A stretch of DNA of 64,000 nucleotides from Methylomonas aurea (GTDB lineage Bacteria > Pseudomonadota > Gammaproteobacteria > Methylococcales > Methylomonadaceae): NCBI RefSeq assembly GCF_024505045.1, contig NZ_JANIBM010000005.1:1-64000 (forward strand), given 5' to 3'. The translations under genes were made by a program, and so were the position numbers. Of the stretch, positions 1 through 64,000 are shown one piece after another (positions within the stretch are counted from its first letter, which is position 1; every line of letters begins with the position of its first letter). The notes beneath the pieces were generated by a model. The model was not told the DNA's origin, did not search any database, and saw nothing but the letters and a program-made list of their open reading frames with translations.

Positions 1-34
1 GCGCCGCGTCGAAACGGCGCCCGGCTACGGCGGA

Positions 35-2233
35 TTATTCCTCGGCGGCAGTTCTGGCCGGTTGCTGCTCCTGATGGTCGTCCGCTGCGCGTTGATTCCG
101 TTCGGCAAAGTCTCGGTTATACGAGCGCGGCTGGCTGTGGGCCTCTCCGCTATCGACCGCAGGCGGTGCGCTATATTCGCCAACTTGCTGCGGCGCTTCG
201 CCTTCCGCACCATTCAAGTTCGGTTCGCCACGTTTTTCGGCGCCGTTGCGCGGACCACGCCGGCGGCTACGACTGCGGCGGCTGCGCTCCCGGTCCGGGG
301 CGCCTGGAGCTCGTTTTGCAGCGGCATCGACTCCGGATTCGAATTCGCCGCTTGCCGCTGCCGGTTTGGCTTCGTCGTTCAGGTTTGCGACGGCGTCCTG
401 GCCGGCTGTTGCCGCTGGAGCCGGACGGCGGTTACCGTTGCGGCGGTTATTATTGCGGCCGGCGCCACGTTCACCGCGCTCGCCGCGGTCGCGGCGATTG
501 TTGCGGCCGGGTTTGGCTTTGTCTTCGCCGCTTTTTTCGGCGGTCTCCGCGCTTTCGACGGTTTTACCGGCGCCGATCAGGCGTTGCCAGAAGCGTTGGA
601 TCAGACTTGCCGAAGTTTTCTTACTTTGTACCGGGGCCGGCGAGTCCGGCAGAAACTCCTTGATTGCGGCTTTTTCGGTTTTCGGACCCAGTTGTTTGGC
701 GAACTCAGGAACCGTGATGTCCTCTTCCTTGATCTGCAGATGGCTGGCTTTCTCTTCGCTGTCGCCGGTGGCTTTGATGCGCTCGATGTCGTAAGCCGGC
801 GTTTCCAGGTGCTTGCTCGGCAACACGATGATGCCGACTTGCAGCCGGGACTCGATCTCCTGAATCGAAGCGCGCTTTTCGTTGAGCAGGAAGGTGGCGC
901 AATCGATCGGCAAGTGGGCGATGACGCGCTCGGTGCCTTTTTTCATCGCTTCTTCTTCAATCAAACGCAGCACGGCCAGCGTAACCGATTCGACGTTGCG
1001 GATCGTGCCCTGGCCTTTGCAGCGCGGGCAGGTCAATTGGGTCGAATCGCCCAAAGACGGCCGCAAGCGTTGGCGCGACATTTCCATCAAACCGAAGCGG
1101 GAGATGCGGCCGGTCTGAATGCGGGCGCGGTCGATTTTTAACGCGTCGCGCAGCCGGTTTTCCACTTCGCGCTGGTTTTTGTTGGACATCATGTCGATGA
1201 AGTCGATCACGAACAGGCCGCCCAAGTCGCGCAAGCGCAGTTGGCGGGCGATTTCGTCGGCGGCTTCCAGGTTGGTGTTCAGCGCGGTTTCCTCGATATC
1301 GCTGCCTTTGGTGGCGCGGGCCGAGTTGATGTCGATCGAAGTCAGCGCTTCGGTATGGTCGATCACGATCGAACCGCCGGACGGCAGCGAAACTTCGCGT
1401 TTGTAGGCCATCTCGATCTGGGTTTCGATCTGGTAGCGGCTGAACAGCGGCACGCTATCCTGGTACAGTTTGGCCTTGTGCAGATTGTGCGGCATCACCT
1501 GTTTCAGGAAGTTATGCACCAGCTTGTAGGCGCCTTCCTGGTCGATCAGGATTTCGTCGATGTCGCCGCGCAAATGGTCGCGCAGCGCGCGGATAATGAC
1601 GTTGCTTTCCTGGAAAATCAGGAACGGTGCGGTTTGTTCCTGGCTGGAGCGGTCTATCGCTTCCCACAGTTGCAGCAGGTAGTTTAAATCCCACTGCAAT
1701 TCTTCGACGTTTTTGTCGGAACCGGCGGTACGAATGATCAGGCCCATGCTGTCCGGGATTTCCAGAGCCGCCATCGTTTCGCGCAGTTCGCTGCGGTTTT
1801 CGCCTTCGATACGGCGGGAGATGCCGCCGGCTTTGGGGTTGTTCGGCATCAATACCAAATAGGTGCCGGCCAGACTGATGTAGGTCGTTAGCGCCGCGCC
1901 TTTGTTGCCGCGCTCTTCCTTTTCGATCTGAACGACGATTTCCTGGCCTTCGCGGATATTGCTTTTGCTGGAGGGCTTGCCTTCCTGACCGTCGCCGGTC
2001 CGGTATTCTGGAGCGATTTCCTTGAACGGCAGAAAGCCGTGTTTTTCGGCGCCGTAGTTGACGAAGGCGGCTTCGAGGCTGGGTTCTACCCGGGTGATGA
2101 TGCCTTTGTAAATATTGGATTTTTTTTGTTCTTTCGATGGTACTTCGATGTCGAAATCGTAAAGTTTCTGGCCATCTACCAATGCCACCCGCAGCTCTTC
2201 GGGCTGCGTGGCGTTGATAAGCATTCTTTTCAT
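35..2233 (-). CDS. rne: Ribonuclease E/G family endoribonuclease
   Basis: This 732-residue protein is the endonuclease that processes rRNA and tRNA precursors and starts mRNA decay. Visible features are an N-terminal S1 RNA-binding region (about residues 35-125), a DNase I-like catalytic core containing LTSIDINSA and the acidic VIDFIDM segment, and the zinc-link motif CPRCKGQGT near residue 405. The C-terminal 200 residues are low-complexity, with Arg/Asn-rich stretches such as [11 protein letters not shown], as in the RNA-binding arm of RNase E. It is shorter than the E. coli enzyme (about 1061 residues), so the degradosome scaffold is reduced or different. The ATG is preceded by TAAGGA at 8 bp spacing on the minus strand. 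RNase G is less likely because of the long basic tail. Confidence 0.95.
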
Positions 2234-2655
2234 TTAATTATCCTTATTGTTCTGTGTATCCTACCTAGAGCTTGAACAGGTCTCATTGTCGCGGATAAAG
2301 GCGGCTTGGTTCCCAATATGACTTTTAGTTGAGCGGCCGGACTGACTGAAAACTGCAAGGTATTGTAGTTATTGTCGCAGTGGGTATCGGCAATGCCGAG
2401 CGGGGCGCTTGAAAAGTGGGAGGTCTGTTGTACCGAACTCTACGCAAAGGATGCAGCTCGCTCATCATGGGTTGAGCGACAAAACCCGAAAAAATTCTTT
2501 AGTTAAGTCTGGCGCGGCGAAACAGCGCTAAAACCTATGGTTTTAAATTTTTATAGTCAAAGTCTATCCAAAGATAAACCAGCCTAATATAGCAATGTTT
2601 ATTCGGGCCAGCAATTTTAAACATGGTCCCGGGATATGTTGCTATCATTTGCCGC
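2234..2655. promoter_or_regulatory. Divergent rne/rluC intergenic region
   Basis: These 422 bp separate the divergent rne and rluC genes and contain no convincing gene. The half nearest rluC is clearly AT-rich (about 2490-2600), as expected of a promoter region, and includes a TAATAT hexamer near 2585, but no good -35 element pairs with it. In E. coli the rne leader is long and is used for autoregulation; the length here is compatible with that, but I could not recognise the conserved hairpins by eye. Confidence 0.4.
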
Positions 2656-3615
2656 ATGAATACCGCAGCAGACCAGACTAATCCGCAAGTGCAATGGCTG
2701 GAAATTACCGAGGCGAACTACGAACAACGGCTCGATAATTTTCTGATCAGTTATCTCAAAGGCGTGCCGAAAACCCGAATTTACCGGATGGTCAGGAAGG
2801 GTGAGGTTCGGGTCAACAAAGGTCGCACCGATGTCAGTTACAAGTTGCAGTTGGGCGATATCGTGCGCATCCCGCCGGTGCGGGTCGCTGACAAAAAAGA
2901 CGAAGTCATCGTCCAGCCCACCTTGAAGTTTAGCCTGGAAAACCACATTCTCTACGAAGACGACGGCTTCATCGTGCTGAATAAGCCTGCCGGATTTGCC
3001 GTACACGGCGGTAGCGGTGTCAGCTCCGGTGTGATCGAGGGTTTGCGCCAAATCCGCCCGCAACAAAAGTTTCTCGAGCTGGTGCATCGGCTGGACAAGG
3101 AGACTTCCGGTTGCTTGTTGATCGCGAAGAAACGCTCGGTATTGAAGGTATTGCATGAACTTTTTCGCGGCGACGGCATTCAGAAGACCTATCTGGCTTT
3201 GCTGGCCGGGCAATTTCAGCGCAAAAAGCAGCTGGTAGAGGTGCCGTTGCTGAAGAATGTCGCCCAAGGCGGCGAGCGAATGGTGGTCGTTAGCCAAGCG
3301 GGTAAGGCTGCGGAAACTTTATTCACCCGGCTAAAGCAATACCAGGATGCCACGCTGGTGCATGCGGCGCCGAAGACCGGCCGCACCCACCAGATTCGGG
3401 TGCATGCGGCTTGGTTGGGGCATCCGATAGTGGCGGACGACCGTTACGGAGACGACGAAACCAATAAAATGTTTAAAAAGCGCGGTTACAAGCGGCTGTT
3501 TTTACATGCCGAACAACTGCAGTTTGTCCATCCGCTAACCGGTAAACCTTTGCATTTCGTTGCACCGCTGCCAAGCGATTTGCAGCAATTGATCGACCAT
3601 GAAAAACCGCTTTGA
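2656..3615 (+). CDS. rluC: 23S rRNA pseudouridine synthase RluC
   Basis: This 319-residue protein isomerises uridines in 23S rRNA helices (positions 955, 2504 and 2580 in E. coli). An N-terminal S4-like domain (RMVRKGEVRVNKGR) is followed by the RluA-type catalytic motif HRLDKETSGCLL, in which the Asp is the nucleophile, and by the late motif GRTHQIRVHAAWLGHPI. An in-frame upstream ATG at 2623 exists. I prefer 2656 because the protein then begins, like E. coli RluC, about 20 residues before the QRLDNFL motif. Neither start has a strong ribosome site. Its end overlaps the next gene by 17 bp, so the two are probably co-translated. Confidence 0.93.
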   Translation: MNTAADQTNPQVQWLEITEANYEQRLDNFLISYLKGVPKTRIYRMVRKGEVRVNKGRTDVSYKLQLGDIVRIPPVRVADKKDEVIVQPTLKFSLENHILYEDDGFIVLNKPAGFAVHGGSGVSSGVIEGLRQIRPQQKFLELVHRLDKETSGCLLIAKKRSVLKVLHELFRGDGIQKTYLALLAGQFQRKKQLVEVPLLKNVAQGGERMVVVSQAGKAAETLFTRLKQYQDATLVHAAPKTGRTHQIRVHAAWLGHPIVADDRYGDDETNKMFKKRGYKRLFLHAEQLQFVHPLTGKPLHFVAPLPSDLQQLIDHEKPL

Positions 3616-4246
3616 TTTAATCATTTTTGATTGGGATGGTACCTTGATGGATTCGGTGGACTGGATAGTGCGCTGCATTCAACAGGCGGCTGAGATTTGC
3701 GGCTGCGACGTGCCGCCGGCACCGGCTATCAAGGATATTATCGGTTTAAGTATCGACAACGCGACTCTGCAGTTGTTTCCCGGTGCCGACGCCGCAACCC
3801 GGCAACGCTTGGCCGCTGTTTACAGCGAGGCTTTTTTCTCTCGGCAGATCAGCCCGGCAGATTTGTTTCCGGGTGTCGCCGATATGTTGGAGCGTCTGCG
3901 CGCCGGCGGCTTTCGTCTGGCGGTGGCTACCGGCAAGAAACGCGCCGGTCTGGATCAATCCATACGCGGTACCGGCGTAGCCGAGTTGTTTTGCACCACC
4001 CGCAGCTCGGACCAAACCGCATCGAAACCCGACCCGTTGATGGTGACCGAAATTCTGGCCGAACTCGGAATCGACCAGCAACGGGCCTTGCTGGTGGGCG
4101 ATTCCGCGCACGACATGCAAATGGCGCTGAACGCCGGGATTGCCGCGGCGGGTGTTACTTGCGGCGCCCATTCCAGGGAAACGTTGCAGCAATACAATCC
4201 TTTGGTTTGTCTGGATTACCCGACGGATTTGCTTGAATTACTTTAG
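3599..4246 (+). CDS. HAD-IA family phosphatase (phosphoglycolate phosphatase-like)
   Basis: This 215-residue cytoplasmic hydrolase carries HAD motif I (DWDGTLMDS, nucleophile and acid Asp), a Thr/Lys region around VATGKKRAGL, and the motif IV acidic loop VGDSAHDMQMALNAG. An inserted helical cap lies between motifs I and II, the class IA arrangement of Gph-like enzymes. It overlaps rluC by 17 bp and is followed 9 bp later by sppA, so it sits in the middle of a three-gene operon. The rluC-HAD pairing is common in gammaproteobacteria. The substrate cannot be told from sequence; phosphoglycolate and other small phosphate esters are possibilities. Confidence 0.88.
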   Translation: MKNRFDLIIFDWDGTLMDSVDWIVRCIQQAAEICGCDVPPAPAIKDIIGLSIDNATLQLFPGADAATRQRLAAVYSEAFFSRQISPADLFPGVADMLERLRAGGFRLAVATGKKRAGLDQSIRGTGVAELFCTTRSSDQTASKPDPLMVTEILAELGIDQQRALLVGDSAHDMQMALNAGIAAAGVTCGAHSRETLQQYNPLVCLDYPTDLLELL

Positions 4247-4255
4247 GAGGTCACG

Positions 4256-5230
4256 GTGGATACGAATCAACAGCATCCCGATAATTTGAACGAGGACGCT
4301 CCCGGCTGGGAAAAGGCGGTACTCGAGAAACTGGCGTTCGCCGCGATTGCCGAGCAAAAGACCGCGCGGCGCTGGGGCATATTCTTCAAATTGTTGACGT
4401 TCGCTTATTTGTCGGTGGCGCTGGGCGTGGTGTTGTATCCGCAGTTGAAACAAGAAGTCGAGGCCGGATCGGCGCAGCACGTGGCCATCGTCGATGTGCT
4501 CGGTCAGGTTGCCGAGGGCGAAGGCGCCGCGGCAGAAACCATTATCGAGGGTCTGCGCGATGCCGCCAAGGATAAAAATACCAAAGGCATTATCCTGAAT
4601 ATCAATTCGCCCGGCGGCAGTGCCGTGCAATCGGCTTATGTCTACGACGAAATCAGGCGCTTGAAAGCCCAGCATCCGCAATTGCCGATTTATTCCGTGG
4701 TCGGCGACATCTGCGCGTCGGGCGGGTATTACATTGCTTCGGCCAGCGACAAGATTTATGTCAATCAATCCAGCTTGATCGGATCGATTGGTGTCGTGAT
4801 GAATGGTTTTGGTTTCAGCAATGTGTTGGAAAAATTGGGTGTGGAGCGGCGCTTATTGACCGCGGGCGAGCATAAAGCCATGCTCGATCCGTTCTCGCCG
4901 GTGAATGCGCAGGAAAGCAAGCACATGCAATCCTTGTTGAACCAAGTCCACCAGCAGTTTATCGAGGCAGTCAGGGCCGGACGCGGCGACCGTTTGAAAG
5001 AAACTCCGGAAATGTTTTCCGGATTGGTGTGGTCCGGCCAAGAGGGCGTGAAATTGGGTTTGGCCGACGGCTTTGGCAGCATCGATTCGGTAGTGCGCGA
5101 GCAATTCGGCACCGAGGAGACGGTCAATTTCACGCCGCACGAACGCTTGATCGATCGTTTGGCGGGCCGTTTCGGCGCCGCATTCGGCCACAGCATTGCT
5201 ACTGCTCTGAACATTGGCGGCCTTCGCTAA
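4256..5230 (+). CDS. sppA: Signal peptide peptidase SppA (short form, S49)
   Basis: This 324-residue membrane-anchored serine protease degrades signal peptides after their release. One transmembrane segment lies at about residues 42-62, with the catalytic domain in the periplasm. Visible motifs are INSPGGS (oxyanion region), ASGGYYIAS with the likely Ser nucleophile, and the later EHKAMLDPF segment that carries the general-base Lys in short SppA proteins. The length matches the single-domain form rather than the 618-residue E. coli protein. The start is a GTG with a strong AGGAGG at 5 bp. It is the last gene of the rluC operon. Confidence 0.92.
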   Translation: MDTNQQHPDNLNEDAPGWEKAVLEKLAFAAIAEQKTARRWGIFFKLLTFAYLSVALGVVLYPQLKQEVEAGSAQHVAIVDVLGQVAEGEGAAAETIIEGLRDAAKDKNTKGIILNINSPGGSAVQSAYVYDEIRRLKAQHPQLPIYSVVGDICASGGYYIASASDKIYVNQSSLIGSIGVVMNGFGFSNVLEKLGVERRLLTAGEHKAMLDPFSPVNAQESKHMQSLLNQVHQQFIEAVRAGRGDRLKETPEMFSGLVWSGQEGVKLGLADGFGSIDSVVREQFGTEETVNFTPHERLIDRLAGRFGAAFGHSIATALNIGGLR

Positions 5231-5247
5231 GGACAAAGTTTATTTTT

Positions 5248-5273
5248 CGCCGCTTACTTGCCTATTCGCGGCG
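5248..5273 (+). terminator. Hairpin after sppA
   Basis: A CGCCGC / GCGGCG stem with a 14-base loop lies 17 bp after the sppA stop and before the SRP RNA gene. The following tract (ATTTA) is weak, so it may be a poor or factor-assisted terminator. Confidence 0.3.
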
Positions 5274-5319
5274 ATTTAAGGATAATAGCCAGCTCTTCAG
5301 CTAGTCGCTGATGTTTTAT

Positions 5320-5429
5320 GGTTACTGTGTCGGTCCTCTCGCAACGATACGCTGTAAACCCCGCCAGGTCCGGAAGGAAGCAACGGTAGCAGCGGATTCG
5401 TGTGCCGGGATGCGGCTGGCGCAGTAGCC
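5320..5429 (+). ncRNA. ffs: 4.5S signal recognition particle RNA (small bacterial SRP RNA)
   Basis: The segment contains the highly conserved SRP apical region CCAGGTCCGGAAGGAAGCA (GGAA tetraloop and symmetric/asymmetric loops) and, later, GTGTGCCGGGATG. The two ends (GGTTACTGTGTCGGT and GCTGGCGCAGTAGCC) pair along 15 positions with only G-U wobbles, which sets the boundaries at about 5320 and 5429. This length (about 110 nt) and layout match E. coli 4.5S RNA. Product: the RNA core of SRP, which binds Ffh and targets membrane proteins. It lies just before dnaX; exact processed ends are estimated. Confidence 0.95.
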
Positions 5430-5457
5430 GCCCAATCTCCTGCCGTCCCCGTTGCTA

Positions 5458-7086
5458 ATGGCTTATCAGGTTCTTGCCAGAAAATGGCGTCCCAGCAACT
5501 TCACTCAGCTTGTCGGTCAGGAACACGTCAGCCAGTCGTTGATCCACGCTTTGCAACACCAGCGGCTTCATCACGCCTATCTGTTTACCGGTACCCGCGG
5601 CGTCGGTAAGACCACAGTCGCCAGGATCCTCGCCAAAGCGATCAACTGCGAAAATCTGCAAAACTTCAATCCTTGCGGCGCTTGCCCGGTCTGCCAGGCT
5701 TTCGAACAAGGTCGGTTCATGGACTTGATCGAAGTCGATGCCGCCTCTCGCACCAAGGTCGAAGATACCCGCGATCTGCTGGATAACGCCCAATACGCGC
5801 CGAACCAGGGCCGCTACAAGGTTTATCTGATCGACGAAGTTCACATGCTGTCGGGGCACAGTTTCAATGCGCTGCTGAAAACGCTGGAGGAACCGCCGCC
5901 GCACGTCAAATTCCTGTTGGCCACCACAGATCCGCATAAGATTCCGATCACTGTGCTGTCGCGCTGTTTGCAGTTCAACTTAAAACGGCTGACCCCGGAG
6001 CAAATCGACCGGCAGATGCAATTCATCCTCGGCGAGGAAAATATCGCATTTGAAGCCCAGGCCCTGAAAATGTTGGCGCGAGCCGCCGACGGCAGTTTGC
6101 GCGACGCATTGAGTCTGTTGGACCAGGCCATCGTCTACGGCAGCGGTACGGTAACCGGCGAGGCTGTGCTGGGCATGCTCGGTGCCGTCGCCCAGCAACC
6201 GGTCGACGACATTCTATTGGCCTTGGCGGCCGGCGACGCCCGGCAAGTTTTGGCCAAGGTCGCAGACGTGGCGCAACTGACGCCGGACTTTGCCGAGATT
6301 TTGCAACAAATGTTGCGGGTATTGCATCGCGTTGCCATATTGCAGCAAGTGCCCGGCTTCGTCGATCACGAATTCGACAAGCAGTTGCTGGACGAACTGG
6401 CGAACCGGTTAACCCCGGAGGACGTGCAGTTGTACTATCAAATCGGCTTGACCGGCCAGCGCGACTTAGTGTTGGCGCCCGATCCGCGCAGCGGTTTCGA
6501 AATGACGCTATTGCGAATGCTGGCTTTTCGCCCGGCGGCGATGGAAAAGCCGACGCCGGTAACCGTTGCAGCAGCTCAAGCTCAGGTCGCGCCGAAAACG
6601 GCGGCCAGCGCCGAATCTTCGGTTGCAAGGGCGGAGTCGGTTGTCGAAACCGTCGCCGAGCCGGCGGCGGTGGCTGTCCCGGCCGCCTCACCAATTCCTG
6701 CCGCCGACGCCGGCAGTCGCTGGCGCGATATTATCGCCGCCTTGAATATCAGCGGTCGTACCCGTGAATTAGCCAATAATTGCGTGCTGGACAGTATTGA
6801 CGACACCAGTTGCCGTTTATTGCTGGATCCGGGGTTTCATCAAGTCGGCAGCAGGGCCGAGGACAATCTGCGCTTGGCGTTGCAAAATTATTACGGTAAA
6901 CCGTTGAAATTGGTTATCACCCAGCAGGCGGCAACGCAGATGACACCTGCGGTGGAGATACAGAAGGCCCGGGAAGACCGGCAACAGGCGGCGGTAGACA
7001 ATATCAACGCCGATCCTAATGTACAGGCATTAAAAGAAACGTTCGGAGCCAGAATTGTGCCTGGCAGCATCGAACCTCTGAATTGA
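5458..7086 (+). CDS. dnaX: DNA polymerase III subunits gamma/tau
   Basis: This 542-residue protein is the clamp-loader ATPase and replisome organiser. It begins [12 protein letters not shown], the classical DnaX start, and I chose the ATG at 5458 over a TTG two codons earlier. Visible features are Walker [10 protein letters not shown], the zinc cluster C-x2-C in CGACPVC, Walker B LIDEVHML, and the arginine-finger segment [10 protein letters not shown] Pro/Ala-rich linker (about 365-430) leads to a short tau C-terminal domain. I found no slippery A-rich heptamer like the E. coli frameshift site, so a separate gamma product is not evident. ybaB follows after 16 bp. Confidence 0.96.
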
Positions 7087-7102
7087 TTGGTTGGAGACGG
7101 AA

Positions 7103-7426
7103 ATGAAAAACGCACTCGCGGGCATCATGCAGCAAGCCCAAAAAATGCAGGAAAATTTGAAAAAGGCCCAGGAAGAATTGGAGGCCATGGAGGTCCAGGG
7201 CGAGTCCGGCGGCGGCTTGGTGACGATCGTCATGACCGGTAAGCGCGAAGTCCGTAAAGTCAGCATCGATCCGTCCCTGGTTGGCGACGATAAGGATATG
7301 CTGGAAGATCTGGTGGCCGCGGCGATCAACGACGCGGTGCACAAGGTCGGCAAAATGAAGAAAGAGAAAATGGCCGACGTGACTGCCGGTATCCCTATTC
7401 CGCCCGGTTTCCAAATGCCGTTTTAA
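7103..7426 (+). CDS. ybaB: YbaB/EbfC family nucleoid-associated protein
   Basis: This 107-residue DNA-binding protein forms a dimeric tweezers-like structure and is encoded between dnaX and recR in most proteobacteria. The sequence shows the helical N-terminus with repeated Gln/Lys ([19 protein letters not shown]) and the central [20 protein letters not shown] strand region typical of the family. The start is the ATG at 7103, with GGAGA just upstream; a TTG four codons earlier is less likely. The gene ends 3 bp before recR starts. Confidence 0.94.
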
Positions 7427-7429
7427 CCT

Positions 7430-8026
7430 ATGCAGAACCAGGGCTTGCTGAAAGAGTTGATTCAAAGCCTGTGTTGCTTGCCCGGCGTCGGGCCCAAATC
7501 GGCGCAGCGTATGGCTTTCCATTTGTTGCAGCGCAACCGCGAAGGCGGTTTACAACTCAGCAAGATTCTGGAACGGGCAATCAACCAGATTGGCCATTGC
7601 CGCGAATGTCGGACTTTGGCCGAAGCCGAGCTTTGCGAAGTCTGTGCCAATCCGCTACGCGACGCCGAAACCTTATGCGTGGTCGAGAGCCCGGCCGATG
7701 TTTGGGTGGTGGACCAGGCGACGACTTTCAAGGGTAAGTATTTCGTGTTGCACGGCCGCCTGTCGCCGTTGGACGGCATCGGTCCGGACCAGCTCGGCTT
7801 CGATCTGCTCGAACAGCGCATGGCGTCCGGCCAACTCAAGGAAATCATTCTGGCGACCAACTCGACGGTGGAGGGGCAGGCTACCGCGCATTTTATTGCC
7901 GACGTTGCCGCCAAATTCGGCGTGCGGGCCACCCGCATTGCCCACGGCGTACCGATGGGGGGGGAGCTGGAGTTTATCGACAGCGGTACTTTGGCGCACG
8001 CTTTCAACGGCCGGCGCGAACTTTAG
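7430..8026 (+). CDS. recR: Recombination protein RecR
   Basis: This 198-residue protein forms a ring with RecF/RecO and helps load RecA onto gapped DNA. An N-terminal helix-hairpin-helix ([13 protein letters not shown]), a C4 zinc finger ([16 protein letters not shown]) and a Toprim domain with [13 protein letters not shown] are all present in the usual order. Length is typical. It is the third gene of the dnaX-ybaB-recR cluster, with translational coupling to ybaB (3 bp gap). Confidence 0.96.
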
Positions 8027-8035
8027 GGAGCGACT

Positions 8036-8374
8036 ATGAGCGATTGTTTGTTTTGCAAAATGGTGGCCGGCGAAATCAAGCCGGATGTGGTTTTCGAAGA
8101 CGATCAAGTCCTGGCGTTTCGCGACTTGCATCCGCAGGCGCCGCTGCACGTGCTGGTCATTCCGAAGCGGCACATCGCCACGTTAAACGAACTGGACGAC
8201 GCCGGACTGGGCGGGTATTTGTTGCAAACCGCCGCGAAGATCGCCAAAGACCTTGGTTATGCCGACAGCGGTTACCGAACTGTATTGAATTGCAACGCCG
8301 ACGGCGGTCAGACCGTGTTTCACCTTCACCTGCACCTGCTGGCCGGCCGACCAATGCACTGGCCGCCGGGTTAG
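8036..8374 (+). CDS. hinT: HIT family nucleotide hydrolase (HinT-like)
   Basis: This 112-residue protein carries the histidine triad FHLHLHLL near its C-terminus, and the N-terminal CLFCKMVAGEI segment typical of bacterial HinT. The family hydrolyses purine nucleoside phosphoramidates such as AMP-lysine. The ATG is preceded by GGGAG. It is the last gene of the dnaX operon and converges on the minus-strand gene that ends at 8407. The 32 bp between them hold a small AAGCC/GGCTT hairpin followed by TTTAA (8384-8400), possibly a weak shared terminator. Confidence 0.93.
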   Translation: MSDCLFCKMVAGEIKPDVVFEDDQVLAFRDLHPQAPLHVLVIPKRHIATLNELDDAGLGGYLLQTAAKIAKDLGYADSGYRTVLNCNADGGQTVFHLHLHLLAGRPMHWPPG

Positions 8375-8406
8375 ATAGCCTGCAAGCCGCTGGGGGCTTT
8401 AAGCGT

Positions 8407-9399
8407 TTATTGCGTTTCCAGCCAAGCTTTTATTTCCAGCGGCGTCATTGCCTTCCCGCCGAGATTATTCATAAAGTAATCGAAATAGCGGCGGCATTTT
8501 TCCAGGAAACGTTCCAGGTCGGCAGAGTTTTTCACATAAGGCGTGCCGCCGGGCATGACTGACGGGGAATGGAAGCTGAATACAAAAATCCGCACCCCGT
8601 CGCCCAACAGCGCCTGTGTCAGGCGACGCATTTCCGGTTCGCTATAATCTTCCGGCGAAAGGCGAATCCGTTCCAACATTCGCAGGCGTGCAACCACGCC
8701 GGAAACGCGCGTTTTTCGCAGCCAGGGCTGGGTCAGTTGCCGATACAGCGGTGTGCCGCCGTCACGTAAATAACCGACATAGCCCCCGGAGCCCGGTAAA
8801 CCGAGCAGGCGCCGTTGGCGGCCGAACCAGAACGGATCGCTGCTGAAGTCGGAATAATCCGGGCCGCCGTCGCCGCTATAGTCGATCGATGCCGCAACGC
8901 TGATATCGACCTCATAACCCAAATCTTCCAATATATCCGCTGTGTTGGGGCCGAAACCATAGCGGCCGGCCAAATAAGTCAACGGACGGCTGCCGAACGA
9001 AGCTGTGATTTGTTCGGTGAGCAGCCTGAGTTTTTCCCTTTCCAAATCGGCGGTTAAATTGCCGGGATAGGAGTTGCGGGCATTGATTTCTTCGTCGAAC
9101 GGCGGCGATACCCACGGATGCAGATGGGCGCCGATCAGCGCCCTAGCGCTGTCGGCATAGGCCTTCAAAGCAGCGACGGCCTCGGGTTTGGAGGCAATCG
9201 GATAGTCGATGACGTAATTGGGCACGATGCCGAAGCTATCGAACACGTTTTGCGCCCGATCGATATATTGCATGTGGCTAACGCCGGTAGCGTTGCGGTC
9301 GTAAGGCTTGCTCCAATCGAATTCTTCCTCGGTGTGGATGACGACCGATAAAATCGGGCGGGTCGCTGGATCAGGCTTGATTAAAGTGCGCTCGATCAT
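8407..9399 (-). CDS. Polysaccharide deacetylase-like protein
   Basis: This 330-residue protein has features of the NodB/polysaccharide deacetylase fold seen in WalW-type proteins: an early strand ending in HTEEEFDW, a central GAHLHPWVSPPF with paired His, the AGRYGFGPNTADILEDLGYEVD segment where deacetylases have R-P-P-x-G, and a late FVFSFHSPSVMPG with His. The usual N-terminal DDG is replaced by HTEEEF, so metal binding may differ. No signal peptide is visible, which suggests a cytoplasmic substrate. The start codon overlaps the stop of the upstream acyltransferase gene by 4 bp (ATGA), so the two are translationally coupled. It is the last gene of the E1-E2-ACP operon. Deacetylase activity is inferred, not certain. 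Confidence 0.65.
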   Translation of the reverse strand: MIERTLIKPDPATRPILSVVIHTEEEFDWSKPYDRNATGVSHMQYIDRAQNVFDSFGIVPNYVIDYPIASKPEAVAALKAYADSARALIGAHLHPWVSPPFDEEINARNSYPGNLTADLEREKLRLLTEQITASFGSRPLTYLAGRYGFGPNTADILEDLGYEVDISVAASIDYSGDGGPDYSDFSSDPFWFGRQRRLLGLPGSGGYVGYLRDGGTPLYRQLTQPWLRKTRVSGVVARLRMLERIRLSPEDYSEPEMRRLTQALLGDGVRIFVFSFHSPSVMPGGTPYVKNSADLERFLEKCRRYFDYFMNNLGGKAMTPLEIKAWLETQ

Positions 9400-10253
9400 A
9401 GGTCTAAGGCCACCAGTTCGGAATAGAAATTACTGATATCGGCCGCTGTCAGCGTGTCGCTGCGATATACCTTGTTTCGGTAGCCGGCCAACTCTATCGC
9501 TAAAGAAGGTACTTTCGGCAACAAACGCGATTCGACGCGGGTGTAAAAACGGCCTTGCCAGAACAGATGACTGCCCAGCGTGTGCCGGTAGCGTAAAAAT
9601 AATTCGGCGTCGCTGAAACCTAAGATCATGGCACCGTTCACGCCTTTCAAGCGACTCGGTTTCCAGGCTATATGGCAATAAGCGCCGGGCTTACCGACTG
9701 CTGCATGTTGCAACCACGACAAATGGCGATGTTCCGCAAACACTTTGCCGGCGTCGGCCGGCAGCACGTTGGCAATCGTTTCGTGATCGCTAATGACCTT
9801 CACGCCGGCGATTGCCGAAAACGGCCAAGGAAAATTCGGCCAAATCGCATGGCGTTCGTTCATCGGCTTGAATTTCAGAAACTGCAAGGTCTTGGAAACC
9901 ACCTCGGTCGGAGTCAGATCGGTGAAGTGGAAGCCCGGTTGCGATACCACCGCCATGGCTAAACGCATGCTTTGCGCCCGATACGCCTCCAGCACGCACC
10001 AGCTGGTAATGTTGCAAAAACGCTCTGCCTGGCCGCGGATAATGCGTTCGGCGTAAATGGCGCCGATGCCGCCGACGATTTTGCCGTTGTCGCGGATTAC
10101 AAATCCGTTATTCGGCTTTTCCGAAATCCAATTTTGCTGAAAGGCTTGCGCCCATTGCTCGGCGCTGCGCTCGTTACTCAAATTTTCGGTCAGGAATTGG
10201 CAAAACGGCAGCAGATCGCCGTCTTCGATCGGTTCGATGGTCGGCAATGCCAT
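9396..10253 (-). CDS. GNAT-like acyltransferase of unknown substrate
   Basis: This 285-residue protein has an N-terminal half resembling a GNAT fold: strand pairs NGFVIRDNGKIVGGIGAIYAER, then SWCVLEAYRAQSMRLAMAVV, where GNATs have the acyl-donor binding loop, and TPTEVVSKTLQFLKFKPMNE, like the last strand-helix of the fold. The canonical Q/R-x-x-G-x-G/A loop is not well kept. The C-terminal half (about residues 150-285) is unassigned and may be a second GNAT-like lobe. It lies between an acyl carrier protein gene and a deacetylase-like gene and is coupled to the latter. A role in moving an acyl group from the carrier protein to an amine or sugar is inferred from context only. Confidence 0.55.
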   Translation of the reverse strand: MALPTIEPIEDGDLLPFCQFLTENLSNERSAEQWAQAFQQNWISEKPNNGFVIRDNGKIVGGIGAIYAERIIRGQAERFCNITSWCVLEAYRAQSMRLAMAVVSQPGFHFTDLTPTEVVSKTLQFLKFKPMNERHAIWPNFPWPFSAIAGVKVISDHETIANVLPADAGKVFAEHRHLSWLQHAAVGKPGAYCHIAWKPSRLKGVNGAMILGFSDAELFLRYRHTLGSHLFWQGRFYTRVESRLLPKVPSLAIELAGYRNKVYRSDTLTAADISNFYSELVALDL

Positions 10254-10290
10254 GCGTATCGCCTCAGGTGAAGTTGAAGGGGCTTAACGG

Positions 10291-10557
10291 TTAGCCTTGT
10301 TTCCGCGCCAACAGAAAATCGGTCATAGCGTTGATCGAACCAAGATTATCGATGTTCATTTCTTCCTGCTTGATGCGAATATCGTAAGTCGCTTCGAACC
10401 AGACCACCAATTCCAGAATAGCACCGGAATCGAGAAAGCCGGTGGCCGGCAGAATGTCGTCGTCGGTTACCCCGCTGGCATCCATGCCCAGCGGTTCGGC
10501 AAGTTCGATGACTTTGGCGCGGAGCGCGGCTTTGATGTCGTCTGGATTCAGGCTCAT
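10291..10557 (-). CDS. Acyl carrier protein
   Basis: This 88-residue acidic helical protein has the phosphopantetheine attachment segment TGFLDSGAILELVVWFE, with Ser44 as the expected modified residue. The motif reads D-S-G rather than the D-S-L of fatty-acid ACPs, a form met in specialised carrier proteins (DltC-like and exopolysaccharide-associated ones). It is therefore probably not the housekeeping AcpP. It lies 25 bp downstream of the E2 gene and 37 bp upstream of the GNAT-like gene in a five-gene operon. This suggests that it carries an acyl group made by the E1/E2 pair. Confidence 0.85.
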   Translation of the reverse strand: MSLNPDDIKAALRAKVIELAEPLGMDASGVTDDDILPATGFLDSGAILELVVWFEATYDIRIKQEEMNIDNLGSINAMTDFLLARKQG

Positions 10558-10582
10558 GCGGTTATTCTCGTAGGAGTTAGGG

Positions 10583-11689
10583 TTATTTGGGCGGTTGCGA
10601 CAAGGCCTGCAAGACTTGGGCGACGTCGAAGCCGGTTAGCACGCGGTGGTCGTAGCTGGCGGCCAACACGGCGTGGCCGGCATTTTTCGGCGCAGCGTGG
10701 GCGACGATCAAAGAAGTTTGCGGCGGCAGAATTGGAATATGGCGGCTGACATTCCAGCGCGCCATGCTGGAAAACGACAAGGTTGCGCCGGATGCCTCCT
10801 GGGGCGGTAACTTGTGGCCCATGGCATGGCGTTGAATTTCGCCCAGGGCGCTGATGAATTGGGCGGTATCCATGTCTTGAGTGTCGCGGACCACGGTCAA
10901 ATACAGCATCGTGCCGGCCTGGACCGTAAAGCCCAAATTGACCGGTTGGTATTGGTAGCGTTGGCCGTTGACGATCGTGGAGTTGATGGCCGGGCGTTCG
11001 CGGCCGAGCTGGGCCAGCCGGAAGGCCATCAACGGCAACAGCGGCGACAACATCAATTTGTGTTCGGCGGCATAGGCGGCGGCATAGTCTTCCCACGGCT
11101 TGGGATCGTATTCCATTTCGATATAGCCGGCCGCGGCATGGTCGCGATGCCAGCTGACCGCATGTAGCATGCCGGCCGCTTCCGAGGATAACGCCACCAA
11201 TTCGCCGTTGACCGCCGGCATCTGTTCCTGGCGAGCGACTGGCGTCGCACCGGCGGCTGGGGTAATGCTTTTGCCGCTCCGAGCCAGCCAAGCTTCGATG
11301 TCCGCGACCGACAAGCGGTCGCCACTGGCCGGTATGCCGGCTGAGTCGAGGCCGAGCTTTTTCAATAGCGCGCGGGCTTTGGCGGTTGGCTGAAGGGATA
11401 TGCCATCCGGCGCGACCGATTCCTGCTTCTGATCGGGGATCGGCTCATCCGCCGATTCGCCCAACCAAAACAGGACAGAGCCGACCCGGGCTTTTTCCTT
11501 TTCGATGGCGTCGATTCTCAACACATAACCGTCTTGCTCCGCCACGACGTCGATCATCGACTTGTCGGTTTCGACGGTGGCGACGATATCGCCGCTGTTG
11601 ACGTACTGTCCCGGTTTGACGTCGATGCTGACGACGTCGACGAATTCGTCGTTGATATTGACGCAAGGGACGGTCTGGTAGCTGGCCAT
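10583..11689 (-). CDS. Dihydrolipoamide acyltransferase (E2)-like protein
   Basis: This 368-residue protein has the three-part layout of 2-oxoacid dehydrogenase E2. A lipoyl domain (residues 1-80) carries VETDKSMIDV, with Lys43 as the lipoylation site. A peripheral-subunit-binding domain lies at about 98-138 (TAKARALLKKLGLDSAGI). A catalytic domain ends with YDHRVLTGFDVAQ. In standard E2 the last motif is H-R-V-x-D-G; here the Asp is Thr, while the catalytic His remains. The ATG follows AAGGA and lies 8 bp after the E1 stop. No E3 (lipoamide dehydrogenase) is encoded nearby. It could act as a conventional E2, or hand its acyl group to the carrier protein encoded next. Confidence 0.85.
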   Translation of the reverse strand: MASYQTVPCVNINDEFVDVVSIDVKPGQYVNSGDIVATVETDKSMIDVVAEQDGYVLRIDAIEKEKARVGSVLFWLGESADEPIPDQKQESVAPDGISLQPTAKARALLKKLGLDSAGIPASGDRLSVADIEAWLARSGKSITPAAGATPVARQEQMPAVNGELVALSSEAAGMLHAVSWHRDHAAAGYIEMEYDPKPWEDYAAAYAAEHKLMLSPLLPLMAFRLAQLGRERPAINSTIVNGQRYQYQPVNLGFTVQAGTMLYLTVVRDTQDMDTAQFISALGEIQRHAMGHKLPPQEASGATLSFSSMARWNVSRHIPILPPQTSLIVAHAAPKNAGHAVLAASYDHRVLTGFDVAQVLQALSQPPK

Positions 11690-11697
11690 GGCAATCC

Positions 11698-13710
11698 TTA
11701 GAAAAGGTCGAGAATTTGGGCGATGATGGATTGTTCGTCGGGAATGATGCTTTTTTCCAGGCTGCGCGCCGAGGCAATCGGCACCGGCGGCGTGCCGATG
11801 CGGACTAACTGGCCGCTAAAACCGGATTCGAGCAACGCGGCAGCGATTTCGGCGCTGACACCGAAGTCGTGATGCGACTCTTCGACGATCACCACGATAG
11901 GCCGCTCCAGCAGATGGCCGATCATCGATGCTCGCGGCAGTGGCGAGAGTAAGGCCGGGGCGACGATTTCGACCGCCAGTTCCTCTTCGCTTTCCAGGCG
12001 CTGGGCCACGGTTTCGGCGATCGGCAGCATGCCACCGTAGGCCACCAGCGTGACATCGGGTTCGCCGGCGCCGCGTCGCAGGGTCGGAAATAACGCCACC
12101 GCGACGTCGTCCGCTGCCGGTATTGCCGTGTAATCGGCACTATCCAGCTTTTCGCCGTACAGTAATTTGTGTTCCAGAAACAGCGCCGGATACGGCCAGC
12201 GTTGCACGGCATTACTCAGCAAGCCCGCAACATCGTGGCGATGGCTGGGGTAGACCACGGTCAAACCTGGGACCGCAGTAAACAGATGCTCCGGGCTTTG
12301 GCTATGGGTCGGACCGTAGCCGCGCCGGCCGCCGCAGGGGGTACGTATCACCAACGGCACCGAGACGTCCGGAAACATGCCGGGAAATTTGACAGCATGG
12401 TTCAGCAGTTGATCCATGCACAGAGTCAGGAAATCGGCGAACATGATTTCCACGATCGGCAGATAGCCATCCAGCGCCAAACCGATCGCCGCGCCGGTAA
12501 TGCCGGCTTCGCTGATCGGCGTCGAAATCACCCGGCCGGGAAAATCGGTCGATAAACCTTGGGTAACCTTGAAGGCGCCGCCGTAAGGATCGTGCAAATC
12601 TTCGCCGATCACCAAAATGCGTTTATCGGAACCGAGCAAATGGCGCAGCGCGCTGTTGATGGCTTGGCGGACGTTGCTGCCGGGCGGCACATCGACTGCA
12701 GCTAAGTTTGTCGCTGGCAGCGGTAAATCGAAGATATGCGCCGGCGTTTCGCTGAGTGTCGCCTCCGGAGAGGCATCGGCCGCTTGGCGCACGGCTTCTA
12801 TAAATTGGCGATTATTTAATTCGATGGTGTTCCGGACGTCTTCCGGGAGGAGCCGCCCGAGCGCCGCCAGCGGGTCGCGCTTGCGTATTTGCTCCAGCTC
12901 ATCGGGATCGCGCAGATCGTCGCCCTTGCTGTGCGGCCCCATGCGGCGAGTGTCGATGACCAGAAAGCCGGGGCTGTGTCGGCCGCGAACCGTTTTGACG
13001 ACTTCGTCGACTTTCACCAAAAACTCAGGATCGTCGTCGGCCAAGCGCCAAGTCGGTAAGCCAAACGCGGTGCCGCGCGCCTCAATGTCGCCGCCCAAGG
13101 TGTGGCTACTGACCGTGGTTTGGGCGATGCCGTTATTTTCGACGACCACCAATAACGGCGCATTCCACACCGAAGCGAGATTCATCGCTTCATAAACCAA
13201 GCCCTGGCCCAGCGTGCCGTCGCCGATAATCGCTGCGACGATGCCGCCGCTGTTATGCAGCTTGCGCGCCAAAGCCAAGCCGGCACCGATACCCAGCATG
13301 CCGCCTTGCACGCCGTTGCTGTGAAAATGCCGGTGCACCAAGTGCTGGCTGCCGCCCCAACCGCCGCAGGCGCCGGCTTCGCGGCCCATGATCTCGGCGA
13401 CCAAGCCGACGAATTCGCCGGAATAGGTCAGAAAGTGGCCGTGGTTGCGGTGGTTGGAAAGCACGGCGTCGTCGGGATGGTTCAGTGCGCGGACGACCGA
13501 CAACGCCGCCAACTCCTGGCCGATACAGGTGTGGGTGGTGCCGGAAACCAGGCCGCGGGAAAATTGGTCCAGAACCAGCTGCTCGGTCAGACGGATCAAA
13601 TGGCCGTAACGGTAAATGCTTTCCGGGTCTAGCGCTATTTGCGGTTTGCCGTTGTCGTCTCTAGCCCAGGCCAGAAGTGCCTGATCGTTTGATTGTTGGC
13701 TGATTTCCAT
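11698..13710 (-). CDS. Fused 2-oxoacid dehydrogenase E1 (alpha-beta, TPP-dependent)
   Basis: This 670-residue protein joins the alpha and beta subunits of a branched-chain/acetoin-type E1. The alpha half carries the thiamine diphosphate motif from GDG (163-165) to NN (192-193), preceded by GGWGGSQHL. The beta half (from about 345) starts VRQAINSALRHLL and contains GEDLHDPYGGAFKVTQGL and TPISEAGITGAAIGLA. Such E1 enzymes decarboxylate a 2-oxo acid and reductively acylate the lipoyl group of E2. It is the first gene of the operon E1-E2-ACP-GNAT-deacetylase. About 120 bp separate it from rsgA upstream, enough for its own promoter. The 2-oxo acid used is not readable. Confidence 0.88.
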   Translation of the reverse strand: MEISQQSNDQALLAWARDDNGKPQIALDPESIYRYGHLIRLTEQLVLDQFSRGLVSGTTHTCIGQELAALSVVRALNHPDDAVLSNHRNHGHFLTYSGEFVGLVAEIMGREAGACGGWGGSQHLVHRHFHSNGVQGGMLGIGAGLALARKLHNSGGIVAAIIGDGTLGQGLVYEAMNLASVWNAPLLVVVENNGIAQTTVSSHTLGGDIEARGTAFGLPTWRLADDDPEFLVKVDEVVKTVRGRHSPGFLVIDTRRMGPHSKGDDLRDPDELEQIRKRDPLAALGRLLPEDVRNTIELNNRQFIEAVRQAADASPEATLSETPAHIFDLPLPATNLAAVDVPPGSNVRQAINSALRHLLGSDKRILVIGEDLHDPYGGAFKVTQGLSTDFPGRVISTPISEAGITGAAIGLALDGYLPIVEIMFADFLTLCMDQLLNHAVKFPGMFPDVSVPLVIRTPCGGRRGYGPTHSQSPEHLFTAVPGLTVVYPSHRHDVAGLLSNAVQRWPYPALFLEHKLLYGEKLDSADYTAIPAADDVAVALFPTLRRGAGEPDVTLVAYGGMLPIAETVAQRLESEEELAVEIVAPALLSPLPRASMIGHLLERPIVVIVEESHHDFGVSAEIAAALLESGFSGQLVRIGTPPVPIASARSLEKSIIPDEQSIIAQILDLF

Positions 13711-13831
13711 GTGCTGGTTCCAGGCGCTCGGGACGGCTCGGGTTAAAAACGCTAATTTACGCTAAGGCCGGGCTGGCGCGCAAGCGGCGAGACACTAGTC
13801 CGCAGAGCGCGAACGGGCTCCATTGCCACTA

Positions 13832-14725
13832 CTACAAGCGATTGCCGGGTGGCATTTTTTCCCGCAATTTCAAATAACGCTGGTAGCGGCTGGCGGATAT
13901 CGCGCCGGCTTCGGCGGCGGCCCGGACCGCACAATCCTTGTCGCCGGCATGGCGGCAATCGTTGAATTTGCAGTTGCCGATGTACGGCTGGAATTCGCGG
14001 TAGCCCCACGCCAGCTGCGCTTCGGACAAGCCGGCCAAACCGAAGATGGCCACGCCGGGACTGTCGATCAAATCGCCGCCGTCGGGCAGATGGTACAAAG
14101 TAGCCGCGGTCGTGGTGTGGCGGCCGTGGCGCGTCGTTGCCGACACGCTATTGGTCCGCAGCGTTCTATCGGGTATCAATGCGTTGGTCAGCGAGGATTT
14201 GCCTACGCCGGATTGGCCGGCGAACATTGCGGTTTGGCCGCACAGCAGGTGTTTCAATTCGTCCAGGCCGGATTGCTGTTTGGCGCTGACCCGATGCAGC
14301 CGGTAACCCAGGCTCTCGTATATTTTCAGTTCGTCCAAAATCGGCACACTACAGGGAATGTCGATCTTGTTGAATACCAGCGCGGCGTCGATATTGCAGT
14401 TTTCGCAAATCGCCAGATATTGGTCCAACAACAAGAAATCGCACTCGGGTTCGGCGGCAAATACGACAAAAATGGTATCCAGATTGGCGGCCACCGGTCG
14501 GACCTGGTCGCCGCGGCTGGGGCGTTGCAATACCGAGCGGCGCGGCAGGATTTGTTCGATGCGGCCTTGTTCCGGGCCGGATAGGGACAGCAGGACTTGG
14601 TCGCCGACGACGACGGTGTCCAGTTTGCGCAGGGTTTGGCACAGCACGGTCTGTTCCCCGACCTCGACGGCGATGCCTTTGCCGAGGTGGGAAACGACCA
14701 AGCCTTGCTGCAGCTCGGCCATCAA
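13832..14725 (-). CDS. rsgA: Ribosome small-subunit-dependent GTPase RsgA
   Basis: This 297-residue assembly factor of the 30S subunit has the circularly permuted GTPase order expected: G4 NKID first, then G1 GQSGVGKSS, then G3 DSPG. An N-terminal OB domain and a C-terminal zinc knuckle (CKFNDCRHAGDKDC) flank it. The start may be the first ATG at 14725 or the next codon; either overlaps the stop of the upstream M48 peptidase gene by a few bases, so the two are coupled. Confidence 0.95.
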   Translation of the reverse strand: MMAELQQGLVVSHLGKGIAVEVGEQTVLCQTLRKLDTVVVGDQVLLSLSGPEQGRIEQILPRRSVLQRPSRGDQVRPVAANLDTIFVVFAAEPECDFLLLDQYLAICENCNIDAALVFNKIDIPCSVPILDELKIYESLGYRLHRVSAKQQSGLDELKHLLCGQTAMFAGQSGVGKSSLTNALIPDRTLRTNSVSATTRHGRHTTTAATLYHLPDGGDLIDSPGVAIFGLAGLSEAQLAWGYREFQPYIGNCKFNDCRHAGDKDCAVRAAAEAGAISASRYQRYLKLREKMPPGNRL

Positions 14726-15975
14726 GCGGACTGCATTTTTTCTTCGATGTGGGCGATGCGGATCGCAGCTGGCGGATGGCTGTAATGGAAGGCCGAATAC
14801 AACGGGTCTGGGGTGAGCGTGCTGGCGTTTTCCTCATAAAGCTTGACCAGGCCGCTGATCATCTTTTTACCCTGGGCGTTGCGGGTGGCGAAATCGTCGG
14901 CTTCGAATTCGAACTTGCGTTGGAAATAGGCGCTGATCGGTTGCATGAAGGTGGTGAACACCGGCGAAACCAGCATGAACAGCAACAAGGCCGCGGCGTT
15001 GGAATGGGTACTGACACCCAAGCCGTCGAAGAACCAATCCTGGGTAATCAGCCAGCCCAACACCGCAAAACTGATCAGCGTCATGACCGACGAGGCCGCC
15101 AACATTTTGATCGTGTGCTTGCATTTGAAATGGCCCAGTTCGTGCGCCAGCACCGCCTCCAATTCTTCTTCGTCCAGCGAATTGACTAGGGTATCGAAAA
15201 ACACGATGCGCTTGTTGTTACCCAAGCCGGTGAAATAGGCGTTGCCGTGGCCGGAGCGGCGCGAGCCGTCCATAATGAAAATGCCGTTGCTGCTGAAGCC
15301 GCAACGTTCCAGCAAGCCCTGAATCCTTTGCTTTAACGAGCCTTCCTGCATCGGTTCGAATTTATTGAACAACGGCGCGATCAGCGTCGGAAACAGCCAG
15401 CTCATCAGCAATGAAAAACCCATCAGAATCGCCCAGGCGTACAGCCACCACAGGCTGCCGATGCTATCCATGACCCAGAGGATCAGCGCCAGGATCGGCA
15501 GGCCGATAACCAGCGTCAGACCAAGGGACAACAGTTGGTCTTTGGCGAATTGCGGAATGGTGTTTTTGTTGAAACCGAATTTTTCTTCGATGACGAAGGT
15601 TTGGTACAAACTGAACGGGATCTCGACCACCGTCATCAGTAAAAAGATGCTGGCCATCGCCGCCAAATCGGCGGCCAACGGCGACAGTTCGAAGGTGGAC
15701 CAGAAGTCGAACACCAGACTGATGCCGCCGCCCAGGGTCAGCGCCAACAGAAATACCATGCCCACCACACTGTCGACATCGTGCAACTTGCCTTTTTCAA
15801 TGGTGTAATCGGCGGCTTTTTGGTGAGCGGCCAACGTGACCCTATCCCGGAACGCTGCGGGTACTTGGTCCCGGTGTTGCAAAACATGGTGTTTTTGGCG
15901 TCTGGCAAGCCAGAATTGGGTGCCGTAGGAAAGGACGAAAGCTGCTAAAAATATGCCGGTAAACGTGTTCATCAA
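14722..15975 (-). CDS. M48 family membrane metallopeptidase (Ste24/CAAX protease 1-like)
   Basis: This 417-residue inner-membrane protease has several hydrophobic segments and the zinc motif AHELGHFKCKH (HExxH). The second conserved segment is FEFEADDFAT, which supplies the third zinc ligand Glu. The size and the N-terminal YDFWSTFELSP-type loops resemble the Ste24/CAAX prenyl protease 1 branch, not HtpX (about 290 residues). In bacteria these proteases are linked to membrane protein quality control. It overlaps rsgA by 4 bp and is transcribed away from orn. Confidence 0.9.
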   Translation of the reverse strand: MMNTFTGIFLAAFVLSYGTQFWLARRQKHHVLQHRDQVPAAFRDRVTLAAHQKAADYTIEKGKLHDVDSVVGMVFLLALTLGGGISLVFDFWSTFELSPLAADLAAMASIFLLMTVVEIPFSLYQTFVIEEKFGFNKNTIPQFAKDQLLSLGLTLVIGLPILALILWVMDSIGSLWWLYAWAILMGFSLLMSWLFPTLIAPLFNKFEPMQEGSLKQRIQGLLERCGFSSNGIFIMDGSRRSGHGNAYFTGLGNNKRIVFFDTLVNSLDEEELEAVLAHELGHFKCKHTIKMLAASSVMTLISFAVLGWLITQDWFFDGLGVSTHSNAAALLLFMLVSPVFTTFMQPISAYFQRKFEFEADDFATRNAQGKKMISGLVKLYEENASTLTPDPLYSAFHYSHPPAAIRIAHIEEKMQSA

Positions 15976-16061
15976 GCCAATTCGGGTGGGGTTAACAATT
16001 AGCGGTACAGATTAGCTAATGCTACAATCCGCCGCAACATTATTAATAACATAGAAACGCA

Positions 16062-16607
16062 ATGGCTCAAGATAAGGACAATCTGATCTGGATCGATTTG
16101 GAAATGACCGGCTTGGATCCCGATAACGATTTGATCATTGAAATTGCCACCGTGGTCACCGACAAGAATCTGAACATCCTGGCCGAAGGCCCGGTCATGG
16201 CGGTACACCAGTCCGATGCGGCGCTGGCGGCAATGGACGAATGGAACCAGCAGCACCACGGCCAGTCCGGTTTGATCCAAAGGGTCAAGGATTCCGATAT
16301 CGATGCCGCCGAAGCCGAACTGCGCACGCTGGATTTCCTGCAGCAATGGCTGCCGGCCAGAACCTCGCCGATGTGCGGCAACAGCATTTGCCAGGACCGG
16401 CGGTTTTTGTACCGTTACATGCCCAAGCTGGAGGCGTTTTTCCACTACCGGAATCTGGATGTTTCCACCGTCAAGGAACTGGCCGCGCGTTGGGCTCCGC
16501 AGATCAAGGACGGATTCAACAAACAGGCTTCGCATAAAGCGCTCGACGACATCATCGAGTCGATCGACGAGCTGCGTTATTACCGGGAAACTTTCTTCAA
16601 GTTCTGA
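16062..16607 (+). CDS. orn: Oligoribonuclease
   Basis: This 181-residue DEDDh exonuclease degrades 2-5 nt RNAs, including pGpG. The acidic residues appear in [11 protein letters not shown] (D, E), [10 protein letters not shown] (D) and SHKALDDI (H, D). Length and order match E. coli Orn. It is divergent from the M48 peptidase gene, with 86 bp between them, and its TGATG stop/start junction couples it to the crcB-like gene. Confidence 0.97.
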
Positions 16608-17314
16608 TGCTGCAACTATTTGCCGTCGCGTTGGGCGGCGCCATCGGTTCCCTGTTGCGCTATCTGGCCTCCAGTGGTGTTTACTTGTGGTTGGGACGCG
16701 GGTTTCCCTACGGCACGCTGACGGTCAATCTGATTGGGTCGTTCCTGATCGGCTTGATGACGGAAGCTTTGATTCTGCAACGCTTGGCGATCGCATTGGA
16801 ATACCGCACGGCGATTTTGGCCGGCGTGATGGGCGGCTTCACGACCTTTTCCAGTTTTTCGCTGGAAACGTTTTTTCTGCTGGAACAAGGCCAAATCGGC
16901 AAGGCCGGGTTGAATATCGCGGTCAGCGTCCTCGGTTGCCTGCTGGCGGTCTGGGCCGGCCTGTCGTTGGGCAAGGGGCTGTTTTTCTACGGCCAAGGTG
17001 CCGTGCGTATCGGCGATTGGCCTTATCCCTACGCGCTGACTTTGGTGAACGGCATCGGCGCCTTCCTGATCGGTATCGTCGCCACAGTATTGCTGCATAA
17101 ACTCGAAATTTCCATCGAACACCGGGCTATTTTGGTAACGCTGCTGATCGGCGTATTCCTGACGCTGTCCGGTTTGTATTTGATTCTGTATCTGCTGGAA
17201 AGCGGACATTCGTTCGAATCGCATATCGACGCCATGTTAACGGTATTTCTCGGCAACCTTGTGTTCTGCGGTGGCGCATTGTGGTTCGGCTTGTGGCTGG
17301 GCAAGCAGGTATAA
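16607..17314 (+). CDS. crcB: Double-length CrcB/Fluc fluoride channel-like protein
   Basis: This 235-residue membrane protein is about twice the usual CrcB length (near 125). The first half is a normal CrcB: GGAIGSLLRY, TVNLIGSFLIG with the conserved Asn, and MGGFTTFSSFSLET, the Phe-box/TM3 break. The second half repeats the same order in degenerate form: PYALTLVNGIGAFLIG matches the Asn helix, IGVFLTLSGLYLI sits where the GGFTTFS motif should be, and a final helix follows. I count four helices in the first half and three in the second, which would place the halves in opposite orientation. Fluoride export is the family role. The gene starts on the orn stop (TGATG), so no fluoride riboswitch can precede it. 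Confidence 0.85.
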   Translation: MLQLFAVALGGAIGSLLRYLASSGVYLWLGRGFPYGTLTVNLIGSFLIGLMTEALILQRLAIALEYRTAILAGVMGGFTTFSSFSLETFFLLEQGQIGKAGLNIAVSVLGCLLAVWAGLSLGKGLFFYGQGAVRIGDWPYPYALTLVNGIGAFLIGIVATVLLHKLEISIEHRAILVTLLIGVFLTLSGLYLILYLLESGHSFESHIDAMLTVFLGNLVFCGGALWFGLWLGKQV

Positions 17315-17337
17315 CCGCCGTTTTTTCTCATCATTAA

Positions 17338-18627
<1,290 letters not shown>

Positions 18628-18660
18628 CTTAGGATTAGTCCGGTCTTTACGGGCGGCAAA

Positions 18661-18681
18661 ATAGTTTGGAGGCGAAACTAT
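18661..18681. repeat. Small perfect inverted repeat between serS and hemoglobin gene
   Basis: ATAGTTT and AAACTAT form a perfect 7-bp stem around a 7-base loop. There is no T-tract, so this is not an intrinsic terminator; an operator or RNA-processing site is equally possible. Confidence 0.35.
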
Positions 18682-18784
18682 CCTGGGTTATCATCCGCCC
18701 CGAGGTCGGTAACCTGGGCAAAATCAACAGCTTGCCGAGTCAGCTCCGGCCTCGATAACAATCAAATATAGAGGAGGGGTAACC

Positions 18785-19174
18785 ATGAGTGAAGCGAACG
18801 AAGTGCAAGGGCCGTCGTTGTACGAAAGAATCGGCGGCGAGGCAGCGGTCAATGCCGCAGTCGATCTGTTTTACGGAAAAGTGTTGGACGATTACCGCAT
18901 CAACCGGTTCTTCGAAAAGACCGACATGCCCAAACAGGTCGAACACTTGAAGGCCTTTATGACAGTGGCATTTGGCGGGCCTAACAATTACACCGGCCGC
19001 TCCTTGCGCGACGGTCACGCCCGGCTGGTAAAAATGGGATTGAACGACTCGCACTATGATGCCGTCATGGAGCATCTGGGCGCGACGATGAACGAGTTGA
19101 ACGTTCCGCAGGAACTGATTGCCGAAGCGGCCGCCCTGGTGGAAAGCGTCAGAGGCGAAGTGCTGGGCAAATAA
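18785..19174 (+). CDS. Group I truncated hemoglobin
   Basis: This 129-residue heme protein shows the trHbN pattern: SLYERIGGEAAVNAAVDLFY (helix A/B, with Tyr near B10), then FFEKTDMPKQVEHLKAFMTVAFGGPNNYTG, and the proximal histidine in LRDGHARLV. Group I truncated globins bind O2 and NO; in methanotrophs roles in NO detoxification or oxygen handling have been suggested. The ATG has a strong GAGGAGG ribosome site. It stands alone between serS and a convergent DUF805-like gene. Confidence 0.92.
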   Translation: MSEANEVQGPSLYERIGGEAAVNAAVDLFYGKVLDDYRINRFFEKTDMPKQVEHLKAFMTVAFGGPNNYTGRSLRDGHARLVKMGLNDSHYDAVMEHLGATMNELNVPQELIAEAAALVESVRGEVLGK

Positions 19175-19190
19175 GCTGCTTGCCGCCATT

Positions 19191-19221
19191 GCCGCCACGA
19201 AGTTGCGGGTGGTGTGGCGGC
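19191..19221. terminator. Hairpin between convergent genes
   Basis: GCCGCCAC pairs with GTGGCGGC (8 bp, GC-rich) in the short gap between the hemoglobin gene and the convergent DUF805-like gene. No T-tract follows on either strand, so the terminator role is tentative. Confidence 0.35.
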
Positions 19222-19233
19222 GTCAACCCGAGT

Positions 19234-19656
19234 CTAAGTTGCGAAATGCTCTTGCCATTGGCGTAGTGCCAACACGGCAAACCACGGTATCAGCAACAAA
19301 CCGCTTCCCAGCAGCCAAGTTTTAATGGTTGCGGCGGCAGGAGCCGGTTCCAGGCGATCTGCATCGGGATTGCTCGGGACGAAGCACAACACGAGCCCGA
19401 TCAGCAACATCAGCGGCGGCGCGAATAAAAAACCCAATAATATTCCCCACGCCGACGAGCCGATGTCGCGGGCGCGCTTAATCATCGCAGTGGCTCCGAA
19501 CAAGCCCAGGCCGGCTGCCAACACCCAATAGCCGCGTTCGATAACTCCTGCAGGGAACTCCCCCAATTTCAGCTCCAATTCGTAGACCATTAGCGCGGTA
19601 TTGATTAGGCAGGGCAGGCCTAGGGCAATGTATCTGGATCGGTCGTAGCGCAGCAT
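19234..19656 (-). CDS. DUF805-like inner-membrane protein
   Basis: This 140-residue protein has four predicted membrane segments and the central motif MIKRARDIGSSAWGILL, which resembles the R-R-x-H-D-x-G motif between helices 2 and 3 of DUF805 proteins. Family members are small inner-membrane proteins of unknown function. It is divergent from the next gene to the right; the 258 bp between them contain no convincing gene. Confidence 0.6.
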   Translation of the reverse strand: MLRYDRSRYIALGLPCLINTALMVYELELKLGEFPAGVIERGYWVLAAGLGLFGATAMIKRARDIGSSAWGILLGFLFAPPLMLLIGLVLCFVPSNPDADRLEPAPAAATIKTWLLGSGLLLIPWFAVLALRQWQEHFAT

Positions 19657-19914
19657 GTTCGATGTTTTTCGGGAATATTCGCCAACAGGCTGCCGATTTT
19701 AACGGAATCCGGTTCCCCGGTCGCGCTGAATGCGATCTCCAGCTCCTTTCTGCCGGTGTTGTAGGTGAAGGCGTGCTGTCTATTCAAAATGACTATCGTC
19801 AATATAAAAACTATCGATTTTATTTATCTGTAGGGCTTGTTCAGAATGATCTCCAAGCCGGAATGCTCAGATTCGAGCAAAACCGGCGATTCCAGTATTA
19901 CCGGGAGAACAATC

Positions 19915-20184
19915 ATGAAAACTACACAAATCATCAAAATAACGACTATCGCAATAGCCTTGTTTTCCGGCGCGGCGTGGGTTCACGGCGACCGAGGAAT
20001 CGGCTCCGGGCATATCAAATCCACGGCCGTGCAGGTCCTTTACGACGATCCGGCCTATAACCGCGGAATACACAGTTACCCTATGTTGGTGCCTTCGGTG
20101 CCGATCGCCGAGGTAGACATGGTCTATGTCGATAAAGCCCATGGTCAGGCCATTTACAGCTATCCGACTAACTCGGATCGGTAG
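19915..20184 (+). CDS. Small secreted protein of unknown function
   Basis: This 89-residue protein starts at an ATG with GGGAG 9 bp upstream. The first 25 residues (MKTTQIIKITTIAIALFSGAA) form a clear Sec signal peptide ending near WVHG. The mature part is short, Tyr-rich and contains the repeated element HSYP / YSYP (RGIHSYPML and QAIYSYPTN). I recognise no family. It is followed by two more small exported proteins of unrelated sequence on the same strand. Confidence 0.6.
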   Translation: MKTTQIIKITTIAIALFSGAAWVHGDRGIGSGHIKSTAVQVLYDDPAYNRGIHSYPMLVPSVPIAEVDMVYVDKAHGQAIYSYPTNSDR

Positions 20185-20353
20185 ATAAGGGGGTTGAGTT
20201 TCGTCTGTTTCGGCGCCAGCGGCAGTGCGTCGGCCGAGCCGGTTTTTGCGAGCGCATGCTTCAACCAAACCCCCTAAAGGAATAAGGATACTTTCCGGAG
20301 AACTGAGCGTACAATCCTGACGCTCTATGTTTATCAAAAACGGGGAGAGCGAC

Positions 20354-20731
20354 ATGAAAAAATATTGGGCAGTGCTTTTATTGGCGATGGCCGGCCAGAG
20401 TTATGCTGATGTGCCGCTGCAATCCGGCGACGAAATTCAGGGTAGTTGGAAACTGGAATACACCAAAAAATCGGCCAACGCTCAGGACACGATCAAACGG
20501 GAAGATACTTGGGCGTTCAACGCCGGCAAGGTCACGATCACCCATATTCCGCGCGACGGCACTTATTACGACCAGGCACCGGTCAATTACGAAGTGGAAA
20601 ACGGCAAGTTGAAAATTTCGCTATTGGGTAGGTCGGACAAATTCGACGTGTTTTCGCTAGTCGAAAAAGACGATAAAACGATGACCTTGAAAGGCAAGTT
20701 TGGGGATATTTACCACTTTAACAAAAAATGA
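20354..20731 (+). CDS. Small periplasmic protein, lipocalin-like pattern
   Basis: This 125-residue protein begins MKKYWAVLLLAMAGQSYA, a signal peptide cleaved after SYA, with GGGGAGAG upstream of the ATG. The mature part alternates polar and hydrophobic residues in short strands (GSWKLEYTKK, DTWAFNAGKVTITH, NYEVENGKLKISL, KTMTLKGKFGDIYHF). This resembles small lipocalin-like 'DUF' proteins that test whether a sample shows W-x-L-E. Function unknown. Confidence 0.65.
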   Translation: MKKYWAVLLLAMAGQSYADVPLQSGDEIQGSWKLEYTKKSANAQDTIKREDTWAFNAGKVTITHIPRDGTYYDQAPVNYEVENGKLKISLLGRSDKFDVFSLVEKDDKTMTLKGKFGDIYHFNKK

Positions 20732-20778
20732 TTCTTGAGCTGCCGTGGGGGGCTTGCTAGCGAAGTGCTGCTCCAAGT

Positions 20779-20874
20779 CGGACCGGTTTTGTAAACCCGT
20801 CCGTAACGTTTTGTGTCTTGTATCGTCGGTCGAAATATGAAACGTAAGCGACGGGGTGCAAACCCCGGCGCGCA
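20779..20874 (+). other. Structured leader upstream of the lipoprotein gene
   Basis: Two stable hairpins can form before the ribosome site of the gene at 20892: CGGAC-C-GGTTT / AAACC-C-GTCCG, and CGGGGT-GCAA-ACCCCG immediately upstream of AGGAGG. The first could end transcription of the preceding gene. I do not recognise a known riboswitch class. Confidence 0.3.
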
Positions 20875-20891
20875 AAGGAGGTAGTTTGAAA

Positions 20892-21401
20892 ATGTGCCGC
20901 AATGCCCGTTGGACATTACGACTTATTATCTTAACCCTAGCTTTTCCTACGTTTGGGGGGCTCCTCTCCGGATGCCTCACTTGCTTTGGAGCGTGCGACG
21001 CTCTTCCAAACGCTACAAAAATGGTTGCGTATAGTGGGGGGGATGGGGCGATATATTTCAACATTCCTGCTGGCATTAACTATAGGCGTGCCGAGCTAGT
21101 AGGTATCACTATCCATAGGGTAGATGTAGGGCATGCAATTCCTTACTGGGGTGTTTCGAAGCGAGGCTACACGGATCAAGGTAAACCAGCGAGTGAGGGG
21201 CAGGATCTGCCATGGCCGTTGCGCTACGGGCAAACCGGGCCGTTAACAGAAATCAATTCTCAGCCTAAAGCGATTGAGAACGGCACGTACCGGATAGAAG
21301 GAGTGGTATGGTTATATAGCGAAAAAGGGAAAGAATTTTTCGATTTATTTGGTCACTTTCGTTATGAAAATGGCGTTGTGCATGATTATTCTATTGACTG
21401 A
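20892..21401 (+). CDS. Putative lipoprotein of unknown function
   Basis: This 169-residue protein starts at an ATG preceded by AGGAGG. Its signal sequence ends in the lipobox GLLSGC, so it should be lipid-anchored. A second CFGAC follows closely. The mature region has Tyr/Gly-rich segments and no recognised domain. Codon use and base composition look more AT-rich than the flanking housekeeping genes, which hints at transfer. It is followed by a palindromic repeat and a toxin-antitoxin pair. Confidence 0.6.
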   Translation: MCRNARWTLRLIILTLAFPTFGGLLSGCLTCFGACDALPNATKMVAYSGGDGAIYFNIPAGINYRRAELVGITIHRVDVGHAIPYWGVSKRGYTDQGKPASEGQDLPWPLRYGQTGPLTEINSQPKAIENGTYRIEGVVWLYSEKGKEFFDLFGHFRYENGVVHDYSID

Positions 21402-21405
21402 GCCC

Positions 21406-21446
21406 GCGTAGGTTCGATTAACGCAGTGTAATCGGACGCATGAGGG
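21406..21446. repeat. REP-like palindromic repeat
   Basis: GGTTCGATTA and TAATCGGAC form an imperfect stem around 21412-21436, extended outward by GCGT/ACGC and GCCC/GGGC. This kind of GTAGGTTCGATTA...TAATCGGACGC unit recurs between genes in many gammaproteobacteria (from memory). A second imperfect palindrome (GATTACGCGATCGCTAATC) follows at about 21460-21478. Confidence 0.5.
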
Positions 21447-21521
21447 CCTTTCTTTCTCTGATTACGCGATCGCTAATCCGGAACTACGGTTTTTTGACGC
21501 ATCGGTCTCAAATCAATCCAA

Positions 21522-21812
21522 TCAAGTGATCCCGGCATGCAGTTTTATACCCAACGCTCTGGTTACCTTCAGTATCGTTGTAAATTCCGGGTTGCCGTCG
21601 GCGGACAAGGCACGATACAAGCCTTCGCGAGAAATCCCTGTATCCTTGGCAAGCTGACTCATGCCCCGCGCACGGGCAATGTCGCCCAAGGCGGCACGGA
21701 TCAAACTGCCATCGCCAGGGTCTTCTTCGATACAAGCGTCGAAATATAGAGCCATGTCTTCATCGGTTTTTAGGTAGTCGCTTGTATCATAACGGGAAAA
21801 TTCTTCTGTCAT
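21522..21812 (-). CDS. HigA-like antitoxin (addiction module antidote, HTH)
   Basis: This 96-residue protein carries a Cro/C1-type helix-turn-helix in its C-terminal half (MSQLAKDTGISREGLYRALS, then EFTTILKVTRALGIKL). The family neutralises the RelE/HigB-like partner and represses the operon. Its start overlaps the stop of the toxin gene by 4 bp (ATGA), the toxin-first order typical of higBA. Confidence 0.9.
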   Translation of the reverse strand: MTEEFSRYDTSDYLKTDEDMALYFDACIEEDPGDGSLIRAALGDIARARGMSQLAKDTGISREGLYRALSADGNPEFTTILKVTRALGIKLHAGIT

Positions 21813-22111
21813 GGTGGAGTGCTCCAGTGTTTGGCAATGGTGATAGCTCGCTCTATGTCGGCTTGTTGAGTGCTCTTGTCTCCACCTGCCAGCAATAGGA
21901 TTAGCATAGGGCCGAGACGCGTGTAATACACCCGATAACCGGGACCGTAATCGATGCGCAATTCGCTGAGTCCTTCCCTGAGGGGTTTGCAGTCACCGAA
22001 GTTGGCGAGTGAAACTCTGCGAATTCTGGCTTGGATGCGAGCTCTTGCCCGAGGGTCTTTCAGCGCCGATAGCCAGTTTTTGAAAGTTTCGCTTTGAATG
22101 ATTTCGAGCAT
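21809..22111 (-). CDS. RelE/HigB-like toxin
   Basis: This 100-residue protein matches the phage-derived Gp49-like/HigB family: FKNWLSALKDPRARARIQARI at the N-terminus, LSELRIDYGPGYRVYYTR in the middle, and the C-terminal LLLAGGDKSTQQADIERA segment. Such toxins are ribosome-dependent mRNA endonucleases. It is the first gene of the two-gene module; the 56 bp separating it from mfd must hold its promoter. Confidence 0.9.
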   Translation of the reverse strand: MLEIIQSETFKNWLSALKDPRARARIQARIRRVSLANFGDCKPLREGLSELRIDYGPGYRVYYTRLGPMLILLLAGGDKSTQQADIERAITIAKHWSTPP

Positions 22112-22167
22112 GGCCCGAATTTAGGTGATAGCTTTGTGCCTGTCAATCATAGGTTACAGTTTCTTCG

Positions 22168-25100
22168 TTATTTTGTCCCCAACCTCGCCAACAACTTCTC
22201 CAAAAACGCCACCTTATCCTCCATATCCTTAAAGGTCTGGGTAAAGCGCAATTTATCCGCGCCGTCGAACTTATAAACCTGCGACTGGCTTTGGACCATC
22301 AAGATCAACTCGCCGGTATCGATTTGCGGCGCGGCGGTAAACACGATGCGGCCGCCGGTGGCGTGGGCTTCGATTTTTTTGATGCCCAAGTGAGCGGCTT
22401 GTTGCTTCAGTTCTGTGACCGCGAACAAGGCTTTGACCTGATCCGGCAATAGGCCGAAGCGGTCGATCATTTCGATTTTTAACTTGCGCAAATCGTCTTC
22501 GGTTTCCGTGCTGGCGATGCGTTTGTACAAAACAAGGCGGGCGTGGATGTCCGGCAAATAGTCTTCCGGAATCAAGGCTGCTACTTGCAGATCGACTTCC
22601 GGGCCATAGTCCAAAGGCGCGTCCAGCTCCGGCTGCTTGCCCGATTTCAAGGCTTTGACCGCGCGTTCCAGCAACTCGGTGTACAGGGTAAAGCCGATTT
22701 CCTGAATCTGGCCGCTTTGTTCGTCGCCCAGCAACTCGCCGGCGCCGCGGATTTCCATGTCGTGCGAGGACAGCATGAAGCCGGCGCCCAGTTCGCCGGA
22801 GGTTTCGAATGCTTCCAGGCGCTTGATCGCGTCCTTGGTCATTAGCGTTTTCGGCGGCACGATGCAGTAGCAATAGGCGCGGTGGTGGGACCGCCCGACC
22901 CGGCCGCGCAGCTGGTGCAATTGGGCCAGACCCAGCTTGTCGGCGCGGTTGATGACGATGGTATTCGCGCTGGGAATGTCGATGCCGCTTTCGATAATGG
23001 TGCTGGCGATCAACAGGTTGAAACGCTGGTGGTAAAAATCCAGCATGATCTGCTCCAACTCGCGTTCGGCCATCTGGCCGTGGGCGATTTGAATCCGCGC
23101 TTCCGGCACCAGTTCGGCCAGTTCGCGCATCATTTTTTCCATGGTCTTGACGTCGTTGTGCAGGAAAAATACCTGGCCGCCGCGTTTGATTTCGCGTTGG
23201 CAGGCTTCCTGAACTTGCGAATCGATCCATTCGCTGACGAAGGTCTTGATGGCATGGCGGTTCGGCGGCGGCGTGGCGATAATGGAAATATCGCGCAAAC
23301 CGGCCATGGCCATGTTCAGCGTTCTCGGGATTGGCGTCGCGGTCAGCGTCAGCAAGTCCAATTCGCTACGCAGCTTCTTGAAATGCTCTTTTTGCGTCAC
23401 GCCGAAACGGTGCTCCTCGTCGATGATGACCAGTCCCAAGGCCTTGTATTGCATATCCTTGGACAGCAATTTGTGGGTGCCGATGACGATGTCGACCTTG
23501 CCGTCGGCCAGATCGTCGGCAATCGCGGTTTGCTGTTTGGCGGTGACGAAACGCGAGGTGACTTCGATCCGCACCGGCCAGTCGGCGAAGCGGTCGCGGA
23601 AGTTTTGGTAATGCTGCTGTGCCAAAAGGGTGGTCGGCACCAGCACCGCGACCTGTTTGCCGCTTTGCACCGCCACGAAGGCGGCGCGCATCGCCACTTC
23701 AGTCTTGCCGAAGCCGACGTCGCCGCAGACCACGCGGTCCATCGGTTGCGGTGCGGCCATGTCCTGCAAAATCGCTTCGATGGCGCTGAGCTGATCGGGA
23801 GTTTCCTCAAACGGGAAGCCGGCGGCGAAGGCGTTGTAGTCGCTGTTGTCGACGCTAAAGGCAAAACCGCCGCGCGCGGCGCGTTTGGCGTGGATGTCCA
23901 GCAATTCGGCCGCGACGTCGCGGGCCCGCTCCATGGCTTTTTGCTTGGCCTTGCTCCATTGCTCGGTGCCGAGTTTGTGCAAGGGGGCGTTTTCGGCGCT
24001 GACGCCGCTGTAGCGGCCGATCAGATGCAGCGACGCGACCGGCACGTAAATCTTGTCGCCGCCGGCGTATTCCAGCATCAGAAACTCGGCTTCGATGCCG
24101 CCGACCGTCAAGGTCTGCAGACCCAGGTAGCGGCCGACGCCGTGTTCCTGATGCACGACCGGCGAACCTATGGTCAATTCGTCGAGGTTGTTGAAGATGT
24201 TTTCCAGCGCTCGCGCCGCCGACTTAGCTCGGCGCCGGCGTTGCTGGACTTTTTCGCCGCTGAGCTGGCTCTCGGTGATGATGGCCAGTTTGGGTTCTTC
24301 GAGCAACAGCCCGTGATCCATCGGCGCGACGACGATGCACGGCGATTGTTCGCTCTGCAGAAACTCCGGCCAGCTCTGGACTTGCTTGGCGGCCAGTTTG
24401 ACGCTTTTCAGTTTCTCGATCAGGCCCTCGCGGTGGCCGGCGGTCTCGGCGACGAACAGGATTTTGCCGGCAAAGCCTTCGATGAACTGGCGCAGGCGCT
24501 GCGCCGGTTCTTTCAAGCGGCTATCGATGGCGACATCGGGCAACGTTTGGCAATGCAGCGATTCGCCTTGTTCGCCTTGGTGGTCCAGCACGATGCGGCT
24601 GAAACCTTGGGTTTTGCCAACCAATTCGTCGGCGGCTAAAAACAGGCGCTGCGGCGGCAGTAGCGGCCTGTCGACATCGTATTTGCGTTGCTGGTAACGC
24701 TCTTCGGCCTCGGCGTAAAACTGGCCGGCACCGGTTTCGAACTCGGCCGGCAACACGAATAGCGCGGTCTTCGGTAGATAATCGAATAACGACTCGGTGC
24801 GTTCGACGAACAGCGGCAAGTAATATTCGATGCCGGCCGGGGCGATTTGCTTGGAAACGTCGACGTACAAATTGTTTTTCGGCGAGGCGTCTGGAAATTG
24901 CTCGCGAAAGGCCTGGCGAAAGCGTTTGATCGCGTCGTCGGTAAATGGAAATTCGCGGGCCGGGAACAATTCGACCTTTTGCATCTTGTCCTGCGACATC
25001 TGCGTGTCGGCGTCGAAGCTGCGGATCGATTCGACGTCGTCGTCGAATAGTTCGATCCTATATGGCTGCTTGGAACCCATCGGAAACAGGTCCAGAATCG

Positions 25101-25611
25101 AGCCGCGCACGGCAAATTCGCCATGCTGGTAAACCTGTGATACGCATTGGTAGCCGACCGCTTCTAATTTGGCCCGAGTCAGTTCCAGATTCAAGGTACC
25201 GCCAACCTCGATCGAAAAGCTGTGCGCCAAAATATGATCGCGCGGTGCCAGCCGGTGCATCAAGGTCGAGATCGGCACGATCAGCGCGCCGCGCTTGGTT
25301 TCCGGGAGCAGGGCCAGCGTGCGCAAGCGTTCGGAAATGATTTCCGGCAACGGCGAGAATACGTCGTAGGGTAGGGTTTCCCAGTCCGGAAATTGCAGTA
25401 TCGGATAGGCGTTGTCCAGAAAGAACGCCAGTTCGTGCTCCAGGCGCAACGCAGTTTGCGTGTCCGGCGTGACGATGACGGCAAGGCGTTTTTCGGCGGC
25501 GATCGCGGTGGCTAGCGCCAACGCATCGCCGCAGCCGGCTAAGCCGCGCCAGATATGGGTCTGTGCGTTTTGTTCGGGTAATTCGGGGAGGCGTAGCGGT
25601 GATGCGGTCAT
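22168..25611 (-). CDS. mfd: Transcription-repair coupling factor Mfd
   Basis: This 1147-residue SF2 translocase removes stalled RNA polymerase and recruits UvrA. Domains in order are a UvrB-like N-terminal half, the RNA polymerase-interacting CarD-like domain (GSPVVHQEHGVGRYLGL, about residues 480-540), translocase domains with Walker A GDVGFGKTEVAMR and DEEH box IIDEEHRFGV, a TRG-type motif, and the C-terminal TRCF autoinhibitory domain. Length is the same as E. coli Mfd (1148). It is followed on the same strand by the toxin-antitoxin module and preceded by a PilZ gene 110 bp away. Confidence 0.97.
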   Translation of the reverse strand: MTASPLRLPELPEQNAQTHIWRGLAGCGDALALATAIAAEKRLAVIVTPDTQTALRLEHELAFFLDNAYPILQFPDWETLPYDVFSPLPEIISERLRTLALLPETKRGALIVPISTLMHRLAPRDHILAHSFSIEVGGTLNLELTRAKLEAVGYQCVSQVYQHGEFAVRGSILDLFPMGSKQPYRIELFDDDVESIRSFDADTQMSQDKMQKVELFPAREFPFTDDAIKRFRQAFREQFPDASPKNNLYVDVSKQIAPAGIEYYLPLFVERTESLFDYLPKTALFVLPAEFETGAGQFYAEAEERYQQRKYDVDRPLLPPQRLFLAADELVGKTQGFSRIVLDHQGEQGESLHCQTLPDVAIDSRLKEPAQRLRQFIEGFAGKILFVAETAGHREGLIEKLKSVKLAAKQVQSWPEFLQSEQSPCIVVAPMDHGLLLEEPKLAIITESQLSGEKVQQRRRRAKSAARALENIFNNLDELTIGSPVVHQEHGVGRYLGLQTLTVGGIEAEFLMLEYAGGDKIYVPVASLHLIGRYSGVSAENAPLHKLGTEQWSKAKQKAMERARDVAAELLDIHAKRAARGGFAFSVDNSDYNAFAAGFPFEETPDQLSAIEAILQDMAAPQPMDRVVCGDVGFGKTEVAMRAAFVAVQSGKQVAVLVPTTLLAQQHYQNFRDRFADWPVRIEVTSRFVTAKQQTAIADDLADGKVDIVIGTHKLLSKDMQYKALGLVIIDEEHRFGVTQKEHFKKLRSELDLLTLTATPIPRTLNMAMAGLRDISIIATPPPNRHAIKTFVSEWIDSQVQEACQREIKRGGQVFFLHNDVKTMEKMMRELAELVPEARIQIAHGQMAERELEQIMLDFYHQRFNLLIASTIIESGIDIPSANTIVINRADKLGLAQLHQLRGRVGRSHHRAYCYCIVPPKTLMTKDAIKRLEAFETSGELGAGFMLSSHDMEIRGAGELLGDEQSGQIQEIGFTLYTELLERAVKALKSGKQPELDAPLDYGPEVDLQVAALIPEDYLPDIHARLVLYKRIASTETEDDLRKLKIEMIDRFGLLPDQVKALFAVTELKQQAAHLGIKKIEAHATGGRIVFTAAPQIDTGELILMVQSQSQVYKFDGADKLRFTQTFKDMEDKVAFLEKLLARLGTK

Positions 25612-25721
25612 GGCAACTAGACTGGAAATGGCGGTAACAACTGAGAACGATGGCTAACTGGCAAGCGGAGTGGCCGGGCGCGGCCCGCCGGGCTGAAATC
25701 GCTCGGCGCCGGTTTTGGCGG

Positions 25722-26483
25722 TCAAGCCAAATTTTTCTGTTGGATTTCGATATCCTGCATATAGCGCTGAATGTTGGTTTCGAATGCCGGCGGAATATCG
25801 GTAAACCGGCAGCCGACCCGCAGCTGCGTGGCGGTCATGGTCGCTCTTACCTTGGTGATTTCCTTGATCTCGAAACTGATTTTGGCTTGGCCGCCGTCGT
25901 GCAGATAAATCATGCAGCCTTCGTGTTTATCTTCCGGATTCAGGAATTTGTCGAATTGCGGATCGGGATTCAGAAAGGCAAAGCCGGAAATGCTGAGGTC
26001 GACCAGTCTGAAAACGCCTTTCAATGTCGTGGGCTCCGCAGTTTCCTCAGTGTTGGGGTCGACCGGCGGCGTAAATTCGATTTGGCACACGCTGTTGATA
26101 TGCGACAAAGGCACTCGAATCCGGTAGAACTGGCGGCGTTGCATCCAGAAAATCGCATCCGGTATCGGCATTGCGAACACCGGATGGCCGTCGCTTTGCG
26201 ATTTCTTGATCGATTTGCCGCGGAACGAGACTTTGATGCCTTCGAATTCGGTGCGGAACAGGACTTTGGGCGAATTCAGCAACTGTTTGTTCAACAACTC
26301 GGTGGGCGCGACGTCGAGCGTCAACAAGTTGGCTTTCTGGTCGAGATCGATAATCGTGGTTAAAAACGATTGGTTGTGTTCGCCGAAGTGCGCGGAAATA
26401 ATGCACTTTTTCTTTACCAGATCGGTCAGGTGGCCAAAAACCAATTTGGAGTTTCTAACAAGATAGTCGGATTCTTTTTCCAT
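25722..26483 (-). CDS. PilZ-domain flagellar brake protein (YcgR-like)
   Basis: This 253-residue protein has an N-terminal YcgR-type beta domain (to about residue 120) followed by a PilZ domain with the c-di-GMP binding pattern RRQFYRIRVPL (R-x3-R) and LVDLSISGFAFL (D/N-x-S-x-x-G). YcgR proteins slow the flagellar motor when c-di-GMP is high. Arrangement and length fit. It is divergent from gdx across 79 bp. Confidence 0.88.
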   Translation of the reverse strand: MEKESDYLVRNSKLVFGHLTDLVKKKCIISAHFGEHNQSFLTTIIDLDQKANLLTLDVAPTELLNKQLLNSPKVLFRTEFEGIKVSFRGKSIKKSQSDGHPVFAMPIPDAIFWMQRRQFYRIRVPLSHINSVCQIEFTPPVDPNTEETAEPTTLKGVFRLVDLSISGFAFLNPDPQFDKFLNPEDKHEGCMIYLHDGGQAKISFEIKEITKVRATMTATQLRVGCRFTDIPPAFETNIQRYMQDIEIQQKNLA

Positions 26484-26562
26484 TAAAGTTGCTAAATATT
26501 GCGGTTTGCGGAAAACGCTATTGTAAAATAAGCGCGATTATAGTCCAAAGGCAGGAGTTTTG

Positions 26563-26883
26563 ATGGGTTGGTTGCTATTGTTGGCCGCGGGTTGTTCGGA
26601 AATCGTGTTCGCGGTAAGTCTGAAGTTCAACGACGGCTTTACCAAACTGTGGCCGAGCGTAGTGACCGGGATCTCCGGGATCGGCAGTTTTTATTTGTTG
26701 ATGTTGGCTATTCGCACGTTGCCGTTGGGAACCGCCTACGCGGTGTGGACCGGTATGGGCGCGGTCGGGGTGGCGGTGATCGGCGTGTTCTGGTTCAAGG
26801 AATCGGCCGACTGGATTCGGATGGCGTCGATTCTGTTTATCGTGATCGGCATCGTCGGCCTGAAACTGACCCACGCCGATTGA
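26563..26883 (+). CDS. gdx: SMR family guanidinium exporter (Gdx/SugE)
   Basis: This 106-residue protein has four membrane helices, with the essential Glu in GCSEIVFAVSLK near residue 12 and the Gdx-type signature GTAYAVWTGMGAVG in the third helix. These features separate Gdx from the EmrE drug exporters. The product exchanges protons for guanidinium. The ATG has CAGGAG 8 bp upstream. No guanidine riboswitch is visible in the short 79 bp leader. The stop overlaps the tusB start by one base (TGATG). Confidence 0.92.
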   Translation: MGWLLLLAAGCSEIVFAVSLKFNDGFTKLWPSVVTGISGIGSFYLLMLAIRTLPLGTAYAVWTGMGAVGVAVIGVFWFKESADWIRMASILFIVIGIVGLKLTHAD

Positions 26884-27176
26884 TGTTGCATTTGTTGTCG
26901 CAATCGCCGCTGCAGGCTGAGGTGTTCGAGAGAATGGCGCCCGGGGACGAGATCGTGCTGCTGGATGCCGCCGTCTGTAGCGCGCTGCGCGGCCACCGTG
27001 ATAACAGGTTGTTGCTGCGGGCAATGGAGCAATCCTGCAAGTTGTATGCGATGCGGGACATGGTCGCGGCTCACGGTTTGGCGGCGGATCGCTTGTTGCC
27101 TGGAATTGAAGCGATAGATTACGCCGGGTTGGTCGAGTTAACCGTCAAACATCCTGCGATTCATTCCTGGTGTTGA
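26883..27176 (+). CDS. tusB: TusB/DsrH-family sulfur relay protein
   Basis: This 97-residue protein matches TusB/DsrH along its length: MLHLLSQSP start, GDEIVLLDAAV, and the C-terminal IDYAGLVELTVKHPAIHSW, very like E. coli TusB. In the usual TusBCD complex, sulfur passes from TusA through TusD to TusE for 2-thiouridine formation in tRNA. Here tusC and tusD are not beside it; the upstream neighbour is gdx and the downstream one tusE. Confidence 0.88.
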   Translation: MLHLLSQSPLQAEVFERMAPGDEIVLLDAAVCSALRGHRDNRLLLRAMEQSCKLYAMRDMVAAHGLAADRLLPGIEAIDYAGLVELTVKHPAIHSWC

Positions 27177-27499
27177 TCCACGACGGCGCGGTTTTGGAAA
27201 CCACGGAAGACGGTTTCTTGCGCGACGCAGGCCAATGGAGCCCAAGCGTGGCCGAGGCCTTGGCGCTGGCCGAGGCCTTGAAACTGGAGGATGCGCATTG
27301 GGAAATCCTATATTTCATCCGCGACTACTATGCCCGCTTTAAACATCTGCCCAATGCCAGGATGTTTGTCGCCGCAGTCCGCAAACAATTCGGCGAAGAC
27401 AAGGGCAACAGCCGTTATCTGCAAAAACTATTTCCCAAAGGGCCGCTGAAATACGCCTGCAAAATCGCCGGCTTGCCTAAGCCGCCGACCTGTTTATAA
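27170..27499 (+). CDS. tusE: TusE/DsrC-family sulfur carrier
   Basis: This 109-residue protein has the family pattern HWEILYFIRDYYARFKHLPN and the C-terminal arm YACKIAGLPKPPTCL. Two cysteines, at 97 and 108, are spaced 11 apart. The penultimate one is the sulfur acceptor of all family members. The other is the second cysteine of true DsrC, which E. coli TusE lacks. The start is GTG at 27170 (or TTG one codon later) and overlaps the end of tusB by 7 bp. Roles are tRNA 2-thiolation or DsrC-like sulfur transfer. Confidence 0.88.
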   Translation: MLIHDGAVLETTEDGFLRDAGQWSPSVAEALALAEALKLEDAHWEILYFIRDYYARFKHLPNARMFVAAVRKQFGEDKGNSRYLQKLFPKGPLKYACKIAGLPKPPTCL

Positions 27500-27517
27500 C
27501 GTTTTCGAGAGATATTG

Positions 27518-28828
27518 ATGAGTAATCCGCGTGTTGGTTTTATTAGTTTGGGGTGCCCGAAAGCCCTGGTCGATAGCGAGCAGATACTGACCCGCTTGCG
27601 TACCGAGGGCTACCAGGTGTCGCCGAATTACAAGGATTCCGATCTGGTTATCGTCAATACTTGCGGCTTCATCGATGCGGCGGTGGAAGAGTCGCTGGAC
27701 AGCATTGGCGAAGCCTTGGCCGAAAACGGCAGAGTGATCGTCACCGGTTGCCTGGGGGCGCGGCAGGACGAGATTTTGGCGCGCCATCCGCAAGTGCTAA
27801 AAATTACCGGCGCCCATGCCACCGACGAGGTACTGGAAGCGGTGCACGAACATCTGCCGCCGGCGCACAATCCCTTTCTGGAGTTATTGCCGCCGCAAGG
27901 TATCAAGTTGACGCCCAAACATTACGCTTACTTGAAGATTTCGGAAGGTTGCAACCACCGTTGTACGTTTTGCATCATTCCGTCGATGCGCGGCGACCTG
28001 GTCAGCAGGCCGATTGACGACGTCATGGCCGAGGCGGAACGTCTGGCTAATGCCGGTGTAAAAGAACTTTTGGTTGTTTCGCAGGATACCAGTGCTTATG
28101 GTCTGGATCTGCAATATCAAAGCCGACCATGGCGTGGCCGCGATTATCAAACCCGATTCAAGGATTTGGCGGCGGCATTGGGCGAGTTAGGTATTTGGGT
28201 GCGGATGCATTACGTCTATCCCTATCCGCACGTTGATGACGTGGTGCCGTTGATGGCCGACGGGAGGATCTTGCCATATCTGGATATCCCGTTCCAACAC
28301 GCCAGCAGTCGAATTTTGAAGCTGATGAAGCGGCCGGCCGCCGCGGAAAACAATCTTGAACGTATCCGCGCCTGGCGCAACATTTGTCCTGATTTAACCA
28401 TTCGTAGCACCTTCATCGTCGGTTTCCCCGGCGAAACCGAGCAGGAATTCGAAGAGCTTTTACAGTTTTTGAGCGAGGCGCAAATGGATCGGGTCGGTTG
28501 TTTTGCCTATTCGCCGGTTAAGGGCGCTGCGGCAAACGCGCTGCCGGGTGCAGTGCCGGAAGAGATCAAGCAGGAGCGGTTGGCGCGGTTTATGGAGCAT
28601 CAGGCTGCGATCAGTGCCGAACGCTTACAGCAACGGATAGGATGCCGAGAGACCGTGTTGATTGACGAGGTGGTCGAAGAGGGCGCAGTGGCGCGCAGCA
28701 GAAGCGACGCCCCCGAAATCGATGGCCAGGTGTTCATCGACGGCGCAAATCACCTTCAGGTCGGAAGTTTCGTCGACGTCGAAATCGAGGACGCCGACGA
28801 GTACGACCTGTGGGCCAAGCTGGTCTAA
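27518..28828 (+). CDS. rimO: Ribosomal protein S12 methylthiotransferase RimO
   Basis: This 436-residue radical-SAM enzyme adds a methylthio group to Asp of ribosomal protein S12. The N-terminal UPF0004 domain ([17 protein letters not shown], with Cys ligands for the auxiliary cluster), the radical SAM motif CNHRCTFC and a C-terminal TRAM domain are all visible. The ATG at 27518 follows GAGAGA; a TTG one codon earlier is less likely. It is the last gene of gdx-tusB-tusE-rimO and ends at a strong terminator. Confidence 0.96.
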
Positions 28829-28859
28829 CAAAAAAGCCGCTGGTGAGGCGGCTTTTTTA
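28829..28859. terminator. Bidirectional intrinsic terminator between rimO and csp
   Basis: AAAAAAGCCGC pairs with GCGGCTTTTTT around a short loop, giving a GC stem with A and T tracts on both sides. It can end rimO on the plus strand and the convergent cold-shock gene on the minus strand. Confidence 0.93.
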
Positions 28860-28865
28860 TCGGAT

Positions 28866-29075
28866 TTATAACGGAGTAACGTTTTCCGCTTGAGGGCCTT
28901 TTTGGCCGTTGGTCACTTCCATCGTGACTTTTTGGCCTTCTTTCAACGTTCTGCGGCCGCTGCCATTGATTGCGCTGAAATGCACAAACACGTCTTTGCC
29001 GCCCTCTTGTTCGATGAAGCCGAAACCTTTTTCATCGTTGAACCATTTAACTTTGCCTTCTACTTGAACTGACAT
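28866..29075 (-). CDS. Cold-shock domain protein (CspA family)
   Basis: This 69-residue single-stranded nucleic acid binding protein shows RNP1 KGFGFI and RNP2 VFVHF, with GKVKWFND at the start. It acts as an RNA chaperone. The ATG is preceded by AAGAGAAA. A perfect TATAAT lies about 140 bp upstream on the minus strand, implying a leader of about 130 nt, which is the kind of long leader used for thermal control in cspA genes. Confidence 0.96.
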
Positions 29076-29501
29076 AAATTTCTCTTGCTTTTTAAGCGCT
29101 ATACGCTGGTTTGGAACTAGGGTTTGTGACTAAAGCGGGTAAGCGGAAAACAAAGTTTGTTGATCCTATTGCGAGCTTGAAAAGCGACAACGATACCGAG
29201 CTAAATCGGTTGCATTATACATGGCTCTTTGCGGCTATCCATAAAAAGTAAAGCGATTTTTTGCCTATCAGGCGCCTGCCTTGCCGAGTATTCTTGGTGG
29301 TTGCAGGAGGCGGACGATGGACAGCGTTAAACGGTTCTGGCTCAAGGTGTTGAAAAATAAAAATATTTTCGATTGCGCTGTGCGGGAGAAGCCTGGTTCG
29401 GCAGGGAGGTAAAACTGAACGATAAGCTTCAAGAGCCGATAGAAATTTTGTGCTCTTGGCAATTGTCCTAACGGGCAGCAATTCATTGCTGCCGTGTAGC
29501 G
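29076..29501 (-). promoter_or_regulatory. cspA-type leader, promoter, and nhaD 3' region
   Basis: No gene is supported in these 426 bp. Nearest the cold-shock gene is its leader, with a TATAAT -10 at 29214-29219 (minus strand) and no strong -35. Further right, GGCAGCAAT/ATTGCTGCC (29474-29493) forms a 9-bp hairpin 9 bp after the nhaD stop; it lacks a U-tract but could protect or end the nhaD transcript. The remainder shows nothing I can assign. Confidence 0.5.
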
Positions 29502-30938
29502 TCAGAAATAATGGCCGTTGAGGAGGAAGTGGGTGGCTATGCTGCCGAAGAAACCCAGTAAAATCACCGGCATCCACTTCAAATGGCTGCTGAATGTATA
29601 AATCCCTTTCATCTGCCCCATTAGGCCGACCCCTGCCGCCGAGCCGATTGCCAACAGGCTGCCGCCAACGCCGGCGGTCAATGTCACCAACAACCATTGG
29701 CCTTGCGAGATGTCCGGATGCATGGTCAGTACGGCGAACATGATTGTGCCGTTATCGATGAAGGCGGAAAAAATGCCGACCAGAATGTTGGCAATGGTCG
29801 GGTCCATGCCGATGTACAACACGTTGGAAGCCATCGTCAAATAGCCGATGAAGCTCAAGCCTCCGACGCTCATCATTACGCCGTAGAAAAACAGCAAGGT
29901 GTCCCATTCCAGATGAGCGACGCTCTTGAATACGTCGAATTTCTGGTCCTGGTTGTTGGTTGGCAGTTCCACCTGGAATAGTTTATAGACGTGAGCAAAG
30001 TCGCTACCCTTGGTCTTATCTTCGGTTTTCTGCAGGTAATAGCCGAGGAACTTCAGATAAGTCAGGCCGGCCAGCATGCCGGCAGCGGGCGGTAATTTAA
30101 GGAAGTTCTCGAAACAGACCGCGGTAATGATGGTCAGCAAGAACAGGACGATCATCGCCAGCGCGCCGCGCTTCATGGTCGGCGCTTTGCCCACTGCGGC
30201 CGGAAATTCACGCGGAATCCAAAAATGCATGACGATTGCCGGTAGTGCAAAGTTGACGACTGCAGGGACGAACAACGAGAAGAAATCGGCGAACGGCACC
30301 ACGCCGCTTTGCCACACTAGCAGTGTTGTGATATCGCCGAACGGGCTGAACGAGCCGCCCGCGTTGGTTGCCACGACGACATTGATCGAAGCCAGCGTCA
30401 CGAAACGCCGATTGTCCTTACCCATTGCCATGATCACGGCGCCCATCAGCAGCGCCGTGGTCAGGTTGTTGCATACCGAGGACATGAAAAACGACATGAA
30501 ACCGGTGATCCAGAACAATTTGCGGTAGCTGAAGCCCTTGCTCAACAGCCAGACCCGTAAATTATCGAATACGCCGCGATTTTCCATCGCATTCAAATAG
30601 GCCATCGACACCATGATGAACAAGAATAGTTCTGCATATCCGATCAGCGCGGCGCGGAAGGCTTGCCCGGCTTCCTCGCGCATGCCGCCGTTAACGTAGA
30701 CGCCGGCAATAAAAGCCCAAATCAAACTCGCCGCCAGCACCATAGGTTTGGATTTGTTCAGTTCGGTGACTTCCTCGGTCATGGCCAACGTATAGGCCAG
30801 CGAGAAAATGGCTATGGCGAGATAGCCGACCCAATGATGGGTCAGGTCGAGAACATGTTCTGCAGCGGGCTCGGCATTGGCCCAACCCAGGATTGGCGAG
30901 CAAGCAAATAGCAGAAACAGGGAAATACGTAGTAACAC
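29502..30938 (-). CDS. nhaD: NhaD-type sodium/proton antiporter
   Basis: This 478-residue protein has about a dozen membrane helices and the ArsB/NhaD-superfamily segments SSVCNNLTTALLMGAV and ATNAGGSFSPFGDITTLLVW. It exchanges Na+ for H+ at the inner membrane. I chose the GTG at 30938: AAGGAGT lies 8 bp upstream and the protein then begins with the hydrophobic LLRISLFLLFACSP signal-like segment. Longer in-frame starts have no ribosome site. It is 118 bp downstream of the large flavoprotein gene on the other side, but in its own transcription direction it is the next gene after it. Confidence 0.92.
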   Translation of the reverse strand: MLLRISLFLLFACSPILGWANAEPAAEHVLDLTHHWVGYLAIAIFSLAYTLAMTEEVTELNKSKPMVLAASLIWAFIAGVYVNGGMREEAGQAFRAALIGYAELFLFIMVSMAYLNAMENRGVFDNLRVWLLSKGFSYRKLFWITGFMSFFMSSVCNNLTTALLMGAVIMAMGKDNRRFVTLASINVVVATNAGGSFSPFGDITTLLVWQSGVVPFADFFSLFVPAVVNFALPAIVMHFWIPREFPAAVGKAPTMKRGALAMIVLFLLTIITAVCFENFLKLPPAAGMLAGLTYLKFLGYYLQKTEDKTKGSDFAHVYKLFQVELPTNNQDQKFDVFKSVAHLEWDTLLFFYGVMMSVGGLSFIGYLTMASNVLYIGMDPTIANILVGIFSAFIDNGTIMFAVLTMHPDISQGQWLLVTLTAGVGGSLLAIGSAAGVGLMGQMKGIYTFSSHLKWMPVILLGFFGSIATHFLLNGHYF

Positions 30939-31056
30939 GAGCGCACTCCTTTCAAAATTTGAAGCCCAGACTGTCGCGGCGGTATCGAGTTCCTTAGCCG
31001 CGATAGCAGCCCGCATGTCCGGTCGGAACCGGAGATGCGGACGAATGTTGCGAAGG

Positions 31057-34000
31057 TTAGTTACCCGCTGCTTCTAGCAGATAAGTCAACCACAGCGACG
31101 ACAGTTTTTCCTGTACGGTGTTTTGTCGCAAGCGGGCGTTCAAATTCGGAAAGTCCACGTAATCCAGGGCTTGGTCCTGGTTGTAACAGGAATACATGAA
31201 GCTTTCCTCGCCACTTTCCGGATCGACGTGTTTGCACAAACACTGCGCGCAGACCCCTTTCATCATGCACTGCATCGGCGAGTTGATCGAGCCGACCGCT
31301 TCGTGGCCCTCCTTCAAATACGGTTTCAGTACGCCGAAACGGGCTGCTTTCACCGCCGCCATCATCCGGTCGGAACCGATCACGATCAAGTGGTCGACAT
31401 CCTGCAATTGCAACGAAGTCTCGCCCAGTTGGCCTTCGGCGTAGGCGACCATCGCTTCGACGATGTTGCCGACGAAGGTTTTATCCTGCGGCCGAGTCAC
31501 CGGGATGGCGTCGTTGCCCGGAATGTTATCGACGGCCCAGACGATGACGTCGGAAGCTTCCTCGATTTCCGGCACCTTGAACAAGTCGATGCGGTTGCGG
31601 TAACCGGCGAAATACAGCACTTTGTTGCCGGCGGCACGCATCGCTTTGCCGATCGAGAACAATACCGCGTTGCCCAAACCGCCGCCCAGCAGCAATACGG
31701 TCTTGCCGGTCGGAATCTCGGTCGGGGCGCCGGTGACGCCCATCAATACCAACGGATCGCCGGGTTTCCAGGTCGCGCACAGGCGGCTTGAACTGCCCAT
31801 TTCCAATGCGATCAAGGATACCAGGCCTTTTTCCTTGTCAACCCAGGCGCCGGTCAATGCCAAACCTTCGGCAGCCAGCGTGGTGCCTTCGACTACGGGT
31901 GCCAGCGATTCGTAGTTCTGCACCCGGTAGAACTGGCCGGGCTCGAAATGCTTGGCCGCCGCCGGTGCCTTGATCACGACCTCGATAATCGTCGGGGTTA
32001 AGCGGTTGACTTCGACGACGCGGGCCAGGAACAACTCGTCCAGTTTGTCCTGCAAGCCGTGTAGTTGGGCGTCGCGCGCGCCTTGTTGGGCTGGATCGAG
32101 CGCGGCCAGTTGGTTGGCGAACAGCTTGACGATATACGGGTAACCGTCCTTGGCGCTGGCCATCGCTTTAACCACATTGCCGGCGTAAACCGGGTGGTTG
32201 TCGCCATAGAAGGTGATAAAGCGGCCCTCGCTTTGGTAGGAGGTAAACGGTGCCGGTTTTCCGACCTTGACTTGGGCTTCGTCGGCCATCGGTGCCAGTT
32301 GCGCCTTGCCGTCCAACCAGTCGGGTTCGTGGCGCTTGTAGAACTTGCCTTCCATCGCGAAAGTGCGCGGATGCTCGGACTGGTAGATCGTGTTCGGCGC
32401 GGTGCCGGCGGCAATGAACAAGCCGCGCAAGCTCACTTCGACTTCGGCGGTCTTCTTCCAGCGGCCTTCCTGCTCGGTCAGTTTCTCGAAGCGGACGGCT
32501 TTTAAGTGGCCGTATTGGTCTTCGATCGCTTCCAGCGGGCTCATGCCTTCGGCCAGATAAATACCTTCGGACAAGGCTTCGTGAATTTCTTCGTGGTTCT
32601 GCCGGTAGGCCGGCGAATCCTTGATGCCTTTGCGGTAGAACAGCGTGACGCCACCCCATTGTTTCAGGAAAGGCAGGAAGTTCGGCGTTTCGCCGGCCGC
32701 GGCAGCGCGCTCGCGTTCTTGTTCGATCACGCGGCCGTGGGCCAGGAATTCTTCCAGAATTTCCAATTCCTCGGCGTCGTAACGGCGGCGGACTTCGGCT
32801 TCGCCGTATTTCGCCACCAGTTTCTCGTAACGGTGCAGGATTTTGCTGACCTGGCCGGGGTAATACGCCAGTAATTCGGTTGCGGTATCGATCGCAGTCA
32901 AGCCGCCGCCGATCACGCCGGCTGGCAGCCGCACTTGCAGGTTCGCCAGCGAGGATTCCTTGGCGGCGCCGGTCAATTGCAGGCCCATCAAAAAGTCCGA
33001 GGCCTTGCGGATGCCGCGGGTCATGTTGTTTTTCAGGTCGATAATGGTCGGCTTGCCGGCGCCGCTGGCGATGGCAATATGGTCGAAGCCCAATTCCCAG
33101 GCTTCTTCGATGGTCACGGTGCCGCCGAAGCGAATACCGCCGTAGCATTTGAAGGCGCTGCGGCGCAGCAGGGTCAGGTAAATCACTTTCAGGAAGTTTT
33201 TATCCCAGCGCACGGTAATGCCGTATTCGGCGACGCCGCCGAAACCGAGCATGACCCGTTTGTCCAGATCTTCGTACAAATCCTTGAAATCGATGATCGG
33301 CATTGGCGGATTGTTGCGGTCGCCGGTCAAATGCAGCGGCAACGGCTCGATTTTCAGGGCGTCGATGCCGACGACGCCGAAGCCTTCGTTCAACAGGTAG
33401 TGCGCCAGGGTGTAACCGGCCGGTCCCATACCGGCGACCAGCACGTTCTTGCCGTTGTAGGGCAGGGCGACCGGGCGTTTGACGTTAAGCGGGTTCCAGC
33501 GGGTCAGCAGGCTGTAAATCTCGAAACCCCAAGGCATGAACAACACGTCGGTCAGCACGTTGGTTTCGATCTGCGGAATGTTGACCGACTCGGTTTTTTG
33601 ATAAATACAGCCGCGCATGCAGTCGTTGCAAATCCGGTGGCCGGTGCCCGGGCACATCGGGTTGTCGATGATGATCATCGCCAGCGCCCCGATGTTGTCG
33701 CCCTGGCGTTTGACCACGTGCATCTCGGAAATCTTTTCCTCCAGCGGGCAGCCGGTCATCAACGCGTTCAGATGGTTGGTTTTGAATGTGCCGTCTTTTT
33801 TGTTCTTGATGCCTTTCGAGCAGGAATCGTTGTCGCGGTCGTGGCAGTAAATGCAGTGGTCGACCTCGTATAGGGTCTGGCGCTGGTTGAAACGCTTGTC
33901 GGTCAAGGCGAAGCCGTCGCGGCGACGATGGTGATGGTCGTCGCAGGCCCAAACGCCATAGCCGTCTTGAGCTACCGTTTCGTGGTCGACCAGATTGTCC

Positions 34001-34656
34001 AGGTTGGTTTTTTCCGGGACTTTGAAGCTCAGCCATTTCGCGACCAGGCTTTGCAATTCGGGAACGTGTTTGGCAGCAAAGCTCCAACGGCAAACCGTGT
34101 CGTAACCGGCAAGGGCTTCCGCGCTGGGGTTTTCCTGTTGCGCCGCGCGCCACAGGTCGGCACCGAGTTGGCTGACGGCCAGTTCCGGATCGGTTGCGAA
34201 CAGGTCCTGTTTGTCGGCGGCGGCCAATAAACCGTCCATTTCTGCGCGCAATGCCGGAATGTCCCAGCCGTCGACGGTTTGGCCCTTGAACAATTTGGCC
34301 AGATTGCCGACGATTTCGGTGCGATAAGTAAACACGCTGTCGAACTCGCCGCGAATATGGCTGATTTGCTTGTCGCGCACGTCTTGGACGTTAAACAGCT
34401 TGGCAACGAAGGTGCCGACCAGCGGCGCCGTCCTGACCAATAGCTCCGAAATCTGTTCCGGCTTCATGCCGTCGCCGCCGCAAGCGCGATACGAGGCGAT
34501 TTCGTCGAACAGAGCCGAGTCGTGTTGCTTGACCGATTGGTCGAACACGGTCAGCAAATCGGCCAGGCGTTTGCTGTCGTAAAGGTCTTTGTATTCGAAG
34601 CCGGGGATGCCGAGAGTCAGTTGGGTCAGTTCGCGAGTATTTAGCTGTTGGGTCAT
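31057..34656 (-). CDS. Large NfnB/NfnA-like fused NAD(P)H flavo-iron-sulfur oxidoreductase
   Basis: This 1199-residue protein joins three parts. The first 250 residues are helical and unassigned. Next comes a GltD/NfnB-like region: Cys clusters HCIYCHDRDNDSC (near 268) and CPGTGHRICNDCMRGC (near 342), FAD motif VLVAGMGPAG (near 405) and NAD(P) motif VIGGGLTAID (near 580). The C-terminal 320 residues resemble NfnA/PyrK: a ferredoxin-reductase beta-barrel, NAD motif LLLGGGLGNA (near 990) and a [2Fe-2S]-like cluster CMMKGVCAQCLC...YSC (near 1130). Nfn is an electron-bifurcating transhydrogenase using ferredoxin, NADH and NADP. Here both subunits seem to be one chain; whether it bifurcates is unknown. 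The ATG at 34656 is one codon inside a TTG-initiated frame. Confidence 0.8.
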   Translation of the reverse strand: MTQQLNTRELTQLTLGIPGFEYKDLYDSKRLADLLTVFDQSVKQHDSALFDEIASYRACGGDGMKPEQISELLVRTAPLVGTFVAKLFNVQDVRDKQISHIRGEFDSVFTYRTEIVGNLAKLFKGQTVDGWDIPALRAEMDGLLAAADKQDLFATDPELAVSQLGADLWRAAQQENPSAEALAGYDTVCRWSFAAKHVPELQSLVAKWLSFKVPEKTNLDNLVDHETVAQDGYGVWACDDHHHRRRDGFALTDKRFNQRQTLYEVDHCIYCHDRDNDSCSKGIKNKKDGTFKTNHLNALMTGCPLEEKISEMHVVKRQGDNIGALAMIIIDNPMCPGTGHRICNDCMRGCIYQKTESVNIPQIETNVLTDVLFMPWGFEIYSLLTRWNPLNVKRPVALPYNGKNVLVAGMGPAGYTLAHYLLNEGFGVVGIDALKIEPLPLHLTGDRNNPPMPIIDFKDLYEDLDKRVMLGFGGVAEYGITVRWDKNFLKVIYLTLLRRSAFKCYGGIRFGGTVTIEEAWELGFDHIAIASGAGKPTIIDLKNNMTRGIRKASDFLMGLQLTGAAKESSLANLQVRLPAGVIGGGLTAIDTATELLAYYPGQVSKILHRYEKLVAKYGEAEVRRRYDAEELEILEEFLAHGRVIEQERERAAAAGETPNFLPFLKQWGGVTLFYRKGIKDSPAYRQNHEEIHEALSEGIYLAEGMSPLEAIEDQYGHLKAVRFEKLTEQEGRWKKTAEVEVSLRGLFIAAGTAPNTIYQSEHPRTFAMEGKFYKRHEPDWLDGKAQLAPMADEAQVKVGKPAPFTSYQSEGRFITFYGDNHPVYAGNVVKAMASAKDGYPYIVKLFANQLAALDPAQQGARDAQLHGLQDKLDELFLARVVEVNRLTPTIIEVVIKAPAAAKHFEPGQFYRVQNYESLAPVVEGTTLAAEGLALTGAWVDKEKGLVSLIALEMGSSSRLCATWKPGDPLVLMGVTGAPTEIPTGKTVLLLGGGLGNAVLFSIGKAMRAAGNKVLYFAGYRNRIDLFKVPEIEEASDVIVWAVDNIPGNDAIPVTRPQDKTFVGNIVEAMVAYAEGQLGETSLQLQDVDHLIVIGSDRMMAAVKAARFGVLKPYLKEGHEAVGSINSPMQCMMKGVCAQCLCKHVDPESGEESFMYSCYNQDQALDYVDFPNLNARLRQNTVQEKLSSLWLTYLLEAAGN

Positions 34657-34710
34657 CAAGTTATTCCGGAAATGTACGCTTGAAGTTGGAAATCAGAATT
34701 CGGGAGACGA

Positions 34711-35640
34711 TTAAGGCATGTCGTCGACGACGTTGTCCTTGGCCGGCGGCATCAAGTCTTCGCGGGTCAGGCCGAGGCTCAACGCCAGCGAGCTGGCGAT
34801 ATAGATCGACGAATAAGTGCCCTTGACCACGCCGATCAACATGGCGATGGCAAAGCCGTGGATGGTTTTGCCGCCCAGAAACGCCAGTGCCAGCAAGGTC
34901 AGGAATACGGTCAAAGAGGTCAGGATGGTCCGGCTCAACGTATCGTTCAGCGCGGTGTTGACGATGTCGTGGATCGAGTCTTTGATCCGGCTGGAGCGGA
35001 CGGTCTCACGGATCCGGTCGTAGACGACGATGGTATCGTTGATCGAGTAGCCGATCAGCGCCAGAATCGCCGAAAGCACCGTCATGTCGAATTCCCAGCC
35101 GAACACCGAGAAAAAACCCATCGTGATGATCGTGTCGTGGAATAGTGCGGCGATCGCGCTCAACGACAGTTTCCATTCGAAGCGAATGCTGACGTAGACC
35201 ATGATGCCAAGAAAGGCGAACAGCAGCGCCAAGCCGCCGTCGTTGATCAGATCTTCGCCGACCTGCGGGCCGACGAACTCGACGCGGCGCAATTCGCCGG
35301 GCTGAGCTTGGCTGCTATTAGCGACTTTCAGGACTTTTTCGCTAAGCTCCTTTTGGCTGATGTTTTCCACCGGTTTCAGTCGAATCAGTACGTCCGCCGC
35401 GCTGCCGAAATGCTGCAGATTGGCGTCGGCAAAGCCTTCCTGCTCCAGCGTGGCGCGCATTTTGTCCAGATCCGCGGCTTGGTTGTAATGCATCTCGTAG
35501 ACGCTGCCGCCGGTGAAATCGATGCCCAGATCCAGCCCCTTGGCGAAAAACGAAATGATAGAAATCAGTAGCAGGCTGCCGGAAAAGAAAAAGGCCATTT
35601 TTCTTTTGCTGAGAAAGTCGATGTGTCGCGCGGAAGTCAT
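34711..35640 (-). CDS. secF: Protein translocase subunit SecF
   Basis: This 309-residue inner-membrane protein assists SecYEG with proton-driven pulling of exported proteins. It shows the N-terminal helix, LDLGIDFTGGSVYEM (the D-F-T-G-G signature), the periplasmic domain, and helices with IGYSINDTIVVYDRIRE, the classical SecF motif. The ATG at 35640 gives the normal SecF start; longer in-frame extension is not homologous. Unusually, secD and yajC are not upstream; the upstream neighbour is trkH, 101 bp away on the same strand. Confidence 0.94.
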   Translation of the reverse strand: MTSARHIDFLSKRKMAFFFSGSLLLISIISFFAKGLDLGIDFTGGSVYEMHYNQAADLDKMRATLEQEGFADANLQHFGSAADVLIRLKPVENISQKELSEKVLKVANSSQAQPGELRRVEFVGPQVGEDLINDGGLALLFAFLGIMVYVSIRFEWKLSLSAIAALFHDTIITMGFFSVFGWEFDMTVLSAILALIGYSINDTIVVYDRIRETVRSSRIKDSIHDIVNTALNDTLSRTILTSLTVFLTLLALAFLGGKTIHGFAIAMLIGVVKGTYSSIYIASSLALSLGLTREDLMPPAKDNVVDDMP

Positions 35641-35741
35641 GTCGAGTGTTCCTGATTTTAGAATTGATGGGTTGTTGCCGGCCGCCGGAATCACTTGAGC
35701 GCAATTAGCCAGGCCGAAGCGGAGTAAGTCGGCGAATTGTA

Positions 35742-37199
35742 CTATTTTCTCCAAAACGTGGGTGTAAAAAGCACGATCAGCGTGAAGACTTCCAGGCGCC
35801 CAAGCAGCATTGCGATCGAGCAAATCCAGGTCTGAAAATCGCTGAGTACCCCGTAGTTTTGCGCCGGGCCGATCACGTTCAAACCCGGACCGGCGTTGTT
35901 GATGCAGGCGATGATGCCGCTAAGGGCCGAAATCGGGTCCAGTCCGGAAAATATCAGCGAAAAGGTCAACACCACGATCGAAATGAAATACAGAAAGATG
36001 AATGCCAGTACCGCGAAAATGATTTTGTTGGCGATCGGCGTATCGCCGATCCGGATCGGATTCACTGCCCGCGGATGCAAGATGCTGAACATTTCCCGGC
36101 CGGCCTGCTTCCACAGCAACAATGTGCGGAACATCTTGATGCCGCCGCCGGTAGAGCCGGTGCAGGCGGTGATGCAGCTCAGATACAACATCCACCACGG
36201 CACGAAGGGCGGCCAGCGATCGTAGTCGGTGCTCATCAGGCCGCAATCGGTAGCGACCGAAACCAGATTGAATGCGACGTGGCGCAGGCTTTCGAAAAAG
36301 TCGGGATAGGTGTCGAGATGCCACAAGTAGCCGGCGCACAGCAGAATGCTGCCGGAGACCACGCCCAGCATCGGAATCGCTTCCGGGTCGAGCAGGTAAG
36401 GTTTCAGGCTGAACTGATGTACGACTGTGTAATGCGTGGCGAAATTGATGGCTGAAATCAGCATAAACACGATCAACACAAATTCGATCGCCGGCGAGTT
36501 GTAATAGCTGATGCTGGCGTCGTGCGTCGAGAATCCGCCCAGGCCCAACGTCGAAAACGCGTGGCAGAGCGCATCGAACCAGCCCATGCCGGCCAGTTTC
36601 AGGCTCAGCGTGCATAACACCGTGGCGCCGGCATACACCAGCCACAGCAAGCGGGCGGTTTCGGTGATGCGCGGCGTGATTTTACTGTCCTTGACCGGGC
36701 CGGCGATTTCGGCTTTGTACAGCTGCATGCCCCCCACGCCCAACAGCGGCAGAATCGCCACGGCCAACACGATGATGCCGAGGCCGCCGATCCAGTTCAA
36801 TTCATGCCGCCACAGGTTCAATGACGGCGCCAATTGATCCAGGCCCACCAGTACCGTGGCGCCGGTGGTGGTGAAACCGGATACGCATTCGAAAAATGCA
36901 TCGGTAAACGTCAATCCGGGAATGCCCCAGATCAGCGGCAGGGTCGCCGCCGAAGACATCAGAATCCAGAACGAAGCCACCAGCAAATAGCCGTCGCGGG
37001 TTTTGACGTCGCCGCGAAAGCGCATGGTCAGGCCTGAAAGCAGACTGCCGACGCCGATGTTGAGCGACATGCCGTTGACGAAATGCTCGGCCATGCCGTC
37101 GTCGAAATACAAAGACGTTGCGATTGGCAAGGCGTAGGTCAACCCGAACACCATCAATATCAGGCCGAGAACAAAGCCGAGGGTACAAAAACGTTGCAT
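35742..37199 (-). CDS. trkH: Potassium uptake protein TrkH
   Basis: This 485-residue membrane protein is the pore subunit of the Trk potassium system. Four filter-loop repeats are visible, including GFTTTGATVL, GGFSTHDAS, STGGGIKMFRT and NNAGPGLNVIGP. The start at 37199 begins MQRFCTLGFVLGLILM, the normal first helix. The NAD-binding partner TrkA is not in this window. The 290 bp upstream, shared with the divergent PAP2 gene, contain Pho-box-like repeats. Confidence 0.93.
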   Translation of the reverse strand: MQRFCTLGFVLGLILMVFGLTYALPIATSLYFDDGMAEHFVNGMSLNIGVGSLLSGLTMRFRGDVKTRDGYLLVASFWILMSSAATLPLIWGIPGLTFTDAFFECVSGFTTTGATVLVGLDQLAPSLNLWRHELNWIGGLGIIVLAVAILPLLGVGGMQLYKAEIAGPVKDSKITPRITETARLLWLVYAGATVLCTLSLKLAGMGWFDALCHAFSTLGLGGFSTHDASISYYNSPAIEFVLIVFMLISAINFATHYTVVHQFSLKPYLLDPEAIPMLGVVSGSILLCAGYLWHLDTYPDFFESLRHVAFNLVSVATDCGLMSTDYDRWPPFVPWWMLYLSCITACTGSTGGGIKMFRTLLLWKQAGREMFSILHPRAVNPIRIGDTPIANKIIFAVLAFIFLYFISIVVLTFSLIFSGLDPISALSGIIACINNAGPGLNVIGPAQNYGVLSDFQTWICSIAMLLGRLEVFTLIVLFTPTFWRK

Positions 37200-37334
37200 G
37201 TTTGCCGCCTGAAACGATCCGAAAGGAATGTTGCCGATAAAAGGAAAAGCGCGGGCCGGAAAATCAGGGCCGGCAGGCAGGTGGGCCGGACGCTTCGCAG
37301 CCGGCAATTGTAACAAACAATCCCGAATTTGGCC

Positions 37335-37378
37335 CTGTCACAAAACCTTAAACCAAACGTCATCCGCCTGTCACAAAG
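37335..37378 (+). promoter_or_regulatory. Pho-box-like direct repeats upstream of PAP2-glycosyltransferase
   Basis: Read in 11-bp units from 37335, the sequence is CTGTCACAAAA, CCTTAAACCAA, ACGTCATCCGC, CTGTCACAAAG. Units 1 and 4 match the PhoB consensus CTGTCATAAA at nearly every position and unit 3 matches partly (CGTCAT). PhoB sites are 11-bp direct repeats, so the spacing fits, though units 1 and 4 are not adjacent. The site lies about 110 bp before the ATG at 37490 and about 136 bp from the divergent trkH start. Confidence 0.45.
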
Positions 37379-37489
37379 CGATCTTAAGCTGGTCCCGCAG
37401 TCAAGGAATTCGAACCTATGGAAAATCCGAGATTTTTAGATTGCGCGACAGTCGCGGTCGATGCGCGCAAGACACTGGGAGGGCCAGGC

Positions 37490-38014
37490 ATGAAACTGAT
37501 TTATTCGATCCACAAATACGACGTGACGATGTTTACCTGGGTCAACGGCGTGGCGATCCGCGCCAGCCTGTTGCCTCTATGCCGGGGTATTTCCCGCACC
37601 GCCGACGGCTTGCTATACGTGCTGGCGGCCGGTTGGTTGTATTGGGATCGCGGCGGCCAGGACGGCCTGTTGCAAGCCATGGTGCTGGCGTTTCTGATCG
37701 AAAGGCCGGTGTATTTCGCGTTGAAAAAGGGATTTAAACGCAACCGCCCGCAACAGGCGCTGAGCAACTTCAGCAGCGCGATCAAGCCGGCCGACCAGTT
37801 CAGTTTTCCGTCGGGCCACACCTCAGCCGCATTCATGGTGGCAACCCTGTTCGGCTATTGCCTGCCGGAGTTGGCTGCGGCGTTGTACTGCTGGGCCGCA
37901 GCCGTCGGTTTTTCCCGAGTCGTGCTCGGCGTGCACTTTCCCACCGACACGTTAATGGGCATGGTTCTGGGTGTCGGCACCGCATTTTTTAGCCTCAATT
38001 ACGTTTTATCATGA
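37490..38014 (+). CDS. PAP2-family lipid phosphatase-like membrane protein
   Basis: This 174-residue membrane protein carries the three acid-phosphatase motifs: KKGFKRNRP (K-x6-R-P), FSFPSGHTSA (P-S-G-H) and SRVVLGVHFPTD (S-R-x5-H-x3-D), each near a membrane helix. Such proteins remove phosphate from phosphatidic acid, phosphatidylglycerophosphate or undecaprenyl diphosphate. The ATG at 37490 has GGGAGG upstream; an in-frame ATG at 37418 would add 24 residues unlike the family. Its stop overlaps the glycosyltransferase start (ATGA), a strong functional link. Confidence 0.88.
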   Translation: MKLIYSIHKYDVTMFTWVNGVAIRASLLPLCRGISRTADGLLYVLAAGWLYWDRGGQDGLLQAMVLAFLIERPVYFALKKGFKRNRPQQALSNFSSAIKPADQFSFPSGHTSAAFMVATLFGYCLPELAAALYCWAAAVGFSRVVLGVHFPTDTLMGMVLGVGTAFFSLNYVLS

Positions 38015-39051
38015 AAATTTTTTATGGCGTGCAAGGCACGGGTAACGGCCACATCACTCGGGCTCGGGTAATGGCCAAGGAATTGTATGCGGCCGGTTGC
38101 GAGGTGGACTTTCAGTTCAGCGGCCGCCCGGCGGAACAATATTTCGATATGGAAGTGTTCAACGGTTACCGGGTGAAAACCGGATTGACCTTCAACACCC
38201 ACAAAGGCCAGGTCAGCTATCTGAAGACCGCGCTCGAGGCCAGTCCGATTCGGTTTGTCAGGGACATCAACAGTTTGGATTTGAGCGGCTACGATTTGGT
38301 GATCAGCGATTTCGAGCCGGTCACGGCTTGGGCCGCAAAACGCCAACAGAAAAAAGTGCTCGGTATCGGCCACCAATACGCATTCGGTCACAAGATTCCG
38401 CGCGCCGGCGGCGACCCGATCGCCGAGCGGGTCATGAAATATTTCGCGCCGGCCGATATCGGCATCGGCTTGCATTGGCACCACTTCGGCCAGCCGATTC
38501 TGCCGCCCATCATCGAAACGCCGGAGTTGCCGCAGCAGGTACAGGCCAACAAAATCGTGGTGTATCTGCCGTTCGAAGACGGCGAGGAGGTGGTCAGGCT
38601 GTTGTGTCCGTTCGAAAATTTCGAGTTCCACGTCTATTCGCCGCAACCCGCGGCATCGAAATATGCGCACGTGCAATGCAAGCCGTTGTCGCGCGACGGC
38701 TTTCAGCGGGACTTATACGATTGTGCCGGCATCATCAGCAACGCCGGTTTCGAATTGGCCAGCGAGTCTCTGCAGTTGGGCAAAAAGATTCTGGTCAAGC
38801 CGTTGCACGCGCAGATGGAACAGATCTCCAATGCCGAAGCGCTGAAGCGACTCGGTTACGGCCACTCCATGTTCGACCTGGACCCGCAAGCGATTGAGGA
38901 TTGGCTGCATAATCCGCACAGTCTGCGGGTGACCTACCCGAACGTCGCCAAGATTATCGTGCAATGGATCAACGCCGGCATGCCGGCCATGGACACCGAA
39001 TTCGTCGAACGGGTTTGGGAATCGGTCGAAGTGCTGCAGGTCAAGCACTAG
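38011..39051 (+). CDS. GT-B glycosyltransferase (MJ1255/VC2487 family)
   Basis: This 346-residue cytoplasmic or membrane-peripheral protein has the MurG/MGDG-synthase-like pattern. The N-terminal loop GVQGTGNGHITRARVMAKEL is the G-x-G-H acceptor loop. The C-terminal domain contains CAGIISNAGFELASESLQLGKKILVKPL, the nucleotide-sugar binding region. The family is annotated as glycosyltransferase without a known product. It starts on the stop of the PAP2 gene. The pairing suggests glycosylation of a lipid that PAP2 has dephosphorylated, for instance diacylglycerol; this is inference. Confidence 0.8.
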   Translation: MKIFYGVQGTGNGHITRARVMAKELYAAGCEVDFQFSGRPAEQYFDMEVFNGYRVKTGLTFNTHKGQVSYLKTALEASPIRFVRDINSLDLSGYDLVISDFEPVTAWAAKRQQKKVLGIGHQYAFGHKIPRAGGDPIAERVMKYFAPADIGIGLHWHHFGQPILPPIIETPELPQQVQANKIVVYLPFEDGEEVVRLLCPFENFEFHVYSPQPAASKYAHVQCKPLSRDGFQRDLYDCAGIISNAGFELASESLQLGKKILVKPLHAQMEQISNAEALKRLGYGHSMFDLDPQAIEDWLHNPHSLRVTYPNVAKIIVQWINAGMPAMDTEFVERVWESVEVLQVKH

Positions 39052-39066
39052 CCCCGCGCGTTGCCG

Positions 39067-40092
39067 TCAATCGTCGTCTTCCTCCGGAATCTGCGCTTTC
39101 AGCATTTGCGATAGCAAGGTTTGCGCGCCGGCGGTGACGATTTCCTCGCCGGGATGCAGGCCTTCGGCGACGAAATAGTTGGCCCCGTTGGCAGCATGGG
39201 CGGCCAGCGGCCGGCGGCTGAAATGGGTTGCATCGGTTTTGACGAACACCCAGGCCTGGCCCATATGCCAGACCAGTGCCGACTGCGGCAGATCCACACC
39301 GGATTCGCCAGCAGGACCGCTGGGCAGCCAGGCCGTGACGTGAGCGCCCAACGGCCAGCGGCATTCGCCGCATTTAAAAAAATAACGCTGGCCCAGCGTA
39401 ACCGGATCGGCTTGCGGTGCGGCTGAGATCAACTCGGCGCTGAGCGCAGACTGGCGTTGCCCGGCCGGATCCACTTGAATTCGGACGATTCCGGGTTCCA
39501 GACGGCTGCCGGCCGGCAGCGTGATTTGCAGCAGTTGCGCCCGGTGTTCGAGCAGTTCGGCGGCGGCCTTATGCTGCGGGCGGGTGAACCACTCGGTAAG
39601 CGTGTCGCCCCAAGTCAACCGGCTATTGGCTGCGATCAGTTGTTGCTGGTAGCTGTTGGCGGCCAGATTGGCTTGGTCGGCATCGCGTATCGCCTGCTGC
39701 TCCTGCAAACGGCGGGTGGAAACGATGTCCTGGCGGTGCAGGTCGCGGGTGCGGTTTAGATTGTGTTCGGCTTCGCTGAAGCGGGAGCGGGCTCCGGCTT
39801 GTTGGGCGCTGGCCGCCAGAAATTGCTGGCGCACTGCCAACAACGGCTCCGGGTTTAGTACGCTGCCGTAAGCGGTGATCTCGGGTTGCCGGCGCGCCGC
39901 TTTGACCGGAGTGCTGCGAATGCCCGCCAGTTCCTGGCCGGCGGCGTCCAACGTCAACGTGTCGCCGGCTGGCCGAGCCGGAACCGGTACGTTTTTTCGT
40001 GGTGCCGGCGCGTCGTCGTCATCGGTCGTCGCGGCCGAGGCAGATAACGATAAACAGCTTAACAAGCAGACCAACACAAAAACGCTACGCAT
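39067..40092 (-). CDS. Lone RND-type periplasmic adaptor (CusB-like)
   Basis: This 341-residue exported protein has a signal peptide (first 20 residues, ending ASA) and the membrane-fusion-protein layout: barrel-sandwich flanks around a helical hairpin (about 85-165, rich in Ala/Gln/Arg), then a beta-barrel region. Unusual points are an aspartate run after the signal peptide, a CGEC motif within FFKCGECRWPLG, and an acidic tail EEDDD. No inner-membrane pump or outer-membrane channel gene adjoins it. It converges with the glycosyltransferase gene. Metal export is a guess from the CusB likeness. Confidence 0.7.
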   Translation of the reverse strand: MRSVFVLVCLLSCLSLSASAATTDDDDAPAPRKNVPVPARPAGDTLTLDAAGQELAGIRSTPVKAARRQPEITAYGSVLNPEPLLAVRQQFLAASAQQAGARSRFSEAEHNLNRTRDLHRQDIVSTRRLQEQQAIRDADQANLAANSYQQQLIAANSRLTWGDTLTEWFTRPQHKAAAELLEHRAQLLQITLPAGSRLEPGIVRIQVDPAGQRQSALSAELISAAPQADPVTLGQRYFFKCGECRWPLGAHVTAWLPSGPAGESGVDLPQSALVWHMGQAWVFVKTDATHFSRRPLAAHAANGANYFVAEGLHPGEEIVTAGAQTLLSQMLKAQIPEEDDD

Positions 40093-40159
40093 GAACGGGA
40101 TCGCTGGGTTAAATGAACATTCCCGGTCGCAGAGATTGGCAAGGCCGGGGCGGAGAGAC

Positions 40160-40203
40160 TGCCGGAATTATAAAGTTCGCGGCGATGCGGCCGGCATTTT
40201 TTT
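40160..40203 (+). terminator. Hairpin with U-tract ahead of gcvH
   Basis: TGCCGG and CCGGCA pair across a 25-base interval and are followed directly by seven T residues on the plus strand. It resembles an intrinsic terminator but no plus-strand gene ends nearby; it may be a chance fold or end an antisense or leader transcript. Confidence 0.3.
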
Positions 40204-40204
40204 G

Positions 40205-40232
40205 TTGTGTTAAAAAAATAGCCGGTTATGCT
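40205..40232 (+). promoter_or_regulatory. Possible sigma-70-type promoter for gcvH
   Basis: TTGTGT and TATGCT are separated by 16 bp and end about 33 bp before the gcvH ATG. Both hexamers are partial matches (3/6 and 4/6). Confidence 0.35.
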
Positions 40233-40265
40233 GTTTCGGATTGATTACGGCTAGAGGGACATCTC

Positions 40266-40649
40266 ATGACAGAAGCACCAGAAAATTTGAAATACGCGCA
40301 AACCCACGAGTGGGCCAAGCTGGAAGACGGCGGCGTCGTCCGCGTCGGCATCACCGATTTCGCCCAGTCCGAATTGGGCGACATCGTCTTCATCGGTTTG
40401 CCCGAGGTTGGCCGCGTCGTCAAAGCCCAGGAGCAACTGGCCGTGGTCGAATCGGTCAAGACCGCATCCGACCTGTTCAGCCCGGTTGGCGGCCGCGTCG
40501 TCTCGGTTAACGAGGCGGTGCAGGATGCGCCGGAACTGGTCAACGAAAATGCATACCAAACCTGGCTGTTTTGCATCCAGGCCGACAATCCTGCCGAACT
40601 GGACCAGTTGTTGGACGCGCAGGGTTACCAAGATTTGATAGAGGCATAA
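40266..40649 (+). CDS. gcvH: Glycine cleavage system H protein
   Basis: This 127-residue lipoyl-carrier protein begins with the family segment YAQTHEWAKLEDGGVVRVGITDFA and carries the lipoylation site in VVESVKTASDL. It shuttles the aminomethyl group in glycine cleavage. The other components (gcvT, gcvP, lpd) are not in the window; gcvH is followed 9 bp later by dgkA. Standalone H proteins can also act in lipoate metabolism. No glycine riboswitch was seen in the leader. Confidence 0.95.
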   Translation: MTEAPENLKYAQTHEWAKLEDGGVVRVGITDFAQSELGDIVFIGLPEVGRVVKAQEQLAVVESVKTASDLFSPVGGRVVSVNEAVQDAPELVNENAYQTWLFCIQADNPAELDQLLDAQGYQDLIEA

Positions 40650-40658
40650 GAACCACCG

Positions 40659-41018
40659 ATGGCCAACCAAAACGCAAAGGGTTTGCGGCGCTTGATCAAC
40701 GCCTGTTTTTTTTCGATTGCCGGCTTCAAGGCCACTTGGCAACACGAAGAGGCGTTCCGCCAGGAGGTGGCGTTGTTCGTCGTGACGACGCCGTTGGCCT
40801 TGTGGTTTGGGCAAAGCGCGATAGAAAAGGTATTGTTGATCGGTAGCGTGGTGTTGGTATTGCTGGTGGAATTGTTGAATTCCGCGGTCGAAGCCGTCGT
40901 CGACCGGGTCGGTTTCGAGCACCACGAATTGTCGGGTCGCGCCAAGGATATCGGTTCGGCGGCGGTGATGCTGTCGCTGATCTGGGCGGCGGTAACCTGG
41001 GGCATGATACTGCTATAA
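40659..41018 (+). CDS. dgkA: Diacylglycerol kinase (DgkA)
   Basis: This 119-residue inner-membrane protein has three helices, an N-terminal amphipathic segment (GLRRLINACFFSIAGFKATWQHEEAFRQE) and the signature VELLNSAVEAVVDRVG. It phosphorylates diacylglycerol to phosphatidic acid, recycling lipid released by periplasmic glycan synthesis. It probably shares a transcript with gcvH (9 bp gap). Confidence 0.95.
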   Translation: MANQNAKGLRRLINACFFSIAGFKATWQHEEAFRQEVALFVVTTPLALWFGQSAIEKVLLIGSVVLVLLVELLNSAVEAVVDRVGFEHHELSGRAKDIGSAAVMLSLIWAAVTWGMILL

Positions 41019-41118
41019 GTTGAGGGCGGTTTGCGTTGTTTCGCCTGCTATCTTGTACCCGCCAGCAACATCCGTTACCTTAGGGCCGCTAAAATTTAGT
41101 CAAACCCAAAGGAAAACA

Positions 41119-42051
41119 ATGAGTGCATTGATCTGTGGCTCCATGGCCTACGACACCATCATGGTGTTTCACGACAAATTCAAAAACCACATCCTGCCGG
41201 AAAAAGTCCATATCCTGAACGTGTCGTTTCTGGTGCCGGCGATGCGCCGCGAATACGGCGGTTGTGCCGGCAACATCGCCTACAATTTGAAATTGTTGCA
41301 GGAAGAACCCTGGATCATGGCCACCGTGGGCCACGATTTCGAGCCCTATGCGCAATGGCTCAGCCAATGCGGGATCACCAGTCGCTATATCAAGGTGCTG
41401 GACGACCATTACACCGGCCAAGCCTACATTACCACCGACCAGGACGATAACCAGATCACTGCATTTCATCCCGGCGCGATGAATTTTTCCCACTACAACA
41501 GTGTGCCTCTGGATCCGGAGATTGCCATCGGCATCGTCTCGCCGGACGGCAAGCAAGGTATGCAGGAACACGCCGCCCAGTTCGTCGAACAGGGCATCCC
41601 GTTCATTTTCGATCCCGGCCAAGGCATGCCGATGTTCGACGGCGCGGAACTGTTGCAGTTTTTGGAGCAGGCCAATTACGCCACCTTCAACGACTACGAA
41701 TTCGAACTGCTGCAACAGCGTACCGGTCTGACGCCGGAACAAATCGCCGAAAAGGTCGACGCCTTGATCGTGACCTTGGGCAGCCAGGGTTCCAAAGTCT
41801 ATACCCGCGGCGAGGTCATCGACATTCCTCCGGCCAATCCGAAGCAAATCCTCGACCCGACCGGTTGTGGCGACGCCTACCGGGCCGGTTTGTTGTACGG
41901 CTTGATCAACGATTACGATTGGGACGTCACCGGCCGCATTGCCTCGCTGTTGGGTGCGATCAAGATCGAACACAACGGTACCCAGAACCATACCTTCACG
42001 ATGGCGGAATTCAAAAAACGCTATCAGGAAACCTTCGGTTCCGCGTTTTGA
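41119..42051 (+). CDS. PfkB-family carbohydrate/nucleoside kinase
   Basis: This 310-residue kinase carries the PfkB signatures: YGGCAGNIAYNL near the N-terminus and ILDPTGCGDAYRAGLLYG near the C-terminus, with the catalytic Asp. Overall it resembles the bacterial 'carbohydrate kinase' branch related to adenosine kinase and ribokinase. The ATG at 41119 has AAAGGA 8 bp upstream; longer in-frame starts precede any ribosome site. Its stop overlaps the TTG start proposed for mazG by 4 bp. Confidence 0.87.
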   Translation: MSALICGSMAYDTIMVFHDKFKNHILPEKVHILNVSFLVPAMRREYGGCAGNIAYNLKLLQEEPWIMATVGHDFEPYAQWLSQCGITSRYIKVLDDHYTGQAYITTDQDDNQITAFHPGAMNFSHYNSVPLDPEIAIGIVSPDGKQGMQEHAAQFVEQGIPFIFDPGQGMPMFDGAELLQFLEQANYATFNDYEFELLQQRTGLTPEQIAEKVDALIVTLGSQGSKVYTRGEVIDIPPANPKQILDPTGCGDAYRAGLLYGLINDYDWDVTGRIASLLGAIKIEHNGTQNHTFTMAEFKKRYQETFGSAF

Positions 42052-42851
42052 GTCTAGCGAAAACCCAGGAATTGCTGACGTTGATGGCCCGCCTGCGCGA
42101 CCCGGAAATGGGTTGCGCCTGGGATCAGAAGCAGGATTTTCATAGTCTGATTCCGTATACCATCGAAGAGGCTTACGAAGTTGCCGACGCCATCGAGCGT
42201 AACGATTTCGAAGACTTACGCGGTGAGTTGGGCGATTTGCTGCTGCAAGTGGTGTTTCATTCGCAAATCGCGCAGGAGCTCGGCCTGTTCGATTTCGAAC
42301 AAGTCGCCGCCGCGATCGGCGAAAAACTGGTTTCCCGCCATCCGCACGTCTTCGCCGGCGTCAAGTTCGACAACGACGAGCAACGCCAGCAGGCCTGGGA
42401 CGAAGCCAAAGCCGAGGAACGCAAGCAAAAACAACCGCAACAGCAAGCCGAAAGCGTGCTGGCCGGCGTCGCCCACAGCCTGCCGGCCCTGGTGCAATGC
42501 GAAAAAATCCAGAATAGGGCGGCCAGCCATGGTTTCGACTGGCCGGATACCGAGCCGGTGTTCGAAAAAGTGCGGGAGGAATTGCACGAGGTTCACGAAG
42601 CCTGGCTGTCCGGCGATCAGGCTCACATCCACGAGGAAGTCGGCGACCTGTTACTGGTGGTAGTCAACCTGGCCCGGCATTTGAAAGTTAATCCGGAAAT
42701 TGCGTTGCGCGACGCCACCAAGAAATTTACCCGCCGCTTTCATTACATCGAAAAACAGGTCGCAGCTTCGGGCCGACAGTTGCGCGATTGCGAACTGGCC
42801 GAACTGGACGGCTTGTGGAACCAGGCCAAGCGCGACTTGAAGCAGGTTTGA
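42048..42851 (+). CDS. mazG: Nucleoside triphosphate pyrophosphohydrolase MazG
   Basis: This 267-residue all-alpha hydrolase has the tandem MazG domains, with EExxE-type metal motifs in IEEAYEVADAIERNDFEDLRGELGDLL and VREELHEVHEAW...HEEVGDLLLVVV. It clears non-canonical NTPs, and in E. coli it lowers ppGpp under starvation. I set the start at a TTG (TTGA overlap with the kinase stop) because the following residues align with the MazG N-terminus; an ATG 12 codons later would remove part of the first helix. Confidence 0.9.
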   Translation: MSLAKTQELLTLMARLRDPEMGCAWDQKQDFHSLIPYTIEEAYEVADAIERNDFEDLRGELGDLLLQVVFHSQIAQELGLFDFEQVAAAIGEKLVSRHPHVFAGVKFDNDEQRQQAWDEAKAEERKQKQPQQQAESVLAGVAHSLPALVQCEKIQNRAASHGFDWPDTEPVFEKVREELHEVHEAWLSGDQAHIHEEVGDLLLVVVNLARHLKVNPEIALRDATKKFTRRFHYIEKQVAASGRQLRDCELAELDGLWNQAKRDLKQV

Positions 42852-42854
42852 GGC

Positions 42855-43310
42855 GTGAGCAGCATGTCTTTTTCCCATCTTGCCGGCTTGGTTCTGATTT
42901 TGGTCGCGGCGCTACCGGCCAGGGCCGAATTGCTGGGTAGCATCTCCGACGACACCGCGCCGAAAGCGCAGCCGGAACCGGCACCGGCCGGCAAAAGCGA
43001 CAGCCGCCGCATCGTTTACCGGGTGATCTGTTCCCCGGAGGATCAGGATTTGCCGGATTGCGACCGCGCCGCTGTCGACGAGGCCGGCGCGACGGATAAC
43101 CCGGCAAGTCTGCCTACGCCGGATTTGCCGCCGGATAAGGACGATCAGGCCGAGGCTGCCGAGCCGGTTGCGGCGGCGCCTACTAAAGTGCAGTCTCATC
43201 GGGAAGCGAAATCGAGATCCCATTCCAAAACGCCTTCGCCGCGCAAGCCGGCCAAGAAAGCGCAAGCCGCTGCAAAAAAAACTGCCGCCGGCAAGCGGCC
43301 GCATAAGTAA
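42855..43310 (+). CDS. Exported protein with basic Lys/Ala-rich tail, unknown function
   Basis: This 151-residue protein starts at GTG 42855 or the ATG at 42864, 3 bp after mazG. A signal peptide (HLAGLVLILVAALPARA) is clear. The mature protein has a short Cys pair (VICSPEDQDLPDC), a Pro/Asp/Glu-rich middle and a strongly basic Lys/Ala/Pro/Ser tail like a histone-type or nucleic-acid/cell-wall binding arm. No family recognised. It is probably cotranscribed with mazG. Confidence 0.6.
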   Translation: MSSMSFSHLAGLVLILVAALPARAELLGSISDDTAPKAQPEPAPAGKSDSRRIVYRVICSPEDQDLPDCDRAAVDEAGATDNPASLPTPDLPPDKDDQAEAAEPVAAAPTKVQSHREAKSRSHSKTPSPRKPAKKAQAAAKKTAAGKRPHK

Positions 43311-43417
43311 GGGCCATTCAAGCCCGGACGCAACGGCGTTCCCTCCAATAACCCAGGCGCTACGGCTGCGTTTGCGCTAGGCTTAGCAACGTTAACCCTG
43401 TGCAAAAGGATACGCAG

Positions 43418-43936
43418 ATGCAGCACCTCAGGCCTAACGTGCTCGACTTCGAAGCTTCCGGATTCGGCAACGACAGTTATCCGATCGAAGTCGGCGTGGT
43501 ATTGGGAACCGGGCAAAAGTATTGCGCATTGATCCGGCCGGCCGGCAACTGGGTGTATTGGGACGAACAAGCCGAAAAGGTGCACGGCCTGAGTCGGGAC
43601 ACGTTGCTGAACTACGGTAAGCCGATCCGGCAAGTCGCCGTCGAACTCAACGAGTTTTTAGTCGACAGAACCGTGTATTGCGATGGCTGGGTGGTCGACA
43701 AACCGTGGTTGTCCCGCCTGTATTACCAGTCCGGCATGCAACCGAGTTTTTACCTGAGCGCGTTGGAATTGATTCTGAAGGAAACCCAGATGGAGATCTG
43801 GAGCCAAACCAAACGCCAGGTGATCCAGGAGTTTGCCATGCAGCGGCATCGCGCCAGCACCGATGCCTTGATCATTCAGGAAACTTACGCCCGCACCCGG
43901 CAACTAACCGATGCCGGCGGTTATGCCCCGGCTTGA
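43418..43936 (+). CDS. DnaQ-like 3'-5' exonuclease
   Basis: This 172-residue protein shows the DEDDh exonuclease pattern: [10 protein letters not shown] (D, E), a mid-chain [11 protein letters not shown] (D) and QRHRASTDA (H, D). Length is close to a minimal exonuclease domain. I chose the ATG at 43418, which has AAAGGA 7 bp upstream, over a GTG at 43400. The substrate (DNA proofreading or RNA) is not readable. It stands between the mazG operon and phosphoketolase, with its own upstream gap of about 105 bp. Confidence 0.85.
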
Positions 43937-44016
43937 ACGCGCCGGCGGGCGCTATACTTTTAACCTGTATCGAAGACTTACGACGCTACATTTTTTACTC
44001 CAACGGTGAAGCAGTA

Positions 44017-46383
44017 ATGAATAAGACAACTCCAGTTTCCGATAACCAATTGCAACAAATCGACGCGTACTGGCGTGCCTGTAACTACTTGGCTGCCGGC
44101 ATGATTTACCTGCGCGACAATCCGTTGCTGCGCCAGCCCTTGCAGCCCGAACACATTAAGCGCCGTCTGCTCGGCCATTGGGGGTCCAGTCCGGGTTTGA
44201 GTTTTGCCTACGTGCATTTGAACCGGATCATCAAACAATACGACCAGAATGTGTTGTTCATCGCCGGTCCAGGCCACGGCGCGCCCGGCGTGTTGGCGCC
44301 GGCCTATCTGGAAGGCAGCTACAGCGAGATCTACCCGAACAAGGGCGAAGACGAAGAAGGCATGCGCCAGTTTTTCAAAGAGTTCTCGTTTCCGGGCGGC
44401 ATTGGCAGCCATTGCACGCCGGAAACGCCGGGTTCGATCCACGAGGGCGGCGAGTTGGGTTACAGCATTTCCCACGCCTTCGGCGCAGCCTTCGACAATC
44501 CGGATTTGCTGGTCGCAGCGGTGGTCGGCGACGGCGAGGCCGAAACCGCGGCGCTGGCGACGTCCTGGCATTCCAACAAATTCCTGAATCCGGCTCGCGA
44601 CGGCGCGGTGTTGCCGATCCTGCATCTGAACGGCTACAAGATCAACAACCCGACGCTGTTGTCGCGCATCTCCCATCAAGAGCTGGAAGACCTGTTCAAA
44701 GGCTACGGCTGGACGCCGTATTTCGTCGAAGGCGACGAGCCGCTGGCGATGCACCGGAAAATGGCCGAGACGCTGGACGCTTGTTTACTGCAAATCCGCA
44801 AGATACAACAGGCGGCTCGCAACGGCGGCGAAGTGGAGAGGCCGCGTTGGCCGATGATCGTGCTGCGTTCGCCGAAAGGCTGGACCGGGCCCAAGTTCGT
44901 TGATGGCCATAAAGTCGAAGGTTTCTGGCGCGCCCACCAAGTGCCGATGGCCGCGGTGCGAGAAAATCCGGCGCATTTACAACAACTGGAAGACTGGCTG
45001 CGCAGCTACAAACCGGAAGAATTATTCGACGCCGACGGCCGCTTGCTTCCCGAGCTGAAAGCCCTGGCCCCGCAAGGCCAGCGCCGGATGAGCGCGACGC
45101 CGCACGCCAATGGCGGCGTGTTGCGCCGGGCGTTGCGGATGCCGGATTTTCGCGATTACGCGGCGGTATTGCCCGGCCCCGGCAAAATCAGCGCCGAAAA
45201 CACCCGCCCGCTCGGCCAGTTCCTGCGCGACATCATGGCCGACAATATGGCCAACTTCCGCGTGTTCGGCCCGGACGAGAATAGCTCCAACAAGTTGGAT
45301 GCGATTTACGCCGCCAGCAAGAAAACCTGGCTGGCCGACTTCTTGCCGGAAGATGCTGACGGCGGCGAGCTGTCTGTCGATGGTCGGGTCATGGAAATGC
45401 TGTCGGAACACACGCTGGAAGGCTGGTTGGAAGGCTATCTATTGACCGGCCGCCACGGCTTTTTCTCGACCTACGAGGCTTTCGTCCATGTGATCGACTC
45501 GATGTTCAACCAGCACGCCAAATGGCTGGCGATGATGCAGGCGGTCTCCTGGCGGGCACCGGTGTCGTCGTTGAACCTGCTGATCACATCCACCGTTTGG
45601 CGCCAGGACCACAATGGTTTTACCCACCAGGATCCCGGTTTTCTGGACCTGGTGGTCAACAAAAGTCCGGCGGTCACTCGCATTTATTTGCCGCCGGACG
45701 TCAATTGCCTGTTGGCGGTGGCCGACCATTGCCTGCGTAGCAGCAACTACGTCAACGTCATCGTTTCTGACAAACAAAAGCACCTGCAATATCTGGACAT
45801 CGACGCGGCGATCAAGCATTGCAGCAAAGGTATCGGCATTTGGGACTGGGCCAGCAACGATGCCGGCAGCGAACCGGATCTGGTGATGGCTTGCGCCGGC
45901 GATATACCGACCAAGGAGGCTCTGGCCGCGACCGTGATCCTGCGCCAACATTTTCCCGAATTAAAGGTCCGCTTCGTCAACGTGGTCGATTTGTACAAAC
46001 TGACGCCGACCAGCGAGCATCCGCACGGTTTGAGCGATAAGGATTTCGACAGTCTGTTTACGCTGGACAAACCGATTCTGTTCAACTTCCATGGTTATCC
46101 GTGGTTGATCCACCGCCTGGCCTACCGCCGCACTAACCATAAAAATCTGCATGTGCGCGGCTACAAGGAAAAAGGCAGCATCAACACGCCGCTGGAGTTA
46201 GCGATTCAAAACGAAATCGACCGTTTCAGTCTGGTGATCGATGCGATCGACCGCTTGCCCGGCTTGAAAGTCGCCGGCGCCCACGTCAAGGAAAAGATGC
46301 GCGACAAGCAGATCGAATGCCGGCATTACGCCTACGAGCATGGTGTGGATTTGCCGGAGGCCGATAATTGGCAGTGGCCCTAA
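44017..46383 (+). CDS. xfp: Phosphoketolase
   Basis: This 788-residue thiamine diphosphate enzyme cleaves xylulose-5-phosphate and/or fructose-6-phosphate with phosphate to acetyl-phosphate. The N-terminus ([21 protein letters not shown]), [17 protein letters not shown], the TPP motif [21 protein letters not shown]...NGYKINNPT, and the central FLPEDADGG and [13 protein letters not shown] segments match Xfp along its full length. Such enzymes supply acetyl-CoA from the RuMP cycle in several methanotrophs. No acetate kinase gene is adjacent. Confidence 0.95.
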
Positions 46384-46528
46384 CGGCTTGGAGAGCCTGG
46401 CGGCATTGTCCTGAGCTGGTCAGACTGGCCGGCTCAGAATGATTCCATAGTGGGTGAGCAATTGATAAGTGCAAATTGCGTCGCTTTGAATTAGCATCGC
46501 AACAGTCAGCCGTCAGCACCCCAAGACC

Positions 46529-48118
46529 TTGTACCAACAATACTTCAACTTCAGCGAAGCGCCGTTTTCGATCTCGCCCGATCCGCATTTCATGTTTATG
46601 AGCGAGCGGCATCAGGAGGGCCTGGCGCATCTCTTGTACGGCATCGACCGCGGCGGCGGTTTCGTCGCGTTGACCGGCGAGGTCGGTACCGGCAAGACCA
46701 CGCTGTGCCACTGCCTGCTGCAACAATTGCCGGAAAATATCGATATCGCCTTGATCTTGAATCCCAAGTTGAACGCCATCGAACTGTTGGCGACGATTTG
46801 CGACGAATTGGGCATAGCCCACGAGGCGATGACGGCGAAAAGCCTGATCGATGCGATTAACCGCTATCTGTTGGCGGCTTATGCCAACGGCCGCCGCACC
46901 GTGTTGTTGATCGACGAAGCCCAAAACCTGAGCCTGGAAGTGCTGGAGCAGATTCGGCTGCTGACCAATCTGGAAACCAGCAAGGCCAAATTGCTGCAAA
47001 TCATTCTGGTCGGCCAGCCGGAATTGAACGCGATGCTGGCGCGCCGCGAGTTACGCCAGCTCAACCAGCGCATCACCGCGCGCTACCATCTGTTGCCGCT
47101 GTCGTTCGACGAAACTAAAGCTTACATTCAACACCGGTTGCGGGTTTGCCGTGGCAGCCACCGCCTGTTCAGCGCCGCCGCGATTCGCCAGGTCTACCGC
47201 TATTCGGCCGGCGTGCCGCGGCTGATCAATATCTTGTGCGATAGAGCCTTGCTCGGCGCCTATGCCACCAACACCGGTCGGATTACGCCGGCCATCGTCA
47301 ACCGTTCGGCGCGGGAAACTCTGGGGTTGCAGCGTTGGCTGCCGCGATTCTCTGTGTCGATTGCGGCCTGCCTCGTTTTGCTGGGCGGCATCGCGGGGTT
47401 CTATGCCTGGCGTCACGGCTTGCCGGCGATGCCATCGGCAAAACCGCTAACTATTCCGGCAGCGCCCGCGCCGCAACCGCTTGCCGCCCAACCAGAAAGC
47501 GCGGTATTCCGCGATTGGCTGGAGCGCTCGGCACCGGCGTTCGAGGCCGCATTGGGCGAACTGTTGCTGATTTGGGGCGTGTCTCTGCCGGCCGAGGGGA
47601 TGGCTGACTGCCATCAGGTGGCCGTATCAGGGCTGCATTGTCTGGCCGGCAAAGGCAATTGGAAGGATGTTCTCGACCTGGACCGGCCGGTCCTGCTGGA
47701 GTTTGCCGATGCCCAAGGCCGCAAGCGCTTCTTGCCGATTCAAGGCGTCGAGCAAGATCAGGCCTTGGTCCAGTCTGGCGGCGCGATGCGTTTTCCATTG
47801 GCCGATGTGCTGGCGGATTGGGGCGGTAATTATCTGTTATTGTGGCGTTCGCCGCGCCCTGGCGCCGCCGATATCGGCGTGGGGCAGAAGTCGGCCGAAG
47901 TATTGTGGTTACGCGAGAAGTTGGGGCAAGTCATGGTTTTGCCGCCGGCCGAGACCGCGCCCGATTATTTCGATGTGACGCTAAAACAGCAGTTGATCCA
48001 ATTTCAGCGCCGACAGGGTTTGGCTGCCGACGGTGTCGCCGGCGCCAAAACTTTGATTGAACTCGATAATTTAACCGGCGCCGCCGAGTCGCCTCATTTG
48101 CAGGCTGGCTGGCACTAG
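46529..48118 (+). CDS. gspA: Type II secretion-associated ATPase GspA/ExeA
   Basis: This 529-residue protein starts at TTG, giving the classical MYQQYFNFSEAPFSISPDPHF beginning. The AAA+ domain (to about 270) has Walker A GEVGTGKTT and Walker B VLLIDEAQ. A membrane segment follows at about 275-295. The C-terminal periplasmic region ends with a peptidoglycan-binding-like repeat (QFQRRQGLAADGVAGAKTLIEL). ExeA with GspB helps assemble the secretin through peptidoglycan. gspB follows 10 bp later; other gsp genes are not in the window. Confidence 0.9.
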   Translation: MYQQYFNFSEAPFSISPDPHFMFMSERHQEGLAHLLYGIDRGGGFVALTGEVGTGKTTLCHCLLQQLPENIDIALILNPKLNAIELLATICDELGIAHEAMTAKSLIDAINRYLLAAYANGRRTVLLIDEAQNLSLEVLEQIRLLTNLETSKAKLLQIILVGQPELNAMLARRELRQLNQRITARYHLLPLSFDETKAYIQHRLRVCRGSHRLFSAAAIRQVYRYSAGVPRLINILCDRALLGAYATNTGRITPAIVNRSARETLGLQRWLPRFSVSIAACLVLLGGIAGFYAWRHGLPAMPSAKPLTIPAAPAPQPLAAQPESAVFRDWLERSAPAFEAALGELLLIWGVSLPAEGMADCHQVAVSGLHCLAGKGNWKDVLDLDRPVLLEFADAQGRKRFLPIQGVEQDQALVQSGGAMRFPLADVLADWGGNYLLLWRSPRPGAADIGVGQKSAEVLWLREKLGQVMVLPPAETAPDYFDVTLKQQLIQFQRRQGLAADGVAGAKTLIELDNLTGAAESPHLQAGWH

Positions 48119-48128
48119 GGTTTTAAAC

Positions 48129-48941
48129 ATGTCTTACATCCTGAACGCATTGCGCAAATCGGAACGGGAGCGGCAAGCCAGCCAACCGGACACGGTCGCC
48201 AGCCGAATTGTGCTGCAACACCCGCCGGAACGGCAGTCGGCGGTCAAGATCATCGCGGCATTATTAGCCGTAAATGCGGCAATTCTGGCCTATTTTCTCG
48301 GCATCGCTCCGCGGATGGCTGCCAACGACAACAGGCCTCCGGCCGCGTCGATTCAGTTACCGCCGCAGCCGCTTGCGGAATCGAACCGGCCAGAACCGGC
48401 CGACCGGCTGCCGCTGCCGGCGAAGCCTTCGCCCAAGGCCAAGCCGGAATCCGCGCGTGCCGCTGCGCCGGCAACGGCGGCGGTCGCCAAAAACGGCGAA
48501 GTGAAGAAGCCGGCGCTAGAAGCTGTCAAGCCGGCCGTCGCTCAGACGGTGCCGGCCAAAGCGCCGGCGGCGCCGAATCCCGATCCGGTCGTTGCCGCCA
48601 AGCCGTTGCCGGAGCCTAGCGTTCCCAGTCCTGTCGTCCAGGCAGCTCCTCCAATCCGCGAGACAGCTACCGAGCCGGCACATGCGGCCGCGCCGCTACC
48701 GCCGAAACCCGCGTTGCAAACGCTGGAAGACTTGCCGGCGGACGTGCGCCAATCCTTACCCGCGTTGCCTATCAATGTCTACAGTTATTCGCCGGTCCCG
48801 GCCGAACGCTTCGTCATGATCGATATGGTCAAATACGTGCCGGGCCAGATGATCAAAGACCGGCTGGAGCTGAAACAGATTCTGGAAGACGGCATCGTCG
48901 TCGACTACGGCGGCCACCTGTTTAAAATCAAGCGGCAGTGA
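48129..48941 (+). CDS. gspB: General secretion pathway protein GspB
   Basis: This 270-residue protein begins MSYILNALRKSERERQ, the GspB/ExeB signature, has one membrane helix (about residues 38-60), a long Pro/Ala-rich linker and a C-terminal GspB domain with NVYSYSPVPAERFVMID and ELKQILEDGIVVDYGGHLFKI. It pairs with GspA to build the type II secretin. The linker accounts for most of the length. Confidence 0.9.
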   Translation: MSYILNALRKSERERQASQPDTVASRIVLQHPPERQSAVKIIAALLAVNAAILAYFLGIAPRMAANDNRPPAASIQLPPQPLAESNRPEPADRLPLPAKPSPKAKPESARAAAPATAAVAKNGEVKKPALEAVKPAVAQTVPAKAPAAPNPDPVVAAKPLPEPSVPSPVVQAAPPIRETATEPAHAAAPLPPKPALQTLEDLPADVRQSLPALPINVYSYSPVPAERFVMIDMVKYVPGQMIKDRLELKQILEDGIVVDYGGHLFKIKRQ

Positions 48942-49122
48942 TTGCACCCGGCCGATCCGGTGCGTTGCGATGCAACCGAATGTGCGGAACGGGCCGGAGG
49001 TTGCTAAGCGGCGGTGGCCTTGATAGCCTATGCCGGCCGAGCCGTGACGGAACGGGCCGGCGGATTCTAGCCAGGAGTGGCACTTAGATAACTATAACAA
49101 TACCGATAACAGAGCCCTCCGC

Positions 49123-49452
49123 ATGAAACTGGAAACCCAATTTAGCAACGCGCAACTGCAACGCATCAACGTCCAATCCATCCTGTATTTGTGTTCCTGC
49201 CCGTCCCAGGTCGGCGTACAGATCGACAGCCTGCGCCGCCTGTTCGATTACCAGGCCAATTGCGCCGACCGCAGCCGGAGCGAGGTGCAAACCAAGGTCC
49301 ATGCCCGCATCGCCGAAGCCAGCGAGCAGGCGCACCGGATCATGGAGCAGTGCTTGAAGGATGTGCTGGAGCTGGAAGGCTGGGACATGGACACGCTGGA
49401 AATGCCGGCCGGCCTGCGGACTTTATTGGAACAGGAAATCGACGGCGAATAG
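49123..49452 (+). CDS. Small cytoplasmic helical protein, unknown
   Basis: This 109-residue protein has no signal peptide and mostly helical, charge-rich sequence (RIAEASEQAHRIMEQCLKDVLELEGWDMDTLEMP). Two Cys occur in YLCSCPSQ. I recognise no family. The 181 bp before it contain two copies of GCGGAACGGGCCGG (48985 and 49045 regions) but no other signal. Downstream it converges with another small exported protein. Confidence 0.5.
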   Translation: MKLETQFSNAQLQRINVQSILYLCSCPSQVGVQIDSLRRLFDYQANCADRSRSEVQTKVHARIAEASEQAHRIMEQCLKDVLELEGWDMDTLEMPAGLRTLLEQEIDGE

Positions 49453-49511
49453 CTGTCGCGCTTCAAGGCTGCGGCGCCGTACATTGGCCGCGCCGGTTGA
49501 CGCTCCGCGCC

Positions 49512-49967
49512 TTACTGGCCGTATTTTTTCTCAAGTTCTTGCGCCAACGCTTCGGCTTCGGCGTCGGACATGTTTTCCAATTCCTGCAAGGTTTTACCGG
49601 TGATTTGCTTCACCGCCGCGGCGCCCTGGCCGCTGCTCAATACCGCGCGGGCTTCCGCCGATAATCGTTCGGCTTCTTCCTGGTTTTGCCGGATTTGGGC
49701 TTGGTAGAGCCGGTCCACTTCGGCGTCTGTCTTGCCCTGCGCCGCCGCGCCCAACGCTTTGCGTTTGCCGTCCATGACCTCCCGCTCCGCCTTGGCTTTG
49801 GCGGCATCCAACGTTTTTTGCGCTTGCTGTTGCCTAGCCTGCTCGGCGCGTTGCGCGGCGGCCCGTTCCGCGGCTGCTTTGGCTTCCAATTCCGGGTCCC
49901 AGTCGGCCCGCGCCGCCTGGCTGCCGATCAAGGCGATGAAGGTCAGTATCAAAATGCGCGTCGTCAT
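49512..49967 (-). CDS. Exported Ala/Glu-rich coiled-coil protein, unknown
   Basis: This 151-residue protein has a signal peptide (TRILILTFIALIGSQAARA) and a long Ala/Glu/Gln/Lys region predicted as helix or coiled coil, with short motifs KTLQELENMSDAEAEALAQEL near the end. No family recognised. It is divergent from the hydrogenase structural genes. Confidence 0.6.
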   Translation of the reverse strand: MTTRILILTFIALIGSQAARADWDPELEAKAAAERAAAQRAEQARQQQAQKTLDAAKAKAEREVMDGKRKALGAAAQGKTDAEVDRLYQAQIRQNQEEAERLSAEARAVLSSGQGAAAVKQITGKTLQELENMSDAEAEALAQELEKKYGQ

Positions 49968-50274
49968 AAAACTCTCCTGTCCTGTTCGGCCGCTTTATCC
50001 GCAAGCGGATCGCGGTCGGTTTTGTTTGTTTTGCGGCAAATCGTTGCGGTTATTGTCGAGTTTGTAATATAGCCGACATGCGCACGGCGCGGCTGCGGAG
50101 TATTTTCTTACGATTCACAGGGTTTTGGCCGGGCCGATGCATCGGCATGGATGTTGCTCTTTCTCAGCGGGCCGAGGCGGCGCTGCCGTCTCCATAATAA
50201 CAAACTGAGTAACGGCATAAACACGCGCGACTGGGCCGCACATGACTCCGGGCTGCGCCGTGCCGGGAGTGTCC
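49968..50274 (+). promoter_or_regulatory. Region upstream of hupS
   Basis: These 307 bp lie between the divergent coiled-coil gene and hupS. They hold the sigma-54-like element at 50143-50158 and an AT-richer stretch near 50015-50065. No further gene is supported; an in-frame ATG at 50242 could extend HupS by 11 residues. Confidence 0.5.
50143..50158 (+). promoter_or_regulatory. Sigma-54-type promoter element before hupS
   Basis: CGGCAT-GGATG-TTGCT matches the -24/-12 consensus TGGCAC-N5-TTGCW at 9 of 11 positions, with GG and GC exactly 10 bases apart. Transcription would start near 50169, about 105 bp before the hupS ATG. Sigma-54 control with NtrC-type activators (HoxA/HupR) is known for several uptake hydrogenase operons. 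Confidence 0.5.
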
Positions 50275-51360
50275 ATGATCGAAACCTTTTACGATGTGAT
50301 GCGCCGGCAGGGCATCACCCGCCGCAGCTTCTTGAAGTTTTGCAGCCTGACCGCCGCTTCGCTGGGTTTGAGCCCGGCCTTCGCGCCGAAAATCGCGCAT
50401 GCGATGGAAACCAAGCCGCGGATTCCGGTGTTGTGGCTGCATGGTCTGGAGTGTACCTGCTGTTCCGAATCCTTCATCCGTTCCGGCCATCCGCTGGCTA
50501 AAGACGTGATTCTGTCGATGTTGTCCCTGGACTACGACGACACCATCATGGCATCCGCCGGCCATCAGGCCGAAGCCATCGTCGACGAAATCGTCGAAAA
50601 ATACAAAGGCAATTACATCCTGGCCGTGGAAGGCAATCCGCCGCTGGCCGAGGACGGCATGTACTGCATCATCGGCGGCAAGCCGTTTGTCGAGCAACTC
50701 AAGTACGCCGCGGAAAGCTGCAAAGCCATCATTTCCTGGGGCTCCTGTGCCTCCTGGGGCTGCGTGCAGGCCGCCAAACCCAATCCGACCCGCGCCACGC
50801 CGGTACATAAAGTACCCGGTTTGGCCGACAAACCCATCATCAAAGTCCCCGGCTGTCCGCCGATCGCCGAAGTGATGACCGCGGTGGTCGCGTATTTGCT
50901 GACTTTCGACAAATTGCCGACCCTGGACAAACAAGGCCGGCCGCAGATGTTTTACAGCCAGCGTATCCACGACAAATGCTATAGAAGGCCGCATTTCGAC
51001 GCCGGCCAGTTCGTCGAGCAATGGGACGATGAGGCGGCGCGGATGGGTCACTGTCTGTACAAAATGGGCTGCAAAGGACCGACCACTTACAACGCCTGCT
51101 CCACCGTGAAATGGAACGAAGGCACCTCGTTTCCGATCCAGTCCGGCCACGGCTGTATCGGTTGTTCCGAGGACGGTTTTTGGGATAAGGGTAGTTTCTA
51201 CGACCGCCTGACCGGCATCAACCAGTTAGGCATCGAAGCCAATGCCGACGTGGTCGGCGGCACCGCCGCCGGCATCGTTACCGCCGGCGTCGCCGCTCAT
51301 GCCGGCCTGACTGCCTTGAACCGCGCCAAACAAGCCGATAAACAACCCGGAGCCGAATAA
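50275..51360 (+). CDS. hupS: [NiFe] uptake hydrogenase small subunit (group 1d, O2-tolerant type)
   Basis: This 361-residue subunit carries the electron-transfer FeS clusters. A Tat signal (TRRSFLKFC) is followed by [10 protein letters not shown] and [13 protein letters not shown]. These contain the two extra cysteines (the middle C of CTCC and the second C of the latter) that form the proximal [4Fe-3S] cluster of oxygen-tolerant membrane hydrogenases such as E. coli HyaA. A C-terminal hydrophobic anchor ([18 protein letters not shown]) is present. I chose the ATG at 50275, with GGGAG upstream. hupL follows after 2 bp. Confidence 0.97.
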
Positions 51361-51362
51361 TC

Positions 51363-53159
51363 ATGACCGTCACTGCTACCCCCAACGGTTTTCATCTGAA
51401 CGACGCCGGCCGCCGCGTGGTGGTCGATCCGGTGACCCGGATCGAAGGCCACATGCGTTGCGAAGTCAATATCGACGAGGAAAACATCATTCGCAACGCG
51501 GTGTCCAGCGGCACCATGTGGCGCGGCCTGGAAGTGATCTTGAAAGGCCGCGACCCGCGCGACGCCTGGGCCTTCGTCCAGCGCATCTGCGGCGTTTGCA
51601 CCGGTACCCACGCCTTGACCTCGGTACGCGCGGTCGAGGATGCGTTGAAAATCAAAATCCCGGAAAACGCCAACTCGATCCGCAACATCATGCAATTGAG
51701 TTTGCAGGCCCACGACCATTTGGTGCACTTCTATCATCTGCACGCGCTGGATTGGGTCAACCCGGTCAACGCGCTGAAAGCCGATCCGGTCGCGGTCTCG
51801 GCGTTGCAGCAACAGATTTCGCCGAGCAATCCCAAATCCTCGCCCGGCTATTTCCGCGACACCCAAAACCGGCTGAAAAAATTCGTCGAATCCGGCCAGC
51901 TCGGCCCGTTTAAAAACGGTTACTGGAGCAATCCGGCTTACTTGCTGCCGCCGGAAGCCGACTTGTTGGCAGTCACCCACTATCTGGAAGCCCTGGATTT
52001 TCAAAAAGACATCATGAAAATCCGCACCATCTTCGGCGGCAAGGACCCGCATCCGAACTGGCTGGTCGGCGGCGTGCCGTGCGCGATCAATATCGACGGC
52101 GTCGGTGCGGTCGGCGCGGTCAATATGGAGCGCTTGAACCTGATTTCGTCGATCATCGACCGCACCATCACTTTTATCGACCAAGTCTACATTCCGGACT
52201 TGCTGGCCATCGCCCAGTTCTACAAGGGCTGGCTCTACGGCGGCGGCTTGGCCGGCGCCAGCATGCTGTCCTACGGCGACATTCCGGATAAGGCCAACGA
52301 CTACTCGGCCGCCAATCTGCTGATGCCGCGCGGCGCGATTATCAACGGCGACCTGAGCAAGGTGCACGCAGTCGATCTGACCGATCCCAAGCAGATTCAG
52401 GAATTCGTGCCGCACTCCTGGTACAAGTACGCCGATGAAGCAGTTGGCCTGCATCCGTGGGATGGCGTCACCGAACCGAACTACAAAATCGGCGCTAAAA
52501 CCAAAGGCGATCGCACCCACATCCAGGAGCTGGACGAATCGGCCAAATATTCCTGGATCAAGGCACCGCGCTGGAACGGCCACGCGATGGAAGTCGGTCC
52601 GCTGGCCCGCTATGTGATCGGTTACGCCCAAGGCAATAAGGAAATTACCGAGCAAATCAATTTCGTGTTGAAAACCCTGGACGTGCCAGTCAGCGCGCTG
52701 TTCTCGACGCTGGGCCGCACCGCGGCCCGCGGATTGGAAGCGCAATGGGCCGCCGGCAAGATGCGTTATTTCATGGACAAGCTGATGAGCAACATCAAGT
52801 CCGGCGATTTGGCTACCGCCAACGTCGAGCGCTGGGACCCGGATACCTGGCCGAGCAGCGTCAAGGGCGTGGGTTTCACCGAAGCCCCGCGCGGCGCGTT
52901 GGGCCATTGGCTGAAAATCGAGGATACCAAGATTGCCAACTACCAATGCGTGGTACCGACTACTTGGAACGGATCGCCACGCGACGAGCAAGGCAATATC
53001 GGCGCGTTCGAGGCTTCGTTGATGAATACCAAAGTCGAGCGGCCGGAAGAGCCGGTCGAGATTTTGCGCACATTGCACAGCTTCGATCCGTGTCTGGCTT
53101 GTTCGACCCACGTCATGAGTCCAGACGGCCAGGAACTGACCCGCGTCAAGGTGCGCTAA
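51363..53159 (+). CDS. hupL: [NiFe] uptake hydrogenase large subunit
   Basis: This 598-residue subunit holds the Ni-Fe site. The N-terminal ligands lie in [10 protein letters not shown] and the C-terminal ligands in DPCLACSTH, followed by a 15-residue tail beginning VMSPDG that HupD should remove after the His. Sequence and length match E. coli HyaB. A very long frame on the opposite strand is a GC-driven shadow. Confidence 0.98.
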
Positions 53160-53215
53160 GACCTACTATTTCCCGGCGGCTCCGTATCCCGGTGCCGCCA
53201 AGCACGGAGAATACG

Positions 53216-53419
53216 ATGAACAAATTTCTATTAGCGATGGTTTTGAGCACGCTGGTAAGCGTGGCGCAAGCCCATAATCGGCCCGATCTGGATAGCGTCT
53301 CGCATCGGCTCGAACACTTAGCGATGGACAGCGCCAGCCAACCCTATTTGTATGCGCTGGGATTGACGGTGATTGCCGGACTGGCACTGTTCGCCCGTCG
53401 CGGAGGGCGGCCGCAATGA
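53216..53419 (+). CDS. Small exported single-helix protein between hupL and hupC
   Basis: This 67-residue protein starts at an ATG with GGAGA 6 bp upstream. It has a signal peptide (MNKFLLAMVLSTLVSVAQA) then a short His/Asp-containing region (HNRPDLDSVSHRLEHLAM) and one C-terminal membrane helix (YLYALGLTVIAGLALFARR). Its stop overlaps the hupC start (ATGA), so it is translated with the hydrogenase. I do not recognise a named family. A periplasm-facing, membrane-held helper of the HupSLC complex is the natural guess. Confidence 0.75.
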   Translation: MNKFLLAMVLSTLVSVAQAHNRPDLDSVSHRLEHLAMDSASQPYLYALGLTVIAGLALFARRGGRPQ

Positions 53420-54108
53420 GCACGCTGGCTGCCGCGGTCTACGTCTACGAACTGCCGGTCAGACTCTGGCATGGGATTAATGCATTGGCTATCGTGGTCC
53501 TGGCATTGACCGGTTACCTGATCGCCGAGCCGTTGGCGTCGCCGGCCGGCGAAGCATCGGAACACTTCTTGATGGGCTACATCCGTTTCGCCCATTTCGC
53601 CGCCGGTTATATCCTGGCGGTCGGCTTTGTCGGCCGGATTTATTGGGCCTACGCCGGCAACGAACATGCCCGGCAAATCTTCATGCCGCCGGTCTGGAAA
53701 GCCCATTTCTGGGACGGCGTCTGGCACGAACTGCGCTGGTACGCCTTTCTGGCCAAAGCCCCGCGCCACTATATCGGCCATAACCCGCTGGCGATTCTGG
53801 CGATGCATCTGTTCGTCTGGGGTTTGCTGTTCATGATCGTCACCGGCCTGGCCCTGTACGGCGAAGGTGCCGGCCAGCAAAGCTGGCAATTCGCGCTGTT
53901 TACCAGTTGGGTGTTGGCTGCGTTCGGCGATAGCCAAACCGTGCATACCTGGCATCATTTGGCGATGTGGTTCATCGTCTGCTTCGTGCTGATCCACGTC
54001 TACGTCGCCGTGCGCGAAGAAAAACTGTCCGGACAAAGCATGCTGTCGACGATTGCGACCGGCTGGCGCACATTTAAAAACAACGAGCCGATTGACGACG
54101 CAGAATGA
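53416..54108 (+). CDS. hupC: Hydrogenase cytochrome b subunit
   Basis: This 230-residue inner-membrane protein anchors HupSL and passes electrons to quinone. Four helices carry the His ligands expected of the family: VRLWHGINALAIVV, RFAHFAAGYIL, LAMHLFVWGLLF and TWHHLAMWFIVCFVLIHVYVA. It resembles E. coli HyaC. Overlaps with the preceding small gene and with hupD (ATGA) indicate coupling. Confidence 0.95.
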   Translation: MSTLAAAVYVYELPVRLWHGINALAIVVLALTGYLIAEPLASPAGEASEHFLMGYIRFAHFAAGYILAVGFVGRIYWAYAGNEHARQIFMPPVWKAHFWDGVWHELRWYAFLAKAPRHYIGHNPLAILAMHLFVWGLLFMIVTGLALYGEGAGQQSWQFALFTSWVLAAFGDSQTVHTWHHLAMWFIVCFVLIHVYVAVREEKLSGQSMLSTIATGWRTFKNNEPIDDAE

Positions 54109-54791
54109 GCGGTGCGGAACGAAAACGTATTCTGCTGCTCGGCATCGGCAACCTGCTCTGGGCCGACGAAGGCTTTGGCGTGCGTGTTATCGAGTATCTG
54201 CAAAAACACTACCGGTTCCCGGATCAGGTGCAGGTTGTCGACGGCGGTACTCAGGGCGTTTATCTGATCGAACACGTGCAAAACGCCGAGGTGCTGGTGG
54301 TGTTCGATGCCGTCGATTACGGTTTGGCGCCGGGTACTTTAAAACGGGTCGAAAACGCCGATGTGCCTAACTTTCTGGGTGCCAAGAAAATGAGCCTGCA
54401 CCAGACCGGTTTTCAGGAGGTGCTGGCGATGGCGCAAATGCTCGGTGCTTATCCGGAAAGTCTGTTGCTGATCGGCGTGCAGCCGGAAGAGCTCGAGGAC
54501 TACGGCGGCAGTTTGCGGCCGAGTGTGAAGGCGCAAATCCAGCCGGCCATCGAGTTGGCGTTGGCTTATCTGGCCGATTGCGGCGTGACGGCCGAACCGC
54601 TGGCAACCGAAGTCGAACTGGCCGATCCGATCCTGAATATCGGCCGTTACGAAACCGAACGCCCCGACGCCGACAGCGCTTGCCGGTTGGGAGACGAGCG
54701 CGTGGTCCGCTCGGCCGCGTTCGAGGTCCGACCGCCGCAACCGCTGACCGACGCGCTGCCTATCGATGTCGACTACCGGGGGAAATACTGA
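54105..54791 (+). CDS. hupD: Hydrogenase maturation endopeptidase
   Basis: This 228-residue protease removes the C-terminal peptide of HupL after nickel insertion. GIGNLLWADEGFGVRVIEYL carries the conserved Glu/Asp of the HycI/HyaD nickel-sensing site, with a second Asp in VVFDAVDYG. It is somewhat longer than HyaD (about 195) because of a C-terminal tail. It is coupled to hupC and ends on the hupF start. Confidence 0.94.
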   Translation: MSGAERKRILLLGIGNLLWADEGFGVRVIEYLQKHYRFPDQVQVVDGGTQGVYLIEHVQNAEVLVVFDAVDYGLAPGTLKRVENADVPNFLGAKKMSLHQTGFQEVLAMAQMLGAYPESLLLIGVQPEELEDYGGSLRPSVKAQIQPAIELALAYLADCGVTAEPLATEVELADPILNIGRYETERPDADSACRLGDERVVRSAAFEVRPPQPLTDALPIDVDYRGKY

Positions 54792-55087
54792 TGTGTATCG
54801 GCATACCGATGCGGGTGGTCGAGGCTGGCGCCGAGTCGGCCTTGTGCGAATACCGCGGCCAACTCAGCCGTATCGACACCATGCTGGTTGGCGAACAACA
54901 ACCCGGCGCCTGGTTGCTGGTGTTTCTCGACACCGCCCGGGAAGTGATCAGCGCCGACAAAGCCCGGCAAATCGCCGACGCTCTGGAAGCGATGCGGCTG
55001 GCGATGCAGGGCCACACCAACTTCGACCACCTGTTCGCCGACCTGGTCGAGCGCGAACCCGAATTGCCGGAGTTTTTACGGACATGA
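54791..55087 (+). CDS. hupF: HypC/HupF-family hydrogenase assembly chaperone
   Basis: This 98-residue protein begins MCIGIPMRVVE; the N-terminal Cys after Met is the ligand-carrying residue of HypC-type chaperones. Compared with the second family member at 62855 it has a longer C-terminus (QGHTNFDHLFADLVEREPELPEF), typical of HupF. HupF stabilises HupL during maturation in oxygen-rich conditions in Rhizobium. It overlaps both neighbours by a few bases. Confidence 0.92.
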   Translation: MCIGIPMRVVEAGAESALCEYRGQLSRIDTMLVGEQQPGAWLLVFLDTAREVISADKARQIADALEAMRLAMQGHTNFDHLFADLVEREPELPEFLRT

Positions 55088-55500
55088 GCGTATTAATTGA
55101 CCAACTGCACAGCCGCCACGGCCTGCCGCTTCTGACCGCCGACAATTACGACAACTTCGTTTACGGCAACGGCGACGTGGTGTTGTGCTTTGCCGGCGAC
55201 CCGGTGGCGTTCCCGGAAAGCGCCGACTTAGCCGTGATCCTGCCCGAATTGCTGAAAGCCTTTCGCGGCTTGCTGCAAGGCGCGCTGGTCGAACGCAGCA
55301 TCGAACGCGAACTGCAAGCCCGCTACCGCTTCACCGGCTGGCCGACTCTGGTCTTTCTGCGTAAAGGCGAATATCTGGGCGCCATCACCGGCCTGCGCGA
55401 CTGGCCGGAATACGGTCGCGAAATTGCCCGGATTTTAGCCGCCGAGCCAGGGCAACCGCCGGGGTTTGATTTGGATAAGATTTGCGGTGGGCATGCTTGA
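55084..55500 (+). CDS. hupG: HupG/HyaE-family hydrogenase accessory protein
   Basis: This 138-residue protein has a thioredoxin-like fold without the CxxC pair: VVLCFAGDPVAFPES in place of the active site, and YRFTGWPTLVFLRKGEYLGAITGLRDW near the end. HyaE/HupG proteins bind the Tat signal of the small subunit. It is the last gene of the first hydrogenase block; the next 2.9 kb are accessory DNA before hupH. Confidence 0.9.
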   Translation: MSVLIDQLHSRHGLPLLTADNYDNFVYGNGDVVLCFAGDPVAFPESADLAVILPELLKAFRGLLQGALVERSIERELQARYRFTGWPTLVFLRKGEYLGAITGLRDWPEYGREIARILAAEPGQPPGFDLDKICGGHA

Positions 55501-55515
55501 TTTAAAAATGTGTCG

Positions 55516-55562
55516 GTTGGGTTTACCCAGGGGCATAAAAGCTCTTTAGAGCGTAACCCAAC
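55516..55562. repeat. Inverted repeat GTTGGGTTTAC...GTAACCCAAC
   Basis: Near-perfect 10-bp arms enclose a small GCTC/GAGC hairpin, 16 bp after hupG. The arms resemble those of the MITE-like element at 56987. It may also act as a terminator-like fold for hupSLCDFG. Confidence 0.5.
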
Positions 55563-55630
55563 ATTTCGAAGCCTGCAGGCCGGAATAAACTCAGCGTTTC
55601 CGGCACATGGCTTAGCTCTTTAACAATTTG

Positions 55631-55646
55631 GTGTCGCTATCGCGAC
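55631..55646. repeat. REP-like palindrome GTGTCGCTATCGCGAC
   Basis: GTCGC and GCGAC pair around four bases. The same 16-mer, with one change, stands at the outer edge of the long repeat at 56645, and in reverse complement at 58291-58306 (one change). It is therefore the shared end of a repeat family. Confidence 0.6.
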
Positions 55647-55728
55647 GGGGTGGTGCTTGGACGTATACTAAGAACGCTGCGCCGATACGGGGTGGCATGT
55701 TGTTATACTTTTCGGGAGTATCGCAGAA

Positions 55729-55950
55729 ATGAATCTCGCACAATTAGAAGCAGAAGTATTTTCTTTGCCTCTGCAAGACAGAGCCGCTTTGGTACAACGC
55801 CTGCTTTTGAGCCTCGAAGAGGTATCCGAGTCGGAATTCGAGCGCTTGTGGGGCGAGGAGTCGGCGCGGCGCGTGGCTGACTTTACTTCTGCCTGCAATA
55901 AAACGATTGAACAAGAAGGCTTGCCTCTGGACGAATGGCGATCTTTTTAA
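55729..55950 (+). CDS. Addiction module antitoxin-like protein, orphan
   Basis: This 73-residue protein matches the small helical 'putative addiction module component' pattern: NLAQLEAEVFSLPLQDRAALVQRLLLSL followed by a Trp-containing segment and a short tail. Members normally precede a ParE/RelE toxin. Here no such toxin follows; a BrnT-like gene begins 39 bp later. It may pair with that gene or be a remnant. Confidence 0.7.
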   Translation: MNLAQLEAEVFSLPLQDRAALVQRLLLSLEEVSESEFERLWGEESARRVADFTSACNKTIEQEGLPLDEWRSF

Positions 55951-55989
55951 CATTGCGCGTTTTTATGTCAATAACTCGATGAGCTAACC

Positions 55990-56274
55990 ATGCGTTTTGA
56001 CTGGGACGAGCATAAGAACCAACTGCTCAAAAATACTCGTGGCGTCTGTTTCGAGGATGTTTTAGTGGCGATTGGTGAAGAAAGATTGCTTGATGTGTTG
56101 CCGCATCATAATGTTGACAAATATCCGCATCAGAAGATTTTTATTGTTCGTATCAGAGATTACATCTATTACGTGCCCTTCGTGGAAGACAACGAAAGGA
56201 TATTTCTGAAAAATATCATTCCAAGCCGTAAATATCACAAGCAGTATTTTAAAGAGGCTCATCATGGCAATTGA
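55990..56274 (+). CDS. BrnT-like (DUF497/DUF4258-type) toxin
   Basis: This 94-residue protein begins RFDWDEHKNQLLKNTRGVCFEDV, the BrnT opening, and continues with a RelE-like strand core IFIVRIRDYIYYVPFVED and IIPSRKYHKQYF, where BrnT has its basic active residues. BrnT cleaves RNA. It overlaps the following antitoxin gene by 11 bp. Base composition is lower in GC than the hydrogenase genes. Confidence 0.8.
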   Translation: MRFDWDEHKNQLLKNTRGVCFEDVLVAIGEERLLDVLPHHNVDKYPHQKIFIVRIRDYIYYVPFVEDNERIFLKNIIPSRKYHKQYFKEAHHGN

Positions 56275-56539
56275 ACTATCCGTTGAAGAACAAGAGATTG
56301 TCGATTATGTGGAAGGCAGGGGGGCTGTCAGTATAGATAACTTGGATGGGGAAAAAAACCGCTATAGCCAAATCGCCCGCGACCAAATAGGCAAAAAGAA
56401 AACGATCAGTATTCGGTTATTGGAAAGCGATCTTGAACGGTTGAAGGCGCAGTCGGTTAGGCAGGGCTTGCCGTATCAGGTGTTGATTAGTTCGTTGATA
56501 CATCAATATGCGAATGGGAAGGTTAAATTTGATGTTTGA
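56264..56539 (+). CDS. CopG/BrnA-like antitoxin
   Basis: This 91-residue protein ends with the ribbon-helix-helix pattern KKTISIRLLESDLERLKAQSVRQGLPYQVLISSLIHQYANG, as in CopG-type antitoxins paired with BrnT. It should bind both the toxin and the operator. Order is toxin first, as in brnTA. Confidence 0.85.
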   Translation: MAIELSVEEQEIVDYVEGRGAVSIDNLDGEKNRYSQIARDQIGKKKTISIRLLESDLERLKAQSVRQGLPYQVLISSLIHQYANGKVKFDV

Positions 56540-56577
56540 TGAGTTCTTTTTTCTAGTTTGCTAGGCCCCAGACTCTA

Positions 56578-56601
56578 GTTCCCAACCTCCAGGTTGGGAA
56601 C
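56578..56601. repeat. Perfect palindrome GTTCCCAACCT-CC-AGGTTGGGAAC
   Basis: An 11-bp perfect stem with a two-base centre, 39 bp after the antitoxin stop. Similar TTCCCAAxCT palindromes occur as dispersed repeats in several bacterial groups (from memory). It has no T-tract, so it is listed as a repeat. Confidence 0.6.
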
Positions 56602-56644
56602 CGTTGTATTGGAAACTCTAGCTTCCGTGTTTTGTCGAGGAAAT

Positions 56645-56897
56645 GTGTCGCCATCGCGACAGGTGTTTTAAAGTCGGGTCTCGGCCCGATGGCCGAAATA
56701 CTTTCGCTACGAAAACCATCCCTGGTTTTCGCCCTTCGGGCCAGCCTATCGGCTGTTCAAATTTGCTCCAGGCAAATTTGTCGCTTTTGGCGAGGGTTTT
56801 CGGAAGGGGCTTCCCAGCCCCTCCGAAAACGAGCGGCATGCCCGAAAAAGCGGGGCAGGCTCTCCCTGCCGCTCCCCTGCGGGCTATTCTCACCAAA
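56645..56897 (+). repeat. Interspersed repeat, copy A
   Basis: This non-coding segment shares an ordered series of blocks with the reverse complement of 58085-58306: GTGTCGCxATCGCGA at the edge, GTCGGGTCTCGGCCCGA (56673-56689, exact), ATACTTTC, CGCTTTTGxCGAGGGT, AAGGGGCTTCCCAGCCCCT (56804-56822, exact), CCCTGCCGC, and GCGGGCxATTCTCxCCAAA. It carries no open frame of its own. Short frames across it are chance. Confidence 0.8.
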
Positions 56898-56986
56898 TAC
56901 CCACGGGCACAAGAGCTGCGATGCTCGGGGCGGAATAACGGGAATAGTCCACTCCAACGGTTATTGTGTGTCGCAAAGGTTTTTTG

Positions 56987-57064
56987 GTAGGCTGGGTTGG
57001 AACGGTAGTGTAAACCCAGCTTCGGCCTATATTGCTGGGTTTCGCGTTGCTTTACCTAGCCTAC
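56987..57064. mobile_element. MITE-like element (78 bp)
   Basis: Terminal inverted repeats GTAGGCTGGG and CCTAGCCTAC (9 of 10 match) flank an inner hairpin of AAACCCAGC and GCTGGGTTT (9 bp perfect). Elements of this GTAGG(C/T)TGGGTT...AACCCA form are common non-autonomous repeats in gammaproteobacteria and cyanobacteria (from memory). It ends 39 bp before the HNH-like gene. Confidence 0.6.
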
Positions 57065-57103
57065 GAGCTGACTGAATATTGCTATCCAATAACGTTCATT
57101 GCC

Positions 57104-57892
57104 ATGAGCCAAAGCAAAAATCGCAAACAACAGTTTTTAAGTGCAAATCCTGTGTGCTGTTTCTGTGGTGGTGTTTCGTCTGCCCAAGAACCAGATCATG
57201 TTCCATCGAGAGCATTTTTTACCAACAGGCAGTGGCCAGAGGGGTATGAGTTTCCTGCGTGTGTTGATTGCAATCGAGCGAGTCGCCATGACGAACAGGT
57301 TGTGGCGATGTTATCTCGCCTTTATCCAGAAAGTTCCAATCCTGCTGATACGAGAGCGATGGAAAAATTAATGGAAGCAGTTTCAAGAAACTATCCAGAA
57401 GTTATCGAAGAACTGTTGCCGACTTTAAGGCAGAAACGAAATGCAGCGAAAAAATACAAACTTGAACTCCAGCCTGGTCAAACACATGCCGATCTCCCTC
57501 TTCTATCGGTTAGTGGGCCAATAGTTAATTCAGCGATACGTAGCTTCTCACGAAAGCTTTTTTGCGTACTTTATTACAAGCATGCCGGTCAAATTTTGAA
57601 GCGCTCGGGAGGAATAGCTTTACTTTGGTTTTCAAATCTTCAAATCGAAGAAGACAATATCCCAAGAGAATTAGCCGATGTTTTATCAAGTTTTCCCAAG
57701 CTAGAGCGATCTCGAATTAACCTAGATGACCAATTTTTTTATCGCTGGGCAATCGCTAATACCAAAGAAATTGCCGTTTTCCTGACATTTTTTAGACGTT
57801 CATTCGCTATTCTGGGGTATGTTCATCAACATGCCGAGAGATTTGAATTACCCCCTGGATTTACGATTATTCGCCCGTTTCAATCGGTTTAA
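57104..57892 (+). CDS. HNH-like nuclease-domain protein, unknown
   Basis: This 262-residue protein has an N-terminal zinc/HNH-like module: C18-x2-C21, DHVPSR (31-36) and C53-x2-C56-N, the arrangement of treble-clef HNH proteins. The remaining 200 residues are helical with hydrophobic stretches (IALLWFSNL, KEIAVFLTFFRR) and no known domain. Start chosen at MSQSKNRK; the upstream extension is inside repeat DNA. It is distinctly AT-richer than its neighbours and sits between inverted repeat copies, so it is probably acquired. A defence or mobile-element role is possible but not shown. Confidence 0.65.
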   Translation: MSQSKNRKQQFLSANPVCCFCGGVSSAQEPDHVPSRAFFTNRQWPEGYEFPACVDCNRASRHDEQVVAMLSRLYPESSNPADTRAMEKLMEAVSRNYPEVIEELLPTLRQKRNAAKKYKLELQPGQTHADLPLLSVSGPIVNSAIRSFSRKLFCVLYYKHAGQILKRSGGIALLWFSNLQIEEDNIPRELADVLSSFPKLERSRINLDDQFFYRWAIANTKEIAVFLTFFRRSFAILGYVHQHAERFELPPGFTIIRPFQSV

Positions 57893-58360
57893 ATCTTACA
57901 GGTTAGTAGCTTGCTATTTGTAGCCAAATAAGCTGAATAGGGAGGGAATTTTTGCCCACCATTAGCCATTAAACCCATTTTTCCGCGTGGGCACGAAAAG
58001 CATGTGCCCACCCTACAATTTTCGAGATTCGTTTTTAATTTCGGGATGGTTTTGAGCCCGTATGCCGCGCCGAGCACCGGAGCTTTTGGCGAGAATTGCC
58101 CGAAGGGGTGCGGCAGGGATGCCGCACGTTGGCTGAGGGGCTGGGAAGCCCCTTCTGCCGACCCTCGACAAAAGCGAGGAGCACAGGAAATAAGCGGCGT
58201 CCGGGTCGCCTTTTCTTTGGATACTTTCTTTTGGCGACGCAAAAGAAAGTATCTCGGATGTCGGGCCGAGACCCGACATGCAAAATCATCCTCGCGATAG
58301 CGACACCCAAAAAACAAACACCCATAAATTCAACAGACAACTCGAAACGACGGCCAAAAC
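57893..58360. other. Gene-free segment before hupH
   Basis: These 468 bp contain a short inverted repeat GTGGGCAC...GTGCCCAC (about 57987-58012), copy B of the interspersed repeat and an A-rich stretch just before hupH. No gene is supported. Any hupH promoter would have to lie in the last 50 bp. Confidence 0.65.
58085..58306 (-). repeat. Interspersed repeat, copy B (inverted)
   Basis: The reverse complement of this segment matches copy A block for block, including the exact 17-mer TCGGGCCGAGACCCGAC (58261-58277) and the exact 19-mer AGGGGCTGGGAAGCCCCTT (58136-58154). It also contains its own hairpin ATACTTTCTTTTGG...AAAAGAAAGTAT (about 58221-58252). Copies A and B face each other around the HNH-like gene. 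Confidence 0.8.
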
Positions 58361-59203
58361 ATGACCAGCATACCCCTCCCAATTTTCGGCCAAGGCTCCC
58401 AACCCGCCGAGGCAGACGGCGCCGAGCTGGATTATTTGACGATGCCGGAAGAAATGGCGACCTATCGGATGCCGCAGCTTTCGGCCAATTTGACTAGCCC
58501 GGCGCTGGCCGCAGCCAAGGCGGTAGCGGACCAATTGCTACACGACCTGCAACATTTCCCGCAGACCGGCGGGCCTATCTATCTGATCGGACTGGATGAC
58601 GCCAACCGCCGCTTTATCGACGAGTTGCTCGGCGAGGGCGAGGTCAGCGCACTGGGCAGCGACGGTTGGCGGATACAGGAATCCGTGTTGGCCGGCGTCT
58701 GGCGGGTGCAGCGTCTGGACGGACAAAACCGCTTGATCGCCGATGCTCTGGAGGTCGGCGTGATGCCGAAGGCACTAACCGACAACGCTTTCGCCGGTGC
58801 TGCGGACCGCATCGATACGGTCATCGACGATTTGCCGGAAGGGGTGATGAATGCGCTGCCGCTGTTGGCCGAATTGAATGCCAAGATTGCCGAATACCGG
58901 CCCGGCGTCGAGCCGCACGTGATCAACTTGAGCTTGTTGCCGCAAACCGAGCAGGACTTGGCGCTGCTGGAGCAACGCCTGGGCAGAGGCCCCACGACGA
59001 TTTTGTCGCGCGGTTACGGCAACTGCCGGATCGGCGCCACGGCGACGCGGAACGTCTGGTGGGTGCAGTATTTCAATTCGCAGGACACGTTGATTTTAAA
59101 TACGCTGGAAGTCAGCGACATCCCCAACGTGGCCTGCGCTTCGGCGGAAGACATTGCCGACAGTGCGCAACGCTTGCAGGAAATATTGGCGGTCTACGCA
59201 TGA
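58361..59203 (+). CDS. hupH: HupH/HyaF-family hydrogenase accessory protein
   Basis: This 280-residue protein matches HupH/Hya[21 protein letters not shown] at the start, [22 protein letters not shown], and the C-terminal [34 protein letters not shown]. The family helps small-subunit maturation. It follows the accessory insert and starts a tightly overlapped block hupH-hupI-hupJ-hupK. No strong ribosome site is visible before the ATG. Confidence 0.93.
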
Positions 59204-59421
59204 GCGAGGGCTTTTTTGCCGGCGCTTACGGCGGCGACGCGTCGCGCTTGCCGGCCGACGCTAAATTGGAATGCAAGATTTGCTGGCATGTGTACGACCC
59301 GGTTGCCGGTGATCCATCGAGCCAAATTCCGCCGACAACGCCGTTTGCCGCGTTGCCGGACTATTGGTGTTGCCCGGAATGCGGCGCACCGAAGCAAGGT
59401 TTTCTATTGCTTGAGGACTGA
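59200..59421 (+). CDS. hupI: Hydrogenase-associated rubredoxin
   Basis: This 73-residue protein has the two rubredoxin iron sites [10 protein letters not shown] and CPECGAPK, with an N-terminal extension ([22 protein letters not shown]) typical of HupI. HupI is needed for hydrogenase maturation under oxygen. It overlaps the end of hupH by 4 bp. Confidence 0.95.
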
Positions 59422-59423
59422 GC

Positions 59424-59885
59424 GTGCACTGGCGCACTGGTAGCGAAATCCAACAGGGATTGGAACGGGCGTTCAATGCGATCCTGGCGGATCGGATGCA
59501 GGATGTACCGCTCGTGAATTCGGCGTTGTCGGTGCAGGCTTTGCCGTTTCGTTGTACCGGCGACGATTGGCTTGGGATATTGGTGACGCCGTGGTCCATG
59601 AATTTAATGGTGTTTCCCGGCCCGAACAGCGCTTGGCAGCAATTGCCGCTGGGAGCCAAGTTTTCGCGCGAGCTGCCCTACGGCAGTTTCGAATTTACGC
59701 TGGCGGCGGAACCGGCTTTGGGGCGCTACGGCCAATGTTCGCTGTTTTCGCCGATGTTACAGTTTGCCGATCAAGCCGCGGCGATTGCCGCGGCGGAAGC
59801 GGCCCTGAACGGCGTGTTGGCCGCGCCGGCGCCGCGTAGCGTCAGCCGCCGCGATTTGTTGCGCGGCAAATTGCGAGGCGCTTGA
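59424..59885 (+). CDS. hupJ: HupJ/HybE-family chaperone
   Basis: This 153-residue protein starts at GTG 2 bp after hupI. The motif VTPWSMNLMVFPG and LPYGSFEFTLA are hallmarks of the HupJ/HybE family, a rubredoxin-like-fold chaperone for the hydrogenase small subunit. Length is typical. Confidence 0.92.
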   Translation: MHWRTGSEIQQGLERAFNAILADRMQDVPLVNSALSVQALPFRCTGDDWLGILVTPWSMNLMVFPGPNSAWQQLPLGAKFSRELPYGSFEFTLAAEPALGRYGQCSLFSPMLQFADQAAAIAAAEAALNGVLAAPAPRSVSRRDLLRGKLRGA

Positions 59886-61037
59886 TTGACGCTGGCCGGC
59901 GAGTTGCGTATCGAACTAGGCGCCGGCCGGCCGCCGCGCATCGTTTCGACTCGGCCGGACGCGGCAAAAGTGTTGTTGGGAAAAACCGCCGAGCAAGTGC
60001 TGGCGACCGTGCCGCTGGTTTTTACCCTCTGCGGCAATGCCCAGAGTTTGGCGGCCTCATTGGCTTGTCGGGCGGCGCTGGGCCTTGGCGGCGAAACCAA
60101 GGCGGACGCCGATCTGCGAATGGCGGTGGTACTGGAGAGTCTGCGCGAGCATTGTTGGCGCATCTTGCTGGACTGGCCGGCTTTGGTCGGCCGACCGCCG
60201 GATAAAGCCGCGTTGGCGGCGCTGGTGGCGTTGGACCGACAATATAAGTCTGCTTTGCTTGATGACGCTGAAACGTTGAATGCCGCAAGCGGGTTGCCGG
60301 GCAATCGGTTCGCTGTCGACCGCATTCGCGGCGAACTGCTCGCTTTGCTGGACCACGCCGTTTTCGGCGAGAATCTGACCGGCTGGCGCCAGCTTGCCAG
60401 CGAAGCGGATTTGCTGGCCTGGCTGGTCGGGCAAAATTGCATAGCCGCCGCCGTGATCGGCGCGTTGTATCGCTGGGACTGGCTTGTGCTGGGGCGCACC
60501 GAGCCGGCCTGGCTACCAGAGCTGGCAAGCGGCGAGTGGTTCGAGTATTTGGCGGCGCGCGATTTGGAACGATTCGGCCGGGAGCCGGATTGGCAGGGAG
60601 TCTGCTGCGAATCGACGCCTTTAAGCCGGCAACGCCGCCATCCGTTACTGGCCGAATTGCTGGTCCGTTACGGTAACGGCTTGTTGGCACGCTTCGTTGC
60701 GGTGTTAACGGAAGTGGCGGAATTGGTGGATTATGTTGCCGCAGGCGAGCCGCCGCCACGGATGGCCGATGCCTTCGGCGCGGACGCTGGCGGGTTGGCC
60801 CGAGTCGAAGCCGCGCGCGGTTTATTGATGCATCGGGTCGAATTTGCGGCCGGCCGGGTGGTCGACTATCGGGTGATCGCCCCGACCGAATGGAATTGCC
60901 GGCCCGGCGCGGTGTTAGCGCAGGGCTTGCAGGTACTGACCGCCCAAGACCCGGAGAATTTACACCGGCAGGCGGCATGGTGGCTACAGGCGATCGATCC
61001 CTGCGTGCCGTATCGTTTGGCATTGGACGAAACTTAA
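59886..61037 (+). CDS. hupK: HupK, degenerate large-subunit-like accessory protein
   Basis: This 383-residue protein starts at TTG directly after the hupJ stop. It resembles a degenerate hydrogenase large subunit: VPLVFTLCGNAQSLAASLACRAALG sits where HupL has its first CxxC, and the C-terminal IAPTEWNCRPGAVLAQGL...QAIDPCVPYRL recalls the DPCxxC region with ligands missing. HupK is thought to act as a scaffold for Ni-Fe site assembly. hypA follows after 40 bp. Confidence 0.9.
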   Translation: MTLAGELRIELGAGRPPRIVSTRPDAAKVLLGKTAEQVLATVPLVFTLCGNAQSLAASLACRAALGLGGETKADADLRMAVVLESLREHCWRILLDWPALVGRPPDKAALAALVALDRQYKSALLDDAETLNAASGLPGNRFAVDRIRGELLALLDHAVFGENLTGWRQLASEADLLAWLVGQNCIAAAVIGALYRWDWLVLGRTEPAWLPELASGEWFEYLAARDLERFGREPDWQGVCCESTPLSRQRRHPLLAELLVRYGNGLLARFVAVLTEVAELVDYVAAGEPPPRMADAFGADAGGLARVEAARGLLMHRVEFAAGRVVDYRVIAPTEWNCRPGAVLAQGLQVLTAQDPENLHRQAAWWLQAIDPCVPYRLALDET

Positions 61038-61077
61038 CGGCCTGAAACGGCTCCGAAACAGGACGGATGGAAACCCT

Positions 61078-61419
61078 ATGCATGAAATGTCGTTGTGCGA
61101 AGGCGTTCTGCACATCATCGAACGCGAAGCCCAAACCCAGGGCTTTGGCCGGGTGAAAACGGTCTGGCTGGAAATCGGCGCCTTGGCCGGCGTCGAGCCG
61201 GAGGCAATGCGGTTTTGCTTCGATGCGGTGATGCGCGGTTCGTTGGCGGACGGCGCCCGGTTGGAGATCATTGCCTTGCCCGGCGTGGCCTGGTGTTTGC
61301 CGTGCGGGGAAAATGTCGGCGTCAGCCAGTTGTACGATGTGTGTCCGCGCTGCGGCAGCCATCAACTGCAAATCGTCGGCGGCGACCAAATGCGAATCAA
61401 AGAACTGGAGGTAGAGTAA
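61078..61419 (+). CDS. hypA: Hydrogenase nickel metallochaperone HypA
   Basis: This 113-residue protein begins MHEMSLCEG, with the Ni-binding His2, and carries a zinc site. The zinc cysteines appear as [22 protein letters not shown], close to the family C-x2-C...C-x2-C. It delivers nickel to the large subunit with HypB. Its stop overlaps the hypB start by one base (TAATG). Confidence 0.96.
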
Positions 61420-62267
61420 TGTGCGGCGTCTGCGGCTGCGGCGAGGGCCTGAACCACTCGCACGAACACGATCACGATCATCAACATGGCGACGTGCATG
61501 AACATCACCATGGGCATGCCCACAGCCATAGCCAGCACCACCATCACCACGAACACAGCCATGGCCCGGAACACGCGCATGCGCCTGGCTTGACGCCGGC
61601 GCGGATGGTGCAGATCGAACAGGATATTTTGTCCGCCAATAACCGCTATGCCGGCGACAACCGGCGTTATTTCGGCGAGCGCGGCATCCTGGCCTTAAAC
61701 CTGGTGTCCAGTCCCGGCTCCGGCAAGACCACGCTGCTGGTGGAAACCGTCAAGCGCTTGCAGGGCGAATCGGCAATCGCCGTGATCGAAGGCGACCAGC
61801 AAACCGCCCGCGACGCCGACCGCATCCGCGCCACCGGCGTGCCGGCCGTGCAAATCAACACCGGCAAGGGCTGCCATCTGGACGCGCACCGGGTCGGCCA
61901 CGCCCTGGAAAGCCTGAACCTGCCGGAAAGAAGCCTGCTGTTCATCGAAAACGTCGGCAACCTGGTCTGCCCGTCGGCCTTTGACTTGGGCGAGGCGCAC
62001 AAGGTGGTGATTCTGTCGGTCACGGAAGGCGAGGACAAGCCGATCAAATACCCGGACATGTTCCATGCCGCCGATTTGATGATTTTGAACAAAACCGACC
62101 TGTTGCCGCATCTGGATTTCGACGTCGAGCAATGCCTCCGCTACGCCAAGCAGGTCAATCCCAAAATCCGGGTGCTGCAACTGTCGGCCAAAACCGGCGA
62201 GGGCATGGACCATTGGCTGCAATGGCTGCGGGCGGAGCTGGCGTTGCAGGGGATTGGCTACGCGTAG
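61419..62267 (+). CDS. hypB: Hydrogenase nickel-incorporation GTPase HypB
   Basis: This 282-residue protein begins [10 protein letters not shown] (the high-affinity C-x2-C-G-C nickel site), followed by a long His-rich stretch (residues 14-56, over 20 His) for nickel storage, then the SIMIBI GTPase domain with P-loop SSPGSGKTT and NKTDLLPHL. Such HypB proteins combine insertion and storage. A toxin-antitoxin pair separates it from hypC. Confidence 0.97.
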
Positions 62268-62330
62268 TTTGCGTTGCCTGTAGTCAAGCGCATACGATAG
62301 CTGTCATCGCTGATTTATTGGAGCTGTTAA

Positions 62331-62543
62331 ATGTCTACGACTCAAGAACTTTATCAACAACTTAGTCAACTGATGCCGCTAGAGAAACTGCAACTGGCGG
62401 AAATGTTACTGGCAGATCTGGATACGCCCGATCCCCAAATCGATGCGGTTTGGCGCGATGAAGCCCAAAAAAGATGGCAAGCGTATAAAGACGGCAAAAT
62501 GTCTAGCGTCAGCTATGACTCGATCATGCAAAAATATAAATGA
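62331..62543 (+). CDS. Addiction module antitoxin-like protein
   Basis: This 70-residue helical protein (QELYQQLSQLMPLEKLQLAEMLLADL, then PQIDAVWRDEAQKRWQAYKDGK) matches the 'putative addiction module component' pattern seen before ParE-type toxins. Its stop overlaps the toxin start by 4 bp. It is lodged between hypB and hypC. Confidence 0.88.
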   Translation: MSTTQELYQQLSQLMPLEKLQLAEMLLADLDTPDPQIDAVWRDEAQKRWQAYKDGKMSSVSYDSIMQKYK

Positions 62544-62833
62544 ACGTCGAGTTTCTCGCCGCCGCCGAAACTGAACTAGACCAGGCATATCAGTGGTACG
62601 AGCAGCAACAATCCGGATTGGGAAAACAATTTTTGTCTGAATTCGATGCAGCGATTCGCCGTATCACAGCCTTCCCTACCTCATACGTTTTAATCGATAC
62701 CGATATTCGCCGCTGCCTGATAAAACGTTTTCCTTATGGTGTTTTGTACGGCATCGACCGTCAATCTATTATCGTTGTTGCCGTAGCTCATTTGCATCGA
62801 AAACCGGATTATTGGCTAGCTCGGATTGGCTAA
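62540..62833 (+). CDS. RelE/ParE-family toxin
   Basis: This 97-residue protein shows the ParE pattern: VEFLAAAETELDQAYQWYEQQ, FLSEFDAAIRRITAFP, then RRCLIKRFPYGVLYGIDRQSIIVVAVAHLHRKPDYW. Such toxins act on gyrase or translation. It is coupled to the upstream antitoxin and ends 21 bp before hypC, so continuing transcription into hypC is likely. Confidence 0.92.
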   Translation: MNVEFLAAAETELDQAYQWYEQQQSGLGKQFLSEFDAAIRRITAFPTSYVLIDTDIRRCLIKRFPYGVLYGIDRQSIIVVAVAHLHRKPDYWLARIG

Positions 62834-62854
62834 AATAAATATTAGGAATGTTCT

Positions 62855-63082
62855 ATGTGCCTAGCCCTCCCTGCCCAAATCGTTCAAATCGCAGCCGCCG
62901 GCGACACGGCCACCGTATCGGTGGACGGCGTGCAAGTCGAGGTGTCGCTGGCGCTGGTCGACGATGTGCACGTCGGCGACTATGTGCTGGTCCACGTCGG
63001 TTATGCCTTGAACAAAATCGATGAAGACGAAGCCTTGAAGACCCTGGCTTTGTTTGCCGAAGCCGGTTTGATTGCCTCATGA
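62855..63082 (+). CDS. hypC: Hydrogenase assembly chaperone HypC
   Basis: This 75-residue protein begins MCLALPAQIVQI, with the N-terminal Cys that binds the Fe(CN)2CO fragment with HypD. Compared with HupF (54791) it is shorter. Its stop overlaps the hypD start (ATGA). Confidence 0.96.
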   Translation: MCLALPAQIVQIAAAGDTATVSVDGVQVEVSLALVDDVHVGDYVLVHVGYALNKIDEDEALKTLALFAEAGLIAS

Positions 63083-64000
63083 AATACATCGACGAATTCC
63101 GTCAGCGCGACCTCGCCCAACAACTGGCCGGCGCGATTGCGCACAGCGTCGATCCTGACCGCCATTATCGGCTGATGGAGTTCTGCGGCGGCCATACCCA
63201 TGCCATTTTCCGTTACGGCGTGCAGGATCTGATGCCGGCCAACGTCGAATTTATCCACGGCCCCGGTTGCCCGGTGTGCGTGCTGCCGACCGGACGCATC
63301 GACAACGCGATCCAACTGGTCGAGCAGCATGATGTCATTCTCTGCACCTACGCAGATTTGATACGGGTTCCCGCGACTGGCCGCAACAGCCTGATTAAAG
63401 CCAAGGCCGCCGGCGGCGACATCCGTATGGTCTATTCGACCCAGGATGCGTTGCATATCGCCCGCGCCAATCCGGAGCGGCAAGTGGTGTTTTTCGCGAT
63501 CGGTTTCGAAACCACGACGCCGCCGACCGCGGTCGCGATCAAACAGGCCCAAGCCGAAGGGCTTCAAAATTTCAGTGTATTCTGTAACCACGTCCTGACT
63601 CCGGCGGCGATGCAAGCCATTTTGGATGCGCCGGAACCGGTGCAAATCGACGGCTTTCTCGGCCCGTCCCACGTCAGCAGCGTGATCGGCAGCCGGCCTT
63701 ACGAAACCTTCGCCGAGCGGTACGGCAAACCCATCGTCATCGCCGGCTTCGAGCCGCTGGACGTGATGCAGTCGGCTCTGATGCTGATCCGCCAACTCAA
63801 TGCAGGCCGGCACCAAGTCGAAAACGAATACAGCCGCGCCGTCACCCGCGACGGAAATTTAAAAGCTCAAGCCGTGGTCGACGAGGTGTTGGAATTGCGC
63901 CCGCAGTTCGAATGGCGCGGCCTCGGCTTGATCGCCAACAGCGCATTGCGCATCAAACCGGACTACGCCGAATTCGACGCCGAACGCCGCTTCGCGATGC
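63079..64000 (+). CDS. hypD: Hydrogenase maturation protein HypD (cut by window end)
   Basis: The first 307 codons of HypD are present; the family is about 370 residues. MEFCGGHTHAIFRYG, HGPGCPVCVLPTGRID and FFAIGFETTTPPTA are family signatures, with Cys41-type and CPVC residues for assembly of the Fe(CN)2CO unit. The C-terminal [4Fe-4S] cysteines lie beyond the window. hypE and hypF would be expected further on. Confidence 0.97.
   Translation, partial: MKYIDEFRQRDLAQQLAGAIAHSVDPDRHYRLMEFCGGHTHAIFRYGVQDLMPANVEFIHGPGCPVCVLPTGRIDNAIQLVEQHDVILCTYADLIRVPATGRNSLIKAKAAGGDIRMVYSTQDALHIARANPERQVVFFAIGFETTTPPTAVAIKQAQAEGLQNFSVFCNHVLTPAAMQAILDAPEPVQIDGFLGPSHVSSVIGSRPYETFAERYGKPIVIAGFEPLDVMQSALMLIRQLNAGRHQVENEYSRAVTRDGNLKAQAVVDEVLELRPQFEWRGLGLIANSALRIKPDYAEFDAERRFAM

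Follow-up and report, generated by a model that had tools for sequence, protein, structure and literature searches.

The closest described chemistry that we found for the operon analyzed here comes from antibiotic biosynthesis. According to two reports on these pathways (PMC6335953, PMC7570522), the proteins NapB/C/D, QncN/M/L, and SclQ1-4 charge an acyl carrier protein (ACP) with a glycolyl unit that derives from a ketose. The products are naphthyridinomycin (NapB/NapC/NapD), quinocarcin (QncN/QncM/QncL), dnacin (DinU/DinT/DinS), and scleric acid (SclQ1-4), and the E1/E2/ACP core described in these reports serves NRPS pathways. Such loaders bring together, at a single locus, TPP-dependent E1 alpha and beta domains, a lipoyl-E2, and a dedicated ACP. 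The first-pass annotation of the DNA studied here knew of no described pathway with its gene set, a statement that does not hold for the E1/E2/ACP core, given these precedents.

We analyzed a window of 64,000 nucleotides from Methylomonas aurea that appears to hold a variant of this chemistry with GNAT and NodB-fold partners. Our rereading of the open reading frames (ORFs) agrees with the first-pass annotation on all five genes, which lie on the minus strand with gaps of 8, 25, and 37 bp and one 4-bp overlap, and no E3 gene is among them:

11698..13710, minus strand: fused E1 (alpha plus beta), 670 aa, TPP-dependent (Pfam E1_dh, Transket_pyr, and Transketolase_C within one protein; alignment)
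10583..11689, minus strand: E2, 368 aa, with lipoyl domain, linker, and 2-oxoacid_dh core (Pfam Biotin_lipoyl and 2-oxoacid_dh; motifs)
10291..10557, minus strand: dedicated ACP, 88 aa (Pfam PP-binding; FLDSG motif)
9396..10253, minus strand: tandem-GNAT protein, 285 aa, presumed N-acyltransferase (Pfam; predicted fold)
8407..9399, minus strand: NodB/CE4-fold deacetylase-like protein, 330 aa (predicted fold; conserved motifs)

We read these genes as a carrier-protein-coupled acyl loader together with its user, and we give an even chance to the full reading, in which a glycolyl group is placed on an amine, probably of a glycan. Unlike in the Nap, Qnc, Din, and Scl loaders, E1 alpha and beta here form one protein and E2 another, and the operon adds the GNAT and NodB-fold partners. 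No NRPS-sized gene occurs in the window, whose three longest ORFs encode Mfd, a glutamate-synthase-like fusion, and a phosphoketolase. The neighbors of the operon are rsgA and an M48 gene at one end and HIT/recR/dnaX at the other, with no glycan gene seen among them. Because scans of positions 8300-14000 gave no excess of sigma-70-like sites (0 versus 2.5 expected) or terminator-like sites (7 versus 7.9 expected), the evidence for a transcription unit is gene spacing alone.

The first-pass annotation had proposed a search for the same gene order across genomes, and this order proved to be conserved. All five genes occur in identical order in the window, in eight other genomes fetched from the genus, and in a genome from another genus of the family (G160), where the flanking genes differ. 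More distant loci were fetched with the patterns TTHTC[IL]GQ and VLSNHRNH (best 80 of 335), and their gene content was read by six-frame HMM scans. Since these patterns select E1 residues 59-65 and 83-90 by construction, we left those residues out of the evidence. Five duplicates of genomes fetched otherwise (L066-L070) were dropped, and L111 and can_L020 did not enter the E1 tree because their sequences were too short.

The resulting clade comprises 67 loci, nine of them closely related loci from the genus. Among these loci, drawn from the best 80 of 335, E1, E2, and ACP genes are contiguous in 53 of the 56 whose sequence extends at least 3 kb beyond E1, and this arrangement spans Pseudomonadota, Acidobacteriota, and Gemmatimonadota. 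One of the three exceptions (L117) keeps this order, its E2 being split across frames, and the other two (L105 and L145) carry the ACP upstream with hyd2-hyd1-GNAT. The grouping is thus beyond chance, given the order kept in the genus and G160 and the contiguity of the three core genes. The partners are more variable: GNAT was not seen in 17 of the 67 loci, some of them short, and the NodB-like gene was not seen in 37. The system is also patchy, since in a sample of the class the E1 was found in one of 369 genomes, namely the window's own.

The E1 protein carries a signature of 15 positions (Q122, G133, Q135, G168, Q197, G207, R212, F216, S261-K262-G263, K381, R463, Y465, and T468) that are fixed in all 65 ACP-type E1s from the best 80 of 335 loci. 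Streptomyces loci were obtained by protein query, unlike the pattern-fetched 80, and were assigned to the Nap/Qnc kind by architecture (9 of 19 with a carrier ORF), not by characterized sequence; 18 of their 19 E1s match the window's protein at all 15 positions, and the lone exception (L200) differs at nine. The 13 canonical E1s, which are best other matches within the order rather than characterized enzymes, match at zero to two positions. Q135 aligns with Val of 1ni4 and with Met in 6cer, at a site that we take to be beside TPP. In nine of the 19 Streptomyces loci, E1alpha is followed by a gap of 272-359 bp with a carrier-like ORF (judged by eye) and then by E1beta, which is fused to E2 in eight of the nine, that is, in all where E2 was seen. 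This layout corresponds to the DinU-DinT-DinS and Nap arrangement reported in PMC7570522.

Because the signature is shared with Streptomyces enzymes of the Nap/Qnc kind, for which the reported donor is a ketose phosphate, the name 2-oxoacid dehydrogenase that the first-pass annotation gave to E1 looks doubtful on sequence grounds, and we lean toward a ketose-derived glycolyl unit. The shared residues could also be ancestral rather than donor-determining. In the version favored by the first-pass annotation, the same carrier-coupled machine would instead have E1 decarboxylate a 2-oxoacid (pyruvate, hydroxypyruvate, or a branched one) to give acetyl-, glycolyl-, or another acyl-ACP. Homology of E1 to both pyruvate dehydrogenase (PDH) E1 alpha and beta speaks for this donor, hydroxypyruvate would yield an identical dihydroxyethyl-TPP, and the evidence for ACP coupling fits equally. 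We nevertheless consider it unlikely, given how few signature positions the canonical E1s share and how completely 18 Streptomyces E1s share them; moreover, a dedicated acetyl route seems pointless because AceEF already supplies acetyl-CoA.

The E2 protein, like E1, resembles its counterpart in PDH and branched-chain 2-oxoacid dehydrogenase complexes in domains and cofactor. It has the lipoyl lysine of those complexes (K43, in the motif ETDKS), and its linker is similar by eye to a peripheral-subunit-binding domain. The lipoyl lysine motif was found in 63 of 64 loci with an E2 match, and the remaining locus ends before it. However, the core differs at the HxxxDG motif, where the window's E2 reads YDH348RVLTG, with Thr in place of Asp. 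This Asp is replaced in 57 of 60 readable clade E2s from the best 80 of 335 loci (24 Ser, 16 Asn, 12 Thr, 4 His, and 1 Gly); the three that keep it are alphaproteobacterial, and 10 of the 12 with Thr are near relatives in the Methylomonas family. Streptomyces E2s have Asn at this position in 17 of 17 readable cases, so both the non-Asp residue (HxxxNG) and the E1 signature are common to these loci and the family described here. Canonical E2s have Asp in 20 of 20 cases (both other E2s of the window's genome and 18 loci that are best other matches within the order, not characterized enzymes). In an E2 tree, the ACP-type and Streptomyces-type proteins form separate clades without a settled root, and the change may therefore be convergent or ancestral. 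Loss of this Asp may serve as a sequence mark that distinguishes ACP-acylating from CoA-acylating E2s.

Canonical components are encoded elsewhere in the genome: AceE with an adjoining E2 on C9, a second E2 on C22, and E3 on C28. The operon is therefore not the cell's only PDH. Of the findings that the first-pass annotation had named as fatal to its proposal, neither a role as sole PDH nor an unconserved gene order was borne out. It further departs from PDH and branched-chain complexes in its E1 signature, its dedicated ACP, and its lack of an E3 gene. Another reading, that of an ordinary accessory 2-oxoacid dehydrogenase whose product is acyl-CoA and whose carrier-protein neighbor is there by chance, would accord with the E1 and E2 domain annotations. 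We consider this highly improbable in view of the gene order kept across phyla, the altered HxxxDG motif and E1 signature, and the canonical components elsewhere.

The ACP matches PP-binding at 21.6 bits (cut-off, 20.8) and has S44 in the motif FLDSG (codon 10428-10426); all 60 loci with an ACP match, again among the best 80 of 335, retain this Ser (DS). An ornithine-lipid ACP was rejected (NF052616, 36.2 bits versus a cut-off of 130). With the E1-E2-ACP order, the ACP serine, and the E2 motif, coupling to ACP is well supported, and acyl transfer from E2 to ACP is probable. By sequence, the closest carrier among solved structures is a D-alanyl carrier protein (E = 3.3e-6). The Dlt D-alanylation system also has such a carrier (DltC) and an MBOAT (DltB), and one sister locus (L080) has a DltB-like MBOAT after the ACP (180 bits versus a cut-off of 375). 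In Dlt, however, the acyl source is an adenylating ligase, whereas here it would be E1/E2, and the window operon has no MBOAT.

The fourth protein scores just above the cut-off for Acetyltransf_1 (21.2 versus 20.7 bits), and its predicted structure is a tandem GNAT (mean pLDDT, 94.8) with matches to 2ozg, Eis, and NMT. The fifth has no Pfam or NCBIfam match; AlphaFold2 and Foldseek give it a NodB/CE4 fold (mean pLDDT, 85.9; top PDB matches 3qbu, 3cl6, and 3rxz) nearest to polysaccharide and peptidoglycan deacetylases. Both predictions bear out the labels of the first-pass annotation. Conserved elements of the NodB-like protein include TEEEFDW, HLHPW, AGRYG, D165, and SFH277. Across 24 such sequences TEEEFDW, HLHPW, R146, D165, and H277 are invariant or nearly so, and the CE4 motifs, read by eye, are variant.

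From gene order, predicted folds, conserved residues, and distribution, we infer a substrate, a product, and an acceptor. E1 would take a C2 unit with TPP, most likely the ketol of a ketose phosphate, for example xylulose 5-phosphate. The E2 lipoyl domain would oxidize this unit to an acyl-dihydrolipoyl thioester in which the acyl group is most likely glycolyl, and E3 of the housekeeping complexes would reoxidize the lipoyl group. The E2 core would then acylate phosphopantetheine on the neighboring ACP instead of CoA, and the tandem-GNAT protein would move the acyl group onto an amine. The NodB-fold protein may free that amine by N-deacetylation, the probable site being an amino sugar within a surface glycan; we propose this acceptor tentatively. 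The route from lipoyl-E2 through ACP to an amine or sugar, as the first-pass annotation had sketched it, is supported by the conserved order, the ACP serine, the two folds, and the exopolysaccharide neighbors of part of the loci.

XrtA-type exopolysaccharide genes were found near 22 of the 67 clade loci (from the best 80 of 335); the other 45, where none were seen, include many short loci. Such genes travel with some of the sister operons but not with the window's own. Neighbors include TIGR03098, 03099, and 03101 above cut-off in L064, XrtA, FemAB, and TIGR03087/88 in L091, and XrtA in L118. Sister E1-E2-ACP-GNAT genes sit among such XrtA/PEP-CTERM genes, whereas the window operon stands alone, with no match to XrtA-associated genes in the window's first 22 kb or in Methylomonas loci. 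The genome has two exosortases, both away from the operon, in stretches without a match to an AMP ligase, PLP decarboxylase, hydrolase 1/2, or ACP (one contig ends there), and TIGR03099 is nowhere above cut-off in it. Dependence on the TIGR03098/03099 system was rejected: among 37 genus genomes, TIGR03099 scores above cut-off in seven and the NodB-like gene occurs in ten, never together. A literature search for an N-glycolyl polysaccharide gave nothing relevant among the papers listed.

The acyl-ACP might instead feed a small metabolite or lipid (an N-acyl amino acid or a lipopeptide-like compound) on which the NodB-fold protein acts, with no glycan involved. The NRPS pathways served by the core's described relatives (PMC6335953, PMC7570522) agree with this, as do the flanks of the window operon, the KASIII-, KASII-, and ACP-like genes around E1/E2 in Streptomyces L189, and lower-scoring putative AMP-ligase-like matches in L113 and L117. 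We find it improbable, considering that the window has no NRPS-sized gene, that the NodB fold points to polysaccharide or peptidoglycan, and that XrtA neighbors recur.

If the glycolyl-loading reading is correct, a reaction described for a few antibiotic pathways would have a second use, the decoration of surface polymers in environmental bacteria from several phyla, and central sugar phosphates would be linked to glycan acylation without CoA. Genes that read as PDH by domain would gain a testable function, as would genes that, in some of the genomes, occur alongside the poorly understood exopolysaccharide loci of the XrtA type. We can also imagine, with less than even confidence, a superfamily of TPP E1s apart from pyruvate and branched-chain dehydrogenases that turns sugar phosphates into lipoyl-bound glycolyl thioesters with at least three outlets: E2 to ACP to NRPS/PKS; E2 to ACP to GNAT plus NodB-fold deacetylase, or to MBOAT, on surface glycans; and a lipoyl-hexapeptide acyltransferase directly, in a nonulosonate cluster. 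This would imply widespread bacterial N- or O-glycolylation of glycans without CoA or a monooxygenase. The third outlet is suggested by L131, where a lipoyl-PglD_N-hexapeptide protein, LplA, and E3 lie within a NeuB cluster. In the lipoyl-hexapeptide group of 11 E1s, for which Pfam was run on L131 alone, hexapeptide-like runs of at least 8 occur in 10 loci and none in L138, against 3-5 in five E2-type loci used for comparison.

The five open reading frames of the first-pass annotation were all confirmed on the window in coordinates and strand, with gaps of 8, 25 and 37 bp and a 4-bp overlap.

11698-13710, minus strand: E1, with alpha and beta parts in one chain (Pfam)
10583-11689, minus strand: lipoyl-E2 (Pfam)
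10291-10557, minus strand: carrier protein, ACP (Pfam)
9396-10253, minus strand: GNAT-like protein, with bare Pfam support
8407-9399, minus strand: NodB-like protein, with no match in Pfam

AlphaFold2 models of the last two proteins were built on 38 and 24 aligned sequences, respectively. The model of the fourth protein (mean pLDDT 94.8) resembles tandem GNATs (2ozg, Eis, N-myristoyltransferases), and that of the fifth (mean pLDDT 85.9) resembles the NodB/CE4 proteins HP0310 and PuuE and polysaccharide deacetylases. Across the 24 sequences, TEEEFDW, HLHPW, AGRYG, D165 and H277 of the NodB-like protein are invariant or nearly so, and they were read by eye as putative variant CE4 motifs.

It had been considered that this operon might prove to be the cell's only pyruvate dehydrogenase. 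The genome has its own AceE on C9, where a canonical-type E2 adjoins it, a second such E2 on C22, and a lipoamide dehydrogenase (E3) over cut-off on C28. The operon is therefore not the cell's only pyruvate dehydrogenase, and it can borrow E3 from elsewhere in the genome. Some genomes of the same genus have E1s identical in sequence to those in named Methylomonas records, so this genome was assigned to Methylomonas.

Among 201 genomes of the order, the E2 subfamily occurs in 9 of 28 genus genomes (including its own), in G160 from another genus of the family, and in G052 and G086 from another family (47-49% identity). The window, the 8 other genus genomes fetched and G160 share the same five-gene order, and in G160 it is flanked by different genes. 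The fifth gene is present in 10 of 37 genus genomes. Because an E1 at E < 1e-150 was found in just one of 369 genomes of a class-wide sample, the window's own, the distribution is patchy.

Scanning with an E1 alignment yielded 335 relatives, of which the best 80 were kept. In a quick-method tree of 99 E1 rows, 66 form one clade (SH-aLRT 100); outside it fall the order's canonical E1s, other distant E1s and the tree's four Streptomyces and Kitasatospora rows. These 66 and one short row define 67 loci with an ACP-type E1, a set drawn in part from the best 80 of 335. E1, E2 and ACP genes are contiguous in 53 of the 56 loci that have at least 3 kb after E1; L117 keeps the order with its E2 split between frames, and L105 and L145 carry the ACP upstream with two hydrolase genes (hyd2, hyd1) and GNAT. 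Among the 67, GNAT was found in 50, the NodB-like gene in 30, hyd2 (homologues of the TIGR03101 hydrolase of locus L064) in 19, and AMP-ligase matches in 16 (L113 and L117 score lower). Six Acidobacteriota/Gemmatimonadota loci that lack these carry another protein, c69, which has no Pfam match at 1e-5 and was read by eye as NodB-like.

The carrier residues are retained. In this set, all 60 loci with an ACP match conserve the ACP DS, and 63 of the 64 with an E2 match have the lipoyl Lys motif, the remaining one ending before it. Of 60 readable E2s, 57 carry another residue in place of the HxxxDG Asp (24 Ser, 16 Asn, 12 Thr, 4 His, 1 Gly; Asp retained in L106, L108 and L116), and 10 of the 12 Thr cases come from loci closely related to the window. 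Streptomyces E2s have Asn at this position in 17/17 readable cases, and Asp is kept in 18/18 canonical E2 loci of the order and in both other E2s of the genome, each with HRxxDG. An E2 tree of 95 rows, with an unresolved root and a few weakly placed distant rows, separates ACP-type (100/100), Streptomyces-type and canonical E2s.

No similar pathway had been known to the first-pass annotation; the E1/E2/ACP loaders of the scleric acid and dnacin pathways, as described in their papers, contradict this (PMC6335953, PMC7570522). In the scleric acid paper, SclQ1-4 are assigned as ACP, TPP-binding, pyrimidine-binding/transketolase C-terminal and lipoyl/acyltransferase proteins. Their homologues QncN, QncL and QncM direct how a C2 glycolicacyl unit is attached, and a ketose phosphate is proposed as the donor for Scl (PMC6335953). 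For dnacin, DinU (306 aa), DinT (ACP, 76 aa) and DinS (754 aa) are described as homologous to NapB, NapC and NapD and as converting xylulose 5-phosphate to a hydroxyethyl unit that is passed to the ACP (PMC7570522). In PubMed Central, no title or abstract start among the matches listed describes the present gene set, and most subscription papers lie outside that library. The original report, as cited in the dnacin paper, is Peng et al. (2012, PNAS). We see the operon as a new context for Nap/Qnc-like loading chemistry.

L140 is a Streptomyces record and comes from genome G210. A protein query against 392 genomes of its genus found 19 with a close E1alpha at 1e-60, and 19 Streptomyces loci were fetched, one genome contributing two. 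Nine of these loci have E1alpha, a gap of 272-359 bp with a carrier-like ORF (by eye), and then E1beta, which is fused to E2 in all eight where E2 is visible. Separately, L189:7957-13948, from a Streptomyces-genus genome, has a run of ACP, KASIII, E1alpha, E1beta, E2, ACP and KASII-like genes, apparently the same loading cassette feeding a polyketide or fatty-acid-like pathway. ACP-match spacing is the same in L190-L192 (KAS genes were checked in L189 only).

Leaving aside the residues by which loci were fetched, 65 ACP-type E1s are invariant at fifteen positions: Q122, G133, Q135, G168, Q197, G207, R212, F216, S261, K262, G263, K381, R463, Y465 and T468. All 15 match in 18 of 19 Streptomyces E1s (L200 deviates at 9), and 0-2 match in 13 canonical E1s. 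Aligned with human E1alpha, Q135 corresponds to a Val of 1ni4 (Met in 6cer), and S261-K262 to the HSMSDP loop. The signature places polar or basic residues at sites that are often apolar in canonical E1s of the order, and from sequence these would fit a hydroxylated, phosphorylated donor. The residues could instead be ancestral. Among 11 further distant E1s, every one of the 15 positions is retained in 9 or more, and 10 of the 11 adjoin a lipoyl protein with hexapeptide-like repeats. The best reading remains the core of the first proposal, in which the acyl group passes to ACP and from there to an amine or sugar; the 2-oxoacid donor in that proposal is, in our judgement, the less likely of two. 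The window also encodes a phosphoketolase (XFP, 43678-46380), another enzyme for which xylulose 5-phosphate is the source of a C2 unit.

On the acceptor side, L064 (genome G086) has the order xACP-E1-E2-ACP-hyd2-hyd1-GNAT and adjoins a TIGR03098 ligase, TIGR03099 decarboxylase and TIGR03101 hydrolase, all over cut-off. L091 adds the exosortase XrtA, its ATPase, FemAB and TIGR03087/03088 glycosyltransferases, and L118 adds XrtA. XrtA-type context occurs in 22 of the 67 clade loci (the 19 with hyd2, plus L091, L109 and L118) and was not seen in 45, many of them short; MBOAT matches occur in 7 of 67. In L080, an MBOAT similar to DltB, below the cut-off of the DltB model, follows the ACP. No glycan gene was seen adjoining the window's own operon; a glycan acceptor there would rest on relatives and predicted folds. 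No TIGR03099 gene over cut-off was found in the window's own genome, and the NodB-like gene (10/37) and the exosortase-A-associated PLP decarboxylase TIGR03099 over cut-off (7/37) never share a genus genome. Near the E1-E2 genes of L094 (7631-9995), L112 and L120 are GHMP-kinase-like matches (by eye and phmmer), with SIS-domain and nucleotidyltransferase genes also in L094.

Two other genes of the window are listed here; the first has NCBIfam similarity, sub-cut-off only, to putative glutamate synthase beta/2-polyprenylphenol hydroxylase fusions.

31057-34659: 1200-aa protein, no Pfam match at 1e-10
51363-53159: nickel-dependent hydrogenase, large subunit

A different arrangement is found in L131 (Lachnospiraceae), where a related E1 shares a NeuB cluster with LplA, E3, a cytidylyltransferase and a lipoyl-PglD_N-hexapeptide protein.

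L131:8207-15487: related E1 next to a fusion of a lipoyl domain and a hexapeptide-repeat acyltransferase (Pfam, L131 only)

Given this gene set, the acyl group may pass from lipoyl directly into a nonulosonate pathway there, and proteins of this type are possible lipoyl-to-sugar acyltransferases that use neither CoA nor ACP. Similar E1/lipoyl-hexapeptide pairs were recognized by pattern in L122, L124, L127, L128, L132, L133, L135 and L136.
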